Assembly (NCBI GenBank): GCA_013697635.1
Contig: JACCWM010000211.1
Span: forward strand, 1-64,000
Source: Lujinxingiaceae bacterium
GTDB taxonomy: Bacteria; Myxococcota_A; Bradymonadia; Bradymonadales; Bradymonadaceae
DNA: 64,000 nucleotides
Direction of reading: 5' to 3'
The notes below the pieces were generated by a model. That model was not told the DNA's origin and ran no database searches. It worked only from the letters and a program-made list of their open reading frames with translations. Shown in pieces: positions 1 to 64,000 of the stretch. The first letter of the stretch is position 1, and each line of letters begins with the position of its first letter. The position numbers and the translations under genes are program-made.

Positions 1-241
1 CGCGACAACTCACCGCCTCGGGGCGGCAGATTCGTTGCTGCTCGTCACAGCGTTGGCCGCTTGGACAGCCGCTGACCAGGCAGTCACGAAGCTCCACCTC
101 GCAGGTGCGCGTCTCGCTGTTGCACAATTCGTTGAAGGGGCAGCCAATCTCGAGGCAGGTGACCTCGGGCACGCAGGCGCTCAACAGCAAGAGCAGCAGG
201 GCGAGAAACGGCAGTGCCAGGTATGTGGGGCGAAGGCTCAT
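1..241 (-). CDS. Cys-rich lipoprotein, N-terminal part (runs off left edge)
   Basis: An open frame starts at ATG 241 and is still open at base 1. The first 23 residues form a lipoprotein signal: Arg near the start, a run of Leu, then the lipobox LLSAC. The mature part has regularly spaced cysteines (TCLEIGCPF, LCNSETRTCEV, DCLVSGCPSGQRCDEQQRICR), the small disulfide-knot style seen in lipoproteins of Myxococcota and relatives. It lies 45 bases downstream of a second lipoprotein gene of the same style on the same strand, so the two may be co-transcribed. No enzymatic function can be assigned; it is likely an exported, lipid-anchored binding or surface protein. The C-terminus is outside the window. 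Confidence 0.75.
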   Translation of the reverse strand, partial: MSLRPTYLALPFLALLLLLLSACVPEVTCLEIGCPFNELCNSETRTCEVELRDCLVSGCPSGQRCDEQQRICRPEAVSCR

Positions 242-286
242 GGGAACAAGACTAGCCGATTGCCCGTAGGCAAACAATCGCCTGTG

Positions 287-628
287 CTAATCGGCAAGGT
301 AGCAGTAGCCGATCGACTGGCCGGCCTCGCGCACGCAGCTTTGACCCTCGCGGCAGTCCTCTTGCGATTCGCACCAACGCATGCAGTAGTTGGTGCGCTG
401 GCCAAACTCGATGCAAATCGCCTCGTCCGGACAGGCATTGGGCGCGCAGTTTGAAATGGTACAATAGCCACCCGGTACCGTATTATCGCAGATGGCTCCG
501 GCCGGGCACTGAGCGCTGCGCTCGCAAGCATCGCCAATCTCGGGCGTGCATCCCACGAGCACGAGAAAGACGGTGGCGAGCAGGAGGCTAAGTAGTGTAA
601 AGTTTTGATTATGGAAGATTTTTTGCAT
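287..628 (-). CDS. small Cys-rich lipoprotein (113 aa)
   Basis: The protein opens with a basic/hydrophobic signal and the lipobox LVGC at about residues 24-27. The roughly 87-residue mature part contains about a dozen cysteines in short CxxxxxCPxxxxC-type spacings (GDACERSAQCPAGAICD, NACPDEAICIE, CMRWCESQEDCREGQSC). This pattern suggests a disulfide-stabilised periplasmic or surface lipoprotein. It is divergent from the TonB-like gene at 742, and the neighbouring gene at 1-241 has the same architecture, so they may be tandem paralogues. The start is ATG at 628. No specific function is recognised. Confidence 0.75.
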   Translation of the reverse strand: MQKIFHNQNFTLLSLLLATVFLVLVGCTPEIGDACERSAQCPAGAICDNTVPGGYCTISNCAPNACPDEAICIEFGQRTNYCMRWCESQEDCREGQSCVREAGQSIGYCYLAD

Positions 629-741
629 TTTGTTGTGTTGTGTCTCGGGACTTTGGATTGACAGGCCTTACTTGAACGATGGCGCAGCATGGCGCGTTGT
701 TCGTTGCCCACTTTGTACCCTTGGTGGCTTGAACTGACAAG

Positions 742-2091
742 ATGAACTATCGCAATGAACGCCACGCTTCGGGGGGTGCAAAGCGCGCCGTCGCGTTGTC
801 TGTGATCCTGCACCTTGTTTTGGCCGCGGTGTTCATGCTGGTGCCAAAGCAACCTGAAGATCCCGCGCCGCCGGCCCCTGAAGCGTTTGAAGTCGCCGTG
901 GTGATGGAGGAGGAGCCCCTGGCCGAAGCCGTGGCGGAGATCAAGGATGAGGACGAGGTCGCCGTCGTGCTCGAAGAGCTCGTCGAGCCCGAAGAGCTCG
1001 CCGTCGAGCTTCCAGAAGAGGTGATCGAGACACCCGAAGAAGAGACTCCCGAGGAGGTTGCCGAAGAGGAGCTTGTCCAGCCCGAGGAGCAGGATAAGGC
1101 GATCGTGGTGCAGCAGACCAACGAGGAGACGCCCAGCGAGGCCGACTATCTCTCGGATCAGGCGAACAAGGTCGACGAGGAGACGCGCGCTGAGGAGACC
1201 TCGATGGAGGAGGTCGCCGAGCCCTCCGAGGAGAACGCCAACCCGATGGAAGACGCGCTCCAGCCGGTCGATCCCGCCGAAGAAGACGACATGCTCGCGG
1301 ACAATGTGATCCTCGAGACGACGGCGCCCGAGGCGCCCGTTGCCCCGGGCATGATCGTCGAGCCTCAAGCCGAGTTGCTCGAGCCCGTCGAAGCCAAAGA
1401 AGCGATCGAAAAGGTCGAAGAGGGTATCGGCAGCAAGGCGTTGGTCGAAGAGGAGCAGGAGGCGGTCGCAGAGCGTGAGGCTGTGTCCAAGGTCAAACCC
1501 AAGCTCGATCCTCGATCGCTGTTCAACCCCGATATCAAGGACTACAAGGAGGTCTTTGGCGGCGCCGACAATCAGCTTCGCGACCGCGAGCGCGTCGACC
1601 CGAACAAGCGTCGTCTGCTCAAGGACTGGAAGGAAAAAGAGGACGTCATGCGCGCGAGCCTGGAGAACTTCATCCACCACGTGCAGCCCGGCAACCACAC
1701 CGGCGTCAACGCCCAGGCCGCCGTCTATGCCTCCTATCTGGCCGGCATTCACCGGCGCATCCACTCGCGCTACGTGCACGATTTCATCGAGAACGCCTCG
1801 CTCAACATGCCCGCCATGCACCCGCTCAACCGCCAGGACTTGAACACGCTGATCGAGCTCGTGATCGACGCCAAGACCGGCACGATCGAGCAGACCAACA
1901 TCGTGCGCTCCTCGGGCGAGATGCTCTTTGACGCCGAGATCGTCATGGTCGCCCGCTCACTGGGCAAGCACCCCGATCCCCCGCAGCAAATCGTCAGCAA
2001 GGACGGTCGCGTCTATTTGCATTGGAACTTCTGGCGCGACAGCCGCCAGTGCGGCACGTTCGGCGCGCGCCTGTATTTGTTGAACGATTGA
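742..2091 (+). CDS. TonB-like energy-transducer family protein with acidic spacer
   Basis: This 449-residue protein has a short cytoplasmic N-terminus, one membrane span at about residues 16-34, a very long Glu/Pro/Val-rich acidic spacer (about 37-245) and a C-terminal domain (about 340-449). The end of the protein (LNTLIELVIDAKTGTIEQ, then SSGEMLFDAEIV) reads like a TonB C-terminal fold, where a new strand pairs with an outer-membrane partner. Canonical TonB spacers are Pro/Lys rich; here the spacer is dominated by Glu, which is unusual. No exbB or exbD lies next to it. It converges on the P450 gene, with only 6 bases between stop codons. The role in energising outer-membrane transport is inferred from family; a structural role across the periplasm is an alternative. 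Confidence 0.6.
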   Translation: MNYRNERHASGGAKRAVALSVILHLVLAAVFMLVPKQPEDPAPPAPEAFEVAVVMEEEPLAEAVAEIKDEDEVAVVLEELVEPEELAVELPEEVIETPEEETPEEVAEEELVQPEEQDKAIVVQQTNEETPSEADYLSDQANKVDEETRAEETSMEEVAEPSEENANPMEDALQPVDPAEEDDMLADNVILETTAPEAPVAPGMIVEPQAELLEPVEAKEAIEKVEEGIGSKALVEEEQEAVAEREAVSKVKPKLDPRSLFNPDIKDYKEVFGGADNQLRDRERVDPNKRRLLKDWKEKEDVMRASLENFIHHVQPGNHTGVNAQAAVYASYLAGIHRRIHSRYVHDFIENASLNMPAMHPLNRQDLNTLIELVIDAKTGTIEQTNIVRSSGEMLFDAEIVMVARSLGKHPDPPQQIVSKDGRVYLHWNFWRDSRQCGTFGARLYLLND

Positions 2092-2097
2092 GTCGTG

Positions 2098-3447
2098 CTA
2101 GCCGGTTGGTGTGCCAAAACGCACGCGCAGCCCGCTTCGCCAGCTTGCGGGAAGCTGGCTCATGTCAATCGAGAGGTCCTGGGCGGGAAGCGTCAACCTC
2201 GGGGCGCGCAACAGCTCGACGAAGAACTGCAGCAGCACGAGCGTGGAGTACTCGACCCCGGCACATCGGTGGCTGGTGAGCGCCTCGCCCGGACCCTGCG
2301 GCGCAAAGTGGTGCGGGGCTTCGCCCTCACCGCGCTCGTAGCGCGATGGATCGAATCGCTCGGCCGACGCATAAGGGGCAACGTTTGCCGAGGTGTGACT
2401 CGCGTAGGTCGACCAGAGCACCAGCCAGCCTTTGGGAATGCGGTGGCCGGCGACGGCAAAGTCTTGACGGGCCACGCCAATCGCCGTGATGGGAATCAAC
2501 AGCGCCAGGCGCTTGACCTCGCGCACAAAGGCCACGAGCTCCGGCGATTCGAGCAGCTCACGGCCCGAGGGATCGGCCCCAAGCTGCGAGACCACGGCGC
2601 GAAGCCGATCCGCCAGCGTGTCGTCCTGGGCAAGCGCCTGTGCGCCGTAGCAAAACCACGCCGAAAGCCCGCTGGCTGCGAACATCAGATGCTGCAGCTC
2701 ACGCGCGATGTCTTGCGTTGCGAGGTGTTCGCCGTCGACCTCGGAGGCCACGAGGCGCGAGACGCCATCGCCTGTCGGCGCGGTACGACGCGCTTCGACG
2801 ACCTGCGAAAACGTCTGGCGCATCTCCTGGGAGAAGGCGCGCGCGCGCGCCAAGGGTGTACCTGGAAGCGCCAGCGGCAGGCCAAACAATGCCTTGCCAA
2901 AGTCCGCGTAACCGCGGGCATAGCGCAGCAGCGTCGCCTCGTCGGGCTCGAGCCCCGCGAAGTTCGCGAAGATCAACTCCTGGGTCAACACGATGCACGC
3001 ATCTTGGAGCTTGATCTCGCCCGCCTTTGACCACTGCGCGACGCGCGCGCGAACGTGGCGGCGGATCACGGGCAGATAGTGAGCGAGGGCCTCGGCGTCG
3101 ACGGTGTGCATGAGGTGGCGCTTGCGACGGCGATGCTCATCGCCGTCGATCTGGTTGACGACGCCCGCGCCAAAGAGGTCCGCCGCATGCGGCGGCAGCC
3201 CACCGGCACGCCGGATGTTCGCTTCATCGAGAAAGATCGCCGCCGCCTCAGGCCCCGCGAGAATCGCGAGGTCCTTGTTCATCAGCCGGCTACGCGTCAC
3301 GACGCCATGGCGCGTCGCACGATCGCCCATGAACTTGAAGGGATTTGCCGTGAGCGCGAGGGCTTCGCCTACGAGCGGCCAACCGGTTGAGCCCGGCGGC
3401 AGTGGGAGCGTGTCAATAACCATGGGATTGTGGCTCTCGGTGTGCAT
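2098..3447 (-). CDS. cytochrome P450 with atypical haem-binding loop
   Basis: The 449-residue protein has the usual P450 outline. An N-terminal LPPGSTGWPLVGEAL proline-rich segment comes first and there is no membrane anchor. An ExxR motif (EVKR in the K-helix) follows, and a late Cys loop reads FAPQGPGEALTSHRCAG. The Cys of RCAG is the expected haem thiolate, but the loop is longer than FxxGxRxCxG and resembles that of CYP152 fatty-acid peroxygenases. The I-helix reads FAASGLSAW where most P450s have AGxE/DT, so the acid-alcohol pair is missing. The reaction is therefore probably not classical O2 activation, though this is inference. The start could be ATG 3447 or ATG 3423; the latter has a weak GAGAG upstream. 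No ferredoxin or reductase gene is adjacent. Confidence 0.85.
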   Translation of the reverse strand: MHTESHNPMVIDTLPLPPGSTGWPLVGEALALTANPFKFMGDRATRHGVVTRSRLMNKDLAILAGPEAAAIFLDEANIRRAGGLPPHAADLFGAGVVNQIDGDEHRRRKRHLMHTVDAEALAHYLPVIRRHVRARVAQWSKAGEIKLQDACIVLTQELIFANFAGLEPDEATLLRYARGYADFGKALFGLPLALPGTPLARARAFSQEMRQTFSQVVEARRTAPTGDGVSRLVASEVDGEHLATQDIARELQHLMFAASGLSAWFCYGAQALAQDDTLADRLRAVVSQLGADPSGRELLESPELVAFVREVKRLALLIPITAIGVARQDFAVAGHRIPKGWLVLWSTYASHTSANVAPYASAERFDPSRYERGEGEAPHHFAPQGPGEALTSHRCAGVEYSTLVLLQFFVELLRAPRLTLPAQDLSIDMSQLPASWRSGLRVRFGTPTG

Positions 3448-3455
3448 GCGATCGC

Positions 3456-4682
3456 CTAGACGAGGTTCTTGAGCCAGCCGAAGGCGACAAACGTGCCGAT
3501 CGTGCTGCCAAACGAGGAGAGCAAAAAGACGAGGAAGACGCGGGCGAGGCGGTTTTTCCACCAGCCGCTTAAGTTGGCGATGTCGTCGCCGACGTTTTCC
3601 ATGTCGCTGACCTTGGGCGAGCAGACCATGGTCTGGACGAAGGCGGTGACCATGCCGGCGCCGATCGTGGGGTTGAGCGAGGTGATCGGGGCGGCGATGA
3701 AGGCGGCGATGATCGTCAGGGGGTGGGCCATGGCGATCAGGGCGCCCAGGGCGGCGAAGATGCCGTTGGCGAGCACCCAGGCGATGGCGGCCGATTGGAA
3801 CTGCTCGCGGTCGCCGTAGGCGAAGCCGACGATGAAGAGGGCGACAACGATCAGCGGGATCAACCAGGGCAAGACGCGCGAGATGCTGGAGCGGGCCGGG
3901 ATGATCGTGACGGCTTCGACGGCGGCATCGGTGATGGTTTCTTGCAGGCGCAACAAGATGCCGGGCTTGTGGGCGGCGCCGATGATCACGACGACCTTTT
4001 GGCCGGGGGCGTTTTGGATCTGGTGGGCCATGAACAGATCGCGCTCGTCGACGAGCACCTGTTTGACCGAGGGCAGGGCCTGGCCAAGCTCGTCGAGCAC
4101 GTTGGAGATGTTCTGGGAATCGCGCAGGTTGGCGAGCTCGTCTTCGTTGATCTGGTTGCGATCGAAGACGCCGGCCATCAGGCTGCCGGCCACGGCCGCG
4201 CGCCGCCAAAAGGGGGTGAGCCGCCAGGCGCGAATCAGGGTGGTGCGCACGTTGCGGTCGCAGAGCACGAGGCGCGCGTCCATGGCGTGGGCGGCGTGGA
4301 TCGCGGCGGCCATCTCGGCGCCGGGCTTGACGCCGGTGTAGCTGCCCATGCGCTTTTGAAAGGCCATCAGCGCCAGGCGCGCCATCAAGAAGAGCAGCTG
4401 CTTTTTCTTGATCACCTCGGTGAGGTTGAGCTGCTGCCAGTTTTGCTCTTCGACCAGGGCGCGGTAGCGCTCATCGTCAAGCTCGACGCAGACCACGTCG
4501 GGGCGCTCGGCGTCGATCACGCGCTCGACGACCTCGACCGAGCGCTGGGAGATGTGCGCGGTGCCAACGAGGATGACCTCTTTGCCGTGCACGTGAAGCC
4601 GGGTCACGTCGGTTTCGTCGTCCTCGGGGCCTGCTCCGAGTTCCACACTGATGGCAGCGTTGAGCTTCTCTATATCAGTCAT
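3456..4682 (-). CDS. TraB/PrgY family membrane protein
   Basis: This 408-residue protein has an N-terminal soluble TraB-type domain with VGTAHISQRSVEVVERVI and RPDVVCVELDDERY, followed by ALPSVKQVLVDERDLFMA and VVVIIGAAHKPGI. The C-terminal half has about four membrane spans, including LPWLIPLIVVALFIVGFAYG and the final segment near LVFLLSSFGSTIGTFVAFGW. The family includes the enterococcal PrgY/TraB pheromone-shutdown proteins and many bacterial and archaeal proteins of unknown role, with GxxH and ExxR motifs thought to be catalytic. I chose ATG 4682 because the sequence before it does not look like family sequence; an in-frame ATG at 4721 is an alternative. It is divergent from hisG, and the P450 gene starts 8 bases after its stop, so those two may be co-transcribed. 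Confidence 0.8.
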   Translation of the reverse strand: MTDIEKLNAAISVELGAGPEDDETDVTRLHVHGKEVILVGTAHISQRSVEVVERVIDAERPDVVCVELDDERYRALVEEQNWQQLNLTEVIKKKQLLFLMARLALMAFQKRMGSYTGVKPGAEMAAAIHAAHAMDARLVLCDRNVRTTLIRAWRLTPFWRRAAVAGSLMAGVFDRNQINEDELANLRDSQNISNVLDELGQALPSVKQVLVDERDLFMAHQIQNAPGQKVVVIIGAAHKPGILLRLQETITDAAVEAVTIIPARSSISRVLPWLIPLIVVALFIVGFAYGDREQFQSAAIAWVLANGIFAALGALIAMAHPLTIIAAFIAAPITSLNPTIGAGMVTAFVQTMVCSPKVSDMENVGDDIANLSGWWKNRLARVFLVFLLSSFGSTIGTFVAFGWLKNLV

Positions 4683-4838
4683 GTCTTCAGGGTGTTTAAT
4701 AGAAGGGAGTAAGACAAACATCTTACGGGCGGGCGCGCCGGTACTTGGGGGTGCGCCGAAGGGGTCCGAAACAATGCTTGTAATGGATTGGTGCGGGTTT
4801 GAATAGCGGCGATTACGCGAGCGTTGTTGAGAGCGTTG

Positions 4839-4868
4839 TTGATCGAAGGGTATAAAACAAACTATACA
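4839..4868 (+). promoter_or_regulatory. candidate sigma-70 promoter for the his operon
   Basis: TTGATC (4839-4844) and TATACA (4863-4868) are separated by 18 bases, about 70 bases before the hisG ATG. This is the AT-richest part of the divergent intergenic region. I see no run of His codons in a leader ORF, so classical his attenuation is not supported. Confidence 0.4.
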
Positions 4869-4936
4869 GCTCAAGTCGTCAGTCTATACCGCAATGCAAA
4901 ACATGCACGAAAGCAAAACATTCTCGGAGTCTTGGA

Positions 4937-5812
4937 ATGACCGCACGTCCGTTGGAATCGATATTGCGTCTGGCACTCCCCAAGGGGCGCATGGAGCAAG
5001 GCGTCTTGAACCTGCTCGGCGAGGCTGGCGTTGATGTGCGCATGGGAAGCCGCAGCTACCGCCCGGTGGTGATGATGGAGGGCATCGAAGCCAAGATGCT
5101 CAAGCCCCAAAACATCGTCGAGATGCTGCACATGGGCTCGCGCGATGTGGGCTTTGCCGGCGCCGACTGGGTGGCCGAGCTGGGCGTCGAGCTCGTCGAG
5201 CTCGTCGACACGCGCCTGGATCCGGTGCGCCTTGTGGCCGCCGCCCCCGAGACGCTCTTGATCAATGGCGAGCTGCCGGACAAGTCGCTGGTCGTGGCCT
5301 CGGAGTACGAGCGGCTGTCACGGCGCTGGATCAAGGATCGCGGACTCGACGCGCAGTTTGTGCGTACCTACGGGGCGACCGAGGTCTTTCCGCCCGAGGA
5401 CGCCGATTGCATCGTCGACAACACCGCGACCGGCTCGACGCTTCGGGCCAATGGCCTGGAGATCGTCGGGGAGCTGATGCGCTCGTCGACCAGGCTCTAC
5501 GCCAACCCGGCGGCCATGGAGAACCCGGACAAGCGTGCGATCATCGAGCTGCTCGTCTTGTTGCTCGACTCGGTGCTCGAGGCGCGCCTTCGCGTGATGC
5601 TCGAGGTCAATGTCAGCCAGCAGCATCTCGAGGCGATCATCGAGATTTTGCCTTGCATGCGCGAGCCGACCATCTCGAGCTTGCACGCCTCGAGTGGCTA
5701 TGCGGTCAAGGCCGCCGTGCCCAGAAATCAACTCGTCGCGATCATTCCCTTGCTCAAGGCCCGTGGCGGCACCGACATCGTGGTCACGGCGCTGTCGCAG
5801 ATCATCCCATGA
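4937..5812 (+). CDS. hisG: ATP phosphoribosyltransferase, long form
   Basis: HisG condenses ATP with PRPP, the first and feedback-regulated step of histidine synthesis. The protein is 291 residues, the length of the long (HisZ-independent) form. The N-terminus LRLALPKGRMEQGVLNLL and the PRPP-binding segment DCIVDNTATGSTLRANGLEIV are clear. The last 75 residues or so form the extra ACT-like regulatory domain that binds histidine in long HisG proteins. No hisZ is present in the operon, as expected. ATG 4937 has a GGAG about 8 bases upstream. Its stop overlaps the hisC start (ATGA at 5809-5812), which implies translational coupling. Confidence 0.95.
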   Translation: MTARPLESILRLALPKGRMEQGVLNLLGEAGVDVRMGSRSYRPVVMMEGIEAKMLKPQNIVEMLHMGSRDVGFAGADWVAELGVELVELVDTRLDPVRLVAAAPETLLINGELPDKSLVVASEYERLSRRWIKDRGLDAQFVRTYGATEVFPPEDADCIVDNTATGSTLRANGLEIVGELMRSSTRLYANPAAMENPDKRAIIELLVLLLDSVLEARLRVMLEVNVSQQHLEAIIEILPCMREPTISSLHASSGYAVKAAVPRNQLVAIIPLLKARGGTDIVVTALSQIIP

Positions 5813-7536
5813 ACAAGCCCGCCTCATTGTTGGAACCTTCGCCTGCGGTCGCCGGTCAAGCCGCCTACAAGGTGGTGCGCCCGGCAACACCGGTCGAGCT
5901 GTGCCTCGATGGCAACGAGGGCGCCTGGCCGCCGGCTTCGGTGTTTGTCGCGCTCTTGGAGGCCGGCGCCTCGGTGGTTCGAAACTACCCTAAGCCGGCC
6001 GCGATCGAGGTGGTGCTGGCCAAGCATCTGGGCGTCGAGATCGAGCGCGTGCTGGTGACGGCGGGCGCCGACGACGCGCTCGACCGCGTCTGCCGCGCGA
6101 TGCTCGCCCCCGGCCGCCAGATGATCCTGCCCGAGCCCTCCTTTGAGATGCTCGCCCGCTATGCTCGCCTGGCCGGCGCCGAAGTCGTGTCGGTGGCCTG
6201 GCCCTCAGGGCCGTTTCCCACCGACGAGGTCTTGGCCAACGTCAACGCCGAGACGCGCGTGATCATGGTGGTCAGCCCGAACAACCCGACCGGCGCGGTG
6301 GCTTGCGCCGACGATGTGCGCCGGCTGGCCGAGGGCGCGCCGCATGCGCTGATCGTGGTCGACCACGCCTATGTCGAGTTTGCCGACGAGGATTTGAGCG
6401 CGCTTGCCTTGAGTCTGCCCAACGCCGTGGTGGTGCGAACGCTCTCCAAGGCCTGGGGCATGGCCGGCTTGCGGGTGGGCTATGTTAGTGGCCCGGTTGA
6501 GGTGATCGATTGGCTGCGCGCCGCGGGAAATCCCTATGCGGTGTCGGGCCCGTCGTTGTTGATGGCGAGCCGTCGCGTGGAGCGCGGCCAGCCCGAGGTC
6601 GACGCCTTTGTGGCCGGGATTCGAAGCGAGCGCGTCGAGCTCGAGCGCGTGCTGGCCGAGCTCGGCGCCGAGCCGGTGAGCTCGCAGGCAAACTTTGTCT
6701 ACTGCCGCTTTGACAACGCCCTGTGGGTGCGCGATGCGCTGGCCGGGCTGGGAATCGCCGTTCGCGCGTTTGCCGAGCGCAAGGGCATGGAGCAATACCT
6801 TCGCATCACCTGCCCGGGCGGCGAGCTTGCCTTTGAGCGTTTGGTGCGCTCCTTGCGCGTGGTGCTCGCTCCTCAAGCCTTGCTCTTCGATCTCGACGGC
6901 GTGATCGCCGACGTATCGGGCTCCTATCGCCAGGCGATCATCGATACCGCGCGCTCGTTTGGCGTCGACGTGACGCCTGCCGAGATCACCGTGGCCAAGG
7001 CCAAGGGTAATGCGAACAACGACTGGGAGTTGACCCGCAGGTTGATCGAGTCGCGCAAGGTGTACGCGCCGCTCGAGGAGGTGACGCGCCGCTTTGAGGC
7101 GCTCTACCAGGGCATCGGTGAGAATGACGGGTTGCATTTGACCGAGACCATGTTGTGCGAGCAGGCGCTGTTCGAAAGACTGGCCAAACGCCTGCCGCTT
7201 GGCATCGTAACGGGCAGGCCGCGCCAAGACGCCGATCGCTTTTTGGCGCAGTACGCCATCGGGCAGTACTTTTCGACCGTGATCTGTATGGAAGATGGTC
7301 CGCTCAAGCCCGATCCGGCGCCGGTGAACCTGGCCCTCGAGGCGTTGGGCCTGGAGCGAGCCTGGATGATCGGCGATACGCCCGATGATGCGCGCGCGGC
7401 CCGCGCGGCTGGCGTCGTGCCGATCGGGGTGATTGCACCGGGTGAAGAGGTCGACACAATTTCAACGGCCCTGTTTGGGGCCGGGGCCGGGCGTATCTTG
7501 CGCGATCTGGCCCAAATCGAGGAGCTACTGCCATGA
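5809..7536 (+). CDS. hisC: histidinol-phosphate aminotransferase fused to HAD-family phosphatase
   Basis: This 575-residue protein has two domains. Residues 1 to about 355 are HisC, a PLP aminotransferase that makes histidinol phosphate. Supporting motifs are LDGNEGAWPP near the N-terminus, SPNNPTGAV, and the PLP lysine in TLSKAWGMAGLRVGYV. Residues from about 357 to 575 are a subfamily-IA HAD hydrolase with all four motifs: DLDGVIAD, the Thr in GIVTGRP, the Lys in LKPDP, and IGDTPDDARAARAAGV. The pathway otherwise lacks a histidinol-phosphatase in this operon, so the HAD domain is the natural candidate for the next reaction. That assignment is inference from fusion and context. It overlaps hisG and hisB by 4 bases each. 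The frame extends upstream inside hisG, but homology begins at ATG 5809. Confidence 0.92.
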   Translation: MNKPASLLEPSPAVAGQAAYKVVRPATPVELCLDGNEGAWPPASVFVALLEAGASVVRNYPKPAAIEVVLAKHLGVEIERVLVTAGADDALDRVCRAMLAPGRQMILPEPSFEMLARYARLAGAEVVSVAWPSGPFPTDEVLANVNAETRVIMVVSPNNPTGAVACADDVRRLAEGAPHALIVVDHAYVEFADEDLSALALSLPNAVVVRTLSKAWGMAGLRVGYVSGPVEVIDWLRAAGNPYAVSGPSLLMASRRVERGQPEVDAFVAGIRSERVELERVLAELGAEPVSSQANFVYCRFDNALWVRDALAGLGIAVRAFAERKGMEQYLRITCPGGELAFERLVRSLRVVLAPQALLFDLDGVIADVSGSYRQAIIDTARSFGVDVTPAEITVAKAKGNANNDWELTRRLIESRKVYAPLEEVTRRFEALYQGIGENDGLHLTETMLCEQALFERLAKRLPLGIVTGRPRQDADRFLAQYAIGQYFSTVICMEDGPLKPDPAPVNLALEALGLERAWMIGDTPDDARAARAAGVVPIGVIAPGEEVDTISTALFGAGAGRILRDLAQIEELLP

Positions 7537-8120
7537 AAGAGCGCATCGCCCAGGTTGAGCGCAAGACGCTCGAGACCCAGATTGAGCTTCGCCTCAACCT
7601 CGATGGCCTTGGAACGGTGGACATCGACACCGGCATCGGCTTTTTGAATCACATGCTCACTGCCCTTGCGCGCCATGCGCACTTCGATCTGCAGCTTCGC
7701 TGCCAGGGCGATCTGCACGTCGACGATCACCACACGGCCGAGGACTGCGCGATCGTGCTCGGCCAGGCGCTCGACGAGGCGCTTGGCGATAGGCGAGGCA
7801 TCCACCGTTTTGGGTCGGCCTACGCGCCGCTCGACGAGGCGCTGGCGCGCGCGGTGGTCGACTTCTCGGGCCGCCCCTGGGCCCAGGTCGATCTGGGCTT
7901 CAAGCGCGAGGCGATAGGCTCGATCGCCTGCGAGAACATCAGCCATGTGTTCACCTCCTTTGCGATGAACGCGCGCGCCGCCGTGCACATCGATGTGCGG
8001 CGCGGCGAGAACGACCATCACAGGGCCGAGGCGGCCTTCAAGGCGCTGGCGCTGGCCTTGCGCTACGCCGTGGCACGCGATGGACACGACGGCGTACCCA
8101 GCACCAAGGGTGTGCTGTGA
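7533..8120 (+). CDS. hisB: imidazoleglycerol-phosphate dehydratase
   Basis: HisB removes water from imidazoleglycerol phosphate to give imidazoleacetol phosphate, using a di-manganese centre. The 195-residue length matches the monofunctional enzyme with no N-terminal phosphatase, unlike enterobacterial HisB. Metal-binding histidine clusters are visible: GFLNHMLTALARHAHFDL, DDHHTAEDCAIVLGQAL, SHVFTSF and ENDHHRAEAAFKALA. The C-terminus PSTKGVL is the standard HisB ending. ATG 7533 overlaps the hisC-HAD stop (ATGA), and its own stop overlaps the hisH GTG start. Confidence 0.96.
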   Translation: MKERIAQVERKTLETQIELRLNLDGLGTVDIDTGIGFLNHMLTALARHAHFDLQLRCQGDLHVDDHHTAEDCAIVLGQALDEALGDRRGIHRFGSAYAPLDEALARAVVDFSGRPWAQVDLGFKREAIGSIACENISHVFTSFAMNARAAVHIDVRRGENDHHRAEAAFKALALALRYAVARDGHDGVPSTKGVL

Positions 8121-8716
8121 GCGCCGCCGAGGTCGTGATCGCGCGCACGGGGGTGGCCAACATCGCCTCGGTGGTCGCAGCCTTTGAGCGCCTGGGCGCC
8201 GCGGTGCGCCTGGTTGATACGCCCGAGGCGATCAAAGACGCCGAGTTCGTGGTTTTTCCCGGCGTTGGCTCCTTTGGCGCCGGCATGCACAACCTGCGCG
8301 AGAGCGGCCTTGCCGACGCGCTCTTCACGCGCATCCATGAGGAGCGCGCGACGCTCGCGATCTGTCTGGGCCAGCAGCTCTTGTTCGAGGAGAGCGACGA
8401 GAGCCCCGGCATTCGCGGCCTGGGCCTGTTGCCCGGGCGCGTGACGCGATTTCCCAACGCAGTGCGCGTGCCCCAGTTTGGATGGAACGCGGTCGAGCCT
8501 GGCGAGGGTTGTCGTTTTCTGGAGCCTGGCTACGCCTACTTTGCGAACTCTTATCGGGTGACGCAGCTCGTGCACGGCTGGAGCGGTGCCTTCTCCGATC
8601 ACGGCGGGCCCTTTGTGGCAGCCATGGAGCGCGGGCCTGTTCTGACCTGCCAGTTTCACCCGGAGCTCTCGGGCGCCTGGGGCCACCGGCTGCTCGAGCG
8701 CTGGTTGAAGGGCTAA
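8117..8716 (+). CDS. hisH: imidazole glycerol phosphate synthase, glutaminase subunit
   Basis: HisH releases ammonia from glutamine and passes it to HisF. The 199-residue class I amidotransferase has the oxyanion strand FPGVGSFGAGM, the nucleophile Cys in LAICLGQQLLFEESDE, and the His-Glu pair in CQFHPELSG. It starts with GTG 8117, overlapping the hisB stop (GTGA). hisF follows after 24 bases, the only junction in the operon without an overlap. Its product works as a heterodimer with HisF. Confidence 0.95.
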   Translation: MSAAEVVIARTGVANIASVVAAFERLGAAVRLVDTPEAIKDAEFVVFPGVGSFGAGMHNLRESGLADALFTRIHEERATLAICLGQQLLFEESDESPGIRGLGLLPGRVTRFPNAVRVPQFGWNAVEPGEGCRFLEPGYAYFANSYRVTQLVHGWSGAFSDHGGPFVAAMERGPVLTCQFHPELSGAWGHRLLERWLKG

Positions 8717-8740
8717 ACGCTCGCCATTGAGGACGATCAA

Positions 8741-9493
8741 ATGCTGACAATAAGAGTCATTCCTTGCCTCGATGTTCGAGATGGCCGGGTTGTAAAAGGC
8801 GTGCAGTTTCAGGGGCTTCGCGATGCAGGTAGCCCCTGGGAGCTTGGCGCAGCCTATGAGGCGCAGGGCGCCGACGAGCTTGTGATCCTCGACGTCTCGG
8901 CCACGCCACAGGGCCGCGAAAACCAGGTCGACACGGTACAAAAGGTGCGCGCGCTCTTGTCGATCCCGCTGACCGTGGGCGGCGGCGTGCGCCGCGCCGA
9001 CGATGCCGGCCGCCTCTTGGATGCCGGCGCGGACAAGGTCGGCATAAACACGGCCGCCGTGCACAACCCCCAGATCATCACCGACATCGCCGAGCGCTAC
9101 GGGCGTCAGTGCACCGTAGTCGCGATCGATGCCGCGCGCGTCGAGGGCGGCTGGGAGGTCGTCGTGCTCTCCGGAAAGGAGCGACCGGGGCTCGACGCCG
9201 TGGCCTGGGCCAGGGAAGCCGCCGAGCGCGGCGCCGGCGAGATATTGCTCACGAGCTGGGATCGCGATGGGACACGCTCGGGCTACGATTTGGAGCTTAT
9301 CGCAGCCGTCGCCGCAGCCGTCGGCGTGCCGATCATCGCCTCGGGCGGCGCCGCACACCCCGACCATCTGCTCGAGGCGCTTCGCGCAGGCGCCGACGCC
9401 GTGCTCGCGGCCTCGATCTTTCACGACGGCGATTACACCGTTGGCGAGGTCAAGCGCCTGTTGGCTCAGGGCGGCTTAGAGGTGCGGCTGTGA
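8741..9493 (+). CDS. hisF: imidazole glycerol phosphate synthase, cyclase subunit
   Basis: HisF is the cyclase barrel of the HisHF complex, making imidazoleglycerol phosphate and AICAR. The 250-residue (beta/alpha)8 protein has the catalytic aspartates in RVIPCLDVRDGRVVKGVQF and VVAIDAARVEGGWEV, phosphate-binding loops LTVGGGVR and PIIASGGAAHPDH, and LLTSWDRDGTRSGYDLEL. A GAGGA precedes ATG 8741. The stop overlaps the GTG of the hisA fusion (GTGA at 9490-9493). Confidence 0.96.
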   Translation: MLTIRVIPCLDVRDGRVVKGVQFQGLRDAGSPWELGAAYEAQGADELVILDVSATPQGRENQVDTVQKVRALLSIPLTVGGGVRRADDAGRLLDAGADKVGINTAAVHNPQIITDIAERYGRQCTVVAIDAARVEGGWEVVVLSGKERPGLDAVAWAREAAERGAGEILLTSWDRDGTRSGYDLELIAAVAAAVGVPIIASGGAAHPDHLLEALRAGADAVLAASIFHDGDYTVGEVKRLLAQGGLEVRL

Positions 9494-10749
9494 TCATCCC
9501 ATCGATCGATTTGCAAAGTGGCAACGCCGTGCAGCTCATCGGCGGCAAGGCCTTGGAGCTCGACGCCGGCGACCCGCGGCCCATTGCCGAGCGTTTTCGT
9601 CTGGCCGGCGAGGTGGCCGTCATCGATCTGGACGCGGCCATGGGCAAGGGCTCCAACGAGGCCACGATCCTCGAGCTGCTCAAAATTGCGCCCTGTCGCG
9701 TCGGCGGCGGCATTCGCGACGTCGACACCGCGATCAAGTGGCTGGACGCCGGCGCAAGCAAGATCATTTTGGGCACGGCCGCCAGACCTGAGATCTTGCG
9801 CGAGCTGCCCGCCGACCGCGTGATCGCCGCGCTCGATGCCGTGCATGGCGAGGTGGTCGTCGAGGGCTGGGCGACCAAGACGGGGCGCAACGTGCTCGAT
9901 CGCATCGACGAGCTCAACGGCCTCGTCGGCGGCTTTTTGGTGACTTTCGTCGAAAAAGAGGGCCGCCTTGGCGGCACCGACTTTCCGATGGCCGAGCAGG
10001 TGGTCGCGCGCGCGGGCACGGCCCGCGTCACGATCGCCGGAGGCGTAACCACAGCCTCGGACATCGCTCGCCTCGACGCGCTCGGCGCGGACGCCCAGGT
10101 GGGCATGGCACTCTACAAGAATCTGCTCTCACTGGGCGACGCGATCGCCGCGCCGCTGGTTTCAGACCGGCCCGACGGGCTGTGGCCAACCGTGGTCTGC
10201 GACGAGCAGGGCGTGGCCCTGGGGCTGGTCTACTCGAACCTCGAGAGCCTTCGCGAGGCGGTGGCGAGCCGGCGCGGCGTCTACCATTCCAGAAGCCGCG
10301 GGCTGTGGAAAAAGGGCGAGTCGTCGGGCGCCTACCAGGAGCTGTTGCGCATCGATTTGGACTGCGACCGCGACGCGCTGCGCTTTACCGTGCGCCAGCA
10401 CGGCGCCGGTTTTTGCCACCATGAGACGCGCACCTGCTGGGGCGAGGATCGCGGGCTGACGCGGCTCGTGCGCCGCATCGAGGCGTTGCGTGAGCAGGCG
10501 CCGGCAGGCTCTTATACGCGTCGTCTCTTCGATGACCCGACGCTGCTCGAAAAGAAGTTGGTCGAGGAGGCCGGCGAGCTTGCCCAGGCCAGCGGCCCCC
10601 AAGACGTGGCCTGGGAGACGGCCGATTTGCTGTATTTCGCCCTGGTGGCGATGGTGCGATCCGGCGTGCCGCTCTCGGAGGTCGAGGCCATGCTCGATCG
10701 GCGCGCGCTCAAGCTCACCCGGCGCCCCGGAGACGCAAAGGAGTCGTGA
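9490..10749 (+). CDS. hisA: HisA-HisI-HisE trifunctional fusion
   Basis: This 419-residue protein joins three histidine enzymes. Residues 1 to about 220 are the HisA barrel (ProFAR isomerase), with catalytic Asp in PSIDLQSG, Asp in ALDAVHG and Thr in LVTFVEKEG, plus phosphate loop VGGGIRD. Residues about 226-320 are HisI (PRA-cyclohydrolase): GVYHSRSRGLWKKGESSG, LDCDRDALRF and FCHHETRTCWG hold the metal ligands. Residues about 340-419 are HisE (PRA-pyrophosphatase): EKKLVEEAGELAQA and AWETADLLYFALVAMV. The HisI-HisE part, including a RPDGL entry motif and ending TRRPGDAK, looks closer to fungal HIS4 than to typical bacterial HisIE. The start is GTG 9490, overlapping hisF. hisD follows with a one-base overlap. 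Confidence 0.95.
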   Translation: MIIPSIDLQSGNAVQLIGGKALELDAGDPRPIAERFRLAGEVAVIDLDAAMGKGSNEATILELLKIAPCRVGGGIRDVDTAIKWLDAGASKIILGTAARPEILRELPADRVIAALDAVHGEVVVEGWATKTGRNVLDRIDELNGLVGGFLVTFVEKEGRLGGTDFPMAEQVVARAGTARVTIAGGVTTASDIARLDALGADAQVGMALYKNLLSLGDAIAAPLVSDRPDGLWPTVVCDEQGVALGLVYSNLESLREAVASRRGVYHSRSRGLWKKGESSGAYQELLRIDLDCDRDALRFTVRQHGAGFCHHETRTCWGEDRGLTRLVRRIEALREQAPAGSYTRRLFDDPTLLEKKLVEEAGELAQASGPQDVAWETADLLYFALVAMVRSGVPLSEVEAMLDRRALKLTRRPGDAKES

Positions 10750-12026
10750 TGTCGGCAGTATTGCTCAAGATTATCAGCCCCGACGATGTCCCAGCGCTTC
10801 GCCGTGATCCGGTCGACGCTGCGACGCTCGCTGCAACATCAATTATCGTCGAGGATGTGCGCGAGCGTGGCGAGGCGGCCGTGCGCCACCACGCGCTGCG
10901 CCTTGGCGATATCCAAGAGGGCGAGGCGCTGTTTGTGGGCCGAAAAGAGCTCGTCACAGCGCTGGCGGGGCTCAGTGAGCACGAGCACAGTGTGCTCAAG
11001 CGCACGGCGGCGCGCATCGAAGCCTTTGCAAAGGCCCAACGCGCCAGCGTGCACGACATCGAGGTGGCGATCCCCGGCGGCGTCGCCGGCCAACAGGTCG
11101 CCCCGGTCGAGCGCGCCGGCTGCTATGCGCCCGGCGGGCGTTTTCCGCTGCCCTCGTCGGTGTTGATGACCGCGATCACGGCCCGCGCCGCCGGCGTCGA
11201 GACCGTCTGGGTCGCCTCGCCGCGACCCACCCAGATCACGCTCGCTGCCGCCGCGCTCGCTGGCGCCGACGGCCTGCTTCGCGTGGGCGGCGCGCAGGCG
11301 ATCGCCGCTTTTGCCTACGGACTTGGGCCAATGGCCCCCTGCGACGTGGTCGTCGGGCCCGGAAACCGCTGGGTCACCGCCGCCAAGCAGATTGTCAGTG
11401 GCACGGTGCGCATCGATATGCTCGCCGGCCCCAGCGAGCTCGTCGTGCTCGCTGACCACAGCGCACAGCCCGGCATGATCGCCGCCGACCTGCTCGCCCA
11501 GGCCGAGCACGACCCCGACGCGCTGCCGATTCTTATCGCCACCGACCGCGCCCTGATCGACGCCGTCAACGCCGAGCTCGAGCGCCAACTGGCCGTGTTG
11601 CCCACCCACGAGACGGCGCGCGCCGCCCTGGCCAACGGCTACGCCGTGCTCGTAGAAAACGTCAGTGTTGGCGTGGAGTTGTGCAATCGCCTGGCACCCG
11701 AACATCTCGAATTATTGGTCCAAGACGCGAGGGCGATCGTGCCCATCTTGCGCCACTACGGCGGCCTGTTCATCGGCGCCGGCACAGCCGAGGTTTTTGG
11801 CGACTACGGCGCCGGCCCCAACCACACGCTGCCTACCGGCGGCACGGCGCGATCGGCGGGCGGCTTGAGCGTGTTCGATTTCTTGCGTATCCGCACGTGG
11901 ATGCGCGTCGATGACGCGAGCGCGGCCCAAGAGCTGGCCCAAGATGCTGCGGACCTTGGGCGCATGGAAGGGCTCGAGGGCCATGCCCGATCGGCGGAGT
12001 GGCGCCTGGGCAAGGGCGAGGCGTAA
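10749..12026 (+). CDS. hisD: histidinol dehydrogenase
   Basis: HisD oxidises histidinol to histidine in two NAD-dependent steps with a zinc ion. The 425-residue length is normal. Family motifs include VERAGCYAPGGRFPLPSSV, the NAD/substrate loop GGAQAIAAFAYG, VVGPGNRWVTAAKQ, IDMLAGPSELVVLAD, LAQAEHDPDA, and near the end APEHLELLV and GDYGAGPNHTLPTGG. ATG 10749 shares one base with the previous stop; an in-frame GTG lies 3 bases upstream. This is the last recognisable gene of the his operon. Confidence 0.96.
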   Translation: MSAVLLKIISPDDVPALRRDPVDAATLAATSIIVEDVRERGEAAVRHHALRLGDIQEGEALFVGRKELVTALAGLSEHEHSVLKRTAARIEAFAKAQRASVHDIEVAIPGGVAGQQVAPVERAGCYAPGGRFPLPSSVLMTAITARAAGVETVWVASPRPTQITLAAAALAGADGLLRVGGAQAIAAFAYGLGPMAPCDVVVGPGNRWVTAAKQIVSGTVRIDMLAGPSELVVLADHSAQPGMIAADLLAQAEHDPDALPILIATDRALIDAVNAELERQLAVLPTHETARAALANGYAVLVENVSVGVELCNRLAPEHLELLVQDARAIVPILRHYGGLFIGAGTAEVFGDYGAGPNHTLPTGGTARSAGGLSVFDFLRIRTWMRVDDASAAQELAQDAADLGRMEGLEGHARSAEWRLGKGEA

Positions 12027-12075
12027 GCGGGCGCTCTTGAATCGCCGACGTGGGCGCGGCGCACACGGTATGCCA

Positions 12076-12141
12076 CGCCCGCCCCAGGTTCCGGCCACAA
12101 AGAGCTTCCCGGCTCTTTGGACCTACTACCTGGGGCGGGCG
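12076..12141. repeat. 66-base nested perfect palindrome downstream of hisD
   Basis: Outer arms CGCCCGCCCCAGGT (12076-12089) and its exact complement ACCTGGGGCGGGCG (12128-12141) enclose inner arms AAAGAGC (12099-12105) and GCTCTTT (12112-12118) with a 6-base loop. The internal loop is symmetric, 9 bases on each side. There is no U-run after it, so it is not a standard intrinsic terminator. It may still end or protect the his mRNA, or be a protein-binding or mobile palindrome. Confidence 0.75.
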
Positions 12142-12190
12142 TCGGGATCAGAAGCGCCCTCTCAGGCCGAGGCCGGCGGCGTCGGGGGGA

Positions 12191-12388
12191 AAGTGCGTCG
12201 TCCTCGACTACAGCGCCTGTGCCTCCATCCTCGCCAACATCGTCCGCCTCGCCGAGCGCCCCGCGCTCGCCCGCCGCGTACGCCCCACACGCCGGCGCAC
12301 CTCGGGCGACGTCAGCATCGAGGAAGAGGCTGCGACAACGGGCGACGACCTCAATGACGTGACCAATGAGGACGTGGCCGAGGTGTAG
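12191..12388 (+). pseudogene. possible coding remnant between hisD and mgtE
   Basis: An open stretch of about 65 codons with very strong G/C bias at third positions ends in a TAG at 12386. It reads ...DYSACASILANIVRLAERP... and ends in an acidic, natural-looking tail (SIEEEAATTGDDLNDV). No convincing start or ribosome site precedes it. It could be the 3' end of a decayed gene or a small unrecognised ORF. No family is recognised. Confidence 0.3.
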
Positions 12389-12414
12389 GCGGTCGTCTTA
12401 TCAAGCAACGACGG

Positions 12415-12447
12415 GCAAAGTCGGTCCCTCAGGGGACCCGACTTTGC
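12415..12447. repeat. intergenic palindrome, copy A of a dispersed family
   Basis: GCAAAGTCGG-TCCC, loop TCAG, GGGA-CCCGACTTTGC forms a hairpin of about 14 base pairs with one bulge. The same core recurs near 31238, 36690 and 61399. It lies between the his operon and the convergent mgtE gene, so a bidirectional 3'-end function is plausible. Confidence 0.6.
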
Positions 12448-12497
12448 GCTCAACAGAATTTCAAAATTTACGAAAAGGCCCCCACCGCTACGCGCCA

Positions 12498-12525
12498 CCT
12501 CCCCTTCCCTTCGGGTGGGGAGGGG
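12498..12525 (-). terminator. hairpin just after the mgtE stop
   Basis: CTCCCC-TTCCC and GGG-TGGGGAGGGG form a GC-rich stem of about 9-10 pairs around a short loop, 3 bases beyond the mgtE stop codon. There is no T-run, so the terminator call is tentative. Confidence 0.3.
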
Positions 12526-12527
12526 TT

Positions 12528-13922
12528 CTAGACCGTGATCCAGCCGGCTTGCCAGAAGAGGGTGGCGATCGAGAAGTAGATGAGCAGGCCGGTGGCGTCG
12601 GCGATGGTGGTGATCAGGGGGCTGGAGGCGACGGCCGGGTCGATGTTGAGGCGAGTGAGGATGAAGGGCAAGATGGTGCCGATCAGGTTGGCGACCAGGA
12701 TGATGGCGGCCATCGAGAGGCCGACGACGACGCCGATCATTACGCCGCCGCGCAGTAGGCCGAGGCTGATGCTGGTAAGGCCCATCGCGGCGCCGAGGAG
12801 CATGCCGACGCCGACCTCCTTGCCGACGACTCTGAGCCAATCCGTGAGATCGACGTCGTCGGTGGCGATGGCGCGCACCATCAGGGTGGCGGCCTGGGCG
12901 CCGGCGTTGCCGCCGCTGCCGATGAGCAATGGTATGAAGAAGGCCAAGGCGATGATCGCGGTCAGGGTCTCTTCAAAGGCGGCGATGACGCCTGACGAGA
13001 GCAGGTTGACCACGACGAGGATGACCAACCAGCCGATGCGCTTTTGGAAGAGCGCGAAGACGGTGGCTTCGCGGTAGCTGGTCTTGAGCGGTGAGACGGC
13101 GCCGATTTTTTGGAAATCCTCGGTGGCCTCTTCCTCGGCGACGTCGAGCACGTCGTCGACGGTGACGATGCCGACCAGGATGCCGTCGGAGTCGACCACG
13201 GGCAGGGCGATGAGGTCGTAGCGCGCGAGCAGGCGCACGGCCTCCTCGCGATCGGCGAAGGCCGAGATGCTCACGAACGACTGTGTGATAAGCTCGCTGA
13301 CGAGCTGCTCGGGCTTGGCCAAAATCAAGCGGCGCAGGCTCAAGGAGTCGAGCAGTTTCCAGGATTTGTCGGTGATGTAGAGGACGCTGACGATCTCGCT
13401 GTCGCGGCCCTTTTTGCGGATGTGTTCGATCGCCTCGCCGGCCGTCCAGGTCGGGCGAACGGCCACGTAGTCGGGCGTCATCAGGCGGCCGACGCTCTCC
13501 TCGGGGTAGCCCAGGAGCAGGCGGGCTTCCTTGAGGTCTTCGGGGCTGAGCAGGTTGAGCAAGCGCTGGGTGACCTGGCCGGGAAGCTCTTCGAGCAGTT
13601 GGGTGCGGTCATCGGGTCGCAAATTGGCCAGTAGCTGGCGGGTGTCCTCGTCGGTCAGGTTGGCGAGCAGCTCGTTTTGCTGTTCGAGCTCCATGTAGGA
13701 GAAGACGTCGGCCGCGATCGAGCGGGGCAGGGCGTGAAAGGCCAGCACCTGGTCGTGCTTGTCGAGGTCAGGAAAGACGTCGGCAATCTCGGGCACGGGC
13801 ACCCGGCGCACGGCAGCGCGCAAATCCTGCCACTTTTTCTCGCGCACCAGCGACTCGATGAGAGCGCAAAGCTCGTCATGGTCCAGGGTCGTGCTGTCCT
13901 CGGCTAACGACATCGGCGGCAT
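12528..13922 (-). CDS. mgtE: magnesium transporter MgtE
   Basis: This 464-residue protein has the standard MgtE order. A helical N-domain of about 1-140 contains VFSYMELEQQNELL and RTQLLEELPGQVTQRLLNLL. A CBS pair follows at about 145-275, with SVGRLMTPDYVAVRPTWTAGEAIEHIR and VVDSDGILVGIVTVDDVLDV. Five membrane spans from about 290 complete it, with GSGGNAGAQAATLMVRAIA lining the pore. It forms a homodimeric Mg2+ channel gated by Mg2+ binding to the cytoplasmic domains. Start candidates are ATG 13922 and ATG 13913. It converges with the his operon. Confidence 0.93.
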   Translation of the reverse strand: MPPMSLAEDSTTLDHDELCALIESLVREKKWQDLRAAVRRVPVPEIADVFPDLDKHDQVLAFHALPRSIAADVFSYMELEQQNELLANLTDEDTRQLLANLRPDDRTQLLEELPGQVTQRLLNLLSPEDLKEARLLLGYPEESVGRLMTPDYVAVRPTWTAGEAIEHIRKKGRDSEIVSVLYITDKSWKLLDSLSLRRLILAKPEQLVSELITQSFVSISAFADREEAVRLLARYDLIALPVVDSDGILVGIVTVDDVLDVAEEEATEDFQKIGAVSPLKTSYREATVFALFQKRIGWLVILVVVNLLSSGVIAAFEETLTAIIALAFFIPLLIGSGGNAGAQAATLMVRAIATDDVDLTDWLRVVGKEVGVGMLLGAAMGLTSISLGLLRGGVMIGVVVGLSMAAIILVANLIGTILPFILTRLNIDPAVASSPLITTIADATGLLIYFSIATLFWQAGWITV

Positions 13923-14025
13923 CCTTACGGCAATTCAAACCCAAAAAACTCAGTTCCTGACGCGGCCAAACCATACACGGGGGCCAGGAAATGGGCAATC
14001 GCCAGAAATGCGCCAGGCAGGGTGG

Positions 14026-15066
14026 TCAGTGCGCTTCACCGATCGGCCAGAAGTCCGCGAAGAGTCTGCGGACATGCTCGATCGCGCTGCGGGTTGCATC
14101 GCTGGGGGCGGTCTCGATGGCCGAGACGTAGGCGTCGGACAAGACGTCGATGCAGGCGCGCACGCAGCCGGTGAGGGTGGCCGTGTCGTAGCCGCCTTCG
14201 AGGCAAAGCGCGATGCGGCCGTTGGCATGGCGGTCGGCTATCTGGCAGGCCACCGTGCACAAATGGGCAAAGCCTGCCGTGGTGAGGGCCATCGAGGCCA
14301 GGGGATCGGAGTAGTGGGCGTCAAAGCCTGCCGAGACGAGCACGAGCTCGGGTTTGTAGTGCTCGGCAATCGGGATCAGTACCTGCTCGTAGACCGCTGC
14401 GTAGTCGCCATCGCCCATGCCAGCGAGCAGCGGGACGTTGATGTTGAAGCCCGCGCCGTGGCCTTTGCCGACCTCGTTGACCGAGCCGGTGCCGGGATAA
14501 AAGGGGTGTTGATGGGTATTGAAGACGAGGATGTCGGCGCGCTCCTCGAAGGAGTGTTGCGTGCCGTTTCCGTGGTGCACGTCCCAGTCGATGATCAGCA
14601 CGCGCTCGCAGCCCAGTTGGGCGGTCGCGTGGGCGGCGGCGATGGCGATGTTGTTGAAGACGCAAAAGCCCATGGCGCGACCGGCCTCGGCGTGGTGGCC
14701 GGGGGGGCGAACCAGCGCAAAAGCGCGTCTGTGCTCCTCGGCGAACAGCGCGGTGACAGCCTCGATCGCCGCGCCGGCCGCAAGATAGGCCGCCTCGACG
14801 CTGCCAGCGGAGAGCGCGGTGTCGGGATCGAGCTGCGCGCTCTTGCCGCGCAGCGCGTCGATGCTGTCGATATAGGCGCCGGTGTGCACGCGCTCAATCG
14901 CCTCGCGCCCGGCTTCGCCAGCCTGGCGGCGATCGATCTTCGCGGCCGTGAGCGTGTCGAGCATCGCCTCGATCGCTTCGAGGCGCGCCGGGCTTTCGGG
15001 ATGGAAGCGGCCCGGATCGTGGGCGATCATGCGCGCGTCAAAGTAGATCAGGGGTCTCGAAGACAT
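14026..15066 (-). CDS. histone deacetylase family (class II/acetoin-utilisation type) hydrolase
   Basis: This 346-residue protein has the complete zinc deacetylase signature. Motifs include DPGRFHPESPARLEAIEAM, the double His in VRPPGHHAEAG, VLIIDWDVHHGNGTQHSFEE with metal ligands, VSAGFDAHYSDPLASMALTT, and CLEGGYD. Bacterial members remove acyl groups from proteins or small amides such as acetylpolyamines; which of these applies cannot be read from sequence. ATG 15066 was chosen because homology starts there (SSRPLIYFDARMIAHDPG). The ABC exporter gene on the same strand ends 13 bases upstream, so it is probably the last gene of that transcription unit. Confidence 0.9.
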   Translation of the reverse strand: MSSRPLIYFDARMIAHDPGRFHPESPARLEAIEAMLDTLTAAKIDRRQAGEAGREAIERVHTGAYIDSIDALRGKSAQLDPDTALSAGSVEAAYLAAGAAIEAVTALFAEEHRRAFALVRPPGHHAEAGRAMGFCVFNNIAIAAAHATAQLGCERVLIIDWDVHHGNGTQHSFEERADILVFNTHQHPFYPGTGSVNEVGKGHGAGFNINVPLLAGMGDGDYAAVYEQVLIPIAEHYKPELVLVSAGFDAHYSDPLASMALTTAGFAHLCTVACQIADRHANGRIALCLEGGYDTATLTGCVRACIDVLSDAYVSAIETAPSDATRSAIEHVRRLFADFWPIGEAH

Positions 15067-15079
15067 TGGTCGAACCTCG

Positions 15080-16930
15080 CTAGGCCGGCACCGTGGGCGA
15101 GGCGTCCTCGCGCTCGGTGGCGTATTGAAGCCGGTAGAGCGTGCCGTAATGCCCGTCTTGGACGACCAGCTCATCGTGGGTGCCCGTCTCGATGAGCTCG
15201 CCCTTGTGCAAGACGATGATACGGTCGGCCTTTTGAATTGTGGACAGGCGATGGGCGATTACAAGCGAAGTTTGTCGCGCCATGAGCACTTCGACGGCGT
15301 CTTGGATCAGCGCCTCGGTGTCGGTGTCGACGTTGGCCGTGGCCTCGTCGAGGATGAGCACGTCGGGTTTTCGCACCAGCGCGCGCGCAAAGGCCAAGAG
15401 CTGCTTCTCGCCAGAAGACAGGTTCGAGCCGCGCTCGGCCACCTGATGGGCGTAGCCGTCGCCCTGGCGCAGGATCATCGGATGGGCGTGCACAGCCTGG
15501 GCGGCGGCTATGACCTCGGCCTCGTCGAGGCCTTCGACGCCCAGCGAGAGGTTCTCGAAGATCGTGCCTTGAAACAAGAAGACGTCTTGGAGCACGACGG
15601 CAAAGCGGCGGCGGTACTCGTGCAGGTCAAATTCGCGGATGTCGATGCCGTTGATCAGGATCTGGCCGCGGGTGACGTCGTAGAGGCGCGTGAGCAGGGC
15701 GATGATCGTCGTCTTTCCGGCGCCGGTGTGGCCGACCAGCGCGACCTTGTCGCCCGGGGTGACGACAAAGCTGATTCCGCGCAAGATCCAATCCTCGTCG
15801 TTGTAGGCAAACCAGACGTCACGAAACTCGATCTCGAAGGCCTCGGCGGGCAAGGCCGTTGGCCGGGCAGCGCGCGCGATGCGCTCGTCGGTGTCGAGCA
15901 GCTGGAAGATGCGCTCGCTGCTGGCCATCGCGCTTTGCAACAGATTGTACTTTTGAGCCAGGTCGCGAATGGGAACGAAGAATTTTTGCATGTACTCGAT
16001 AAAGGCTACGAGCACGCCCAGCGTGACCAGTCCGTCGAGGGCCTGGCCGCTGCCGTACCAGATGATCGCGCCGATCGTCACCGAGCCGATCGTCTCGACC
16101 AGCGAGTAGAGCATCGCGTCGTAGCGAATCGAGCGGATGTTGGCGTCGCGATAGTCCTCATTGATGTCGCGGTACTCGGCGGCGCTGACCCTCTCGCGCA
16201 CGAAGAGCTGGATGACGCTCATCCCGGTGATGCTTTCTTGAAGGTGAGCGTAGAGGCGAGCGATCTTGATGCGCACCTCGCGAAAGGCCGTGCGCAACAG
16301 GTAGCGAAAGATCGAGGTGAAGATCAGCAGGATCGGCACGACCGTGAAGCAAACCAGTGCGAGCTTCCAGTTCTTGAGCAGCAAGATTACGACGATCGCG
16401 GCCAGCGTGATCACGTCGCCGACCATCGTGATCATGCCCGAGGAGAGCGCCTCCTGGAGCGACTCGACGTCGGTCGTCATGCGCGCCATGAGCCGGCCGA
16501 TCGGGTTTTTCTTGAAGAAGCTAGCCGACAGGCCCTGCACGTGGCCAAAGACCTGATTTCGCAGATCCCGAAGCGCGCGTTGGCCGGCGAACTGCATCAG
16601 GTAGAACTGGGTGAACTCGAGGATCGCCCGACCCAGGATCGTCGCGCCAAAGGCCAGCGCCACAAGCTCGATGCCCTCCATCTTGGCCGGAATCAGGTAG
16701 TCGTCGATCGCGATTTGCAGCAGCCAGGGCTGCATGAGCGAGACGCCCGAGAGGATCGGCAGCAGCAACAGGCAGACCAAGAATACCAGGCGGTAGGGGC
16801 GCATGTAGCCCCAAAGCCGCCACAAGATCGCGCCGTCGGAGTAGGTCCCGAGCTTTTGCTCGGCGAAACCCGAACCGATCGCCGAGCCATCCGGGCGTTT
16901 GGCCTTCTTTTTGGGGGATTGCTCGCTCAC
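15080..16930 (-). CDS. ABC exporter half-transporter (consensus ATP site subunit)
   Basis: This 616-residue fused TMD-NBD protein has six membrane spans in residues 45-320 and an ATPase domain from about 370. The Walker A is GHTGAGKTT, the signature LSSGEKQLLAFARAL, the Walker B VLILDEATANVD with the catalytic Glu, and the switch His is in VIAHRLSTIQ. It overlaps the next ABC gene by 4 bases. The pair resembles heterodimeric multidrug or lipid exporters such as YheI/YheH and TM287/288. The substrate is unknown. Confidence 0.9.
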   Translation of the reverse strand: MSEQSPKKKAKRPDGSAIGSGFAEQKLGTYSDGAILWRLWGYMRPYRLVFLVCLLLLPILSGVSLMQPWLLQIAIDDYLIPAKMEGIELVALAFGATILGRAILEFTQFYLMQFAGQRALRDLRNQVFGHVQGLSASFFKKNPIGRLMARMTTDVESLQEALSSGMITMVGDVITLAAIVVILLLKNWKLALVCFTVVPILLIFTSIFRYLLRTAFREVRIKIARLYAHLQESITGMSVIQLFVRERVSAAEYRDINEDYRDANIRSIRYDAMLYSLVETIGSVTIGAIIWYGSGQALDGLVTLGVLVAFIEYMQKFFVPIRDLAQKYNLLQSAMASSERIFQLLDTDERIARAARPTALPAEAFEIEFRDVWFAYNDEDWILRGISFVVTPGDKVALVGHTGAGKTTIIALLTRLYDVTRGQILINGIDIREFDLHEYRRRFAVVLQDVFLFQGTIFENLSLGVEGLDEAEVIAAAQAVHAHPMILRQGDGYAHQVAERGSNLSSGEKQLLAFARALVRKPDVLILDEATANVDTDTEALIQDAVEVLMARQTSLVIAHRLSTIQKADRIIVLHKGELIETGTHDELVVQDGHYGTLYRLQYATEREDASPTVPA

Positions 16931-18831
16931 GACTCGAGTTGCTCCCTGAGTTTTTGGCGCTCGAGCATGGCGGCATAGACGCCGCCTTGTTCGATGAGAT
17001 CCCAGTGGGTGCCGGACTCGACCACGCGGCCCTCGTCGAGCACGTAGATGCAGTCGACGCGAGCCAGCGCGTTGAAGCGATGGGTCAACAAGATGCTGGT
17101 TCGACCCTTCATCAAGTGGTCGAGGTGGTCGAGGATGATGCTCTCGGTCTGCGTGTCGACGCTGGAGAGCGCGTCGTCGAGGATCAAGATGCGCGGATCG
17201 ACGAGCAGGGCGCGGGCAATGGTGACGCGCTGCTTCTGGCCGCCGGAGAGCGTGACGCCGCGCTCGCCAACGAGCGTCTCGAGGCCCTGGGGGAAGCTGT
17301 CGATGTCGAGGCCCAGACCGGCGACCGTGATCGCCTGCACGATGCGCTCGTCTTGGGTCAGGGGGCGGCCATCGTCTGGCTCGCCACCGGGCAGCAGGGC
17401 GCGCGTGGGCGCCTCGCGGGCAACGCTGTCGTCGAACTCGAGGGCGTCGAGGCCAAAGCGCACGTTTTGGCCGATGGTCATCGAGAACAAAAACGGCTCC
17501 TGGGGCACAAAGCCTATCTGGCTGCGCGTCTCGCGAAGCGCCAGCTTGGGCAGGGGCACGCCGTCGATCGTGATCTGGCCCTCGTTGGGGTCGTAGAAGC
17601 GCGCGATGAGCTTGACCAGCGTGCTCTTTCCCGAGCCCGTGCGCCCGACAAAGGCCACCGTTGAGCCGGCCGGGATGTCGATGTTGATGTCGTGCAAGAC
17701 GCGCTTGTCCGTGTAGCCAAACTGCACGTTCTCAAAGCGCACGTGCCCGCGCGCCAGCTCGCCGTCGATCGGCGGCAAGGTGCGCGCGTCGTCGGCCTGC
17801 TTGATGTCGGGCTCGTGGTAGAGGATCTCGCAGACGCGCTCAAAGCCCGCCAGGCCGCGGTGCCACACCGAGAACACCCAACCCATCGCGATCGTCGGAA
17901 ATGCGATCGCGACCACATAAGCGTTGAACTCGACGAACTGGCCCAGGGTCATCGTGTTCTCGATCACCTTGCGCGAGCCGATCAAGAGCACGACGAGCGT
18001 GCCCACCGTGGCCATCATCACCACCAGCGAGTCGAGCATGCCGCGGATGCGCGCGAGCACCATATTCTTGTGGTAGTAATCCTCGTTGGCCCGGGCAAAG
18101 CCGGCGATCTCGCGCCCCTCGAGCACGTAGCTCTTGACCACGTTGACCCCGGCCAAATTCTCCTGCACCCGCGTCGACATCGCCGAGAGCTGCGCCTGCA
18201 CGACCTTGGTCTGGTTGAACAGAGCGCGGATCACATAACGCACGCCGAGCAAGAGCAGCGGGTAGGAGGCCAGACACCACAAGGTCAGCGCCCAGTCTAG
18301 CGCGACCATCTTTTGGATGGCGATGGTGTAGGCGATCGCGGCGTTGATGATGTGCAAGAATGCGATGGCGTAGAGCAGGCGCACGTAGGTGACGTCGTTG
18401 GTCACGCGGCTGGTCACGTCGCCGGTCGACATGCGTGCATAAAAGCGCGGGTCGAGCTTGGCCAGGCGCGCGTAGACCTCGTTTCGAATGTCGAATTCGA
18501 TGTGGCGCCCGGCATTGAAGATCGTCGTGCGGCTGAAAATGCGACAAAAGCCCGACGCGATCGCCAAAAAGATGATCACCACCGCCGCATGCACGACCTG
18601 GCTGCGCACGGCCGAAAACCCCTCGCCGCTTGCCCCGGCCGCGTCGCGCATCAACTGGATCGCCTGGCCCAGATAGGCTGGAATGGCCAGGGCGAGCATG
18701 TTGGTCAGAAACAAAAAGACGGCGCCCGCAAAAAACAAACCCTTGTAGCGAACGAAGTAGCCCCATAGACGGGCTCGACGAACACTGGGCTCGATGGAAA
18801 AGGGGATTTCGCTGGGCGCTGCTGGTTGCAT
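16927..18831 (-). CDS. ABC exporter half-transporter (degenerate ATP site subunit)
   Basis: This 634-residue TMD-NBD protein has Walker A GRTGSGKST and signature VTLSGGQKQRVTIARAL. Its Walker B reads ILILDDALSSVD, with Asp replacing the catalytic Glu, and the switch region is LLTHRFNAL. The Glu-to-Asp change in one partner is the hallmark of heterodimeric exporters with one non-hydrolysing site. An insertion of about 40 residues (EFDDSVAREAPTRALLPGGE) sits between Walker A and the signature, as in other members of this subunit class. The stop overlaps the partner gene's start (ATGA). Confidence 0.9.
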   Translation of the reverse strand: MQPAAPSEIPFSIEPSVRRARLWGYFVRYKGLFFAGAVFLFLTNMLALAIPAYLGQAIQLMRDAAGASGEGFSAVRSQVVHAAVVIIFLAIASGFCRIFSRTTIFNAGRHIEFDIRNEVYARLAKLDPRFYARMSTGDVTSRVTNDVTYVRLLYAIAFLHIINAAIAYTIAIQKMVALDWALTLWCLASYPLLLLGVRYVIRALFNQTKVVQAQLSAMSTRVQENLAGVNVVKSYVLEGREIAGFARANEDYYHKNMVLARIRGMLDSLVVMMATVGTLVVLLIGSRKVIENTMTLGQFVEFNAYVVAIAFPTIAMGWVFSVWHRGLAGFERVCEILYHEPDIKQADDARTLPPIDGELARGHVRFENVQFGYTDKRVLHDINIDIPAGSTVAFVGRTGSGKSTLVKLIARFYDPNEGQITIDGVPLPKLALRETRSQIGFVPQEPFLFSMTIGQNVRFGLDALEFDDSVAREAPTRALLPGGEPDDGRPLTQDERIVQAITVAGLGLDIDSFPQGLETLVGERGVTLSGGQKQRVTIARALLVDPRILILDDALSSVDTQTESIILDHLDHLMKGRTSILLTHRFNALARVDCIYVLDEGRVVESGTHWDLIEQGGVYAAMLERQKLREQLES

Positions 18832-18929
18832 GCAGAGGACGACTGGGAGTGCGCGATTCGGGGCGAGGTGTACGGCGCGTGCAGTGGGGGAAACTACGCC
18901 GAATGCGCTTTGATTTCAACCGCAAGAAG

Positions 18930-19940
18930 CTATTGCGTTCGCAGACCGATGCGCTCCCAGCGCACGGCGTTGGTCACTGGATGCACCGACCAACCGATGT
19001 AGAGCGGCTTGCCTTCGATCATGTCGACATCGATGGCGCCAAAGAGGCGACTGTCGCGGATCGTGCCCGGTTCCTTGTAGATCGGCACCTGGCTGCGGTT
19101 ATCGGAGAGCAAGAATACCTGGCCGTCTTCGATGCGCGTGGGCGCGAGCACCATCGAGTGCATCATGCGCGGAGCCAGCGAGATCACGTAGCGCTCGCTG
19201 TGATTGTGCTCGACCCAGACGTACATATCGTCGCGCGCGACAAAGCCTTGTTGAACATTTTCGGGCTCGAGGGGAAAACTCTGCACGGCTTCATCGTTGA
19301 GATAGAGATTCATGCCTTCGATGCGCACGATGTCGTCGGGAACGGCGACGACGCGCAGCACGAGGGTCTCGTCGCCTTGAGGCGCCCGAATGGCCACAAG
19401 GTCACCGCGTTTGAGGGGCTCTTTTCGGTACACCATGCGGTCGATGATCAGTGTGTCGCCAGGCTCGACGGCCGGGTACATGGCCGCAGTATGCATGGGC
19501 GCGACACTCCACAAATAGCGGGCGGTGAAGTGCGTGGTGACGCTTATCGGCGTCACGTAGCTGAGCAAGAAGACCACGCAGTAGAGCACCCAGTGGTTGT
19601 AGTTCTTGAGCACGTATTCAGGCTCTTGGTGCTGAGCGCGCGCCATGAGCTCGAGCACGTGGGCTGCCACCAGGGTGCTGAACACGAACCAGGCGAGCAC
19701 CAGCACGCCGATGGGCATCAGGGGAAAGAACTTCAGGATGCTCAAGACGATGACGAACGCCTCGAGCAAGAGCACGAAGAGTAGGTTGACCGTGATTCCC
19801 TTGAGCACGTGGCCAATGTACATGTAGCCCAGGCCCGGACACAGGTAGGTCAGCAAGACGGCCAGCCATCGCTGACGCGGCGCTGTCTCACCGCGGTAAT
19901 CCACATCGGTCGTCGTTGCGTGCATGGCCACTTGACTCAT
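18930..19940 (-). CDS. signal-peptidase-I-like membrane protein, catalytic dyad apparently missing
   Basis: This 336-residue protein has an N-terminal membrane part with about four hydrophobic spans (residues 27-150) and a C-terminal S26-type beta domain. Box B reads AAMYPAVEPGDTLIIDRMVY: the position before Met, the catalytic Ser in SPase I, is Ala. The box that normally holds the Lys (IKRAVGLPGD-like) reads LVLRVVAVPDD, with Leu instead of Lys. The structural SDNRS...DSRLFG box is kept. It therefore looks like a pseudoenzyme of the signal peptidase fold, perhaps a chaperone or substrate-binding protein. ATG 19940 follows a GAGAGCGGA. It lies about 100 bases upstream of the ABC exporter pair on the same strand. 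Confidence 0.8.
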   Translation of the reverse strand: MSQVAMHATTTDVDYRGETAPRQRWLAVLLTYLCPGLGYMYIGHVLKGITVNLLFVLLLEAFVIVLSILKFFPLMPIGVLVLAWFVFSTLVAAHVLELMARAQHQEPEYVLKNYNHWVLYCVVFLLSYVTPISVTTHFTARYLWSVAPMHTAAMYPAVEPGDTLIIDRMVYRKEPLKRGDLVAIRAPQGDETLVLRVVAVPDDIVRIEGMNLYLNDEAVQSFPLEPENVQQGFVARDDMYVWVEHNHSERYVISLAPRMMHSMVLAPTRIEDGQVFLLSDNRSQVPIYKEPGTIRDSRLFGAIDVDMIEGKPLYIGWSVHPVTNAVRWERIGLRTQ

Positions 19941-20025
19941 AGTTCCGCTCTCGGTGGAGATTCACGGCAATCCGACCACAAGACCACCCCGACAAACGCG
20001 TGAGCGGTGAGTGGTCTCGGGGTTC

Positions 20026-20055
20026 AATGTAGAGGCCCGACGTCGGCAGTGTCAA
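20026..20055 (-). promoter_or_regulatory. candidate promoter for the signal-peptidase-like gene
   Basis: Read on the minus strand, a perfect TTGACA (20055-20050) and TACATT (20031-20026) are 18 bases apart. They lie about 85 bases before ATG 19940. Confidence 0.45.
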
Positions 20056-20077
20056 CCAACTGACTTTGTCGGGCATG

Positions 20078-20106
20078 TTGTCAGATGGGGGGACACGCAC
20101 TAAAAG
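20078..20106 (+). promoter_or_regulatory. candidate promoter for the O-antigen-ligase-like gene
   Basis: TTGTCA (20078-20083) and TAAAAG (20101-20106) are 17 bases apart, about 125 bases before ATG 20232. The -10 match is moderate. The region 19941-20231 is otherwise featureless apart from the opposed promoter. Confidence 0.3.
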
Positions 20107-20231
20107 GTAGGCGGCGTTGCACGAGTTGTTAGTGGGCGTGCGAAGTACGAACGGAACGAAGATTGCATTGCGATAAGGATCGAGGCGCCGACAAACGAGT
20201 CGGCGCTCACACACGAGTTCGAGGCCAGTTT

Positions 20232-22445
20232 ATGTTGGAAGACGATATTGAAGCGAGGCAGGGCGACGAGACGGTGGCCGGCGGCGAGGAACGCATCTTT
20301 TTGAGCGCGTCGACCTGGATTGTGCTGGTGCTGCTGGCGTTGATCCCGGCGGTGTTCGCCACGGGCTTCTCAAACTTCGAGCGCGCCCGCGAGCTGGTGC
20401 TTGGCCTGGGCGCCGGTGCGGCGCTGATCACGTGGGGCATCGCCCTGGTGCGCCGCCACCCGCTCTCGATGGTGGCCGGTCGGGTCAACATTTTGTTGTT
20501 GGCCTTTGGCATCTTCACGGTGGCCGCGATAGGCTGGGGCCATGTGCCGATGTTGAGCACGCTGGGCGCAGCCCACTGGGTGGCGTTGGTGACGGCCGTG
20601 CTCGTGGTGGTCGCGCCGGTGGGACGCCCGCTGCGTTTCATGGAGTTTGCGCTCGCTGTCGCGCTCGGTGCCGGGGCGAGCGGGCTGTTCGGCCTGCTCG
20701 ATCTGGCGGGCCTGCGTGTCTTTACGCCGATCTGGGATCCGCCCGGTGCCACCGGTGCCTTCGACGCGCTCTCCTTTGCGACGGCCTATTATGTCGTGGC
20801 GCTTCCCGTGGTGGTGGCCGCTGTGGTGCGCTTTACCGGCAAGACACGGATCGTCTTCGGCGTCTGCTTTTTGCTGGCAGGGCTGCACTTTGGCGTGAGC
20901 GCCGGCTGGCTTTTTGCCGGGATCTTTGGCGCGATCTGCCTGGTCACCGCGATGATCATCGCCGCCTTCCAGCGCCAGGCCGCGCTCTTGCCGCTGTATC
21001 CGGTGTTTGCGCTCTTGGGCCTGCTCGCGCTGATGGTGCTCGGTGGCCAGGTCGCCCTGGCCCCGCCTGCGCCCACGAGCGATGCCACGGCCTTGCCCCG
21101 CATTCAGCTCCTCGAGGGCATCAGCGCCGACGTGGCCCGCGATGGCCAGGTACGAAGCACAGTCTTTGCGATCGACCGCATCGAGGCGCCCGTGGGCACC
21201 GACGCCCAGAATTACCTGCTGGGCGTTGGCCTCGAGATGTTTCGTGACCAGCCGATCATCGGCCACGGACCAGAGAGTTGGTGGCAGATGCAGACGCGTT
21301 ATGCGCGCCCGGATGATTCCTACGTCTCGGGTCTGTTCGACGTTTATCCGGCCTTCAAGAGCCCACACAACGGCTATATCAAGCTGCTCACCGAGTTTGG
21401 TCTGGTGGGCTTGCTGTTGTTTGGCTTGTGGTTGGTCGGCATCGCCTGGATTACGATCTCGGCGCTCACCTATCGAAGCGAGCGCGTGGCCTGGCTCGTC
21501 GAGCATTGGGCGTTGATGACCTCGTTTACGGCCGGCCTGATCTTTATGGCGATGACGCCGCTGCTCGAGCTCAACGCCTCGAGCCTGGTTTGGATGGTGG
21601 CCCTGGCGATGCTCACCCGCACATCGGCCTCAATCAATGATTTTCGCGACTGGTCGAAGGTCTGGTCGCTCCACGGCGAGAAGGGCGAGAAGGGCGATGA
21701 GCTCGGCCGCAAGCGTTTCATGGCCGTCGGCGCGTTGGCTGCGCTGGTCGGCGTGGCGATCATCGTGCCCACGGTCCTCAACGCCGCCTCGAGCTACTAC
21801 CGAGGCTTCGGTGACCACCTCATGCTTCGCACCCACTACGAGCGGGCCGTGCCCGTCTACGAGCAAGCACACTCCTGGTTTCCCGCTCGTGGTGAGGTCG
21901 TCTACAACATCGCGCTCGCCCAGTACCGCGCCGCCGCGCTCACCGACGAGAGCCCCGAACTCGATGAGGCCGTTGCCCTTCGCCCCTGGGACGCTCGCGT
22001 GCTTCACATGGCCGCGATCGCGCGCCTGCGTGCCCACGATTATGTAGGCGCCATTCAGTATGCCCGCCGGGCTGTGCAGATGAATCCCAACGATATCGAC
22101 GCCCACCGCACGCTCTCTGCCGGCCTGCAGCGCCGCGGCCGCTATGATGAGGCCGCCACGGCGCTGCTCGAAGCCCTGCGCCGAAATCCACCACAGGCTG
22201 CCCAGGCGAGCCTGTATCACCGCGTCGGCGAACTCTACGAGGGACCGCTCAATCAACCTCGCCCAGCGATCGATCACCTGCAAAAGGCCCACGATCTCAT
22301 GCCGGCAAGCTTCATGCGCTCACAGATAGCCGATCGCATCACCGAGCTCGAGCGCCGCCTCGAGCGCGAGCGCCTCCAGCGCGAGGGCAAGCCCGTGCCG
22401 CCGCACTTGATGCCGCGCCCGGACGGCCACGACCACGCGCATTGA
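20232..22445 (+). CDS. O-antigen ligase/polymerase-like membrane protein with C-terminal TPRs
   Basis: This 737-residue protein has about ten membrane spans in residues 20-480, including WIVLVLLALIPAVFATGF. A large periplasmic loop carries the Wzy/WaaL-type segment GHGPESWWQMQTRYARPDD...FKSPHNGYIKLLTEFGLVGLLLF. From about residue 520 a final span is followed by TPR-like helices (YERAVPVYEQAHSWFPARGEV, YDEAATALLEALRRNPP) and a His-rich tail. This layout is typical of O-antigen ligase family proteins of unknown acceptor. ATG 20232 was chosen for its GAGG ribosome site; the frame is open 23 codons further upstream. No other LPS glycosyltransferase gene is adjacent. Confidence 0.8.
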   Translation: MLEDDIEARQGDETVAGGEERIFLSASTWIVLVLLALIPAVFATGFSNFERARELVLGLGAGAALITWGIALVRRHPLSMVAGRVNILLLAFGIFTVAAIGWGHVPMLSTLGAAHWVALVTAVLVVVAPVGRPLRFMEFALAVALGAGASGLFGLLDLAGLRVFTPIWDPPGATGAFDALSFATAYYVVALPVVVAAVVRFTGKTRIVFGVCFLLAGLHFGVSAGWLFAGIFGAICLVTAMIIAAFQRQAALLPLYPVFALLGLLALMVLGGQVALAPPAPTSDATALPRIQLLEGISADVARDGQVRSTVFAIDRIEAPVGTDAQNYLLGVGLEMFRDQPIIGHGPESWWQMQTRYARPDDSYVSGLFDVYPAFKSPHNGYIKLLTEFGLVGLLLFGLWLVGIAWITISALTYRSERVAWLVEHWALMTSFTAGLIFMAMTPLLELNASSLVWMVALAMLTRTSASINDFRDWSKVWSLHGEKGEKGDELGRKRFMAVGALAALVGVAIIVPTVLNAASSYYRGFGDHLMLRTHYERAVPVYEQAHSWFPARGEVVYNIALAQYRAAALTDESPELDEAVALRPWDARVLHMAAIARLRAHDYVGAIQYARRAVQMNPNDIDAHRTLSAGLQRRGRYDEAATALLEALRRNPPQAAQASLYHRVGELYEGPLNQPRPAIDHLQKAHDLMPASFMRSQIADRITELERRLERERLQREGKPVPPHLMPRPDGHDHAH

Positions 22446-22478
22446 GCGACCAGGCGAATGCTGTGCGTGGGGAGGCAA

Positions 22479-23543
22479 TTACTCCTTCCAGAGAATCTTC
22501 CAGGGCTGCTGCTTGATGATGCGCAGCACCTCTTTCATGTCCTCGTAGATCTCGCGCTCAGCGAGCAGGGCGCCCACGGTGCCCTCGCCGGAGTTAACGC
22601 GGTCGATGACCTTTTGGGCGTCGCCCGAGAGGGTGAGCAGGCTCTCGGTGCTGGCATGCACGTTGTCGATCGAGCGGGTGAGCTTGTCCTCCTTGTCGGC
22701 CAGGACGCGCTCGGCCGTCTCGCCTACGCGGCGCGCGCTCTTGGCGGTGGCCGAGGCGTCGGCTAGCAGCGGCGAGAGGGTGTTGTCGAGCTTAGCCGAG
22801 ACCGAGCGGGCGTTTTTGACGGTGGCCTGGGTGTCGTTGAAGATCGTGCGAAGCTGCTCGCCCTCGCCCACGGTGGTGTTGATCGTGGCGAGCAGCTTGC
22901 CGGCCTCGGCCGTGGTGATGCGCACGCCGTCGATCGAGGCGTCGAGGTTGTCGCGGTTATCGATGATCAGCGAGTCGACGTTCTTCATCAAAGAGGCCGT
23001 GTTGGCGATCAAATCCTTGATCTCGATGTCGGGGTTGTCGAGCAGGGCGATGAAGATGTCGAGCAGGTCGGCCGCCTTGGCGATGATCAGCTCCATGCGG
23101 GGCGGATCGACGCCGCGAAGCGTGTCGCCAGCGCTGACGATCTTGCCGTCGAGGCTGTTCGTGGCCACCTCGATGTAGGGCTCGCCGAGCAGGCCGCGGG
23201 TGGTGATGTAGAACTTGCTGTCGTGGCGCACCGCCTCGGTGTAGCGGTTGTCGAGGCGGATCGTGACCTGCACGGCCACGGCCGTCAGGCCGCTGGCGCC
23301 CGGGTTCTCGTTTTGGATGAACTTCAGGCTGCTGACGCTGCCGACGTTGATGCCGGCGATCGCCACGTCGGCGCCGGGCTTGAGGCCGCCGGCGTTGTCG
23401 AACTGGACGTGGAACTCAAAGCCGTCGCGAAAGGAGAAGTCTCCCAGGATCAAGACGAAGGCGACCAGCAGCGACAACGAAAAGAGCACGAGGGCGCCAA
23501 CTTTGACTTCGATGGCGGTTTCTTTTTTCTGCATGGTCGTCAA
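22479..23543 (-). CDS. mlaD: MCE/MlaD family lipid-transport protein
   Basis: This 354-residue protein starts with a single anchor span (VGALVLFSLSLLVAFVLILGDF) and an MCE domain at about 40-120 (FDNAGGLKPGADVAIAGINVGSVSS, RGLLGEPYIEV). A long helical tail of about 150-330 with many Lys/Arg/Asp residues may form a periplasmic bridge. MlaD proteins form hexameric rings that move phospholipids between membranes. It is the last gene of the operon with mlaF 81 bases upstream. The start could be ATG 23543 or ATG 23534. No mlaE permease gene is in the cluster. Confidence 0.88.
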   Translation of the reverse strand: MTTMQKKETAIEVKVGALVLFSLSLLVAFVLILGDFSFRDGFEFHVQFDNAGGLKPGADVAIAGINVGSVSSLKFIQNENPGASGLTAVAVQVTIRLDNRYTEAVRHDSKFYITTRGLLGEPYIEVATNSLDGKIVSAGDTLRGVDPPRMELIIAKAADLLDIFIALLDNPDIEIKDLIANTASLMKNVDSLIIDNRDNLDASIDGVRITTAEAGKLLATINTTVGEGEQLRTIFNDTQATVKNARSVSAKLDNTLSPLLADASATAKSARRVGETAERVLADKEDKLTRSIDNVHASTESLLTLSGDAQKVIDRVNSGEGTVGALLAEREIYEDMKEVLRIIKQQPWKILWKE

Positions 23544-23624
23544 CTTTCCAAAAATAGAGATTCGCGGGGCAATGGGCTCGCATTGTCACCCCGACGCGTG
23601 AGTTTTTCAACCTTGGCCGACACT

Positions 23625-24374
23625 TCAAACTTCCATTGGGCCATCGGGCTCGCCCTTGATGAACTGTTGCACGATCGGATCCGGGCTGTTCTTGAAGTCG
23701 TCGCGGGTGCCATCGAGAACCAGTTGGCCTTTGTAGAGCATTGCGATGCGGTCGGCGATGCCAAAGATGCTGCGCAGATCGTGGGAGATCACGATGCTGG
23801 TGACGCCGAGATTGTCCGAGAGGTGGCGGATGAGCTTGTCGACCATGGCCGCCGAGATCGGATCGATGCCGGTGGTCGGCTCATCGAAGATCACGTACTC
23901 CGGGTCGAGGGTGAGCGCGCGCGCGATCGCGACCTTTTTGCGCATGCCGTCGCCAAAGTCGGCCGGGTAGCGCTCGGCGTAGCGCTGCATGCCGACCAGG
24001 CGCAGCTTCTCGAGCGCGCGGTGGTTGGCCTCGGCCACGTCCACGCCCATGTGCTTTCGTATCGGCAGGGCGACGTTTTCTTGCAGCGTCATCGAGTCGA
24101 AGAGCGTGGAGTTTTGAAACACCATCGCGCAGCGCTTTCGCACCGGATAGAACTCTTTTTCTTTGAGGTGGGTCACCTCGACGTCGTCGAGAAAGATCTG
24201 GCCCTGGTCGGGGCGGATCAGGCCGACGAGGTGCTTGACGAGCACGCTCTTGCCGGCGCCGGACTGGCCGATGATGAAGAAGACCATGCCCGGATCGACG
24301 ACCAGATCCACGCCGCGCAGCACGTGGTTGCTGCCAAAACTCTTGTAGATCCCTTTGAACTCGATGCGACCCAT
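23625..24374 (-). CDS. mlaF: Mla-type ABC ATPase with non-canonical signature
   Basis: This 249-residue ATPase has Walker A IIGQSGAGKSVL, Q-loop VFQNSTLFDSMTLQENVALP, Walker B YVIFDEPTTGIDP and switch ISHDLRSIFGIADRIAMLYKG. The TTGIDP and VALP segments are characteristic of MlaF. The ABC signature, usually LSGGM, reads FGDGM (PADFGDGMRKKVAIARAL), an unusual change at a site that contacts ATP across the dimer. It presumably powers MlaD-linked lipid transport with a permease encoded elsewhere. It follows the putative outer-membrane protein gene by 12 bases. Confidence 0.88.
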   Translation of the reverse strand: MGRIEFKGIYKSFGSNHVLRGVDLVVDPGMVFFIIGQSGAGKSVLVKHLVGLIRPDQGQIFLDDVEVTHLKEKEFYPVRKRCAMVFQNSTLFDSMTLQENVALPIRKHMGVDVAEANHRALEKLRLVGMQRYAERYPADFGDGMRKKVAIARALTLDPEYVIFDEPTTGIDPISAAMVDKLIRHLSDNLGVTSIVISHDLRSIFGIADRIAMLYKGQLVLDGTRDDFKNSPDPIVQQFIKGEPDGPMEV

Positions 24375-24386
24375 GGACGACTGCTT

Positions 24387-25043
24387 TTACCAGGTGAGGT
24401 TGAAGCCCAGGCTCAGGCGGTGAAACGACCAGCTACGCTCGACGGGCTCGCGGGTGCCCGTCCCAAAATCCTGCGCCAGGCGCAGTCCCTGGATGAAAGG
24501 AAAGCCGTAACCGAGCTCGAGGATCAAAAAGCGCTCGTCGCTTATCCAGAAAAACCGACCGATGCGCGCCTCGAAGGCGAGCAGTTGCAGCGGCGCATCA
24601 CGAAGCCAGGCGCGATAGTAATGAGTACCGAGGCCCACTGTCCAGCCCCGGCGCACTTCCAGGGGAAACCAGCGCCCGATCAGGCCAAGCTGCAGAGCAA
24701 ATGCCGTTTGCGGCTCAGATAGTCCCGCAGGCGTGGCCGTATGCGCGGCCATCCACTGGGCGCCGAGCTCGAGCTCGCCGGACATCGAGAAGCCCGTCGA
24801 TAAAATGTGATGCAAACCCAGTCGCAGCATGCTCGCCGCGGCGGCCGATGCCCGGCTGCTGCCAAAGCGCTCGGGGGCGGTGGCGTCGTAGATGATTCCC
24901 GGGTTGAGCGCGAGGCCGGTCGTCAAGAACTGGCGCCCGACGATCGGCATGACCATGTCTTGGGCGGCGCACGGCGCGCTGGCAAAGAGCGCGGCGACGA
25001 GCACGAGCGCGCCGGCAGCGAGCTTGTAGGTGGGTTTGGTCAC
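24387..25043 (-). CDS. putative outer-membrane beta-barrel protein
   Basis: This 218-residue protein has a signal peptide ending ASAPCAAQD. The mature part is rich in alternating hydrophobic/polar strands, Gly and aromatic residues (GWTVGLGTHYYRAW, RFLILELGYGFPF). It ends in LSLGFNLTW, and a C-terminal aromatic residue is typical of BAM-inserted barrels. No family name is recognised. It starts with GTG 25043 and lies between pgsA (5 bases upstream) and mlaF, which suggests an outer-membrane lipid-related role. Confidence 0.65.
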   Translation of the reverse strand: MTKPTYKLAAGALVLVAALFASAPCAAQDMVMPIVGRQFLTTGLALNPGIIYDATAPERFGSSRASAAAASMLRLGLHHILSTGFSMSGELELGAQWMAAHTATPAGLSEPQTAFALQLGLIGRWFPLEVRRGWTVGLGTHYYRAWLRDAPLQLLAFEARIGRFFWISDERFLILELGYGFPFIQGLRLAQDFGTGTREPVERSWSFHRLSLGFNLTW

Positions 25044-25047
25044 GGGT

Positions 25048-25674
25048 TCAGGTCGCTAAATCGTGGCTTACGGCCCTTGTCGTCTGTGTCTCGATCGCGT
25101 TCAAGAAGCTGCGAAAGTACTGCCAGGCGCTGACAAGACTAAACACCATCGAGAAGGCTAGAAGCCAGAAGCCCATGCGGTGAAAATTGAGCTCGATCGT
25201 GAAGAAGACGTAGTTGATCTCGTAGGTGTAGTGAATGATCAGCCCGATCAGCCCGAGCATCTGAAAGGCCGTCTTGAACTTGCCGCCTTCGCCGGCGGCG
25301 ATGATCAAGCCCTCGCCGGCGGCCAGGCTGCGAAGCCCGGAGACGGCGAACTCGCGCGCCAGAATCAAGATCACCAGCCATGCGGCCATGCGCCCGAGCG
25401 GCAGCAACATGACCAGCGCGGCCATCACCAAAAGCTTGTCGGCCAGCGGGTCCAAGAACTTGCCCGTCATGCTCACCAGGCCTTGTTTTCGCGCGATATA
25501 GCCGTCGAGCCAGTCGGTGATGCTCGCCACCCAGAACAACATCACGGCGACAAAGCACGAGACCGGGTCGCCGTAATAGATGAACAGGGCGACGACCGGG
25601 ATCAGCGCGATGCGAAACAGCGTCAGGAGGTTGGGGATGTTGACGATGTCCTGGCGGATGGTCGAAACGCTCAC
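25048..25674 (-). CDS. pgsA: CDP-diacylglycerol--glycerol-3-phosphate 3-phosphatidyltransferase
   Basis: PgsA makes phosphatidylglycerol phosphate, the committed step to PG and cardiolipin. The 208-residue membrane protein contains the full CDP-alcohol phosphotransferase motif: DWLDGYIAR, then G and LDPLADK at the correct spacing. An NIPNLLTLFRIALIPV start is typical of the family. The GTG start at 25674 overlaps the upstream transglycosylase stop and has GAGGAG in the ideal position. Confidence 0.94.
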   Translation of the reverse strand: MSVSTIRQDIVNIPNLLTLFRIALIPVVALFIYYGDPVSCFVAVMLFWVASITDWLDGYIARKQGLVSMTGKFLDPLADKLLVMAALVMLLPLGRMAAWLVILILAREFAVSGLRSLAAGEGLIIAAGEGGKFKTAFQMLGLIGLIIHYTYEINYVFFTIELNFHRMGFWLLAFSMVFSLVSAWQYFRSFLNAIETQTTRAVSHDLAT

Positions 25675-26339
25675 AGATTCTCCTCAGCGGCGCCATAGAT
25701 CTGGTACCAGTGGTAGACCGATGCCACGTACTGGCGCGTCTTGGGGTAGGGGATGCCGTCGTAGCGGCGAACGGCGACGTCGCCGGCGTTGTAGGCCGAC
25801 AAGATCAGGTTGATGTCGCCGTCGTAGCGATCGATCAGGATGCGAAGAAACTTCGCGCCCCCAAAGATGTTCTGGCGCGGGTTGTAGGCGTCGGTGACGT
25901 CGAGGCTGGCCGCCGTGCGCGGCATCAACTGCATCAGGCCCATCGCCCCGACCGGGCTTGTCGCGTCAAACTGAAAGCCGCTCTCGATGCGAATGATCGC
26001 CTTGACGAAGCCAAAGGGCACGTCAAAGGCCGCGGCCGCCTCGCGGATGATGTCGTCGTAGGAGTTTTCGCGCTGGCTAAAGCTCGGGCGATTGGTCGGC
26101 GCCGCCGGGCGCGGCGTGCTCGCCACCGCTTTGCGATCACGCGGCGCCGAGATGCGGCTCGAATTGTGATCGCCGCTGACCTTGTTGCGAAGCTTCAGAT
26201 CCGAGCGCGGCTCGGTCGTAATCAGCAGCTCGCCGGTGGGCGTCTCGTAGGTGTAGATCTGCGCCACGGCCAGAGAAGGCGCCGCCGCCACGCAAAGAGC
26301 CACCACCAGGGCACCAACGATTGAAGTAAGTTTTGTCAT
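25671..26339 (-). CDS. lytic transglycosylase (SLT domain)
   Basis: This 222-residue protein has a signal peptide (about 1-27, ending SLAVAQ), then a short DUF4124-like start (IYTYETPTGELLITTEP) and a basic linker. The SLT domain starts at about residue 95: the catalytic Glu is in VKAIIRIESGFQFDATSPVGAMGLMQLMPRTAA, and NIFGGAKFLRILI and LSAYNAGDVAV follow. It should cleave peptidoglycan glycans with 1,6-anhydro product formation. ATG 26339 was preferred over upstream TTG/GTG codons. It is first in an operon with pgsA, the putative outer-membrane protein, mlaF and mlaD. Confidence 0.9.
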   Translation of the reverse strand: MTKLTSIVGALVVALCVAAAPSLAVAQIYTYETPTGELLITTEPRSDLKLRNKVSGDHNSSRISAPRDRKAVASTPRPAAPTNRPSFSQRENSYDDIIREAAAAFDVPFGFVKAIIRIESGFQFDATSPVGAMGLMQLMPRTAASLDVTDAYNPRQNIFGGAKFLRILIDRYDGDINLILSAYNAGDVAVRRYDGIPYPKTRQYVASVYHWYQIYGAAEENL

Positions 26340-26396
26340 CACCAAGAGCCCAGGGCCAATCTCGGCCAGCGCGAACAGTCACCCAAGTCATAATGT

Positions 26397-26425
26397 ATCT
26401 AAATCATTTTGTTGTTCCCTGACAA
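26397..26425 (-). promoter_or_regulatory. candidate promoter for the slt-pgsA-mla operon
   Basis: On the minus strand TTGTCA (26425-26420) and TTAGAT (26402-26397) are 17 bases apart in an AT-rich tract, about 55 bases before ATG 26339. Confidence 0.35.
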
Positions 26426-26517
26426 GTTCTTGGGCGCCCGCTTGACCCGCTTGACCCAGATCGTGGCGGCGCATTAAGGTGTCGACTCAGGACACCCTGA
26501 TGATAACAGGAATCGCG

Positions 26518-27057
26518 ATGAAATTGGCCACGCTGTTTTTCTTGCTCCTTTGCATGGTGGGCGCCGGTTGTGAGCTCATCTCGCCCAAAGCGCCCGTGCC
26601 GGTCGAGCCGGCTTCAAGCCTCGAGTTTGAGTTTGGTGCCCCCGGCGTCTATTTTGCCGGGCTCAATCTTGACGGTCGGCGCACGTCCACGCTTCGACTC
26701 GAACAAATACCGCTGGCCGAGCGCCTGGCCGTGGTCGTGCTCACCGATCAAGCCACGCCCGAGTTCGAGGACCGCCACTATGTGGCCGAGCTCATCGCTC
26801 CGGTCGCCGGCCAACGCATCACGGCCACGCTTCGCTCCAGCGAGGAGATTTTGGCCATGGTCGGCGTCGCTCGCCAGGGCGCGGTGGAAGCCGAGGCCGT
26901 CCACACAATCGCCACGGCCATGATCAACAAGCGGGTTCGCGAGACCCTCATGACCACGCGCCAGGCCGGATGGGAAGGCCGAGCGGCTGCGAAGACCGGC
27001 GCGAAGACCAAGGAGTCGCCAAAGGCCGCTGCCCGAGGCGTCCGAGGCCAACCGTGA
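26518..27057 (+). CDS. lipoprotein of unknown function (179 aa)
   Basis: ATG 26518 follows an AGGA ribosome site. The protein starts with a signal ending in the lipobox VGAGC (residues about 14-18), followed by about 160 residues of mixed alpha/beta character (LEFEFGAPGVYFAGLNLDG, LAVVVLTDQATPEFEDRHYVAELI). It ends in a Lys/Ala-rich tail. It is divergent from the transglycosylase operon. No domain is recognised; the high GC third-position bias supports a real gene. Confidence 0.7.
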   Translation: MKLATLFFLLLCMVGAGCELISPKAPVPVEPASSLEFEFGAPGVYFAGLNLDGRRTSTLRLEQIPLAERLAVVVLTDQATPEFEDRHYVAELIAPVAGQRITATLRSSEEILAMVGVARQGAVEAEAVHTIATAMINKRVRETLMTTRQAGWEGRAAAKTGAKTKESPKAAARGVRGQP

Positions 27058-27243
27058 CGAGTATTGAACCGGATCGGGCGAAACTAGCGCTTGAAAACCG
27101 TTGACGGCTTGCCAATTTTCGCTCGCTGATCGATTGTCGAGTCCATCGATCGGCCACATTGCGGTGGCGCCTCAACTTGCGATCTAAAGGACAGCTCATG
27201 CGGAGCGCTTCTATCAATCCTTGTGCAAGAAAGTCCCACAAAA

Positions 27244-27528
27244 ATGCGACGGCGCAGCCGCTCGCTCTACATCATAACCGAGCACACGGGCTTGCCCCAC
27301 GAGGGCAGCCAGCTCGAGCGCACCCGCACGGTGCGAAGCAACGCGCTCGTTCGCTGGTGGATGTGGAACATGGTCTACCACGCCGAGCACCACGCCTATC
27401 CGGCTGTTCCTTTCCACCAGGCGCCGCGGCTGCACGCGATCCTCGAGCCGCGCCTGCAAAACGTCTCGCGCGGCTATCTTGCGTTTCACGCCGAGGCCTT
27501 GCGGCGCGCGTTTGGGGCCAAGGGCTGA
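27244..27528 (+). pseudogene. 3' remnant of a membrane fatty-acid desaturase
   Basis: About 90 codons read ...LYIITEHTGLPHEGSQLERTR...ALVRWWMWNMVYHAEHHAYPAVPFHQAPRLH, which is the C-terminal end of a membrane fatty-acid desaturase with its last histidine box (HAEHH). The first two histidine boxes and all membrane spans are absent, and upstream sequence (27058-27243) shows no matching frame. The open frame has in-frame ATGs but cannot encode an active enzyme. It is best explained as a 5'-deleted gene. Confidence 0.7.
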
Positions 27529-27544
27529 GCGCGATGTGAGCGCC

Positions 27545-29026
27545 TCAGGGCGCGGTGACGACCAGCTCGCCCATCATGCCGCGCTCTTCGTGCTCGAGGA
27601 TGTGGCAGTGGTACATCCAGGTGCCGGGGAAGCCGTCAAAGGTCACCAAGATGCGCACAGTCTCGAAGGCGGCGACGTTGATCGTGTCCTGCTTTGCGCG
27701 GTAGGGCGCGGCGACGCCGGCCCGCTCAATGGCCTCGAAGAAGAAACCGTGCAGGTGGAAGGGGTGGTCCATCTCGGAGTCGTTGACGATCGTCCAGGTC
27801 TGGGTGCTCCCCAAGGTGGCCGTGATCGGGGTAATGTTGGGAAATGCCTCGCCGTTGATGCGAAAGACCGGATCCATGGCGTGGCCGCCATGGCCGCCAT
27901 CGCCATGGTCCATCGGGTCCTCGCTCAAGACCAGCTCAACCGAGCCGCTGGACTGCGCGAGCGGCGCAAAGCTTGCGAGCGTCGCAGGTAGGGCAGGGGT
28001 TGCAACTGGCTCGTGTGCACTGTAGCGAAGCGTGATCAGGGGAAAGGCTGCGGCCGCACCGGTGCCATGGCCACGCTCATAGGGCAATGACATCAGATCG
28101 ACCTGGCTGGCAGGCGCCCCGGTGGCCGTCACGATCAGATCGACGCGCTCGCCGGGGGTGAGCAAAACCTCGTCGAGCTCGACGGGCGCCTCGAGCAGAT
28201 GGCCGTCGGTGGCGACCTTGTGAAAGCTGTGGCCGGGCAGGGCGAGGCGAAAAAAGCGCGCCGAGGCCGCATTGACGATGCGCAAGCGGTGGCGCTCGCC
28301 AGCCTTCAGATCCTTTATCGGGCGCAGTCGGCCGTTGGCAAAGACGTAGTTGCCCTCGCGCCCGCTCATCAGCGATGCCATGTCGGCGGAGAGCACAATC
28401 TTGTTGTTCTCGTCGATATGCATGTCGTGCAAGACGATCAGCTCCTCGCTTGCCACCTCGACGGCGTCGTCGCCCGGGCCGCGCACGACAAGCGCGCCGT
28501 AGAGCCCGCGGGCGACCTGCTCGTCGGCGTTCATGTGCGGGTGGTACCAGTACAGCCCCTCGTCTTGGACGACGAAGTCGTACGTGAAGGAGTCGCCGGG
28601 CTTGATCGCATTTTGCATGGCGAGCGTGCCGTCCATGGCCGCGGTGATGCGCTGGCCATGCCAGTGCACGGTGGTGTCTTTGGTCAGGCTGTTGGTGAAG
28701 TGCACGATCACCCGGTCACCGACCTTCGCCTCGATCAGCGGGCCGGGCACCAGGCCATTGTACGTCCAGGCCTCGACGTGCTTGCCTGGCCGATACTCGA
28801 AGCTTGCGATGCGCGCCTCGAGGTGGACCTCGACCACGTCCGGGTCCGCGTTGACGTCCTTGAGCGGCACCAGCGCCCACGGCCCCTCGGAGGCGGGCAC
28901 AATCACGACATCTGAAGGTGCGCGTTCACCGTGGCCCTCGCTGTGGTCGCCGTGGTTGCCCATGCACGCGGACAAAAGCGTGAGCGCGGCCGCAGCCAGG
29001 GAAACACATCGCACAATCTTCTTCAC
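27545..29026 (-). CDS. multicopper oxidase lipoprotein (copper resistance)
   Basis: This 493-residue protein starts with GTG 29026, preceded by AAAGGAGTTAAT. The signal ends in the lipobox LLSAC, then a His-rich stretch (GNHGDHSEGHGER). Three cupredoxin domains follow, with all copper motifs: HWHGQRITAAMDG, YWYHPHMNADEQVARGLYGALVV, HPFHLHGFFFEAI, and MYHCHILEHEERGMM with the T1 Cys and axial Met. It probably oxidises Cu(I) in the periplasm. Its divergent neighbour is a copper-type ATPase, which supports a metal-detoxification pair. Confidence 0.9.
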   Translation of the reverse strand: MKKIVRCVSLAAAALTLLSACMGNHGDHSEGHGERAPSDVVIVPASEGPWALVPLKDVNADPDVVEVHLEARIASFEYRPGKHVEAWTYNGLVPGPLIEAKVGDRVIVHFTNSLTKDTTVHWHGQRITAAMDGTLAMQNAIKPGDSFTYDFVVQDEGLYWYHPHMNADEQVARGLYGALVVRGPGDDAVEVASEELIVLHDMHIDENNKIVLSADMASLMSGREGNYVFANGRLRPIKDLKAGERHRLRIVNAASARFFRLALPGHSFHKVATDGHLLEAPVELDEVLLTPGERVDLIVTATGAPASQVDLMSLPYERGHGTGAAAAFPLITLRYSAHEPVATPALPATLASFAPLAQSSGSVELVLSEDPMDHGDGGHGGHAMDPVFRINGEAFPNITPITATLGSTQTWTIVNDSEMDHPFHLHGFFFEAIERAGVAAPYRAKQDTINVAAFETVRILVTFDGFPGTWMYHCHILEHEERGMMGELVVTAP

Positions 29027-29097
29027 ATTAACTCCTTTGGCCTGCTGGTCGGCATGGAGTGTATCAAGACATCGATACGCGATCATCTCAAATCATT

Positions 29098-29122
29098 GCC
29101 AGGCATTGTGATAGGCACTGGC
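29098..29122. promoter_or_regulatory. imperfect inverted repeat in divergent copper promoter region
   Basis: GCCAG (29098-29102) and CTGGC (29118-29122) flank 15 bases, midway between the oxidase and ATPase starts. The position suits a metal-responsive operator, but the repeat is short and no regulator gene is nearby. Confidence 0.2.
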
Positions 29123-29218
29123 GCTGGCCAATCAACGATTGTTCTTTCGTGGCACGGATCGGTGAACAGATTGCATGGGTAGACTTTGGCCTGGCCGCTG
29201 CCCAACGGAGAAGTGGCG

Positions 29219-31255
<2,037 letters not shown>

Positions 31256-31269
31256 GGGCCCGATCTTTG

Positions 31270-31468
31270 CGCGGTAACACCCCAAGCTTTTCTGTGATCA
31301 CCACGATCGCCGTAGGCTCCGCGAGCTCGTCGGCTACGCCGCCTCGAACCGCTTCACCGACGGCTACCGAAGAAACAAACCACCTCCCTGGCGGGAGGCT
31401 GCTATGGCTGTACAGGATTGGTTGGCTGGGCACTATGAGGTGTGCGGCAGGCCTGCGCGGAGACTTCG
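31270..31468. other. 199-base interval without a clear gene
   Basis: Between the ATPase and the convergent membrane-protein gene I see no convincing gene. One plus-strand frame ending at the TAG near 31470 reads ELVGYAASNRFTDGYRR...MAVQDWLAGHYEV, which may be a short coding remnant without a start. Confidence 0.3.
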
Positions 31469-31888
31469 CTAGAATTCGACAGTGCTCTGTACGATGCCGT
31501 GCCTGCTGTCGAACTTGCCCAATATCTCCGCAGGCTGGGCGTAATAGAACACCGAGGCCAAAAAGAAACCGATCGCAAAGATCAACAGGGTCGTTCGGAC
31601 TTGCCAGTCGCGAAACGCGCTGCTTGCGACATGGTGCGCCTGCACAGTGTTTGCTTCCGTTGGGTTGGGTCCGAGGGCGTCGAGCTGGAGCGCTTGGTGG
31701 CTTAACCGCTTGAAGTGGAGCACCAGGCCTGTGAGCAGTGAGGCTGCGATTCCTGCGACACACAAGACGGTCAAGAATTCGTATTCGGGCCACCTTGCCT
31801 TCGTTTCTGGCCAAGCCACGGTGAAGCTCAGGACAAGGCAGTTGATCGATGCAAAGAACACTGCTGCTGAGGCCTTGATCGTCTTCAT
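31469..31888 (-). CDS. small membrane protein with three to four hydrophobic segments
   Basis: This 139-residue protein starts at ATG 31888 with GGAG about 9 bases upstream. Hydrophobic segments are SAAVFFASINCLVLSFTVAW, FLTVLCVAGIAASLLTGLVL and TLLIFAIGFFLASVFYYA, separated by a polar loop (LDALGPNPTEANTV). No family is recognised. It lies downstream of the DUF2892 gene on the same strand, between that gene and the copper ATPase. It may belong to the copper region, but this is only positional. Confidence 0.55.
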   Translation of the reverse strand: MKTIKASAAVFFASINCLVLSFTVAWPETKARWPEYEFLTVLCVAGIAASLLTGLVLHFKRLSHQALQLDALGPNPTEANTVQAHHVASSAFRDWQVRTTLLIFAIGFFLASVFYYAQPAEILGKFDSRHGIVQSTVEF

Positions 31889-32012
31889 TGCTCGTGCTCC
31901 GAGTGGATTGCCCGGACAGACAGACCTTAGCAGCGGAGAACGGAGTTGGCAAACCGCTGGGGTGGGCTGCTTGTGGGGCGATTCCGGCAACGATTTGTGG
32001 GCCAGCCTCAGC

Positions 32013-32306
32013 CTAGAGCTGTGGCGAGTACTGCTCGAGGCGGCTCTCCATGCGCCGAACGATCTTCTGGGTTTTTCGAAGGTCTTTTTCGACCAGGGCG
32101 TGGCGACGTGTGTCGATTCTGAGCAGACCATTGACGGGGCAGACGCGGGTGATCGCGCTCTCGATGAGCGTGGTTCCTGCGACAATCGCGGCCAGCCCGC
32201 CAAGCTCGCCGCGATGGCCGCCCCAGCGTGAGTATCCCAACAGGATTAGAGCCGGGCCGGCGATGCTGCGAGCGATGCGATCGAGGGTACCAACGTTTTC
32301 TTTCAT
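32013..32306 (-). CDS. DUF2892 (YgaP-like) inner-membrane protein
   Basis: The 97-residue protein begins MKENVGTLDRIARSIAGPALILLGY, then has a second hydrophobic segment GGLAAIVAGTTLIESAITRVCPVNGLLRIDT. The order (N-x-G-x-x-DRIAR, two spans, then CPxxxLLxI(D/G)T) is characteristic of the DUF2892 family, often found alone or with rhodanese domains near sulfur and metal stress genes. A charged helical tail of about 35 residues (KDLRKTQKIVRRMESRLEQ) is added at the C-terminus. Start ATG 32306. Confidence 0.75.
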   Translation of the reverse strand: MKENVGTLDRIARSIAGPALILLGYSRWGGHRGELGGLAAIVAGTTLIESAITRVCPVNGLLRIDTRRHALVEKDLRKTQKIVRRMESRLEQYSPQL

Positions 32307-32483
32307 GGCTGAATCTCCAGTGGGGCACTCATGGTTGAGTTGATGCTCACATGTTAAGCACTGACGCGGGTCTCACAACTCCAGGGGGCAGCGAGAAGAC
32401 CGAGCGCACTTGCTTTCTAAAGTCGATGTTTGCACTCTTGCTGTGCGGTTCTTGATTCAGGGCCGAATCCATGTGAGCCAGTG

Positions 32484-33266
32484 ATGCACGATTCCTTGGT
32501 ACGAGCGAGGCCTGTGGGGCGATTTGGGGTGTTGGCGGGCTCGGGGCGCTGGTGGCCGACGCCGCGCCATCCGTGGGTGATGCACATGCAGTGGCACGAT
32601 CTGCTGTTTGCGCATTGGACGGTCGATCCGGACGTTTTAAGGCCGCATCTGCCGGCCGGGCTGGAGCTCGACTTGTGGGATGGGCAAGCCTATGTGGGGG
32701 TGGTGCCCTTTGGGATGAAGGGGGTGCGCGGGCGCGGGCTGCCGGCGGTGCCGAGCACGGGGGAGTTTCTCGAGTGCAATGTGCGCACGTATGTGACGGC
32801 CGAGGACAAGCCGGGGGTCTTCTTCTTTAGCCTCGATGCCGAGAGCCGGCTGGCGGTGCGCGCGGCGCGCTGGTCGTTCGGGCTGCCTTATTTCGATGCC
32901 GAGATGGCGATCGACCATCGGACCGACGGGGCGATTGACTACAGCACTCGGCGCACGCACAAAGGCGCGCCGGCCGGTGAATTCAAGGCTACATACGGGC
33001 CCTCGGGCGATGTTTTTCGTGCCGAGGCGGAAAGCCTCGACTTCTGGCTCACGGAGCGCTATTGCCTCTACTCCAGCCGAGGTGGATCCACGCTGCGCGC
33101 CGAGATCGATCATCAAAGCTGGCCGCTGCAGCGCGCGGTCTGCGAGATTCAGGCCAATACGGTCGCCGAGGGCTTTGGGCTTCATCTCAAAGGACCACCG
33201 CTTCATCTGCACTTTGTCAGGTTTTTGGACGTTCGGGCCTGGCTCGTCGAACGCGTACAGATCTAA
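32484..33266 (+). CDS. DUF2071/YqjF family protein
   Basis: This 260-residue protein matches the YqjF/DUF2071 pattern: MHMQWHDLLFAHWTVDPDVLRPHLPAGLELDLWDG, YVGVVPFGMKGVRGRG, FLECNVRTYV, FFFSLDAESRLAVRAAR and, late, LTERYCLY. The fold is acetoacetate-decarboxylase-like, but the catalytic function of the family is unknown. ATG 32484 was chosen; about 18 further codons are open upstream but look unlike the family. It starts a run of four plus-strand genes. Confidence 0.8.
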   Translation: MHDSLVRARPVGRFGVLAGSGRWWPTPRHPWVMHMQWHDLLFAHWTVDPDVLRPHLPAGLELDLWDGQAYVGVVPFGMKGVRGRGLPAVPSTGEFLECNVRTYVTAEDKPGVFFFSLDAESRLAVRAARWSFGLPYFDAEMAIDHRTDGAIDYSTRRTHKGAPAGEFKATYGPSGDVFRAEAESLDFWLTERYCLYSSRGGSTLRAEIDHQSWPLQRAVCEIQANTVAEGFGLHLKGPPLHLHFVRFLDVRAWLVERVQI

Positions 33267-33301
33267 GTCCCGTCTCACTCTCTTTTTTTGAAGGTCTGTA
33301 C

Positions 33302-33949
33302 ATGTCCAACTCTATCTCGGCGCGCACTCTCGGCGTTTCCCTGCTTGCTCTGTCGCTGTTAGGGGCTTCGGCATGCGCTGCGCCCAACACCAGTGTGACG
33401 GTGAAGGTGCAAAGGCCGGCCAAAGAAGCCCCCAAAGGCGATGGTTTCCTCGAGCACCTGCGCCGCTACTGCGGGCAGGCTTTCGAAGGAGAGCTGGTCA
33501 AAGACGAGCCCGCCTCGAGCGCGGCAGACTGGGGTGGTAATCGGCTGGTGATGCACGTACAGCACTGCTCGCCAGACGAGATTCGCGTGCCGTTTCATGT
33601 GGGCACCAATCGCTCGCGCACCTGGATCGTGCGCCGCGACGGCCATCGCCTCGAGCTTCGCCACGATCATCGCCACGAGGACGGCTCGCCCGACGCAATC
33701 ACGCTCTACGGCGGGTTCTCGATCGACGAGGACTCCGATCCTACAAACGTTCGCCGCTTCCCGGCCGACGCCGACACCGTCGCTATGATGCCCAAGGTGG
33801 CGACCAATGTCTGGACGATGTCCTTTGGTGACGAGACCTTCGTCTATCAGCTTCAACGCAAGGAGGAGGGCCGCATCTTTCGGGCGAGCTTCGATCTCTC
33901 CAAGCCCGTGACGCCGCCGCCTCTTCCGTGGGGCTACGAGAAAGACTGA
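33302..33949 (+). CDS. secreted protein or lipoprotein of unknown function (215 aa)
   Basis: ATG 33302 opens a signal peptide with LSLLGASAC, which can be read as a lipobox. The mature part of about 190 residues contains a conserved-looking GDGFLEHLRRYCGQAFEGEL start, then HVQHCSPDEIRVPFHVGTNRSRTWIV, RLELRHDHRHEDGSPDAITLYGG, and ends VTPPPLPWGYEKD. The repeated HDHRHEDG suggests metal binding. No named domain is recognised; it resembles secreted proteins annotated as hypothetical in other Gram-negatives. Confidence 0.7.
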   Translation: MSNSISARTLGVSLLALSLLGASACAAPNTSVTVKVQRPAKEAPKGDGFLEHLRRYCGQAFEGELVKDEPASSAADWGGNRLVMHVQHCSPDEIRVPFHVGTNRSRTWIVRRDGHRLELRHDHRHEDGSPDAITLYGGFSIDEDSDPTNVRRFPADADTVAMMPKVATNVWTMSFGDETFVYQLQRKEEGRIFRASFDLSKPVTPPPLPWGYEKD

Positions 33950-33972
33950 CGCCCTCCAAACGGAGTTTTTCG

Positions 33973-34917
33973 ATGAACACAAAACTCGAACGTGCTCGTG
34001 GCTGTTTGCTCGGCCAGCTCGCTGGCGACTCGCTGGGCAGCCTGGTGGAGTTTAAGACGCCGGCCGAGATTCGGCGCGCCTACCCCAAGGGCGTGCGCGA
34101 GCTCGCTGACGGCGGCACCTTCGATACGCTGGCCGGCCAGCCGACCGACGACTCGGAGATGGCCCTGTTGCTGGCGCGCTTGCTGGTTGAGCGTGGCAGC
34201 TACGATCCGAAGCTCGCCTTTGATGCCTACGTCTTTTGGCTGGACAGCGGTCCGTTTGACTGCGGGATGACGATCTCGGCGGCGCTTCGCGGCCGGCCCA
34301 ATGACCAGAGCCAGGCCAACGGCGCGATGATGCGGATCAGCCCGTTGGCGATATTTGGGGCCAACTTTGAGCTCGACCAGGTCGCCCAGTGGGCGCGCCA
34401 GGACGCGGCGCTCACCCACCCCAACCCGGTCTGCGTGCAGGCCAATGCGCTCTTCGCGATGGCGATTTCCGAGGCCATTCGTACCGGAAAGGGCGGCGCG
34501 GCGATCTATGCCGACATTTTGGGTTGGGCCACGGCCATGGCGGTCGAGCCGGCGCTGATGGCGGCGATCGAGGGCGCAGCCCAGGGTCCGCCCGAGGATT
34601 ACGTGCACCAGCAGGGTTGGGTGCTGATCGCCTTCAAAAACGCGCTGTGGCAGTTGCTGCACGCCTACAACCTGGAGCAAGCCGTCGTCGACACGGTCAT
34701 GCAGGGCGGCGACACCGACACCAACACCGCGATTTGCGGGGCGCTGCTCGGCGCGATTTACGGCGAGCAGGCCGTGCCCGCGCAGTGGGTCGAGGCCGTG
34801 CTCAATTGCCGGCCAGACGCGGCCAATGCGCGCGCGCACAGGCCGCGACCGCAGGTGTTCTGGCCGGTCGACGCGTTGGAACTGGCAGATGGTTTAGTTT
34901 TTGGAGAGGACAAGTGA
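33973..34917 (+). CDS. ADP-ribosylglycohydrolase family protein
   Basis: This 314-residue protein is of the ARH/DraG fold that removes ADP-ribose from proteins or small molecules. Dimetal-site motifs are visible: LGQLAGDSLGSLVEF near the N-terminus, QPTDDSEMALLLARLL, ANGAMMRISPLAIFG, and VMQGGDTDTNTAICGALLGAIYG. ATG 33973 has GGAG upstream. The stop shares a base with the ATG of the next lipoprotein gene, so translation is coupled. No ADP-ribosyltransferase toxin is seen nearby, so a DarTG-like role is not supported. Confidence 0.9.
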   Translation: MNTKLERARGCLLGQLAGDSLGSLVEFKTPAEIRRAYPKGVRELADGGTFDTLAGQPTDDSEMALLLARLLVERGSYDPKLAFDAYVFWLDSGPFDCGMTISAALRGRPNDQSQANGAMMRISPLAIFGANFELDQVAQWARQDAALTHPNPVCVQANALFAMAISEAIRTGKGGAAIYADILGWATAMAVEPALMAAIEGAAQGPPEDYVHQQGWVLIAFKNALWQLLHAYNLEQAVVDTVMQGGDTDTNTAICGALLGAIYGEQAVPAQWVEAVLNCRPDAANARAHRPRPQVFWPVDALELADGLVFGEDK

Positions 34918-35840
34918 TGAATGCGACGAGAAATATAGGTGGTCTCGCGATGGCCGGCTTGCTGGTGAGCACTTTTTTGACGGGCTGCCCGGCCGGCTCC
35001 TCGGGTCAGATTACCAATGAACAGGCTGATAACCTGGACTTCGTCGATGAAAAACAGGTTGTCTTCGTGGAGACCGACGGCGGCCTCATACGCATCCAGG
35101 TCGATGGGACGGAAAAGCGCAAGATCTATGGCAGCGAGTACAGCTTCCAGGCCGTGGCCTCCGATCAGTCGCTCTGGGCATTGGGTGATTCCGAGTCGAA
35201 TCTGTTCTTGATGTACGGGCCAGGCGGCGAGTTGCACCGGGTCTCGCAGTTGGACAAGCGCAGCTCGTCGGTGGCGATCAGCCCGGACGGCTTGCGCGTG
35301 GCCGTCTCGCGCCACGCAAACTTCGATCTGGCGCAGTCCGCACGAATAAACGACGATCGCATCTATCTCATCGACGCCCAGTCTCGTGAGGTCACGCAGC
35401 TCAAGCCCACAAGCGCTGAGTGGCTCACTCGCCTGGACTGGAGCAAGGATGGCACGGCCCTCTACGGAAGTTCGCACGACCGCAATTTTCGCATCGATCC
35501 GCTGAGCAATGCGCGCGAGACACTCGCGACGTTTCCGGTGGATGACACCCATGTGACGCGCAAAGCGCCCCGTGAGTGTGCGGCGACAGGAGCGCGTTTG
35601 GTCATGCGAAACGACGAGGGAGTCGATATTCATCGCGGTGAGGACGAGGTCGAGCGCTTGGTAGTAATCGAGGGGCGAGAACGTGGATTTCACGACTATC
35701 AAGCGAGCGTTGGCAACTTCTTCTTCACCGAGTCCTGCAACTACGTCGTCTTCGTTTTTGATGGCGCCGTCTGGCTGGCCGACGTCAAGACGAAGGTTGT
35801 CGGGCGTCTGATCGAGGGCGGTCGCACCTGGCGGTTTTGA
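34917..35840 (+). CDS. lipoprotein with beta-propeller-like repeats
   Basis: This 307-residue protein has a signal ending in the lipobox FLTGC (about residues 19-23). Repeats of about 40-45 residues resemble TolB/WD40-type blades: VVFVETDGGLIRIQVDG, SSVAISPDGLRVAVSRH, WLTRLDWSKDGTALYGSS, YVVFVFDGAVWLADVKT. It probably folds as a small propeller anchored to a membrane on the periplasmic side. It starts inside the stop of the ADP-ribosylglycohydrolase gene, an odd coupling for a cytosolic enzyme and an exported protein. Confidence 0.75.
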   Translation: MNATRNIGGLAMAGLLVSTFLTGCPAGSSGQITNEQADNLDFVDEKQVVFVETDGGLIRIQVDGTEKRKIYGSEYSFQAVASDQSLWALGDSESNLFLMYGPGGELHRVSQLDKRSSSVAISPDGLRVAVSRHANFDLAQSARINDDRIYLIDAQSREVTQLKPTSAEWLTRLDWSKDGTALYGSSHDRNFRIDPLSNARETLATFPVDDTHVTRKAPRECAATGARLVMRNDEGVDIHRGEDEVERLVVIEGRERGFHDYQASVGNFFFTESCNYVVFVFDGAVWLADVKTKVVGRLIEGGRTWRF

Positions 35841-35903
35841 ACGAGCTGGCAAACGCATGGTGTGTTGCCGGCTGATTTACGCAATTGATTGACGGAGAGC
35901 GTG

Positions 35904-36650
35904 ATGCTCAAGCGAATTGTATTTCTGATGTTTGTAGCGCTGTTTTTGAGTCTGACCGCGTGTCCCGCAGAGCCTGAAGTCGAGGGCACCCCGGACGTGG
36001 CCTCGAACAACACCGAGGGTGACACGAGCCAGCCCGACACGGACGAGAACAACACAACGGCCGACACCGGCAACAACACGAACCCGGACACGGACGATAA
36101 CAACACGAACACGAACCCGGACACCGGCGACAACGACACCGGCGGTGAGGCGGCCAACTGGTGCCCAAGCTACCGCGTCCCGACCGAGCAGCTGTGCCGT
36201 GAACATGACGACTGCACCGACAATCAGGGTCACTGCTATCCTCCCGGCCTCAATCCGTCCTGCGGCGCCTGCTTCCAGACCGCGCGCGACTGCGAGTCCA
36301 CCGACGCCAAGAGCTGCGGCGAGGGCGAGCTGTGCGAATCCTACCACCCCGAGTGTCCCTGTGACGGCGAAGAGCTCAGCACGCGCTGCGTCGTCGATTG
36401 CCGCGACGACGCCAGCGTCTGCGACGACAGCCAAAAGTGCAACGACGAGGGCTTTTGCGTCGTGCTTCGCTGTGACACCGACACCGTCAGCTGCCCGACC
36501 GACGCGAGCTGCACGCCCAACGACGCCGCCAGCGACAAGCACGGCTGCCTGCGCAAGAGCTGCGAGGCCGACGATGACTGCTCCTGCGGAGCCTGTGTTT
36601 TTGGCCGCTGCTTCGAGGGCCCGGGCCGCTGCGAGTTGCCCCGGCCCTGA
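35904..36650 (+). CDS. Cys-rich lipoprotein with Asn/Thr/Asp-rich linker
   Basis: ATG 35904 has GGAG in place. The 248-residue protein has a signal with lipobox SLTAC, then a flexible linker of about 55 residues built from repeats such as NNTNPDTDDNNTN, and then about 160 residues with more than 20 cysteines (CGACFQTARDCESTDAKSCGEGELC and similar). This is the same build as the genes at 287 and 63722. It is probably a surface-displayed adhesive or binding protein; no catalytic motif is visible. Confidence 0.75.
   Translation: MLKRIVFLMFVALFLSLTACPAEPEVEGTPDVASNNTEGDTSQPDTDENNTTADTGNNTNPDTDDNNTNTNPDTGDNDTGGEAANWCPSYRVPTEQLCREHDDCTDNQGHCYPPGLNPSCGACFQTARDCESTDAKSCGEGELCESYHPECPCDGEELSTRCVVDCRDDASVCDDSQKCNDEGFCVVLRCDTDTVSCPTDASCTPNDAASDKHGCLRKSCEADDDCSCGACVFGRCFEGPGRCELPRP
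36008..36145 (+). repeat. degenerate repeat encoding the Asn/Thr/Asp linker
   Basis: Short units of the type AACACGAACCCGGACAC and GACAACAACAC recur several times inside the lipoprotein gene. They code for a linker likely to vary in length between strains by slippage. Confidence 0.55.
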
Positions 36651-36689
36651 GCCCTGGCCACCCCCGTTTACTCGATCAGTATTCACATA

Positions 36690-36723
36690 GTCGGGTCCCT
36701 TGAGGGCCCGGCCCTGGGGGCCC
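36690..36723. repeat. intergenic palindrome, copy C of a dispersed family
   Basis: GTCGGGTCCC-TTGA-GGGCCC, followed at once by a second GGGCCC...GGGGGCCC pairing, lies 40 bases after the Cys-rich lipoprotein stop. The GTCGGGTCCC arm matches copies A and B. It may serve as a 3'-end structure. The rest of 36651-36869 shows nothing further. Confidence 0.45.
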
Positions 36724-36869
36724 GCTGCCAGAAGTGTGGCGAATTCAGTCGCCATTCGGTGAGCGGCTGGTGGTCATGGGATTGGCACTGGGTGTGCTAA
36801 CCTGCTAGTGCTTGAGCTGCTCGAACACCATTCATCCTGATAACTCCAATCCAGGGAAGGCTCGCCGCC

Positions 36870-38855
36870 ATGTCAATCAAAGCTCAGCTCACCACCACGT
36901 TGCTCCTGAGCTTCGCGCTCGCCTGCTCGCCAGCTGAGAGACCGAGTAACGAAGACAGGGACACGGGCGACGTCAGCGTGTCGGACGCGAAGGACATCGG
37001 GTCGATTGAGGATGAAGACGGCAACGGGTCACAGGACGACCCGACGGAAGACGAGACCGACGCGTTGGAGGGCTGCCACTATGATTGCTTCGGCGGCTAC
37101 GCGTGCCGAGAGGGGAGCGTCTACGAGTTTGATTACGGGGCGCTTTCTTGCGACGAACCTGGCTACGATGAGCTCGTCAAAGGTTGCACGGAGGGCTGGC
37201 TTGTCGGGCAGTGCGAGTTTGGTTGTGCCTCGGAGATTCCGGATCTTCAATCGTGGGAAGCCCACTGGACGATCGCCTGCGGGCGAGCTGAGGGCCCTCG
37301 GCTCGAGGTGCTGCCATCGAGCGTGCGCTTTGCTCGCCATGCGCCGCCTGAGCGCGCCTTCCAGACGCTGCGGCTGATCAACGTCGGCCAGGGGCCCCTG
37401 ATCTTGTACGAGGCACCGGAGTACACGGGCGGTGTGGATTTTCGTATCGAGTTGCCAGGCGCCGACTATCCGTTGACCTTGGAGACCGACCAGGTGCTCG
37501 ATATCAACGTCGTGTATGCGCCAAGGGGCGCCCACGCCGAGCAGGGCGAGATCGTGATCCTCACCAACGACGTGCGCGATCCCGATGCCGAAGACAGGAC
37601 GCAAGCCGTTCACAAGGTCAGCGTCGAGGCCAACATCGAGGGGCCGTGCATTCAGGCCGACCGATACATGCTCAATCTGGGAAGCGTGCCTCTAGGTGAG
37701 AGGGCGAGCGATTCGATCACGCTGAGAAATTGCGGCACGCAGCCGCTGAACGTCAGTGACCTCGTTGTGATCTGGAATTCGGCGAGCTTCTCAGCGGACA
37801 CCGGCTCTTGGAATGGCAGCATTGGCGTCAATGAAAGCGCGAGCTTTCTCGTACATTTTACGTCGTTTCGAGCGGGCACCCAGCTCGGCAAGCTCCTCGT
37901 CTCCAGCGACGACCCCTTGCAGCCCGAGTTCGCGATCGACCTTGTCGCGCACGGCGCCGAGGGCACATGCTCGAACGCAGTGGCGCGGGCATCGCTCAGC
38001 GATGGATCGGTCGTCGATCGGCAGCAGCTCAGCGCCAAACCGCTTCAGACGGTCATCCTCGATGGCATAGCCAGCCGCAGCGTTGACGGTCATATCGTCT
38101 CCTACGAGTGGGAGGTCTTGGAAAAGCCGCCGGGCGCGAACGTGACGCTGGGGCCGGTGGCCGGCGACGACACGCTGAGAACACGCCAGTTTCGCCTCAC
38201 GTCGGTTGGCACGTACCGGATCGGGCTCAACGTCGTCGACAGCGACGGCTTTCGCTCGTGCACGCAATCCGTGGTGACGATCTTGGTTCGCCTCTGGAAC
38301 CGTAAGGTGCAAATCGAGTTGACGTGGACCAATCCGGCCGATCCCGATGAGAGCGACGATGTCGGCAGCGACCTCGACTTGCACCTGACCAAGATGGGCC
38401 CCGGACAATGGTTCATGGCGCCATACGATGTGTACTACAACAACGCCAACCTTGGCGGCGACCCAATCTGGAACCCGGAGTCGCCGCGTATGGAAATCGA
38501 CGTCACCGCGGGCGTCGGCCCTGAGATCATCTCGCTCGACGATCTGGATGACTGTCAGTGGTACGCCGTGGGCGCCCACTATTACCGAGAGATATTCGGC
38601 ACGGCATACGCGTCCGTGCGCATCTATGTCGACTCGCAGCTCGCTTTCGAGCGCCGTGACATGCCCATGACGACTGGTGGCCAATTTATGACTACTGGCC
38701 AATTCTGGGACGTGGCGCGCATTCACTGGAAGGATGGCAAGGCGACGATTTTGGCCGTCGACACCTCGCATGTGACATCGTCGGTCGGCCAAGCGCCCCA
38801 GGTCTCGGAGAATATGTCGGGGAGCGGGCTGTGCACGAGCCAGAGCCTCTATTGA
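36870..38855 (+). CDS. lipoprotein with ASH-like and PKD-like domains (661 aa)
   Basis: The signal ends with lipobox FALAC, and an acidic Asp/Glu-rich linker follows. A Cys-containing module (EGCHYDCFGGYACREGS...CEFGC) occupies about 65-130. Two ASH/choice-of-anchor-like domains lie at about 145-365, with starts LEVLPSSVRFARHAPPERAFQTLRLINVG and LNLGSVPLGERASDSITLRNCG. A PKD-like domain is at about 375-460 (VSYEWEVLEKPPGANVTL). The C-terminal part (VQIELTWTNPADPDESDDVGSDLDLHL) resembles Ca-binding or prepeptidase-type beta domains. It is probably a surface lipoprotein with binding modules. ATG 36870 has AGGGAAGG upstream. Confidence 0.75.
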   Translation: MSIKAQLTTTLLLSFALACSPAERPSNEDRDTGDVSVSDAKDIGSIEDEDGNGSQDDPTEDETDALEGCHYDCFGGYACREGSVYEFDYGALSCDEPGYDELVKGCTEGWLVGQCEFGCASEIPDLQSWEAHWTIACGRAEGPRLEVLPSSVRFARHAPPERAFQTLRLINVGQGPLILYEAPEYTGGVDFRIELPGADYPLTLETDQVLDINVVYAPRGAHAEQGEIVILTNDVRDPDAEDRTQAVHKVSVEANIEGPCIQADRYMLNLGSVPLGERASDSITLRNCGTQPLNVSDLVVIWNSASFSADTGSWNGSIGVNESASFLVHFTSFRAGTQLGKLLVSSDDPLQPEFAIDLVAHGAEGTCSNAVARASLSDGSVVDRQQLSAKPLQTVILDGIASRSVDGHIVSYEWEVLEKPPGANVTLGPVAGDDTLRTRQFRLTSVGTYRIGLNVVDSDGFRSCTQSVVTILVRLWNRKVQIELTWTNPADPDESDDVGSDLDLHLTKMGPGQWFMAPYDVYYNNANLGGDPIWNPESPRMEIDVTAGVGPEIISLDDLDDCQWYAVGAHYYREIFGTAYASVRIYVDSQLAFERRDMPMTTGGQFMTTGQFWDVARIHWKDGKATILAVDTSHVTSSVGQAPQVSENMSGSGLCTSQSLY

Positions 38856-39015
38856 GCCTGCCGATTCATGTTGTTGACATCGCGCATGGCCGCGGTCATT
38901 GTGGTTGGCATCGGTTCTTACAGTTGTAGCGGGGGATCGAGGGTAGTCTTCACTCTCGTCTCACTGATGCGAGCTGTTGGCTGATGGTGAGACCTGATGT
39001 CCAGGGAGGGACGTC

Positions 39016-41625
39016 ATGGTCCACATGAATTTGTTTCTTGCTCCAAACTCGCCGGCACACAGACCCAAAAATCTCGGGTGGCCAGTCCTTGCTGCGCTGG
39101 TAGCGCTTGGGGGCTGTTTTCCGATCGACGACAGCGAACAGCAGCAAGAGCCGGTCGTGGTCGAGGCGGCGCGCTGTTTATGGGCGAGCCTGGGGGCCGC
39201 ATCGGCAAAGCCCTTTGAAGACGTCGCGCTTACGGTGTTCTCCGCTGGCGAGGATCTTGGTCGGCTGTTTGCCGAGGTGCGCATCGAGGGGGGCGACGAG
39301 GTCTACTACACGACGGTCTATCGCAACGACGATGGCGACCATGTGCTGATCGCGCCGTTTTACGCCGGGGGAATCGAGGGCGGGCCGGTGCAGCTTCGGG
39401 TCATGGGCGAAGACTTTGTGTGTCCGGGAAGCCACACGCTCGCAATCGGGGCGATCGCGCGCGCGCCGGGCACGCTGGCGGCCGTGTCGGGCGCAACGCT
39501 GGCGTTGGTCGAGGCTCAAGCGCAGGCGCTGGGCTTTGAGCTCGAGGGGCTTCGCGTCGATGATCTGGGCGATCTGCCGAGCTCGTTGGTGGGGCCGGCG
39601 GTGGCGCTCGGGGGCCTCGATGACGCTGACAATCCTTACACGCTGGCGCGCATCGCCATGGGCAATGCCCCGAACAGCGCCGAGCTCGCCGATGGCATGG
39701 AGCTGGCCGAGGCCTTGCTAGCCCATGTCGGGCTGCTCAAGGAGCTCGAGGTCGAGCTTGAGGGCTACCGTGCTTTGGGCGAGCCACCCGAGGCGCATCG
39801 CTTCGAGCGCGCCGAGGCGCTCTCGACGCGCAGCCAGGCGCTGTGCGGGGAAGGCTTTGTGCGGGTGTCGTTTAGCAGCGCGGAGGAGCTGAGCTATTAT
39901 ATGCGGCTGGCCCATATCAACAGCCAGGCTCAAGACCCTCGCGTCAAGCACTCGTTGGACGCGCTGCTCCTGGGCGCAGCGGTGCTCGGCGGGCCAGTCA
40001 TCCAGGCGGTCGCCGCCGTGATCGGTTTGACCATGCAGATCGTGAACGCGGCGCGCGAGGCTTTCGCGAACACCTTGCCCTCGATGATCACCGGCCAAAG
40101 CCTGGACATCACGCACGCGGCCTTTGGCGAGGACTCCGAGGAGCAGGGCCGCTGGAGTAATTACACGGTGGTGGCGAGCAGCAGGGGGTGGAATCCGACC
40201 GCAGCGATCTTCGGGGTTGTGGTCAACGCGATAGGCTCGGTGCTGGCCGGCAAGCAGCTCGTAGACAGCCTGGGCAAGGTCGCCCAGCATACCGACGTGA
40301 TTAAAAACCTTGCGACCATGAGTGCCCAGAACAAAGCCCAACAATTGCTCGAGCAAAGGGCGCGCGATGCGCCCGACGAGGGCATCTGCATCGTGGCGCC
40401 CTCGGTGTGGCGGCCGGTCGACCTGACCCACGGTGGCTGGGCCGTGGCCAGGTATCGCGAGGCTATCCAGTTGGCGCGCGTCTCCAACACGCCCTTGGAG
40501 GCGGGCCAGCATCCGCCTTATGAGCCGGCCCGGGTGGGCGCCGGTACGCTGGCCGTGTTTGCCGAAGAACACCTGTTTCCCGGTGAGAACAACGAGTTGA
40601 ACTCGCTTCGGCGGCTCACGGTCAACGTCAACGCGATCAAGGTGGTGCTCGAGCCCTCCCACGGCCTGCTGCAGCCCGGCCAAAGCCTGCAGATCACGAG
40701 CACGGTCTTCAACGCCAACGACAAGCGGCTGCTCTGGGATCTGATCAGCGACTCGGGCACGCTCGAGGTGGCCCTCGACGGGCGCTCGGCGACACTCACC
40801 GCGCCCGACGATGTGGCGGCGTTTCCCGTCGTCGTGCGCGCGCGCAGCCGCTCGCAGATGGGACTGCGCTCCCCGGCCCTGTACCCGCAAGGGCGCACGC
40901 GCCCCGAGCGCGAGGGCCACGGATTCTATCAAAGCAGCCCGGAGGTGGTGCTGTTGCCGCGAGCGGCCACCCTGCGCCCAGGTGACACACAGCAGTTCGT
41001 GGCCGAGACCCTGGGTGCGCCAGACGATGCGATGGTGTGGTCAACGAGCGGTGGCGCGATCGATCAACACGGCCTGTTCAAGGCCACCGACAAGGGGGTG
41101 TTTGTGGTCACGGCCAAGAGCAAGAGCGATCCGAAGCTTACGGCTTCGGCGGCGGTGACCGTCACCGAGCGCTCGTGTTTCTGGTGGTTCAGTGTGCTCG
41201 GACCGCTGCGCTACCATGCGGCAGGCTCGTTTGGCGTCACAGCGGTCGATAATGGCAACGGGTTAGCTCTGGGTCTTGGCCCGGCCAGCGGCGCGAACCT
41301 GCAGATTCGAAGCATCGATCTGGCCGGCGCCGGCCCGGGCACGCTGGGAAGCTTCGAGATGCACAGCTTTTCGGTCCAGCTCTCGGAGGCGAGCTGGCTT
41401 GGAAACGCGCTGCTCTCGATCCCGGAATTGCCCGCGACCTTGACCATCTCCGCCTGGGACGACAACCATCACATGACGGCGGACTTTCAAGGCACGGCCG
41501 TCGTGTTCAAGTCGCTCCTCGAGGAGGATCCCATCTTCGTGCAGGTGTCCGCCCATGTGAGCACGTACGTCAACAGCCTCAGTGACTTTATGAGCTTTGC
41601 GAACAACTGCACGGTCGCGGACTGA
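39016..41625 (+). CDS. large lipoprotein with bacterial Ig-like domains (869 aa)
   Basis: ATG 39016 follows GGGAGG. The signal is unusually long (about 36 residues) and ends VALGGC. Residues about 45-300 are a unique alpha/beta region. A hydrophobic segment at about 318-345 (LLLGAAVLGGPVIQAVAAVIGLTMQIV) is unusual in a lipoprotein and could insert in a membrane. From about 540, two Ig-like/BIG2 repeats read VVLEPSHGLLQPGQSLQITSTV and VVLLPRAATLRPGDTQQFVAETL. The C-terminus is a beta domain. It is probably exposed on the cell surface. The frame continues from a separate promoter region (38856-39015). Confidence 0.7.
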   Translation: MVHMNLFLAPNSPAHRPKNLGWPVLAALVALGGCFPIDDSEQQQEPVVVEAARCLWASLGAASAKPFEDVALTVFSAGEDLGRLFAEVRIEGGDEVYYTTVYRNDDGDHVLIAPFYAGGIEGGPVQLRVMGEDFVCPGSHTLAIGAIARAPGTLAAVSGATLALVEAQAQALGFELEGLRVDDLGDLPSSLVGPAVALGGLDDADNPYTLARIAMGNAPNSAELADGMELAEALLAHVGLLKELEVELEGYRALGEPPEAHRFERAEALSTRSQALCGEGFVRVSFSSAEELSYYMRLAHINSQAQDPRVKHSLDALLLGAAVLGGPVIQAVAAVIGLTMQIVNAAREAFANTLPSMITGQSLDITHAAFGEDSEEQGRWSNYTVVASSRGWNPTAAIFGVVVNAIGSVLAGKQLVDSLGKVAQHTDVIKNLATMSAQNKAQQLLEQRARDAPDEGICIVAPSVWRPVDLTHGGWAVARYREAIQLARVSNTPLEAGQHPPYEPARVGAGTLAVFAEEHLFPGENNELNSLRRLTVNVNAIKVVLEPSHGLLQPGQSLQITSTVFNANDKRLLWDLISDSGTLEVALDGRSATLTAPDDVAAFPVVVRARSRSQMGLRSPALYPQGRTRPEREGHGFYQSSPEVVLLPRAATLRPGDTQQFVAETLGAPDDAMVWSTSGGAIDQHGLFKATDKGVFVVTAKSKSDPKLTASAAVTVTERSCFWWFSVLGPLRYHAAGSFGVTAVDNGNGLALGLGPASGANLQIRSIDLAGAGPGTLGSFEMHSFSVQLSEASWLGNALLSIPELPATLTISAWDDNHHMTADFQGTAVVFKSLLEEDPIFVQVSAHVSTYVNSLSDFMSFANNCTVAD

Positions 41626-41696
41626 GCGTCTCGCTTGGGCAGCGGGTACGCGGCGCGCTGGTGAGCGCAAACCACGCCAAGCCAAAAGGCGACGAG

Positions 41697-42122
41697 CTAC
41701 TTGACGATCATGACCGGGCAGCCGGCGTCGTGGGCGACGCGGTGGCTGACGCTGCCGAGCAAAACGGCGCTGACCGGGCCGAGCCCGCGGCTGCCGATGA
41801 CGATCAGGTCGATGCCACGGGCAGCGGCAATCTCGACGATCTTCTGAGCAGGGTCGCCCAGAGCGACCTCGAGTCGATAGGGTAGGCCGGCCTCGGTGAA
41901 CTTGCTCTCGATCGAGGCGATTGTGGCGTGGGCTTCGGCCTCGAGCAGCGACTTGATGTCGAGGTTGGCCTGCAGGAGCTGGCCGCGCGAAGGTGCCTGC
42001 GAGCTGACATGCAAGAGCGTGACGTGGGCGTCGCTGAGCTCGCGAGCAAGACCCAGGGCGGCATCGGCGGCGCGCTCGGCGTGCTCGGAGCCGTCAGTGG
42101 CCAGCAGAATCCTTTGAAACAT
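41697..42122 (-). CDS. universal stress protein
   Basis: This 141-residue single-domain UspA protein has MFQRILLATDGSEHAERAADAAL at its start and the ATP-binding motif GSRGLGPVSAVLLGSVSHRV (G2xG9xG[S/T]) near its end. It follows the SulP transporter gene by 17 bases on the same strand, a common arrangement in which the Usp domain may regulate the transporter. Confidence 0.93.
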   Translation of the reverse strand: MFQRILLATDGSEHAERAADAALGLARELSDAHVTLLHVSSQAPSRGQLLQANLDIKSLLEAEAHATIASIESKFTEAGLPYRLEVALGDPAQKIVEIAAARGIDLIVIGSRGLGPVSAVLLGSVSHRVAHDAGCPVMIVK

Positions 42123-42139
42123 GGCAAAAACCTCTTGAA

Positions 42140-43591
42140 TTAGTGGCCCGAGGGAGCGCCGAGACCGATGCGGTCGACGATCTGCTGACTCTCGAGGTTG
42201 AGCCCGACGATCGATACCTTCTTGCCAACCTGCTGGTACTTGCCCATCAGGCGCGCGATTGCGGCGACGGCCGAATGGTCCCAGACGTGCGACGCCGAGA
42301 AATCGATCTCGACGCTCTCGGGGTCTTGGGCAACGTCGAAGAGCTCGGCAAAGTCGGTCGTGGTGGCAAAGAACATCTGGCCGTGCACGGCGTAGCGCTT
42401 GGTGCCGCTGGCCAACAGCTCGTCGATCATCGAGATCTTGGCCATCTTCCAGCCGAAGATCACAGCGCTCAAGACCACGCCCACACCCACGCCCTTGGCC
42501 AGATCGTGGGTGTAGACGACTACGGCAACGGTGGCCACCATCACCAACGAGTCGGCAAAGGGTACGCGGCGCAAATCCTTGAGCGATTGCCAGTCAAAGG
42601 TGCCAATCGAGACCATGATCATCACGCCCACGAGCGCCGCCATCGGGATCTTGGTGACGATGTCGCCGAGCACGAGGATGAGAAACATCAAAAAGCTGCC
42701 GGCCACCAGCGCCGAGAGCCTGCCGGTGCCGCCGGATTTTACGTTGATCACCGACTGGCCGATCATGGCGCAGCCGGCCATACCGCCAAAAAAGCCGCTG
42801 ACGATGTTGGCGATGCCCTGGCCGCGAAGCTCGGTATTCTTGTTGCTCTTGGTGTCGGTCATCTCGTCGACGATCGTCGCCGTGAGCAGCGATTCGAGCA
42901 TACCGACCAGCGCCAAAGTGAGCGAGTAGGGCAAGATGATCATCAACGTCGCAAGCGAGATCTCGATGTTTGGCAGCGCAAAGAGCGGGAAGGCGCGCGT
43001 GATCGGGCCCATGTCGCCAACAGTCTGCAGGTTGAAGCCCATGAAGAGCGAGAGCGCCGTGATCGCGATGATCGCGACCAGCGCCGAGGGCACCGCTTTG
43101 GTGATCCTGGGTAGCCCGTAGATGATCGCGAGCGTGGCGGCGACGAGGCCATACATCAGCCAGCCGGCGCCCACAAAATAGGGCAGCTGCGCCATGAAGA
43201 TCAGGATCGCCAGGGCGTTGACGAAGCCCAGCATCACCGAGTGCGGCACAAAGGAGATGAAGCGCCCGAGCTTCAAGACCCCGCAGCCGATCTGGATAAG
43301 CCCGGTCAACACGGTGGCCGCGAGCAAATACTCGAGGCCGTGGTTGGCCACCAGCGTGACCATGAGCAGGGCCATGGCGCCGGTGGCCGCCGAAATCATT
43401 CCGGGCCGGCCGCCAACAAAGGCGATCGTGCACGCGATGCAAAACGAGGCGTACAGGCCGACCATAGGGTCGACGCCTGCGATGATCGAAAATGCGATGG
43501 CTTCGGGAATCAGGGCGAGGGCGACGGTCATTCCGGCTAGTACGTCGAGTCGGACGTTAGCAAACCAGGTGTTCTTCAAGCGTTGAAACAA
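42140..43591 (-). CDS. SulP family anion transporter with STAS domain
   Basis: This 483-residue protein has about 11-12 spans. Family signatures are present: [31 protein letters not shown], then [26 protein letters not shown] in the middle. A C-terminal STAS domain lies at about 395-483, with [22 protein letters not shown]. Substrates of bacterial SulP proteins include sulfate, bicarbonate and dicarboxylates; which applies here is unknown. The start is TTG 43591, supported by AAGGAAG about 7 bases upstream; no ATG fits. Confidence 0.92.
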
Positions 43592-43717
43592 GAGCTACTT
43601 CCTTATTTTAGTGCGGCCAACAGGGGACAGGGCATCTATCCTACATCGCAGGGGAGGACAAGTTTATTCGGCCCACGATTTTGGCTAGTGGGGCGTTTAG
43701 GGCGCTTGACGTGGTGA

Positions 43718-43746
43718 TTGACAGCGCCAGCCTCCTTTCTTAGACT
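43718..43746 (+). promoter_or_regulatory. strong candidate sigma-70 promoter
   Basis: A perfect TTGACA (43718-43723) and TAGACT (43741-43746) are separated by exactly 17 bases. They are oriented toward the glycosyltransferase gene starting at 43856, giving a leader of about 100 bases. Confidence 0.6.
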
Positions 43747-43855
43747 CGCGTGCCTTTTGGGGTCCGCTTTATCGGGTCAATACCAAGGGCTTCTCGCATG
43801 CTCGTGACGCGCTCGCGTCCGCATGATCACATAAGAAAAACGAAATCATCTCAAT

Positions 43856-46207
43856 ATGACAAAATCCAAAGATTCAACCGACGCTGCCGCTGTGAGCAAG
43901 GCCGACGAGGCCGCGCGCGCCAGCAAGGATAAGGGCGCGCGCTTGTCGCTGGCCGGGCTCAAGTGGTTCGAGGCCGACGCCGCGCCGATCTGGCGTGACC
44001 GGGCGATCGTGTTGTTCGTCGTGGCCGTGATCTTCTTGCCGTTTCTGGGCAGCTTTGGGCTCTGGGACCCCTGGGAGACGCACTACGGCGAGGTCGGCCG
44101 CCAGATCACCGAGCGCAACGACTGGATCAGCACGTGGTGGGGCAGCCACTGGGCCGGCGCCGGTGGCGCGGTCGAGGGGACCTTCTTTTTCTCCAAGCCC
44201 ATTTTGCTGATGTGGATGATGGCCATCGGCATCGAGATCTTCGGCGTCAACGATTTCGCCATACGCATCGGCGTGGCGCTGGTGGCGATGCTGGGCGTCT
44301 TGCTCGTTTACTCGGCCGGCGCGAGCGTCTTCAGCCGGCGCGTGGGATTCTTGATGGCCGGCGTGCTCTCGACCTCGCCGTTCTGGTTCTTTTTGGGGCG
44401 CCAGGCGCAGACCGACATGCCTTTTGTCGGTCTGATGACCGTGGGCATGTGCTTTTTCTTGATGGGCGTGTTCGGCAAGGACCGCAAGCTCGTGGCCGAC
44501 AAGCTCAGCTATGTGCTCACCCTGGGCTGGGTCGGCGCGGTGGTGATTCCTCAGATATCGCTCGTGCTGGTCGGCCTGTCGCGCTGGCGCGGGGGTGATT
44601 CGCGGGTGATGGATACGCTGACCAGCCCGGCCATCACCTCGGTGATCGCCGGGGCCGTGCTGCTCGGCATTGGCGCGCTCGTGCTGCTCGCAGCGCTTTG
44701 GAAGGGGCGAAGCCCGACGTGGCGCTTTCGCCTGGGCCTGGCCTCGGCGGCCTCGGTTTGGGGGCCGCTGTTGGTGTTGCTCGTGGTCTTGGTGATCGAG
44801 GGCTCGAACAAGCTGGTGGCGCTCAACGGCTGGTTTAGTTGGGGGCCGACGCAGGCCGCGCTCTATGCCAGTTGTCTGGGTGTGGCCGTCTACTGGACGA
44901 TCGCGCGCCCGACGCTCGAGCGGGGCAGGCTCTACCTGCTCACCTTTTATGTGTTCATCGGCCTGGCAACACTTGCCAAGGGCTTGCTGGGTTTCATGTT
45001 GCCGGGCGCAATCTTGTTCTTCTACATCCTGCTCACGCGTGAGTGGCGCCTGCTCAAGGAGGTCGAGCTCTTTCGCGGTATCCTGATCTTCATCGCGGTG
45101 ACCTTTCCCTGGTATGCGGCGATGCTGATTCGCCATCATCCGGGCTTCTGGCAGCGCTTCTTTGTGCACGATCACTTCAAGCGCCTGGCCAGTGGCGTGC
45201 ATCAGCTCACCACCGGCAGCTTCGAGCATTTTGCGCGCTGGCTGGGCTACGGGCTCTTTCCCTGGGCGGCGTTCATCCCGGCGGCCTTCGCTCGCCTCTT
45301 TGGCGGGCGCGCGCTTCGCATGGACGACGATCGGGGCCGTGCCACGCTGGTGCTGGTGTTGTGGGCCGTGCTGGCCTTTACGCTGTTTACGCTCTCGAGC
45401 ACGAAGTTTCACCACTACATCTTTCCGGTCGTGCCGGCCGTGGCCATGTTGGTGGCGCTGGCGCTCGACGATCTGCTCGATGGCGACGTGGCCGACTCCT
45501 GGCCGCTGTATCTGGTGGGCGTGGGCATCATGGGCATCGTCGCCTGGGACATCATCGACGATCCGCAGATGCTCAAGAATCTGTTTACCTATCAGTACGA
45601 CCGCGAGTGGGATCACGGCGGCTGGGATAGCTCCTTTCGCTGGTGGATCGCGGCGCTGATCGCCCCGGGATTCTTAGGCTCAACCTGGTTGTTGACCCGC
45701 AACAGGCGTATGCGTCGCGCCGGCGTAGGCTTGCTCTTGGCCAGCGGCTTTGCCCTGGCCGTCTTTAGCCTCAACGTCTACATGCCCAAGATTACGAGCA
45801 CCTGGAGCCAGAAGGGCCTGTGGGATCGCTACTACGAGCTTTGCACCAAGACCGACGGGCCGCCAGGCTCGGACAAGCGCAAGCATTACTGCGAGGAGCC
45901 GGCCGTCTCTTACAAGCTCAACTGGCGCGGCGAGACCTACTACACCGCCAACGAGGTCGTGCCCATTCGCAGCGACAACGACTTTACCCAGCTTTTGGGC
46001 CAGGTCGGCGACGATGGAACCTTCTACGGGATCATGGAGCTCAGCCGCTTTCGCGGGGAGTTTCAGCGCAAGTTGCCCGAGAAGTACAAGGATCGCTCGT
46101 GCGTGGTGCACGACGACAACCTGAAGTTCGTGCTGGCTAAGGTGCCCTGCGAAAAAGACGACCCGAATCGACTGGAGCCAGCCGATCGCACACGCGTAAG
46201 GCGGTGA
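43856..46207 (+). CDS. ArnT/PMT-like membrane glycosyltransferase
   Basis: This 783-residue protein has about twelve membrane spans and the PMT/ArnT catalytic loop GLWDPWETHYGEVGRQI, with the acidic residues used for catalysis with lipid-linked sugars. Next come a periplasmic segment FFFSKPILLMWMMAIGIEIFG and, later, FPWYAAMLIRHHPGFWQRFFVHDHFKR, a family trademark. The C-terminal domain of about 130 residues is soluble and contains several cysteines. It probably transfers a sugar from a polyprenyl carrier to lipid A, proteins or glycans. A good promoter is located upstream; ATG 43856 has only a weak ribosome site. Confidence 0.85.
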   Translation: MTKSKDSTDAAAVSKADEAARASKDKGARLSLAGLKWFEADAAPIWRDRAIVLFVVAVIFLPFLGSFGLWDPWETHYGEVGRQITERNDWISTWWGSHWAGAGGAVEGTFFFSKPILLMWMMAIGIEIFGVNDFAIRIGVALVAMLGVLLVYSAGASVFSRRVGFLMAGVLSTSPFWFFLGRQAQTDMPFVGLMTVGMCFFLMGVFGKDRKLVADKLSYVLTLGWVGAVVIPQISLVLVGLSRWRGGDSRVMDTLTSPAITSVIAGAVLLGIGALVLLAALWKGRSPTWRFRLGLASAASVWGPLLVLLVVLVIEGSNKLVALNGWFSWGPTQAALYASCLGVAVYWTIARPTLERGRLYLLTFYVFIGLATLAKGLLGFMLPGAILFFYILLTREWRLLKEVELFRGILIFIAVTFPWYAAMLIRHHPGFWQRFFVHDHFKRLASGVHQLTTGSFEHFARWLGYGLFPWAAFIPAAFARLFGGRALRMDDDRGRATLVLVLWAVLAFTLFTLSSTKFHHYIFPVVPAVAMLVALALDDLLDGDVADSWPLYLVGVGIMGIVAWDIIDDPQMLKNLFTYQYDREWDHGGWDSSFRWWIAALIAPGFLGSTWLLTRNRRMRRAGVGLLLASGFALAVFSLNVYMPKITSTWSQKGLWDRYYELCTKTDGPPGSDKRKHYCEEPAVSYKLNWRGETYYTANEVVPIRSDNDFTQLLGQVGDDGTFYGIMELSRFRGEFQRKLPEKYKDRSCVVHDDNLKFVLAKVPCEKDDPNRLEPADRTRVRR

Positions 46208-46361
46208 ACTGACGCGGCCAAACATGGCCGCTTGGACTTCCCTTTGGGCGCTGGAGCTGTTAGCCTCGCGTCGCTTTGGTAGAGTGAGAAAAAGGCCACG
46301 GGCCTCAAATTATACGAATGTGTAGACACAACTCGTCTCAAGGTCTTCAACGGAGATAGCC

Positions 46362-47627
46362 ATGACCACAGCGAAGTTAAATCTTAACGGCAATGACTAC
46401 GAGTTTTCCGTTGTCACGGGCAGCGAGGGTGAGGTCGGCATCGACATCAAGTCGCTGCGCTCGGCGAGCGGCGCGATCACCCTCGATCCGGGCTACGGAA
46501 ACACGGGTTCTTGTGAGAGCGCCATCACCTTCATCGACGGTGAGGAAGGCATCCTTCGCTACCGCGGCTACCCGATCGAGGAGCTCGCCGAGCAGTCGAC
46601 CTTCGAGGAGGTGATGCATCTCTTGATTTACGGCCATCTGCCCAATGCCAGCGAGCTGCAAAGCTTCGAGGGCAAGCTCCAGGAGCAGGCCCACGTTCAC
46701 GAGGACGTCAAGCAGCTGATCGACGGCTTTCCGGCCAATGCTCACCCGATGGCCGTGATCAACGCTCTGGTTGCAGCGCTTCCGGGCTTTGAGTCCGATG
46801 CCAGCGACGACGAGCAGGACATCATCCGCCTGATCGCGCGCGTCAAGACGCTGGCTGCCTGGGCCTACCGGCGCTCGGCGGGCCTACCCTACGTGGCCTC
46901 GGCACCGGGCTTGAGCTACTCGGCGGACTTCATGCACATGATGTTCGGCAGCCAGGGCGCCAAGCCCAGCGTCTCGCCCGAGGTCGAGAGCGCGATCAAC
47001 AAGTTGCTGATCTTGCACGCCGACCACGAGCAAAACTGCAGCACCTCGACGGTGCGCATGGTCGGCAGCTCCGGGGCGACGCTGTACGCCGCGATCGCGG
47101 CCGGCATCGGCGCGCTTTCTGGCCCGCTGCACGGCGGCGCCAATCAGGCCGTGATCGAGATGCTCGACATGATCGACAAAGACGGCGGCGACCACGACAA
47201 GTACATGGCCATGGCCAAGGACAAGAGCTCGGGCTTTCGCCTGATGGGCTTTGGCCACCGCGTCTACAAGAACTTCGATCCACGCGCGCGCATCCTGAAG
47301 CGCTCGGCAGACAGTGTGCTCGAGGCCCTGGGCGTCAATGACCCGATGCTCAACATCGCCAAGCAGCTCGAGCAGGTCGCGTTGAGCGACTCGCACTTTG
47401 TCGACCGGCGCCTCTACCCCAACGTCGATTTCTACAGCGGCATCATCTACCGCGCTTTGAACATCCCCACCGAGATGTTCACCGTGATGTTCGTGCTCGG
47501 CCGGGTTCCTGGCTGGATCGCGCACTGGCGCGAGATGCGCCTTGATCCGACCACACGCATCCATCGCCCGCGCCAGATCTACACCGGGTCGACCAAGCGC
47601 TCGGTCGAGCGGCTCTCGGAGCGCTGA
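46362..47627 (+). CDS. gltA: citrate synthase
   Basis: This 421-residue type II citrate synthase condenses acetyl-CoA and oxaloacetate. Motifs include ITFIDGEEGILRYRGYPIEELAEQS, LNLLHADHEQ-like ILHADHEQNCSTSTVRMVGSSG (catalytic His), GPLHGGANQAVIEML, the MGFGHRVYKNFDPRA active-site segment, and FTVMFVLGRVPGWIAHWREM (catalytic Asp/Arg region). GGAG precedes ATG 46362. A perfect intrinsic terminator follows. Confidence 0.96.
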   Translation: MTTAKLNLNGNDYEFSVVTGSEGEVGIDIKSLRSASGAITLDPGYGNTGSCESAITFIDGEEGILRYRGYPIEELAEQSTFEEVMHLLIYGHLPNASELQSFEGKLQEQAHVHEDVKQLIDGFPANAHPMAVINALVAALPGFESDASDDEQDIIRLIARVKTLAAWAYRRSAGLPYVASAPGLSYSADFMHMMFGSQGAKPSVSPEVESAINKLLILHADHEQNCSTSTVRMVGSSGATLYAAIAAGIGALSGPLHGGANQAVIEMLDMIDKDGGDHDKYMAMAKDKSSGFRLMGFGHRVYKNFDPRARILKRSADSVLEALGVNDPMLNIAKQLEQVALSDSHFVDRRLYPNVDFYSGIIYRALNIPTEMFTVMFVLGRVPGWIAHWREMRLDPTTRIHRPRQIYTGSTKRSVERLSER

Positions 47628-47648
47628 GCGACAAAGGCCCTGAATTGA

Positions 47649-47683
47649 AAAACCCCGCAGGCTTTGAGCCTGCGGGGTTTTTT
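47649..47683. terminator. intrinsic terminator after gltA, likely bidirectional
   Basis: AAAACCCCGCAGGC, loop TTTGA, GCCTGCGGGGTTTTTT is a perfect 13-pair stem with T-tracts on both strands. It separates gltA from the convergent carboxyltransferase gene. Confidence 0.95.
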
Positions 47684-47700
47684 CGTTTCTAGTCAGGCGC

Positions 47701-49245
<1,545 letters not shown>

Positions 49246-49269
49246 CTCGCGCTCCGTGTTTTTGGCCTC

Positions 49270-50841
49270 TTAGGCCTTGGCCTTCTTGGTTTTCTTGGCC
49301 GGCTTCTCTTTTTTGGCGAGCGCGCGGTAGTAGGCTTCTTCGTATTGGATGGCCGATGTGGCCCAGGAGAAGTCCTCGCGCATGGCGCTGACCATCAGGG
49401 GGCGCCAGCGCCGGTAGTTGCGGTACATCTGGGAGGCGCGCGAGATCGCCTCGATCAGCGCCTCCTTGGTGTACTCGTGGAAGACAAAGCCCGAGCCCGT
49501 CTCGCCGTCTTTGCCCGCGTCGATGACCGTGTCGGCCAGGCCTCCGGTGGCATGCACGATCGGCAGCGTGCCGTAGCGCATCGCGTAGATCTGGGTCAGT
49601 CCGCAGGGCTCGAAGCGGCTGGGAATGAGCAGCATGTCGGCGCCGGCCTGGATCTTGTGGGCCTTCTCCTCGCTGTAGCCGAGGTTGACCGCGACGCGAC
49701 GCGGGTATCTCTTGGCCAGACGCTCGAGTGACTTGGTGTACTCGTTGTTTCCATCGCCAAGCACGACGAACTGGAAGCCCTGCTGCTCGTCCTCAAAGCC
49801 TGCGAGCAGCTCCTCGAGGGCGGGGATCAGGATATCGAGACCCTTTTGCTCGGTCAGCCGGCTGATCATGGCCAGCGTGGGCAGGGTGGGGCGAATCGGC
49901 AGGCCGAACTCGTGTTGCAGCTCGGCCTTGTTGCGACGCTTGCCGTTGAGCTCCTCGATGTTGTAGCGCACCGGGATGTAGCGATCGACGGTGGGGCCCC
50001 AGATGCTGTAGTCGGCGCCGTTGAGGATGCCGACCAGATCGCCGGCGCGGCCCTTGAGCGCGTCGTGCAGCCCAAAGCCCTTGTCTTCGGTCTGAATCTC
50101 CTTGGCGTAGGTCGGGCTAACAGCAGTGATCACATCGGCGTGCAAGATCGCGGACTTGAGGAAATTGACCTTGCCCTCCTCGTCGAGCAGCTCGTCGGTC
50201 GACTCAAAGCGCTTGGGCAGCCCTGTGGCCTTGAAGGCCGCCTTGTCGAAGCTTCCCTGGTAGGCCAGGTTGTGCAGCGTCAGCACCGTGGCGACCTGAT
50301 CGAGCTCACCTTCGTAGTAATAGTCTTTGTAGACCGGGGCGAGCGCGGTGTGCCAGTCGTTGCAGTGGATCACCTCGACGGGCAGGTTGAGCTGGCGAGC
50401 GAACTCGACGACTGCGCGGCTAAAGAAGGCAAAGCGCTCGGCGTTGTCCTCGAAATTCTTGTCTTCGTAGCCGTAGAGGCCGTCGCGCCCGAAGAACTCT
50501 TCGTTCTCCAGAAAGAAGACGCTCACGCCACCCTCGATGCGCGCCTCCCAGATCGTGCACTCGACCTTGGCCTGGCTCTTGGCGCGCCTGGGCACCTCGA
50601 GCGGGCGCAGTCGGCGCGCAAGGCGCATCGCCTCCGGGTCGAGGTGCTTGTAGAGCGGGGTGAAGATCGCCACGTTGTGGCCGCGTTTGGCAAGCGCCTT
50701 GGGCAGGCTGGCTGCGACATCGGCCAAACCGCCCGTCTTGGAGAAAGGCACGACTTCGCTCGATGCGAAGACGATGCTCAGCTTGCGCGGTGCGCTGTCA
50801 GGTCGAGTGTCGGTGGTCTTGACGAGCTTGGACAGATCCAT
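49270..50841 (-). CDS. glgA: glycogen synthase
   Basis: This 523-residue GT5 enzyme elongates glycogen from ADP- or UDP-glucose. The N-terminal substrate loop SSEVVPFSKTGGLADVAASLP carries the KxGG motif, and the C-domain has FEPCGLTQIYAMRYGTLPIVHATGGLADTV with the conserved acidic residue. A Lys-rich tail (KKEKPAKKTKKAKA) is an unusual addition. It starts 5 bases after galT, which suggests one transcript for sugar-nucleotide and storage-glucan metabolism. Confidence 0.94.
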   Translation of the reverse strand: MDLSKLVKTTDTRPDSAPRKLSIVFASSEVVPFSKTGGLADVAASLPKALAKRGHNVAIFTPLYKHLDPEAMRLARRLRPLEVPRRAKSQAKVECTIWEARIEGGVSVFFLENEEFFGRDGLYGYEDKNFEDNAERFAFFSRAVVEFARQLNLPVEVIHCNDWHTALAPVYKDYYYEGELDQVATVLTLHNLAYQGSFDKAAFKATGLPKRFESTDELLDEEGKVNFLKSAILHADVITAVSPTYAKEIQTEDKGFGLHDALKGRAGDLVGILNGADYSIWGPTVDRYIPVRYNIEELNGKRRNKAELQHEFGLPIRPTLPTLAMISRLTEQKGLDILIPALEELLAGFEDEQQGFQFVVLGDGNNEYTKSLERLAKRYPRRVAVNLGYSEEKAHKIQAGADMLLIPSRFEPCGLTQIYAMRYGTLPIVHATGGLADTVIDAGKDGETGSGFVFHEYTKEALIEAISRASQMYRNYRRWRPLMVSAMREDFSWATSAIQYEEAYYRALAKKEKPAKKTKKAKA

Positions 50842-50846
50842 TTCGT

Positions 50847-51845
50847 TTACCCTATTTCAATATCGCGTAGATGCTGTGCAGCGGTTTCCGAAGGCGTCGG
50901 GTTGATGTGAAACCCTGAGGCCCATTCAAAGCCCGCGACTGTGTTGAGCTTGGGGATGAGTTCGATGTGCCAGTGGTAGTGAGCCACGTTTTCGTGAACA
51001 AAGGGCGCCGAGTGCAGCATCAAGTTGAATGCCGGCTGGTCGAGCGCGATGTTGAGTTTTTTGATCACGACGCGCAGCGCGTCGGCTGTGGCGTCGTAGA
51101 TTTGTTGCGTTCCGGCTTCGTACCACGGCTCGTGGCGACGCGGAAGGATCCATACCTCAAAAGGGAAGCGCGAGGCAAACGGCGCGAAGGCCACGACGTG
51201 AGCGTTTTCGTGCACGATGCGAACGCCGCTCTCGAGCTCTTGTCGCAGCATGTCGCAAAACACGCAGCGCTCGCGAAACTCGAAGTAGCGCTGGGCGCCG
51301 TCGAGCTCCTCCTGGAGCCGCTGAGGCACGACGGGCAGGGCGATGAGCTGGCTGTGGACGTGCTCGAGGGTGGCGCCGGCTTCCGCACCCTGGTTCTTGA
51401 AGATCATCACGCACTTTAGACGCGCGTCCTTGCGCAAATCGACAATGCGGTCGCGCCAGGCCCACAAGACCGTGCTGATCTCGCTCACCGACAGTGAGGA
51501 GAAGTCGATGACGTGATCGGGCGACTCGATGATCACCTCGTGGGCGCCGATGCCCTCCATGGTGTCGTACATGCCGTCGCCACGCATCTCGAGTGAGCCC
51601 TCCACGCGCAGCGCCGGGTACTTGTTGGGCACGACGCGCACGTTCCAGCGCTTGGCGCTCTGAGCCGCCGCATCGCGGTAGACACAGATCTCGCGGGGCG
51701 TGGCGTCCTCGTTACCCGCACAAAACGGGCAGAAGCTCGACTCGAGCGATTGACGCTCGACCTTGTAGTCGCGCGGGCGCTTGGCGCGCTCGGTGGCGAT
51801 GATCACCCACTGATTGGTGACCGGATTCTTGCGAAGGACTGGCAT
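50847..51845 (-). CDS. galT: galactose-1-phosphate uridylyltransferase
   Basis: This 332-residue HIT-fold enzyme exchanges UMP between UDP-glucose and galactose-1-phosphate. The N-terminus has LRKNPVTNQWVIIATERAKRP and the zinc pair SFCPFCAGNEDATP. The active-site motif is EHVHSQL, in place of the usual HPHxQ, with the UMP-accepting His kept, preceded by NQGAEAGATL. The C-half has HIELIPKLNTVAGFEWASG. ATG 51845 was chosen; a longer frame to 51923 looks non-homologous. glgA lies immediately downstream. Confidence 0.9.
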   Translation of the reverse strand: MPVLRKNPVTNQWVIIATERAKRPRDYKVERQSLESSFCPFCAGNEDATPREICVYRDAAAQSAKRWNVRVVPNKYPALRVEGSLEMRGDGMYDTMEGIGAHEVIIESPDHVIDFSSLSVSEISTVLWAWRDRIVDLRKDARLKCVMIFKNQGAEAGATLEHVHSQLIALPVVPQRLQEELDGAQRYFEFRERCVFCDMLRQELESGVRIVHENAHVVAFAPFASRFPFEVWILPRRHEPWYEAGTQQIYDATADALRVVIKKLNIALDQPAFNLMLHSAPFVHENVAHYHWHIELIPKLNTVAGFEWASGFHINPTPSETAAQHLRDIEIG

Positions 51846-51958
51846 GTGGAAGGCTCGAGAGGGCAGTGCGTCGACTTCAGCCTCGAACAAGTACAAATCG
51901 AGGGTGCGAGCGTGGACGCGCACATTAGTCGAAGGGAGCGTGGGCCGTCAACCGCGCC

Positions 51959-52150
51959 TCAATCGAGCTTCTTGAGGTTCTTCTCCAGTTCGCGAAGGGC
52001 TTTGGCCGCCTGGTCGAGCTTTTCGATCTCGTCGCGTTTCTCGTGGATGCTCAGCGCAATGTGGTCGCGTTGGCGTTCGAGTTGAACAAGCTTCTTCTCG
52101 GCGCTCTTGATGATTTCTTCGAGTGAACCTTGGCGCGCTTTCTTGGACAT
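51959..52150 (-). CDS. small coiled-coil protein (63 aa)
   Basis: ATG 52150 opens a 63-residue charged protein, almost all heptad-like helix (SLEEIIKSAEKKLVQLERQRDHIALSIHEKRDEIEKLD). No domain is recognised. It follows the winged-helix-like gene at 52214 by about 60 bases on the same strand, so both may be expressed together. Confidence 0.55.
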   Translation of the reverse strand: MSKKARQGSLEEIIKSAEKKLVQLERQRDHIALSIHEKRDEIEKLDQAAKALRELEKNLKKLD

Positions 52151-52213
52151 AGTTTGCTTCCAAAACATGAGGGAGTTGCATTAAAAAAAGAGCGAGAGCT
52201 ATCGTCGATCAAT

Positions 52214-52681
52214 TCAGCGCACGAGCTCCCAGCGGCCACGATCGACCTTGTTGACCAGACCTTCGTCTTGCAAGGTCGTCATCAAGGCATAGGTGTAGCT
52301 GCGCATCCCGTCGCTGAGCTCCCCCTCGATTTCGCGCAATTGTTTGAGCACTTCGGCGGTGCGAAAGTTCGCGTTACGCTGGCCCAGCGTGCGGCAGATG
52401 TCTTCAATCTGGTCTCGCCTCGCACCGCGCGATGGACGCCCGCTCTGCGGGTTGACCTCGAGCGCATCCGATGGCGTGCTACGCGGCCTACCGCGCCGCT
52501 TGGGCGCGAAGACGCCCACGCCCAACGCTGTGCGAAGCGCGTCGAGCGCCTGGCGCGCTTCGGCGGTTTGAAGATCGTATTGTTTGTGGCGCGCCTCGAG
52601 CTCACCGAGCTCGGCTTTGTGTTGTTTGGAAGCGGCTTCGAGGAGGAGGATTTCATCTGAAAAACTAATGATTTTAGTCAT
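52214..52681 (-). CDS. coiled-coil/AT-hook protein with winged-helix-like C-domain
   Basis: This 155-residue protein has an N-terminal coiled coil (about 8-50), a basic AT-hook-like KRRGRPRS at about 60, a second basic patch (GRPSRGARRDQ), and a C-terminal region of about 70 residues (RTAEVLKQLREIEGELSDGMRSYTYALMTTLQDEGLVNKVDRGRWELV) that reads like a winged helix with a final wing. It is probably a DNA-binding protein; its targets are unknown. The start is ATG 52681. Confidence 0.6.
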   Translation of the reverse strand: MTKIISFSDEILLLEAASKQHKAELGELEARHKQYDLQTAEARQALDALRTALGVGVFAPKRRGRPRSTPSDALEVNPQSGRPSRGARRDQIEDICRTLGQRNANFRTAEVLKQLREIEGELSDGMRSYTYALMTTLQDEGLVNKVDRGRWELVR

Positions 52682-52823
52682 GATCGCTCAACATAGAGTT
52701 TCAATGAAAGTCATGTTTCAAAACATATACAAACGGCTACTTCATACCGCTGTATGATGTTCCCTGTCAAACGACCATTCGCAATCATCATAGCATTGCT
52801 AACAATCTATGGCGCCTGGCGTT

Positions 52824-53519
52824 TCAGTGGTTGGCCAGCGCGTCGTGTAGCTCGCGGGCGTGTTTCCATTGAAAGCGGCCACGAAGTAGCATGAAGACGC
52901 GATTGTAGCTTTGCGACCACTCTTGGAGCAGCTCGATGTCGTAGGCGTCGAACTCGCGGCGCAGGCCGGCGCGCTCGGTGAGCACGAAGCAAGCATCGCC
53001 GTGGGTCATGGCGATCGCGTCGCGCTCGGCCACGAATGGGTCGATCGCGTAGGCCATGCCCAGTGATTCGGCGAAGTCGCGCGTGTCCTCGACCGGCCAC
53101 ATGCCTTCGCTCTCCCAGATCACGACGGCCTTCTGGGTGTTGGCCAGCTCTTTGGCAAAAGCGCTGATCAGGGCGCGGTTGGAAGGGTTGGGAGAGAAGG
53201 ACAGGGGCGTCTTGAGATAGATCGCGCGCGCGGCAAGGGCGTGGGCGCTCTCGAGGGTGCTTTGCCAACCTTTGCGCACGCGATCGTCGAGCTCGCTCTT
53301 GTTGGCGTCGCCCAGGCGCACAAGGCCGCCGGAGACCGCCTCGTCGACGTGCAAGACGAAGGCAAAGCCTTTGGGCGAGTCGACGCGCCAGCGATTGAGC
53401 GTCTCGGTGGTCGGTCGCTTCTCGTAGCCTGAGAGTTTGAGTTCAACGGCGTTACAGAGCGCGAAGTAGCGACCCCAGCCCCGAGGGACGTGGTCGCAGC
53501 CATAATAGATTTTGGTCAT
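52824..53519 (-). CDS. DUF72 family protein
   Basis: This 231-residue protein begins TKIYYGCDHVPRGWGRYFALCNAVELKLSGYEKRPTTETLNRW, followed by SPKGFAFVLHVDEAV. This matches the DUF72/YecE barrel outline (N-terminal Gly-x-x-x-x-Trp, VE, then W...P.F.F). The middle reads AIYLKTPLSFSPNPSNRALI and the end YDIELLQEWSQSYNRVFMLLRGRFQ. The enzymatic role of DUF72 proteins is unknown. The upstream neighbour is the 1148-residue kinase-like protein, with 18 bases between. Confidence 0.65.
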   Translation of the reverse strand: MTKIYYGCDHVPRGWGRYFALCNAVELKLSGYEKRPTTETLNRWRVDSPKGFAFVLHVDEAVSGGLVRLGDANKSELDDRVRKGWQSTLESAHALAARAIYLKTPLSFSPNPSNRALISAFAKELANTQKAVVIWESEGMWPVEDTRDFAESLGMAYAIDPFVAERDAIAMTHGDACFVLTERAGLRREFDAYDIELLQEWSQSYNRVFMLLRGRFQWKHARELHDALANH

Positions 53520-53537
53520 TTTTGTGTGCCGGTCGTG

Positions 53538-56500
53538 TCAATCAAAGGGGAAAACGGCTTCTTGCCCATGGCGAGCCACCAACTCGTCGACGCGCGCGAG
53601 CATCTGGCGACGCTGGCTCCAGAACACGTCGAGTTTGACGCGTTCGACGCCACTGGGCTTGCCAAAGAGTACAGGGTTGGCGAGCTCGGGCGAGAGCGCG
53701 CGAATGGCGGCCACCGTACTGCGGCTGAAACGGCTCGTCCACTCGAAACGCCCGAGCACGCGGCGAGAGGCGCGCGGCTGGAAGGTGGCCCCGTTCTCGC
53801 TGGAGACGAACTGGCCCGAAGCAAAGGGGTTGGCCTGGCCGTAGCTGTCCGGGGTGTTGTTGAAGCGATTCCAATTGTTGGTCAGATAGTCGAACACCAG
53901 CAGGCTCGAGAGCTGGGCCGCCAGATGGCGCGTCGAAGCACCGCCTTGCTGGGCGAGTATCGCCTTGTGGGCGCTGCCATCACCGAAACTCGCCAGGCGC
54001 TCGTGGGCGGCCTCGAAGCTCTGGTCGAGCGCGCTGAAATCGGAGCCGGGCGCGAGCCACTCGCGCCACAAGGGCGTCATCTCGATCGGCCAGGGTGCGG
54101 CGTCTGTGACGGCCTCTTGAAGGGCGCCGTTGAGGAATTCGCCGGTCCAGACAAAGCTCGCTTCCAGGGGATGTTTGGTGCCACCCTGAGCGCCAATGAT
54201 TCGCTCCCAATCGGCGCGCGCGATCTTGGCTGGCTGTGTTTTGGGCACGCGAAACCCACAGGTGACGAGCTCGCAGAAGCGATACGCTGCCACCTCGGAG
54301 CGCAGCTCGTCTTCGAAGCCTTGTTGCACGGGCTTGAAGACAAAACGCTCGCCTCCAGCATGTGTGAGCATCACGTGGCCACGCTTGCCAAGCGCGATCA
54401 CTCGCGCGCTGGTGATGTTCATGGTGGCGACAGCATCGATGGGTACGTGGCTGTTGAGCTCGTCGTCGTCACGAATGCTTTGCTCGAAGAGCGCCACGAA
54501 GGCCTCTTTGGGCTCGAGGTTGGCCAGGCCAAAGGCGGCCACGGTGCGGGCTTGAGCCGGGCGCCTGGCAGCGAGCAGCAACCTGGCCGCCTCGGTGCTC
54601 GCCAGGTGATCGCGCGAGCCGGCTTTCCATGCGGCGAACAAATCGACCTCGACCTTCGGCTTGGGCGCCTGCTCGCCCACGACAAGCAGGTCGACCGGGG
54701 CGGCTTTGGCGTCGCCTCCATTTGCAACAATTGGCTCGGCGACCGCTACGGCCTCGAGCTTGAGCATAGGTTTGGCAGCGGGCTCGTCGGCCAGACCGAG
54801 CATCGATTGGCCGACGGGCGAAAGCGCGAACACGACGGCGCCAATGACTCCCAAAAGCGCCACGATGGCCACGGTGCGCCCTCGTTTGGGGGCTTCGACG
54901 TTCTGCTCGACCAGAGGCGGTGGCGCCGGGTCGAATTTCAGCGCGACCTTGGGCTTGGCCAAAGCCTTTGGCGCAGCCTCTTCTGGGGGTTTTGCTGGGG
55001 GGGGGGCCGGGGCTTTGACCAGCTTCGGCGCCACGAGCGGCGCGCTGGCGGCCACTTTGAGCGGGGCGGCCACTTTGAGCGGGGCGGCAGGCTCGTCGTC
55101 GAAGAGATCGTCACCCGGCAGCGCTTCGCCGTCGAATGCGTCCATGACGTCGTTCTCGGCCAGCACAGGCGGCACAGCCGACTTCGCGGCGGGCAGATTG
55201 TCCAGTGCAGGCACGCCCGGCTTAGCGGCGGGCAGATTGTCCAGTGCAGGCACGGCCGGCCTGGCGGGCAGATCATCGTGGTACTCCCGCGTATTGGTGA
55301 TGCGCGAGAGCAGATCGTGTGCCTCAACTGCCAGACGGCGGCGCAGCTCCTCGAAGACCGGGTGCTGGCTTACTGGCATCCAGTCGCCGTCGGCTTCGGC
55401 GATCTCTTCGGCGCCGAGCAGCACACCGCCCTTGATCAGTTGAATGAGGCCCTCCTTGTCGACCGGTTCATAGACGATGTTCTCGATGCGCAGGCGAAAG
55501 TCTCCGCGACCAAGGACTTGCTGAATCTCGGCCGTGGCCAGCCGAATAAAACCACTGCCTCGATTTTCTGAGGCCGCCAGCTCGATATCGAAGCCGTCCT
55601 TGCGTTGGCGAAGTCGCGCCAGCATCGACTGGGAGGTGTTCTTGCCCGATTTGTCCGACACGGTGGTCATCGGGCCGCGGTCTCTGCCGGATTGTGGGCC
55701 AGGCTTGGGCAGCGCGGCAAAGAGACCGTCATGGCTGGTCGAAGCAGCGGGCTCGCTGGCGTCGGGCGCGGCCAGCAGTATGTGCGGCTTAGGAATCGAC
55801 GTCTCGCTGGAGCGATCGACGATCGCTGCAAGCTCGTCATCGGAGATGTCGACGGCCAAGGACGAAGCCTGGGGTCGGGGATGCGCCGGCAGCGATATTT
55901 TTCGCTCACCAGGCACCGCAGCAGCCGGGGCGTCGTCCTCCGGGCGCGATTTTCGTTGTTCTTGTGCGCGCTTGAACAATCTGGCAAGCGACGACTCGCC
56001 GGGCACAGGAGCTTGGTCCACGGGCGCCGGCGACTCCGCGGTTTTGTCGTCAACCGGAGCGTCCACGCCGCCGGCATCGTAGGCCTCGCTGACGATGTCG
56101 CCGTTGGAAACCATTGCATCGTCCGATGATGGTTGATCCTTGAGCTTGGCGCGGGCCTTGGAAAGAATCATGGACTTTTGCGCCTTTTCCAGCGGCGCGC
56201 TGGGCGGCTGGTCCATGGACGATCCAGGCTTGGCTTTGGGTTTCTCGGAGGTCTCGCGCAGGTGAACGTCGCCTTTGGCAACCCCAGGGCCACTTTGCGT
56301 GCCGATCGCCGCCGTTGGGGCGAAGGGCGTGGGGAGGTGCCTGGTCGCCTCGCTGTCCGGGCGCTTTCGCTCGACGGTTGGATCGACAAGCCCGGTCACA
56401 GCAGGCGCGGTCTTACCCGCAAAATCTTCAGCCTCACTTGCCACGCTCTCTTCGTGCGCGATGAAGTCTTGCAGCAAGGACTCTTTGAGCGCTGCGGTCT

Positions 56501-56984
56501 TCTCATGAAGAGCCGAGCGATCGAAAGGATTGGCGAACGGCACTTTGGTCGTGTCGCCGTCGGGGTTCAGCCAACCCGCGGCGATGTCGGGCGAATGCCC
56601 GGGAAAGCCGTTGAAGGTCGATTTGACCGCGTCTTGTTGACTCGAGCCGCCCAGCGAGAGCTTCTCGAGGCGGCGAATCGCGTCCTCTGACGCGTCGTCG
56701 AGCACGACTGAGGGCAGCATCTTGGCTTTGGCCGTGTCCTCCCTGTGCCCAAAACTGTGCGCAAAGCCCGCCTCGGCGTGCCTGAAATCCACCTGCGCGT
56801 TGGCGTTGGCGCCGGATTTGTCCGCGGACCGACGATGGGCATCGATAGGAATATCGACAAAGCACTTAGGGCAAGGGACGGTGCCCTCGGGAAGCTGTCC
56901 GTTTTTTGGCTTGAGCCGAAAAAAAGAGCTACATCCTGGGCACTTTACTTCGACGGCTTCGGGAGCGTGTTCTCCCATGAACAT
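53538..56984 (-). CDS. membrane protein with zinc-ribbon, GYF-like domain and FAM20-like kinase domain (1148 aa)
   Basis: This large protein has a layered build. Residues about 13-45 form a zinc ribbon (VKCPGCSSFF...VPCPKCFVDIPI). Residues about 50-470 are a low-complexity, mostly disordered linker. Residues about 470-560 resemble a GYF-type module (LIQLIKGGVLLGAEEIAEADGDWMPVSQHP). Then come Pro/Ala repeats, one membrane span at about 700-725 (TVAIVALLGVIGAVVFALS), and from about 850 a domain similar to FAM20/PI4K-like kinases: ERFVFKPVQQGFEDELRSEV, LVFDYLTNNWNRFNN, SSENGATF. Where FAM20C has Asp in GNMDR and DNG, this protein has NNWNR and SENG. It may be an extracytoplasmic kinase or a pseudokinase. 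Start ATG 56984 (or 56978). Confidence 0.7.
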   Translation of the reverse strand: MFMGEHAPEAVEVKCPGCSSFFRLKPKNGQLPEGTVPCPKCFVDIPIDAHRRSADKSGANANAQVDFRHAEAGFAHSFGHREDTAKAKMLPSVVLDDASEDAIRRLEKLSLGGSSQQDAVKSTFNGFPGHSPDIAAGWLNPDGDTTKVPFANPFDRSALHEKTAALKESLLQDFIAHEESVASEAEDFAGKTAPAVTGLVDPTVERKRPDSEATRHLPTPFAPTAAIGTQSGPGVAKGDVHLRETSEKPKAKPGSSMDQPPSAPLEKAQKSMILSKARAKLKDQPSSDDAMVSNGDIVSEAYDAGGVDAPVDDKTAESPAPVDQAPVPGESSLARLFKRAQEQRKSRPEDDAPAAAVPGERKISLPAHPRPQASSLAVDISDDELAAIVDRSSETSIPKPHILLAAPDASEPAASTSHDGLFAALPKPGPQSGRDRGPMTTVSDKSGKNTSQSMLARLRQRKDGFDIELAASENRGSGFIRLATAEIQQVLGRGDFRLRIENIVYEPVDKEGLIQLIKGGVLLGAEEIAEADGDWMPVSQHPVFEELRRRLAVEAHDLLSRITNTREYHDDLPARPAVPALDNLPAAKPGVPALDNLPAAKSAVPPVLAENDVMDAFDGEALPGDDLFDDEPAAPLKVAAPLKVAASAPLVAPKLVKAPAPPPAKPPEEAAPKALAKPKVALKFDPAPPPLVEQNVEAPKRGRTVAIVALLGVIGAVVFALSPVGQSMLGLADEPAAKPMLKLEAVAVAEPIVANGGDAKAAPVDLLVVGEQAPKPKVEVDLFAAWKAGSRDHLASTEAARLLLAARRPAQARTVAAFGLANLEPKEAFVALFEQSIRDDDELNSHVPIDAVATMNITSARVIALGKRGHVMLTHAGGERFVFKPVQQGFEDELRSEVAAYRFCELVTCGFRVPKTQPAKIARADWERIIGAQGGTKHPLEASFVWTGEFLNGALQEAVTDAAPWPIEMTPLWREWLAPGSDFSALDQSFEAAHERLASFGDGSAHKAILAQQGGASTRHLAAQLSSLLVFDYLTNNWNRFNNTPDSYGQANPFASGQFVSSENGATFQPRASRRVLGRFEWTSRFSRSTVAAIRALSPELANPVLFGKPSGVERVKLDVFWSQRRQMLARVDELVARHGQEAVFPFD
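55186..55254 (-). repeat. 30-base tandem direct repeat within the kinase-like gene
   Basis: A 30-base unit is repeated at 55186-55215 and 55225-55254 (39-base period) and codes for VPALDNLPAA-type peptide repeats. A separate 18-base period repeat (GGCCACTTTGAGCGGG core) occurs at 55048-55084. These could vary in copy number. Confidence 0.75.
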
Positions 56985-57111
56985 CCACTCGTGGGAAGGA
57001 TTGTACAGGCTACTGCTTCGGTTGTTTCTCGTGTCGTACTCTACACGACATAGCTGGCAGGCTCAATCAATTAGACACGCACGATCACAATGGGTGAACT
57101 AGCGGCTTTGC

Positions 57112-59442
57112 CTACAGCCGGCCCCAGCGCCGGCGCAGCGACCACTCGACAGCGAGCAGACCCACGAGCACGGCGAAGATCAGGAAGGAATCCCACAGTT
57201 GGATGACGCGCCGGTGGTTGACCTGCACATAGCGCGGGGGATTGAAGGCCAGCGAGGCGTTGCTAAAGCTCGGCAATACGGCGTGGTGGCCCTCGGTTGC
57301 CGCAGCCATGGCGGCGAGCAGCTCGTTTCTGGGAATGATGTCGCGAAATTGATCGACGGCCGGCACCGAGAGGAAAATCTCCTCGTCGCTCAACGTTCCC
57401 GAGGCCGTCTTGGCCTCGACTTGCACCTCGTAGATGCCTGATTTGGCCACCGGATAATTCAGGGCAAAATGGCCGGCGTGATCGGTGGTGAACTCGATCG
57501 TCTCGACGAGCTCGGCGCCGCCGCCATCTTTGCCCTGTTGCTCGAGGCTGCGATAGAGGATGCGCACCGTGCCTTTGGCGTCGCGCGCTGGCGTATAGTC
57601 GGGCGCGAAGACCCGCACAGTCGCCTCGAGGCGCGTGCCCGGCGGGTAGATGTCCTCGGGCACCTCGAGGCGAACCAACTTGAGCTCGGGGTCGCGAATC
57701 AGCCAGCGCATGGCGTTGTTCCAAAACATCTGGTACTCGCGCGCCGTGCCACCCTGGCCGGCGTTGGAGAACGCCCATCGCCAGGTCGAGTCGACCGTCA
57801 GGGCCATGGCGCGGCCCTTGCCTTGCTCGGCGACGGTGATCACGGGCATCGCCTCGGCGCCGTTTCGAAGCCTGGGGTGGGTGGCGAGCACGGTGGCACC
57901 TTCGGTTGGCCCGAGCACGATGTTCGTGCCGCGCATCGCCGGCAGCTCACCCCAGATCTCCTGGTTGGCGCTCGGATCGAAGGCCAACTGCGTGATCGGA
58001 TGGCGGTGGCCGGCGGCGGTGAGTTTGGGGTTGAACGCGGCCGTGTCGATCAAGTTCTGGCGCGGGCCCGAGGCCGGCAGCTTGACCGGCAAGATCCCCT
58101 CGACCGGTGTTCTGGCGTAGCCGCCGCTGGCAAAGGAGAGGTCACCGCCGACCATGGCAAAACCGCCGCCTTCGTTGACGAAGTCCGCGATCGAGCTCAG
58201 GTACTGGCCCATCTGATATGGGCCGAAGTTGAAGTTTTGAAAGATCACCAGATCGAAGCTGCCCAGCTCGTCACGAAACAGCTCGTCGGTGGGAAAGGGG
58301 ATCAGGCTCATCTCGTGGGGCGCGACGACCTGCGGATTGGCGTTGGTGCGCAAAATGAAGAAGCTGACGAGATCGACGTTGGGGTTGCGTTTGAGCATCT
58401 GGCGCAGATAGCGCTGGTCCCAGCTCGGGCGTCCGACGACCTGGAGCACGCGCACCTTGTCGCGGATGACCTTGAGCACAAAGTGCTGCGTGTTGTTCTC
58501 GTAGAGTGCCTCGCCGGCGAACTCGGGCACCTGGACGGTGTAGATTTCTTTTCCGATGCGCTTGGGCACGAACTCGAATTTCACCATGTGGCGCGTCGTT
58601 CCGGGTCGAAGTTGCACGGTGCGCGTTTGCAGCAGCTCGCTGTCGCGGCGAAGCGAGACGGGAAAGCTCGTCTGATCCATGCCGATGGCCTGGATCTCGA
58701 CGTCGACGCTTATCGAGTTGTGAACGAAGGCAAAGTCGTCATGCAAGACGCGCGCAATTGCCACGTCGCGAAGGCCTTCGGCGCTTGCGGCGGCCAGCGT
58801 GTTGATCGGCGCGCCCAGGCGGCGCAAGCTCGCCAGCGTCACGTCGTCCAAAGGCTCGCCGCGGCGAACGCGCCGCCCGATCGCGCCGGTGTCGATGCCG
58901 TCACTGAGCACGACGACGCCGCCCAGATCGCTGCCCTCGAAATGCTCGCCGACGGCCTCGAGCGCGCCGGTCAGGTCGGCGCGATCGGCCCCCGGCTCCA
59001 GTCCGCTCAGTGCAGCGAGCGACGCGCTCTGCAGGCCGTCGCCATAGGAGAAGAGCGTAAAATGGTGGTCGTCGTTGTCGTTCTCGAGCAGGGGCTTGAG
59101 CTGGGCCAGCGCCTCGACCACGCGCCCATAGCGCGTATCGCCCTGATCGTTGACCTTGAGCGTCATCGAGCGGCTGGTGTCGACGAGCACCGCGACGTGG
59201 TTTTTGACCTTGGAGACGTGCTTCAAGTCGATCGCCGGCTCGAGCAGCAAGAGCACGGCCAGCCCGTAGACGGCCGTGCGAAGCCCGACCAATGTCCAGC
59301 GACGATAGGCCTTGAGTGTGCGCAGATCGTAGGCGCTCACGGCCAGCACGAGCAGACCCATGATGACGAGCAGAGCGATCCAGCGCGGGCTGAAGTCGCC
59401 CAGCCAGAGCAAATCGCGTGTGTTGTAGTCGTTAAAATTCAT
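57112..59442 (-). CDS. membrane protein with vWA and glutamine-amidotransferase-like domains
   Basis: This 776-residue protein has two N-terminal spans (IALLVIMGLLVLAVSAYDL and RTAVYGLAVLLLLEPAI), a vWA domain with MIDAS start VLVDTSRSM (about residue 85), and a central amidotransferase-like region (VRVLQVVGRPSWDQRYLRQ, VNEGGGFAMVGGDLSFASGGY) without an evident catalytic Cys. A Big/Ig-like C-part follows, then a final span (FLIFAVLVGLLAVEWSLRRRW). Such proteins lie in MoxR/DUF58 clusters in many bacteria; here only a DUF4159 gene sits beside it, ending 28 bases upstream. The function is unknown. Confidence 0.8.
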   Translation of the reverse strand: MNFNDYNTRDLLWLGDFSPRWIALLVIMGLLVLAVSAYDLRTLKAYRRWTLVGLRTAVYGLAVLLLLEPAIDLKHVSKVKNHVAVLVDTSRSMTLKVNDQGDTRYGRVVEALAQLKPLLENDNDDHHFTLFSYGDGLQSASLAALSGLEPGADRADLTGALEAVGEHFEGSDLGGVVVLSDGIDTGAIGRRVRRGEPLDDVTLASLRRLGAPINTLAAASAEGLRDVAIARVLHDDFAFVHNSISVDVEIQAIGMDQTSFPVSLRRDSELLQTRTVQLRPGTTRHMVKFEFVPKRIGKEIYTVQVPEFAGEALYENNTQHFVLKVIRDKVRVLQVVGRPSWDQRYLRQMLKRNPNVDLVSFFILRTNANPQVVAPHEMSLIPFPTDELFRDELGSFDLVIFQNFNFGPYQMGQYLSSIADFVNEGGGFAMVGGDLSFASGGYARTPVEGILPVKLPASGPRQNLIDTAAFNPKLTAAGHRHPITQLAFDPSANQEIWGELPAMRGTNIVLGPTEGATVLATHPRLRNGAEAMPVITVAEQGKGRAMALTVDSTWRWAFSNAGQGGTAREYQMFWNNAMRWLIRDPELKLVRLEVPEDIYPPGTRLEATVRVFAPDYTPARDAKGTVRILYRSLEQQGKDGGGAELVETIEFTTDHAGHFALNYPVAKSGIYEVQVEAKTASGTLSDEEIFLSVPAVDQFRDIIPRNELLAAMAAATEGHHAVLPSFSNASLAFNPPRYVQVNHRRVIQLWDSFLIFAVLVGLLAVEWSLRRRWGRL

Positions 59443-59470
59443 GCATGCCGTCGCAGGCTGGTCGAGCTTA

Positions 59471-60241
59471 TCAATCCACTCTCCAGCGGCGTCGCTTCAA
59501 GATAAAGGGGATGTGCACCTGGTCGGCCTTGTAGTTCACCGTCAGAGCGTACATCACCAGGTTGATCCCGAAGCGGTAGGCCAACTCGCGTTGGCGATCG
59601 CCGCCGGGCGTAACGCTGAACTCCCAGTTGCCAAAGTTGTCGCGCGCCAGCGCACCGAGCAGATCGTTGTGACTGACGACCGCCAGCAGCCGGTCCTCGT
59701 CGAAGATGCCCTGCACGGTCGGTGAGACGGCCAGCCGGCCCATGGGCTGCTCGATCAAGTAGAAGGACTTGAAGACGACGTGGTCGCGCGGCACCACCGC
59801 AAGCTTTCGCCTGGGAAAGATGCGCGCGATCTCGCGCTCGACACTTTTAGCGAAGGGCCCGTCGATGACGCCCTCGGCCGAGTCGATAAACAAGAAGCCG
59901 CCGGCCTGGGTGAAGGCGCGAAGTTGGTCGACGAGCGCCTGGGAAAAGGGCTCAAAGCCGCGGTCTCCGGCCAGCACCAAGAAAGGGGTGTCGAAGAGCT
60001 CGGCCGAGTTGGCGCTGACCGCCCGCGGGTCCGGGCGCACCTCGATGCTCGTGCGCTTTTCCACCTCGAGCAGGAGCCGGCGCAGGGCCGAGGGCCGAGG
60101 ATTCCAACCCGGCGTGCCATAGTTGAGCAAAGCGATCGCAAAGCGGTCCGACTCGCCCATGGCAAGCAGCGGGCCGGGGGCCGCAGCGAGCGCGCCCAGC
60201 GCCGCGCTGGCGAGCAGAAATTGGCGTCGATTCATGAGCAT
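59471..60241 (-). CDS. Tat-exported DUF4159 protein
   Basis: The 256-residue protein begins MLMNRRQFLLASAALGALAAAPG, a twin-arginine signal (RRQFLLA). The mature part matches DUF4159: FAIALLNYGTPGWNPRPSALRRLLLEVEKRTSIEV, FLVLAGDRGFEPFSQALVDQLRAFTQAGGFLFIDSAEG, IYQPMGRL-like YLIEQPMGRLAV, and FGINLVMYALTVNYKADQVHIPFI. It is a periplasmic protein acting with the vWA/amidotransferase-like neighbour 28 bases downstream. ATG 60241 and ATG 60235 are both possible. Confidence 0.85.
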   Translation of the reverse strand: MLMNRRQFLLASAALGALAAAPGPLLAMGESDRFAIALLNYGTPGWNPRPSALRRLLLEVEKRTSIEVRPDPRAVSANSAELFDTPFLVLAGDRGFEPFSQALVDQLRAFTQAGGFLFIDSAEGVIDGPFAKSVEREIARIFPRRKLAVVPRDHVVFKSFYLIEQPMGRLAVSPTVQGIFDEDRLLAVVSHNDLLGALARDNFGNWEFSVTPGGDRQRELAYRFGINLVMYALTVNYKADQVHIPFILKRRRWRVD

Positions 60242-60552
60242 TCCAACAAGGACGTCTGAGCGGATTCAAACAGCAGGCGCGTGGCCCGATACGGCAAGGA
60301 AACATCGTGCGCCGGCCGCTACATTCCAGCCCAATAGCCAAAACAGCGGGTTTGAGTGTATGCCTGGGCCCACCCGAAGGGAAGGGCAGGTGGCGCGCCA
60401 GCGTCGATTGGGGGCCTTTGACCGCACATTTGATCGCCTGGCCAGTTGAAGAACCGGCGCCGATTCGGTACTTTCCAAGCGATCGATGAAATCAATGAAA
60501 TCCCCTCTGCGGTTGTAAAGCCGAGGACTTAGCACACTTACAGGAGAAAATC
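60242..60552. other. 311-base divergent intergenic region
   Basis: No gene or strong hairpin is seen between the DUF4159 gene and the Bax-inhibitor gene. A minus-strand frame of 89 codons lacks any family resemblance. The promoters of both genes must lie here; an AT-rich stretch at about 60475-60530 is the likely site for the rightward one. Confidence 0.5.
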
Positions 60553-61311
60553 ATGTCGGATCGCGGATACGATGGTCATAACCAACAAGGCGGCGACTGG
60601 GGGCCCGGCGTACATGCCGGCGCCGCGGCACGCGCCACGGCTGCCGACGCCCAGATCGATGCGCGCCTTGGCTTCATTCGACGCACTTACGCCCATCTGG
60701 CCGGCGCGATCGCCTTGTTCGTCGTCTTGACCACCGTGCTGGTGAACTCACCGGTGGCCGAGTTGATGGTCAACTTGATGACCGCATCGAGCATGTCCTG
60801 GCTGGTCGTCTTGGCCTTGTTCATCGGCTCGGGCTGGGTGGCCGATTGGTGGGCCCACAACATGGAGTCGACGCCTTTGCAGTATCTGGGCCTTGCGCTG
60901 GGCGTGGTCAGCTACTCGATCGTCTTTATCCCGATGCTCTTCATTGCCGCCCACTACTCCTCACCCGAGGTGATCCCCAACGCCGCGATCACGACCTTGG
61001 CCGTGTTCAGCGTGCTCACCGGCTTTGTATTTGTCACCAAACGCGACTTCTCGATGCTTCGAACCGGCCTGGTCGTCTTCAGCGCCCTGGCCTTTGGCGC
61101 GATCATCGCCGGCATGCTCTTTGGCTTCACCCTCGGCCTGGGCTTCTCGATCATCATGGTCGGACTCGCTGCCGGCTACGTCGTCTACTACACCTCTAAC
61201 GTGCTCCATCACTACCGCACCGACCAGCACGTCGCCGCCGCACTCGCGCTGTTCTCGGCGATCGCGCTGATGTTCTGGTACATCCTGCGCATCTTCATGT
61301 CGCGCAACTGA
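60553..61311 (+). CDS. Bax inhibitor-1/YccA family membrane protein
   Basis: This 252-residue protein has a polar start (about 1-45), RLGFIRRTYAHLAGAIALFVVLT as first span, and seven hydrophobic segments. The family segments are present: AAGYVVYYTSNVLHHYRTDQHVAAALALFSAIALMFWYILRI at the end, with the conserved Asp in TDQH used for pH-dependent Ca2+ leak in related proteins. AGGAG is placed correctly before ATG 60553. A terminator follows. Confidence 0.93.
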   Translation: MSDRGYDGHNQQGGDWGPGVHAGAAARATAADAQIDARLGFIRRTYAHLAGAIALFVVLTTVLVNSPVAELMVNLMTASSMSWLVVLALFIGSGWVADWWAHNMESTPLQYLGLALGVVSYSIVFIPMLFIAAHYSSPEVIPNAAITTLAVFSVLTGFVFVTKRDFSMLRTGLVVFSALAFGAIIAGMLFGFTLGLGFSIIMVGLAAGYVVYYTSNVLHHYRTDQHVAAALALFSAIALMFWYILRIFMSRN

Positions 61312-61338
61312 GATCCAAGATTCAAGCCGAAGCAAAAA

Positions 61339-61365
61339 TGGCGAGCCGAGAGGCTCGCCACTTTT
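61339..61365 (+). terminator. intrinsic terminator after the Bax-inhibitor gene
   Basis: TGGCGAGCC, loop GAGA, GGCTCGCCA, then CTTTT: a perfect 9-pair stem with a short T-run, 27 bases after the stop. Confidence 0.85.
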
Positions 61366-61395
61366 GTGTAATGGGCAGACTCGTGGGCGGGCAGC

Positions 61396-61437
61396 CGAGG
61401 TTGGCCCCTCAGGGGAGCCGACCCTCTGGCAACCTCG
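61396..61437. repeat. intergenic palindrome, copy D of a dispersed family
   Basis: The core GGTTGGCCCCTCAGGGG then AGCCGACC is close to copy A. It is enclosed by outer arms CGAGGTTG (61396-61403) and CAACCTCG (61430-61437), a second perfect 8-base inverted repeat. It lies between the Bax-inhibitor terminator and the 3' end of the convergent helicase gene. Confidence 0.6.
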
Positions 61438-61449
61438 TGGGTGAGACGT

Positions 61450-63495
61450 CTAGTCGAAGAGCATCGAGCGCAGGGCAGCGAGGTATTTGGTGTTTTGTTC
61501 GTCGCGCTTCTCGGCCAGGGCGCGGCTCTGGTGGGCGTCGTTGACCTCGAGCATGTTGGCGGGGATCTCTTTGAGGAAGCGGCTGGGCTCGCGTCTCTCT
61601 TTTTTGTCGTAACGGCTGCGCTCGGCGGCGGTGGTGATCACCAGGTGCTCCTGGGCGCGGGTGATGCCGACGTAGGCCAGCCGGCGCTCCTCGCAGATGC
61701 CGTCGCGGTCGTGGAGGCTGCGCGCGTGGGGCAAGAAACCTTCTTCGACGCCGACGAGAAAGACTACGGGGAACTCCAGGCCCTTGGAGGAGTGCAGGGT
61801 CATCATGCGAACGCCCTCGCCGGCCGAGGGGTCCTCGCCGGCCGAGGCGCGGTCCAAAGAGATGCGGTTTAGGAAGCGCTCGAGCGAGCCGCCCTGGCTC
61901 TCTTGAAAGAAGGCCAGGCTGGAGAGGATCTCCTCCATGTTTTCGATGCGACGGCGAGCGATCTTGGGGTTTTTGTCAGTGCTTAAGATGTGGTCGACCA
62001 TGTGGGTGCGCTTCAAGAGGGCGCGGCCGATCTCGGCCAGCGCGCTCTGGTCGTTCTCGGCCTTGGCGAAGCGCTCACGAAAAGTGAGGATGATGTCGAC
62101 CAGATCGGCCAGGTGGGTGGCGGCCCCGTGGCCGATGCCGTGCACGCTCGCGGGATCTTTGGCAACGTGGGCCAGGGCGTCGAAGAAGCCGAGCTTCTCG
62201 GCTGCTGCAAAGTCGCTGATGCGCTCGAGCAGGGTGGGGCCGATGCCGCGCGGGGGCACGTTGACGATGCGGCGAAGGTTGAGCTCGTCGTTGGGGTTGA
62301 CGCAAATCTTGAGGTAGCCGACGAAGTCTTTGACCTCCTTGCGGTCAAAAAACTCCGTGGAGCCGATCACCGTGTAGGGGATCTTGAACGAACGAAGCGC
62401 TTCTTCGAAGAGGCGAGCCTGAGGGTTGACGCGGTAGAGAATGGCAAAGTCGTGGTAGGTGAGCTGCAGATCGAACTTGATGCGCTCGATCTCGGCGGCC
62501 ACGTACTCGGCCTCCTCGCGCTCGTTGGCGCAGTTGACCCATTTGAGCTTTTCGCCCTGGCCCTTGGCGCTCCAGAGCTGCTTCTCTTTTCGCACCTTGT
62601 TGTGGGCGATGAGCACGTTGGCGGCGGTCAGGATGTTGTTCGTCGAGCGGTAGTTCTGCTCGAGCTTGACCACGCGCGTGCCCTTGAACTTGTGCTCGAA
62701 CTCCAGAATGTTCTCGGCCACGGCGCCGCGAAAGCCGTAGATGCTCTGGTCGTCGTCGCCCACGACCACGATGTTCTGGTGATCTTTGACGATCTCCTCC
62801 AAAAACATGAGCTGGGTCTGGTTGGTGTCCTGGTACTCGTCGACCATGACGTATTGAAACTTCTGGGCGTACTTTTTGCGCACCTCTTCGCTCTCGCGAA
62901 AGACGGCCACGGGCAAACAGATCAGATCGTCGAAGTCGACGGCGTTGAGGCCACGAAGCGCGCGCTGATACTGGGTGAAGACGCGCTGGGCAAAGGGCAT
63001 CAGCGCGTCGAACTGCAGCTCGGGCACGCTCGCTGGATCGGCCAGAGCCATTTTCGCCAGGCTGATGATCGCCAGGATGCGCTTGGGGTCGACGACCTTG
63101 GGATCGAGCTTGAGCTCCTTCATCGCCTCTTTGACGACGTTGACCTGGTCGCCGGCGTCGAGAATGGTGAAGGGTTTTTTGTAGCCAAGCACGCCAATAT
63201 CACGGCGCAAGATGTCCGCGCCCAGGCTGTGAAAGGTCGACAAGTAGAGTTGCTCGGCGACTTTGGGGCCGACGAGCTTGGCCACGCGCTCGTGCATCTC
63301 GCGGGCGGCCTTGTTCGTAAAGCTCATCGCCAGAATATGGCCCGGCGCGATGCCTTGCTCGAGCAAATAGCCGATGCGCTGGGTGATCACGCGCGTCTTG
63401 CCGCTGCCGGCGCCGGCCAGGATCAAGAGCGGCCCGGCGATGTGCTTGACGGCGTCGCGCTGCTGAGGGTTGAGCAGATGAAGTTGCAGATCCAT
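61450..63495 (-). CDS. UvrD/Rep-family ATP-dependent DNA helicase
   Basis: This 681-residue superfamily-1A helicase has motif I AGAGSGKTRVITQRI, motif Ia TFTNKAAREM-like SFTNKAAREMHERV, motif II FQYVMVDEYQDTNQTQ, motif III VVGDDDQSIYGFRGA, motif IV LEQNYRSTNNIL, motif V MTLHSSKGLEFPVVFLVG, and motif VI LAYVGITRAQEHLVI. The length is nearer Rep than UvrD, and the C-terminal extension typical of PcrA/UvrD is short. It unwinds DNA 3' to 5' in repair or replication restart. Start ATG 63495. Confidence 0.93.
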   Translation of the reverse strand: MDLQLHLLNPQQRDAVKHIAGPLLILAGAGSGKTRVITQRIGYLLEQGIAPGHILAMSFTNKAAREMHERVAKLVGPKVAEQLYLSTFHSLGADILRRDIGVLGYKKPFTILDAGDQVNVVKEAMKELKLDPKVVDPKRILAIISLAKMALADPASVPELQFDALMPFAQRVFTQYQRALRGLNAVDFDDLICLPVAVFRESEEVRKKYAQKFQYVMVDEYQDTNQTQLMFLEEIVKDHQNIVVVGDDDQSIYGFRGAVAENILEFEHKFKGTRVVKLEQNYRSTNNILTAANVLIAHNKVRKEKQLWSAKGQGEKLKWVNCANEREEAEYVAAEIERIKFDLQLTYHDFAILYRVNPQARLFEEALRSFKIPYTVIGSTEFFDRKEVKDFVGYLKICVNPNDELNLRRIVNVPPRGIGPTLLERISDFAAAEKLGFFDALAHVAKDPASVHGIGHGAATHLADLVDIILTFRERFAKAENDQSALAEIGRALLKRTHMVDHILSTDKNPKIARRRIENMEEILSSLAFFQESQGGSLERFLNRISLDRASAGEDPSAGEGVRMMTLHSSKGLEFPVVFLVGVEEGFLPHARSLHDRDGICEERRLAYVGITRAQEHLVITTAAERSRYDKKERREPSRFLKEIPANMLEVNDAHQSRALAEKRDEQNTKYLAALRSMLFD

Positions 63496-63620
63496 GGATA
63501 TGGCTGGGTGTTGGGGGCAGATAAGACGAGCGGGTTGGGTCCGGCGGTCAGTATCTCACGCATGGCGTGGGCGGCGTCAAATGGAACCTGACGCCGGCTT
63601 CGCCAAGTTGAACTAACTCC

Positions 63621-63649
63621 TTGAGTTCCCGCGCTCATTTATCTATGAC
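63621..63649 (+). promoter_or_regulatory. candidate promoter for the right-end lipoprotein
   Basis: TTGAGT (63621-63626) and TATGAC (63644-63649) are 17 bases apart, about 70 bases before ATG 63722. Confidence 0.4.
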
Positions 63650-63653
63650 TAGC

Positions 63654-63683
63654 CCCGATTGGAGCATGAATAAGTCAATCGGG
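63654..63683. promoter_or_regulatory. 8-base inverted repeat at the expected transcription start (possible operator)
   Basis: CCCGATTG (63654-63661) and CAATCGGG (63676-63683) are exact complements around 14 bases. They begin 5 bases after the candidate -10 box, a position where a repressor would block transcription. Confidence 0.35.
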
Positions 63684-63721
63684 CCGTCGACGAGGTCGCC
63701 CACAATCAGGAGTTAAGAGTG

Positions 63722-64000
63722 ATGTCGCGAGTTGTAGAAGGTAGCCCTCGGGCGATTTGGACGGCGCTTGTGTTGGTGCTGGCGTTGGGTGTCGTGGCCT
63801 GTGGTGAAGACGAACGTCAGAGCAGAACGCCGAACAATCAGGCGAACAACACCAACAACTCCAACAACTCCAACAACAGCGAGCCGCAGTGCGTGGTCGG
63901 TGACGACGATGGCTGCGACGACGGCCTGGTTTGTAGCAGTGACGCGCTTTGTGTGGCGCCCAACGCGTGTGAAGACCACGGCGACTGCGACTCACCGCCG
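63722..64000 (+). CDS. Asn/Ser-rich, Cys-rich lipoprotein, N-terminal part (runs off right edge)
   Basis: ATG 63722 follows CAGGAG. The signal has a long hydrophobic core (WTALVLVLALGVVAC) with the lipobox GVVAC. A linker rich in Asn, Thr and Ser (NNQANNTNNSNNSNN) precedes the Cys-rich segment CVVGDDDGCDDGLVC. The frame is open at the window end. The build is the same as in the lipoprotein at 35904. Its C-terminus and function are not visible here. Confidence 0.75.
   Translation, partial: MSRVVEGSPRAIWTALVLVLALGVVACGEDERQSRTPNNQANNTNNSNNSNNSEPQCVVGDDDGCDDGLVCSSDALCVAPNACEDHGDCDSPP

Follow-up and report, generated by a model that had tools for sequence, protein, structure and literature searches.

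The window, the whole 64,000-nucleotide stretch of Bradymonadaceae DNA that was analyzed, carries a gene on its minus strand (53538..56984, 1148 aa) whose product is quite likely an extracytoplasmic pseudokinase related to the FAM20 kinases. The explanation that we favor overall, with some reserve, is a single-span membrane pseudokinase that acts by binding, and its likeliest single partner is an intact paralogue encoded in the same genome. Hereafter, this paralogue and its orthologues are called copy A, and the window gene and its orthologues are called copy B.

The reading frame was confirmed over its full length, and it is considered coding because the domain was matched in 35 of the 57 genomes searched (its own included) and because its neighbors are kept. 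Translation possibly begins at Met3 (56978), which is nearly invariant in a 20-row alignment. A 693-aa plus-strand frame that overlaps copy B (53490-55571) was taken as a shadow frame. Downstream, a gene for a DUF72 protein (52824..53519, minus strand) adjoins copy B, as it does in 18 of 20 other family genomes. Upstream lie minus-strand genes for a glutamine-amidotransferase-like/VWA membrane protein (57112..59442), found at 12 of 20 other family loci, and for a DUF4159 protein with a TAT signal (59471..60241).

Four parts can be distinguished in the protein, all encoded on the minus strand. An N-terminal MJ0042-like zinc ribbon (residues 15-41, CPGC ... CPKC; 56862..56942), recognized by its cysteine pattern and taken as cytoplasmic, is followed by a conserved GYF-like module (residues 475-562; 55299..55562), a membrane span (residues 704-722; 54819..54875) and, on the basis of structure and profile matches, a FAM20-type kinase-like domain modeled as residues 815-1148 (53541..54542). 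According to the domain alignment, this last part retains Lys884, the ATP lysine (54333..54335), within a VFKP segment (residues 882-885), as well as Glu897 (54294..54296), which is taken as the helix C ion-pair Glu. The catalytic Asp position is occupied by Asn1039 in DYLTNNWNRF (residues 1032-1041; 53862..53891), and the metal Asp position by Glu1063 in ENGATF (ENG = residues 1063-1065; 53781..53798). Apart from the four zinc-ribbon cysteines (residues 15, 18, 38 and 41), the window protein contains only Cys904 and Cys909 (54258..54275), a pair in the C-terminal domain that all 21 B copies have.

As modeled by AlphaFold (pLDDT 95.3), the C-terminal domain is of the FAM20 type. A FAM20-like fold had been proposed in a preliminary description of this DNA, and the predicted fold does match FAM20 structures best: they fill Foldseek ranks 1-25 without exception. 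VIA Z scores against the window domain are 17.3-18.0 for FAM20, 14.9-15.9 for PI4KII and 14.8-15.4 for CtkA, and are lower still for HipA/HipT (9.7-12.1) and CotH (11.7-11.9). Thus, HipA/HipT, PI4KII, CtkA and CotH share the wider fold but resemble the window domain less. The FAM20 kinase fold is also the closest solved structure for copy A. In two profile searches, the family sequence profile matched human FAM20C (5yh3) with E values of 2.3e-6 and 3.4e-7.

The window copy has no Pfam match at E <= 1 and none in NCBIfam at E <= 0.1, and therefore we call it FAM20-related rather than a FAM20 member. Given these null results, the fold assignment stands on the family profile and the predicted fold. 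At E <= 0.1, the Pfam model PF06702 (cut-off 26.8 bits) matched none of the 20 B rows searched (L062 lies outside this set) and 13 of 22 intact-type rows (16 copy A and 6 class-level rows), the best at 0.0062; across the window protein's own genome, it gave no match at E <= 0.001. The family profile also matched Fam20C-domain proteins of other Myxococcota. Two of these, L208 and L215, score above the PF06702 cut-off and carry the motifs D.L..N.DR and DNGAGF. Unlike the window protein, they are only 429 and 387 aa long with hydrophobic N termini. At E <= 0.01, no Pfam zinc ribbon was matched in either.

Catalytic residues were compared in a 75-row domain alignment (L103 was too short to be included) and in the alignments that HMMER made between FAM20C and the family profile. 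The preliminary description had named VFKP, DYLTNNWNR and ENG motifs, an Asp-to-Asn change and a metal Asp changed to Glu. All three motifs were located in the 1148-aa frame, and both comparisons confirm Asn at 1039 and Glu at 1063 in the window copy, which keeps Lys and Glu. A survey for paralogues in the same genome, which that description had also suggested, found exactly one, copy A, and its motifs are intact (NNHDRF and IDNGAGF, K/E/D/D). Lys, Glu and both Asp residues are kept in all 19 fully readable copy A rows, whereas 0 of 21 B copies keep all four; taken singly, Lys is kept in 13, Glu in 11, the catalytic Asp in 4 and the metal Asp in 3 of the 21. Nine of the 21 B copies share a Glu plus His pair, in eight cases with HNGDAF, and in other B copies the two Asp positions hold Gly, Ser, Arg, Val, Cys or Ala. 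Replacements for Lys among B copies include Ile, Thr, His, Leu, Tyr and Glu. One B copy, L036, may be active because only the helix-C Glu is missing while Lys and both Asp residues are present, as in three of the 27 class-level rows.

This domain is nonetheless strongly constrained. In three species, dN/dS is 0.061-0.095 for the B domain, 0.072-0.085 for the A domain and 0.206-0.225 for the rest of B. Residues have been lost in varied ways, yet dN/dS in the domain stays below 0.1, which points to a pseudokinase rather than to a decaying gene. The preliminary description had left the choice between a divergent kinase and a pseudokinase open; judged by these residues, a pseudokinase is the better reading of the window protein, and the divergent-kinase half of that proposal is less well supported.

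The domain is probably on the outer side of the bacterial membrane, as judged from sequence features. The only hydrophobic span in the window protein begins at residue 704, carries positive charges on its N-terminal side and parts the zinc ribbon from the kinase-like domain, in line with the earlier suggestion that the two ends lie on opposite sides. Lys and Arg residues are in excess on the N-terminal side of this span in 17 of 21 B copies, with four ties and none reversed. The bias is weaker in copy A (n = 19), where nine are in favor, seven are ties, one is reversed and two have no span found. Elsewhere in the phylum, an export-like hydrophobic N terminus precedes the domain in 27 of 36 relatives, a crude count without a control set that is based on stop-to-stop frames, with 10 of 42 loci picked by hand; among the 36 distinct frames, L167 is masked.

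For the zinc ribbon of the preliminary description, the four-cysteine pattern stands as two CxxC pairs, but no Pfam or NCBIfam model, including the MJ0042 models TIGR02098, PF13717 and PF13719, matched the window copy. Weak matches do occur in relatives: at E <= 0.1, PF13717 hits 12 of the 20 B rows, with 1.3e-4 as the lowest E value, and TIGR02098 falls below its cut-off in the paralogue and in one orthologue. The segment at residues 475-562, which 18 of the 20 aligned B rows contain (one of them in part), is weakly supported as GYF-like. A weak resemblance to the GYF_2 profile speaks for this assignment, with P values of 0.0003 (A and B), 0.0009 (B) and 0.01 (A); of 200 column shuffles, 0, 1 and 5, respectively, reached the observed score. 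For this comparison, a simple filter on motifs selected 14 of 22 A-type and 17 of 20 B rows, which were set against 27 of the 32 fetched GYF_2 loci. However, the window copy itself lacks a Pfam match to the module: at E <= 0.1, GYF_2 (PF14237) was found at four other places in the genome and not in the copy B gene. AgmX/GltJ likewise begins with a zinc ribbon, and GltJ has a GYF part and a span followed by a TonB-like C-terminal domain. ZitP also resembles the window protein in its N-terminal zinc ribbon, which is described there as cytoplasmic and ahead of the span (PMC5182065), but differs in having DUF3426 as its C-terminal domain.

Copies A and B occur together in 21 of 21 family genomes examined, with a layout common to both. 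The source bacterium is related to the predatory Bradymonadales. On shared contigs, A and B are separated by distances from about 137 kb (G003) to 890 kb (G010), and by more in G005. B frames reach at least 1100 aa in 15 of 21 cases and A frames in none; A frames span 366-1055 aa where the domain is whole, and some frames end at contig ends. Among the order-level genomes, four of five have a degenerate copy and no intact one, in assemblies that are 83-95% complete. Thus, B can exist without A, which counts against an obligatory pair. A search for a conserved neighborhood around copy A found partial shared blocks only. Ten frames from A loci were scanned, with a short-chain dehydrogenase, a uracil phosphoribosyltransferase, SpoIID and a sensor histidine kinase among the matches; three of the ten gave no match, and the scan suggested no partner.

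Membership in group B was assigned by the shared neighbors (18 of 20 others), and L042 and L056 were placed there as the altered second copies of their genomes. In a first tree, built from 73 rows from which the two aspartate motifs alone had been removed, the B rows did not group together as one clade. This tree included long, strongly altered rows, and 21 of its 70 inner branches are weak. A second tree used 50 of the 75 alignment rows with all four motif stretches dropped, leaving out the four order-level rows, two extra G004 copies, the fragments L094 and L102, and 17 of 27 class-level rows. In this tree, B forms one side of a branch with an SH-aLRT value of 97.8, and L042 and L056 both fall within it.

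FAM20A and FAM20C are the nearest PDB fold and sequence family to the window domain, and they too comprise a kinase and a catalytically altered paralogue within one genome. Their domains are extracytoplasmic, as that of the window protein would be. The window protein differs in being bacterial and in having its domain joined to a span, a zinc ribbon and a GYF-like module. It has two cysteines in this domain, compared to four conserved disulfides described for FAM20 (PMC5865150). The lost residues differ as well: FAM20A has lost the FAM20-specific Glu (PMC4421793), and the window copy has lost both aspartates. This metal-binding Glu is E306, located five residues to the N-terminal side of the ion-pair Glu E311 (PMC4421793). 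Asp892 of the window copy lies at an E306-like distance, at a position that is not conserved in the family and where the loop alignment is unsure.

Under the favored explanation, a single-span inner-membrane protein would keep its zinc ribbon and its GYF-like module on the cytoplasmic side and its FAM20-type domain outside, with long flexible linkers. The outer domain would no longer transfer phosphate and would work by binding. Copy A would be held or switched on by copy B, as FAM20C is activated by FAM20A (PMC5865150, PMC4421793), and the cytoplasmic part would tie the A-B complex to something within the cell. By analogy, copy B may thus be the partner of copy A, a pairing to which we give somewhat less than even weight. 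No ATP is expected beyond the inner membrane, so an active partner there is puzzling, and a system of the FAM20A/C kind, if true, would need a nucleotide source at that location.

A pseudokinase of this kind could also act without A, as a sensor or scaffold on the extracytoplasmic side, binding a ligand, a sugar or an envelope protein and relaying its state through the span to the zinc ribbon. We consider this unlikely, though it is the strongest competing account: degenerate copies without an intact one in four order-level genomes, the fixed DUF72 and GATase/VWA neighbors of B with A located elsewhere, and the mostly greater length of B all favor it, but A and B co-occur in every family genome and share a layout. 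Less probable still is a divergent active enzyme, in which Asn/Glu or Glu/His would support a changed reaction with another metal, another acceptor or AMPylation, a reaction reported for SelO (PMC10870513). The retained Lys884 and Glu897, the recurring Glu plus His pair and the purifying selection would suit such an enzyme; the replacements at the Asp and Lys positions vary so much among copies that no single chemistry accounts for them, and for this reason one altered reaction common to every B copy was dropped as the leading interpretation. If the topology were reversed, the domain would be part of an intracellular HipA/PI4K-like protein with ATP available, and the weak charge bias of copy A would be accommodated. 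The charge bias of B, the conserved cysteine pair, the zinc ribbon at the opposite end and the export-like N termini of relatives make this arrangement very improbable. Finally, the repeated loss of catalytic residues could mark a decaying duplicate without function, an idea with almost nothing to recommend it when the gene persists in all 21 family genomes with no stops inside the matched stretches; it was rejected on the dN/dS values of less than 0.1 obtained for three species.

The literature presents FAM20 kinases as enzymes of animals, and here a FAM20-related domain is found on a bacterial membrane protein. In a paper on FAM20 structure and evolution, the strings "bacteri" and "prokaryot" are absent from the main text (PMC5865150). 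Among the literature matches listed, from a scope outside which most subscription journals and preprints fall, no paper describes a bacterial FAM20-type pseudokinase/kinase pair. We tentatively suggest, as a doubtful proposal, that Bradymonadales carry out extracytoplasmic phosphorylation by a membrane-anchored kinase A that is switched on by a membrane-anchored pseudokinase B, that zinc ribbons link both proteins to the cytoplasm, and that this arrangement would have arisen independently of the vertebrate pair. If the domain is indeed outside, it becomes a testable question whether phosphorylation of envelope or secreted proteins takes place outside the cytoplasm in bacteria, and which nucleotide it would use. 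An altered copy is kept beside an intact one in every family genome examined, and the A/B pair offers a bacterial test case for why pseudokinases arise as partners of kinases.

The window gene at 53538-56984 (minus strand) encodes a 1148-aa product for which a Pfam-A search returned zero matches at E <= 1. From its N terminus, the protein carries a zinc ribbon (Cys 15, 18, 38, and 41), a long stretch that is disordered by appearance, a conserved module (residues 475-562), a second linker, a membrane span (residues 704-722), and a last domain modelled here as residues 815-1148. Its six cysteines comprise the four of the zinc ribbon and two, at positions 904 and 909, in the last domain. A 693-aa open frame on the opposite strand (window 53490-55571, plus) is interpreted as a shadow frame arising from GC-rich DNA.

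The FAM20-like fold proposed for the C-terminal domain in the preliminary description was borne out by structural comparison. An AlphaFold2 model built from a 54-row domain alignment (pLDDT 95.3, pTM 0.93) was compared with the PDB using Foldseek, and ranks 1-25 were all FAM20 structures (E 2.3e-8 to 2.3e-6). A second aligner gave Z scores of 17.3-18.0 for fish and human FAM20C, FAM20A, Hydra FAM20, and worm FAM20, with lower values for PI4KII (14.9-15.9), CtkA (14.8-15.4), HipA and HipT (9.7-12.1), and CotH (11.7-11.9); FAM20, PI4KII, HipA, and CotH are the known fold neighbours of the domain. At the sequence level, a profile of the 54-row alignment matched FAM20C (5yh3) at E 2.3e-6 and FAM20A (5wrr) at 0.026, and a profile with the intact paralogue as its lead sequence matched them at 3.4e-7 and 0.0031. 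The printed profile alignments place the Lys, D.L..N.DR, and DNG motifs onto their FAM20C counterparts. Because the window copy fails three tested features of FAM20, namely the Pfam cut-off, the catalytic residues, and the four disulfides, we class it as FAM20-related and, judged by its sequence, as a pseudokinase.

A survey of the same genome for a paralogue with intact motifs identified one. This genome has exactly two copies: the window gene (copy B) and copy A (G000:C19:34572-35582), which has the same order of parts, carries the motifs NNHDRF and IDNGAGF, and is 39% identical to copy B over the domain. Both copies occur in all 21 family genomes examined, including this one, with the copy A domain of G002 and G017 visible only as fragments at contig ends. 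One family genome (G004:C20) has two further degenerate copies, L093 and L095. In a 50-row tree computed without the motif columns, a single branch (SH-aLRT 97.8) separates the B rows from all others; B as one clade was not recovered in an earlier, wider tree.

In the 19 copy A rows readable throughout, the active-site quartet (ATP Lys, Glu of helix C, catalytic Asp, and metal Asp) is intact, and two copy A fragments agree with this pattern where readable. Class-level relatives keep the Lys and both Asp residues in 27/27 rows and the Glu in 24/27. No B row out of 21 retains the full set: the Lys is present in 13, the Glu in 11, the catalytic Asp in 4, and the metal Asp in 3. The window copy has the two replacements described previously, Asn for the catalytic Asp and Glu for the metal Asp; Glu and His occupy these places in nine B copies, and among other B copies Gly, Ser, Arg, Ala, Cys, or Val occur. 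Between the divergent kinase and the pseudokinase previously suggested, this pattern points to the latter, and we infer that copy B has lost catalysis. The Arg following the catalytic position is kept in every B row, as is the cysteine pair, which is also present in 19 of 20 readable A rows. Four order-level loci outside the family (L098, L104, L105, and L106) carry a strongly degenerate copy, and all four keep this pair. Among three related species, dN/dS (Nei-Gojobori) is 0.061-0.095 for the B domain, 0.072-0.085 for the A domain, and 0.206-0.225 for the rest of B. The altered B domain is about as strictly conserved as the intact A domain.

Residues 475-562 form the module previously described as GYF-like. 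The module, present in 18/20 B rows (one of them partial), has no match to Pfam GYF_2, but profile comparison does show a weak resemblance: B modules align over almost the full length of GYF_2 at P 0.0009 (1/200 column shuffles as good), A and B together reach P 0.0003 (0/200), and A alone P 0.01 (5/200). This presumably cytoplasmic segment may be a divergent GYF module.

FAM20-related proteins are spread across Myxococcota, with the window domain their distant relative, as judged from Pfam and family-profile searches, which coincide at several places (e.g., G071:C7, E 9.3e-33 by profile and 1.9e-11 by Pfam). Of the 282 genomes of the phylum, 21 encode proteins that pass the Pfam Fam20C cut-off (L208, L211-L216, L219-L223, and others), and the family profile matches 77 at E <= 1e-6. 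Several of the proteins over the cut-off have a lipoprotein- or signal-like N terminus, and this set looks like secreted or lipid-anchored bacterial FAM20-type kinases. Two lipoprotein-like proteins, L142:4798-7038 from a Polyangiaceae genome and L236:1869-3953 from a relative, fuse an FGE-sulfatase domain (Pfam E 7.4e-9 and 1.5e-6) to a FAM20-related domain (profile E 2.9e-110 and 2e-111).

A hydrophobic span precedes the domain in all 21 B rows, one of which (L062) has a second, weaker span within the domain. Lys and Arg residues on the N-terminal side of the span outnumber those on the C-terminal side in 17 B rows and match them in 4; the 19 A rows divide into 9 with this bias, 7 equal, 1 against, and 2 without a span. 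In relatives from other parts of the phylum, a strong hydrophobic stretch lies ahead of the domain in 27 of 36 distinct frames read at the N terminus (counted with no control set), and 9 of the 27 include a lipobox-like Cys. In ZitP, a zinc ribbon located in the cytoplasm precedes a span (PMC5182065), which offers a precedent, and the ribbon of copy B is likewise N-terminal of its span. Given these spans, the charge bias, the N termini of relatives, and this precedent, the FAM20-related domain probably lies outside. An active copy A there would face a genuine problem, since we are aware of no supply of nucleotide beyond the inner membrane.

A DUF72 gene adjoins B in 18 of the 20 other family genomes and a GATase/VWA gene is present at 12 of their 20 B loci, while neither was seen at any of 22 A loci, although several contigs stop too early to decide; loci L056, L100, and L101 lack the GATase/VWA gene despite some kilobases of further DNA. 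At order level, L098 and L104 have a DUF72 gene (~35% identical) 2.5-4.3 kb away and non-adjacent. Upstream of the B gene (window 57112-60241) are a DUF4159 protein with a TAT signal and a GATase/VWA membrane protein, as in many family genomes. Still further upstream in the window, the larger frames resemble a membrane protein and a helicase of the UvrD type; none of them was recognisable by eye as a MoxR ATPase.

FAM20A is missing one catalytic residue; it associates with FAM20C and increases the activity of the latter (PMC4421793, PMC5865150). The family genomes likewise carry one intact and one altered copy. No published description of such a bacterial FAM20-related protein was found among the literature matches listed, and the available text of a bacterial pseudokinase review (PMC12599244) has Fam20 in its references only. 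A predatory life is reported for Bradymonabacteria (PMC7460792).

The main rival explanation is that copy B works alone, as a ligand-binding sensor or scaffold. Four of five order-level genomes carry the degenerate copy without an intact one (the fifth, 65% complete, has neither), and A and B are far apart in genomes with both on one contig. Both observations count against an obligatory A/B pair. What speaks against a lone B is that the two copies occur together in every family genome examined, and it is from this co-occurrence that the A/B pair would share the FAM20A/FAM20C logic. By that logic, we infer that copy B would contact copy A.
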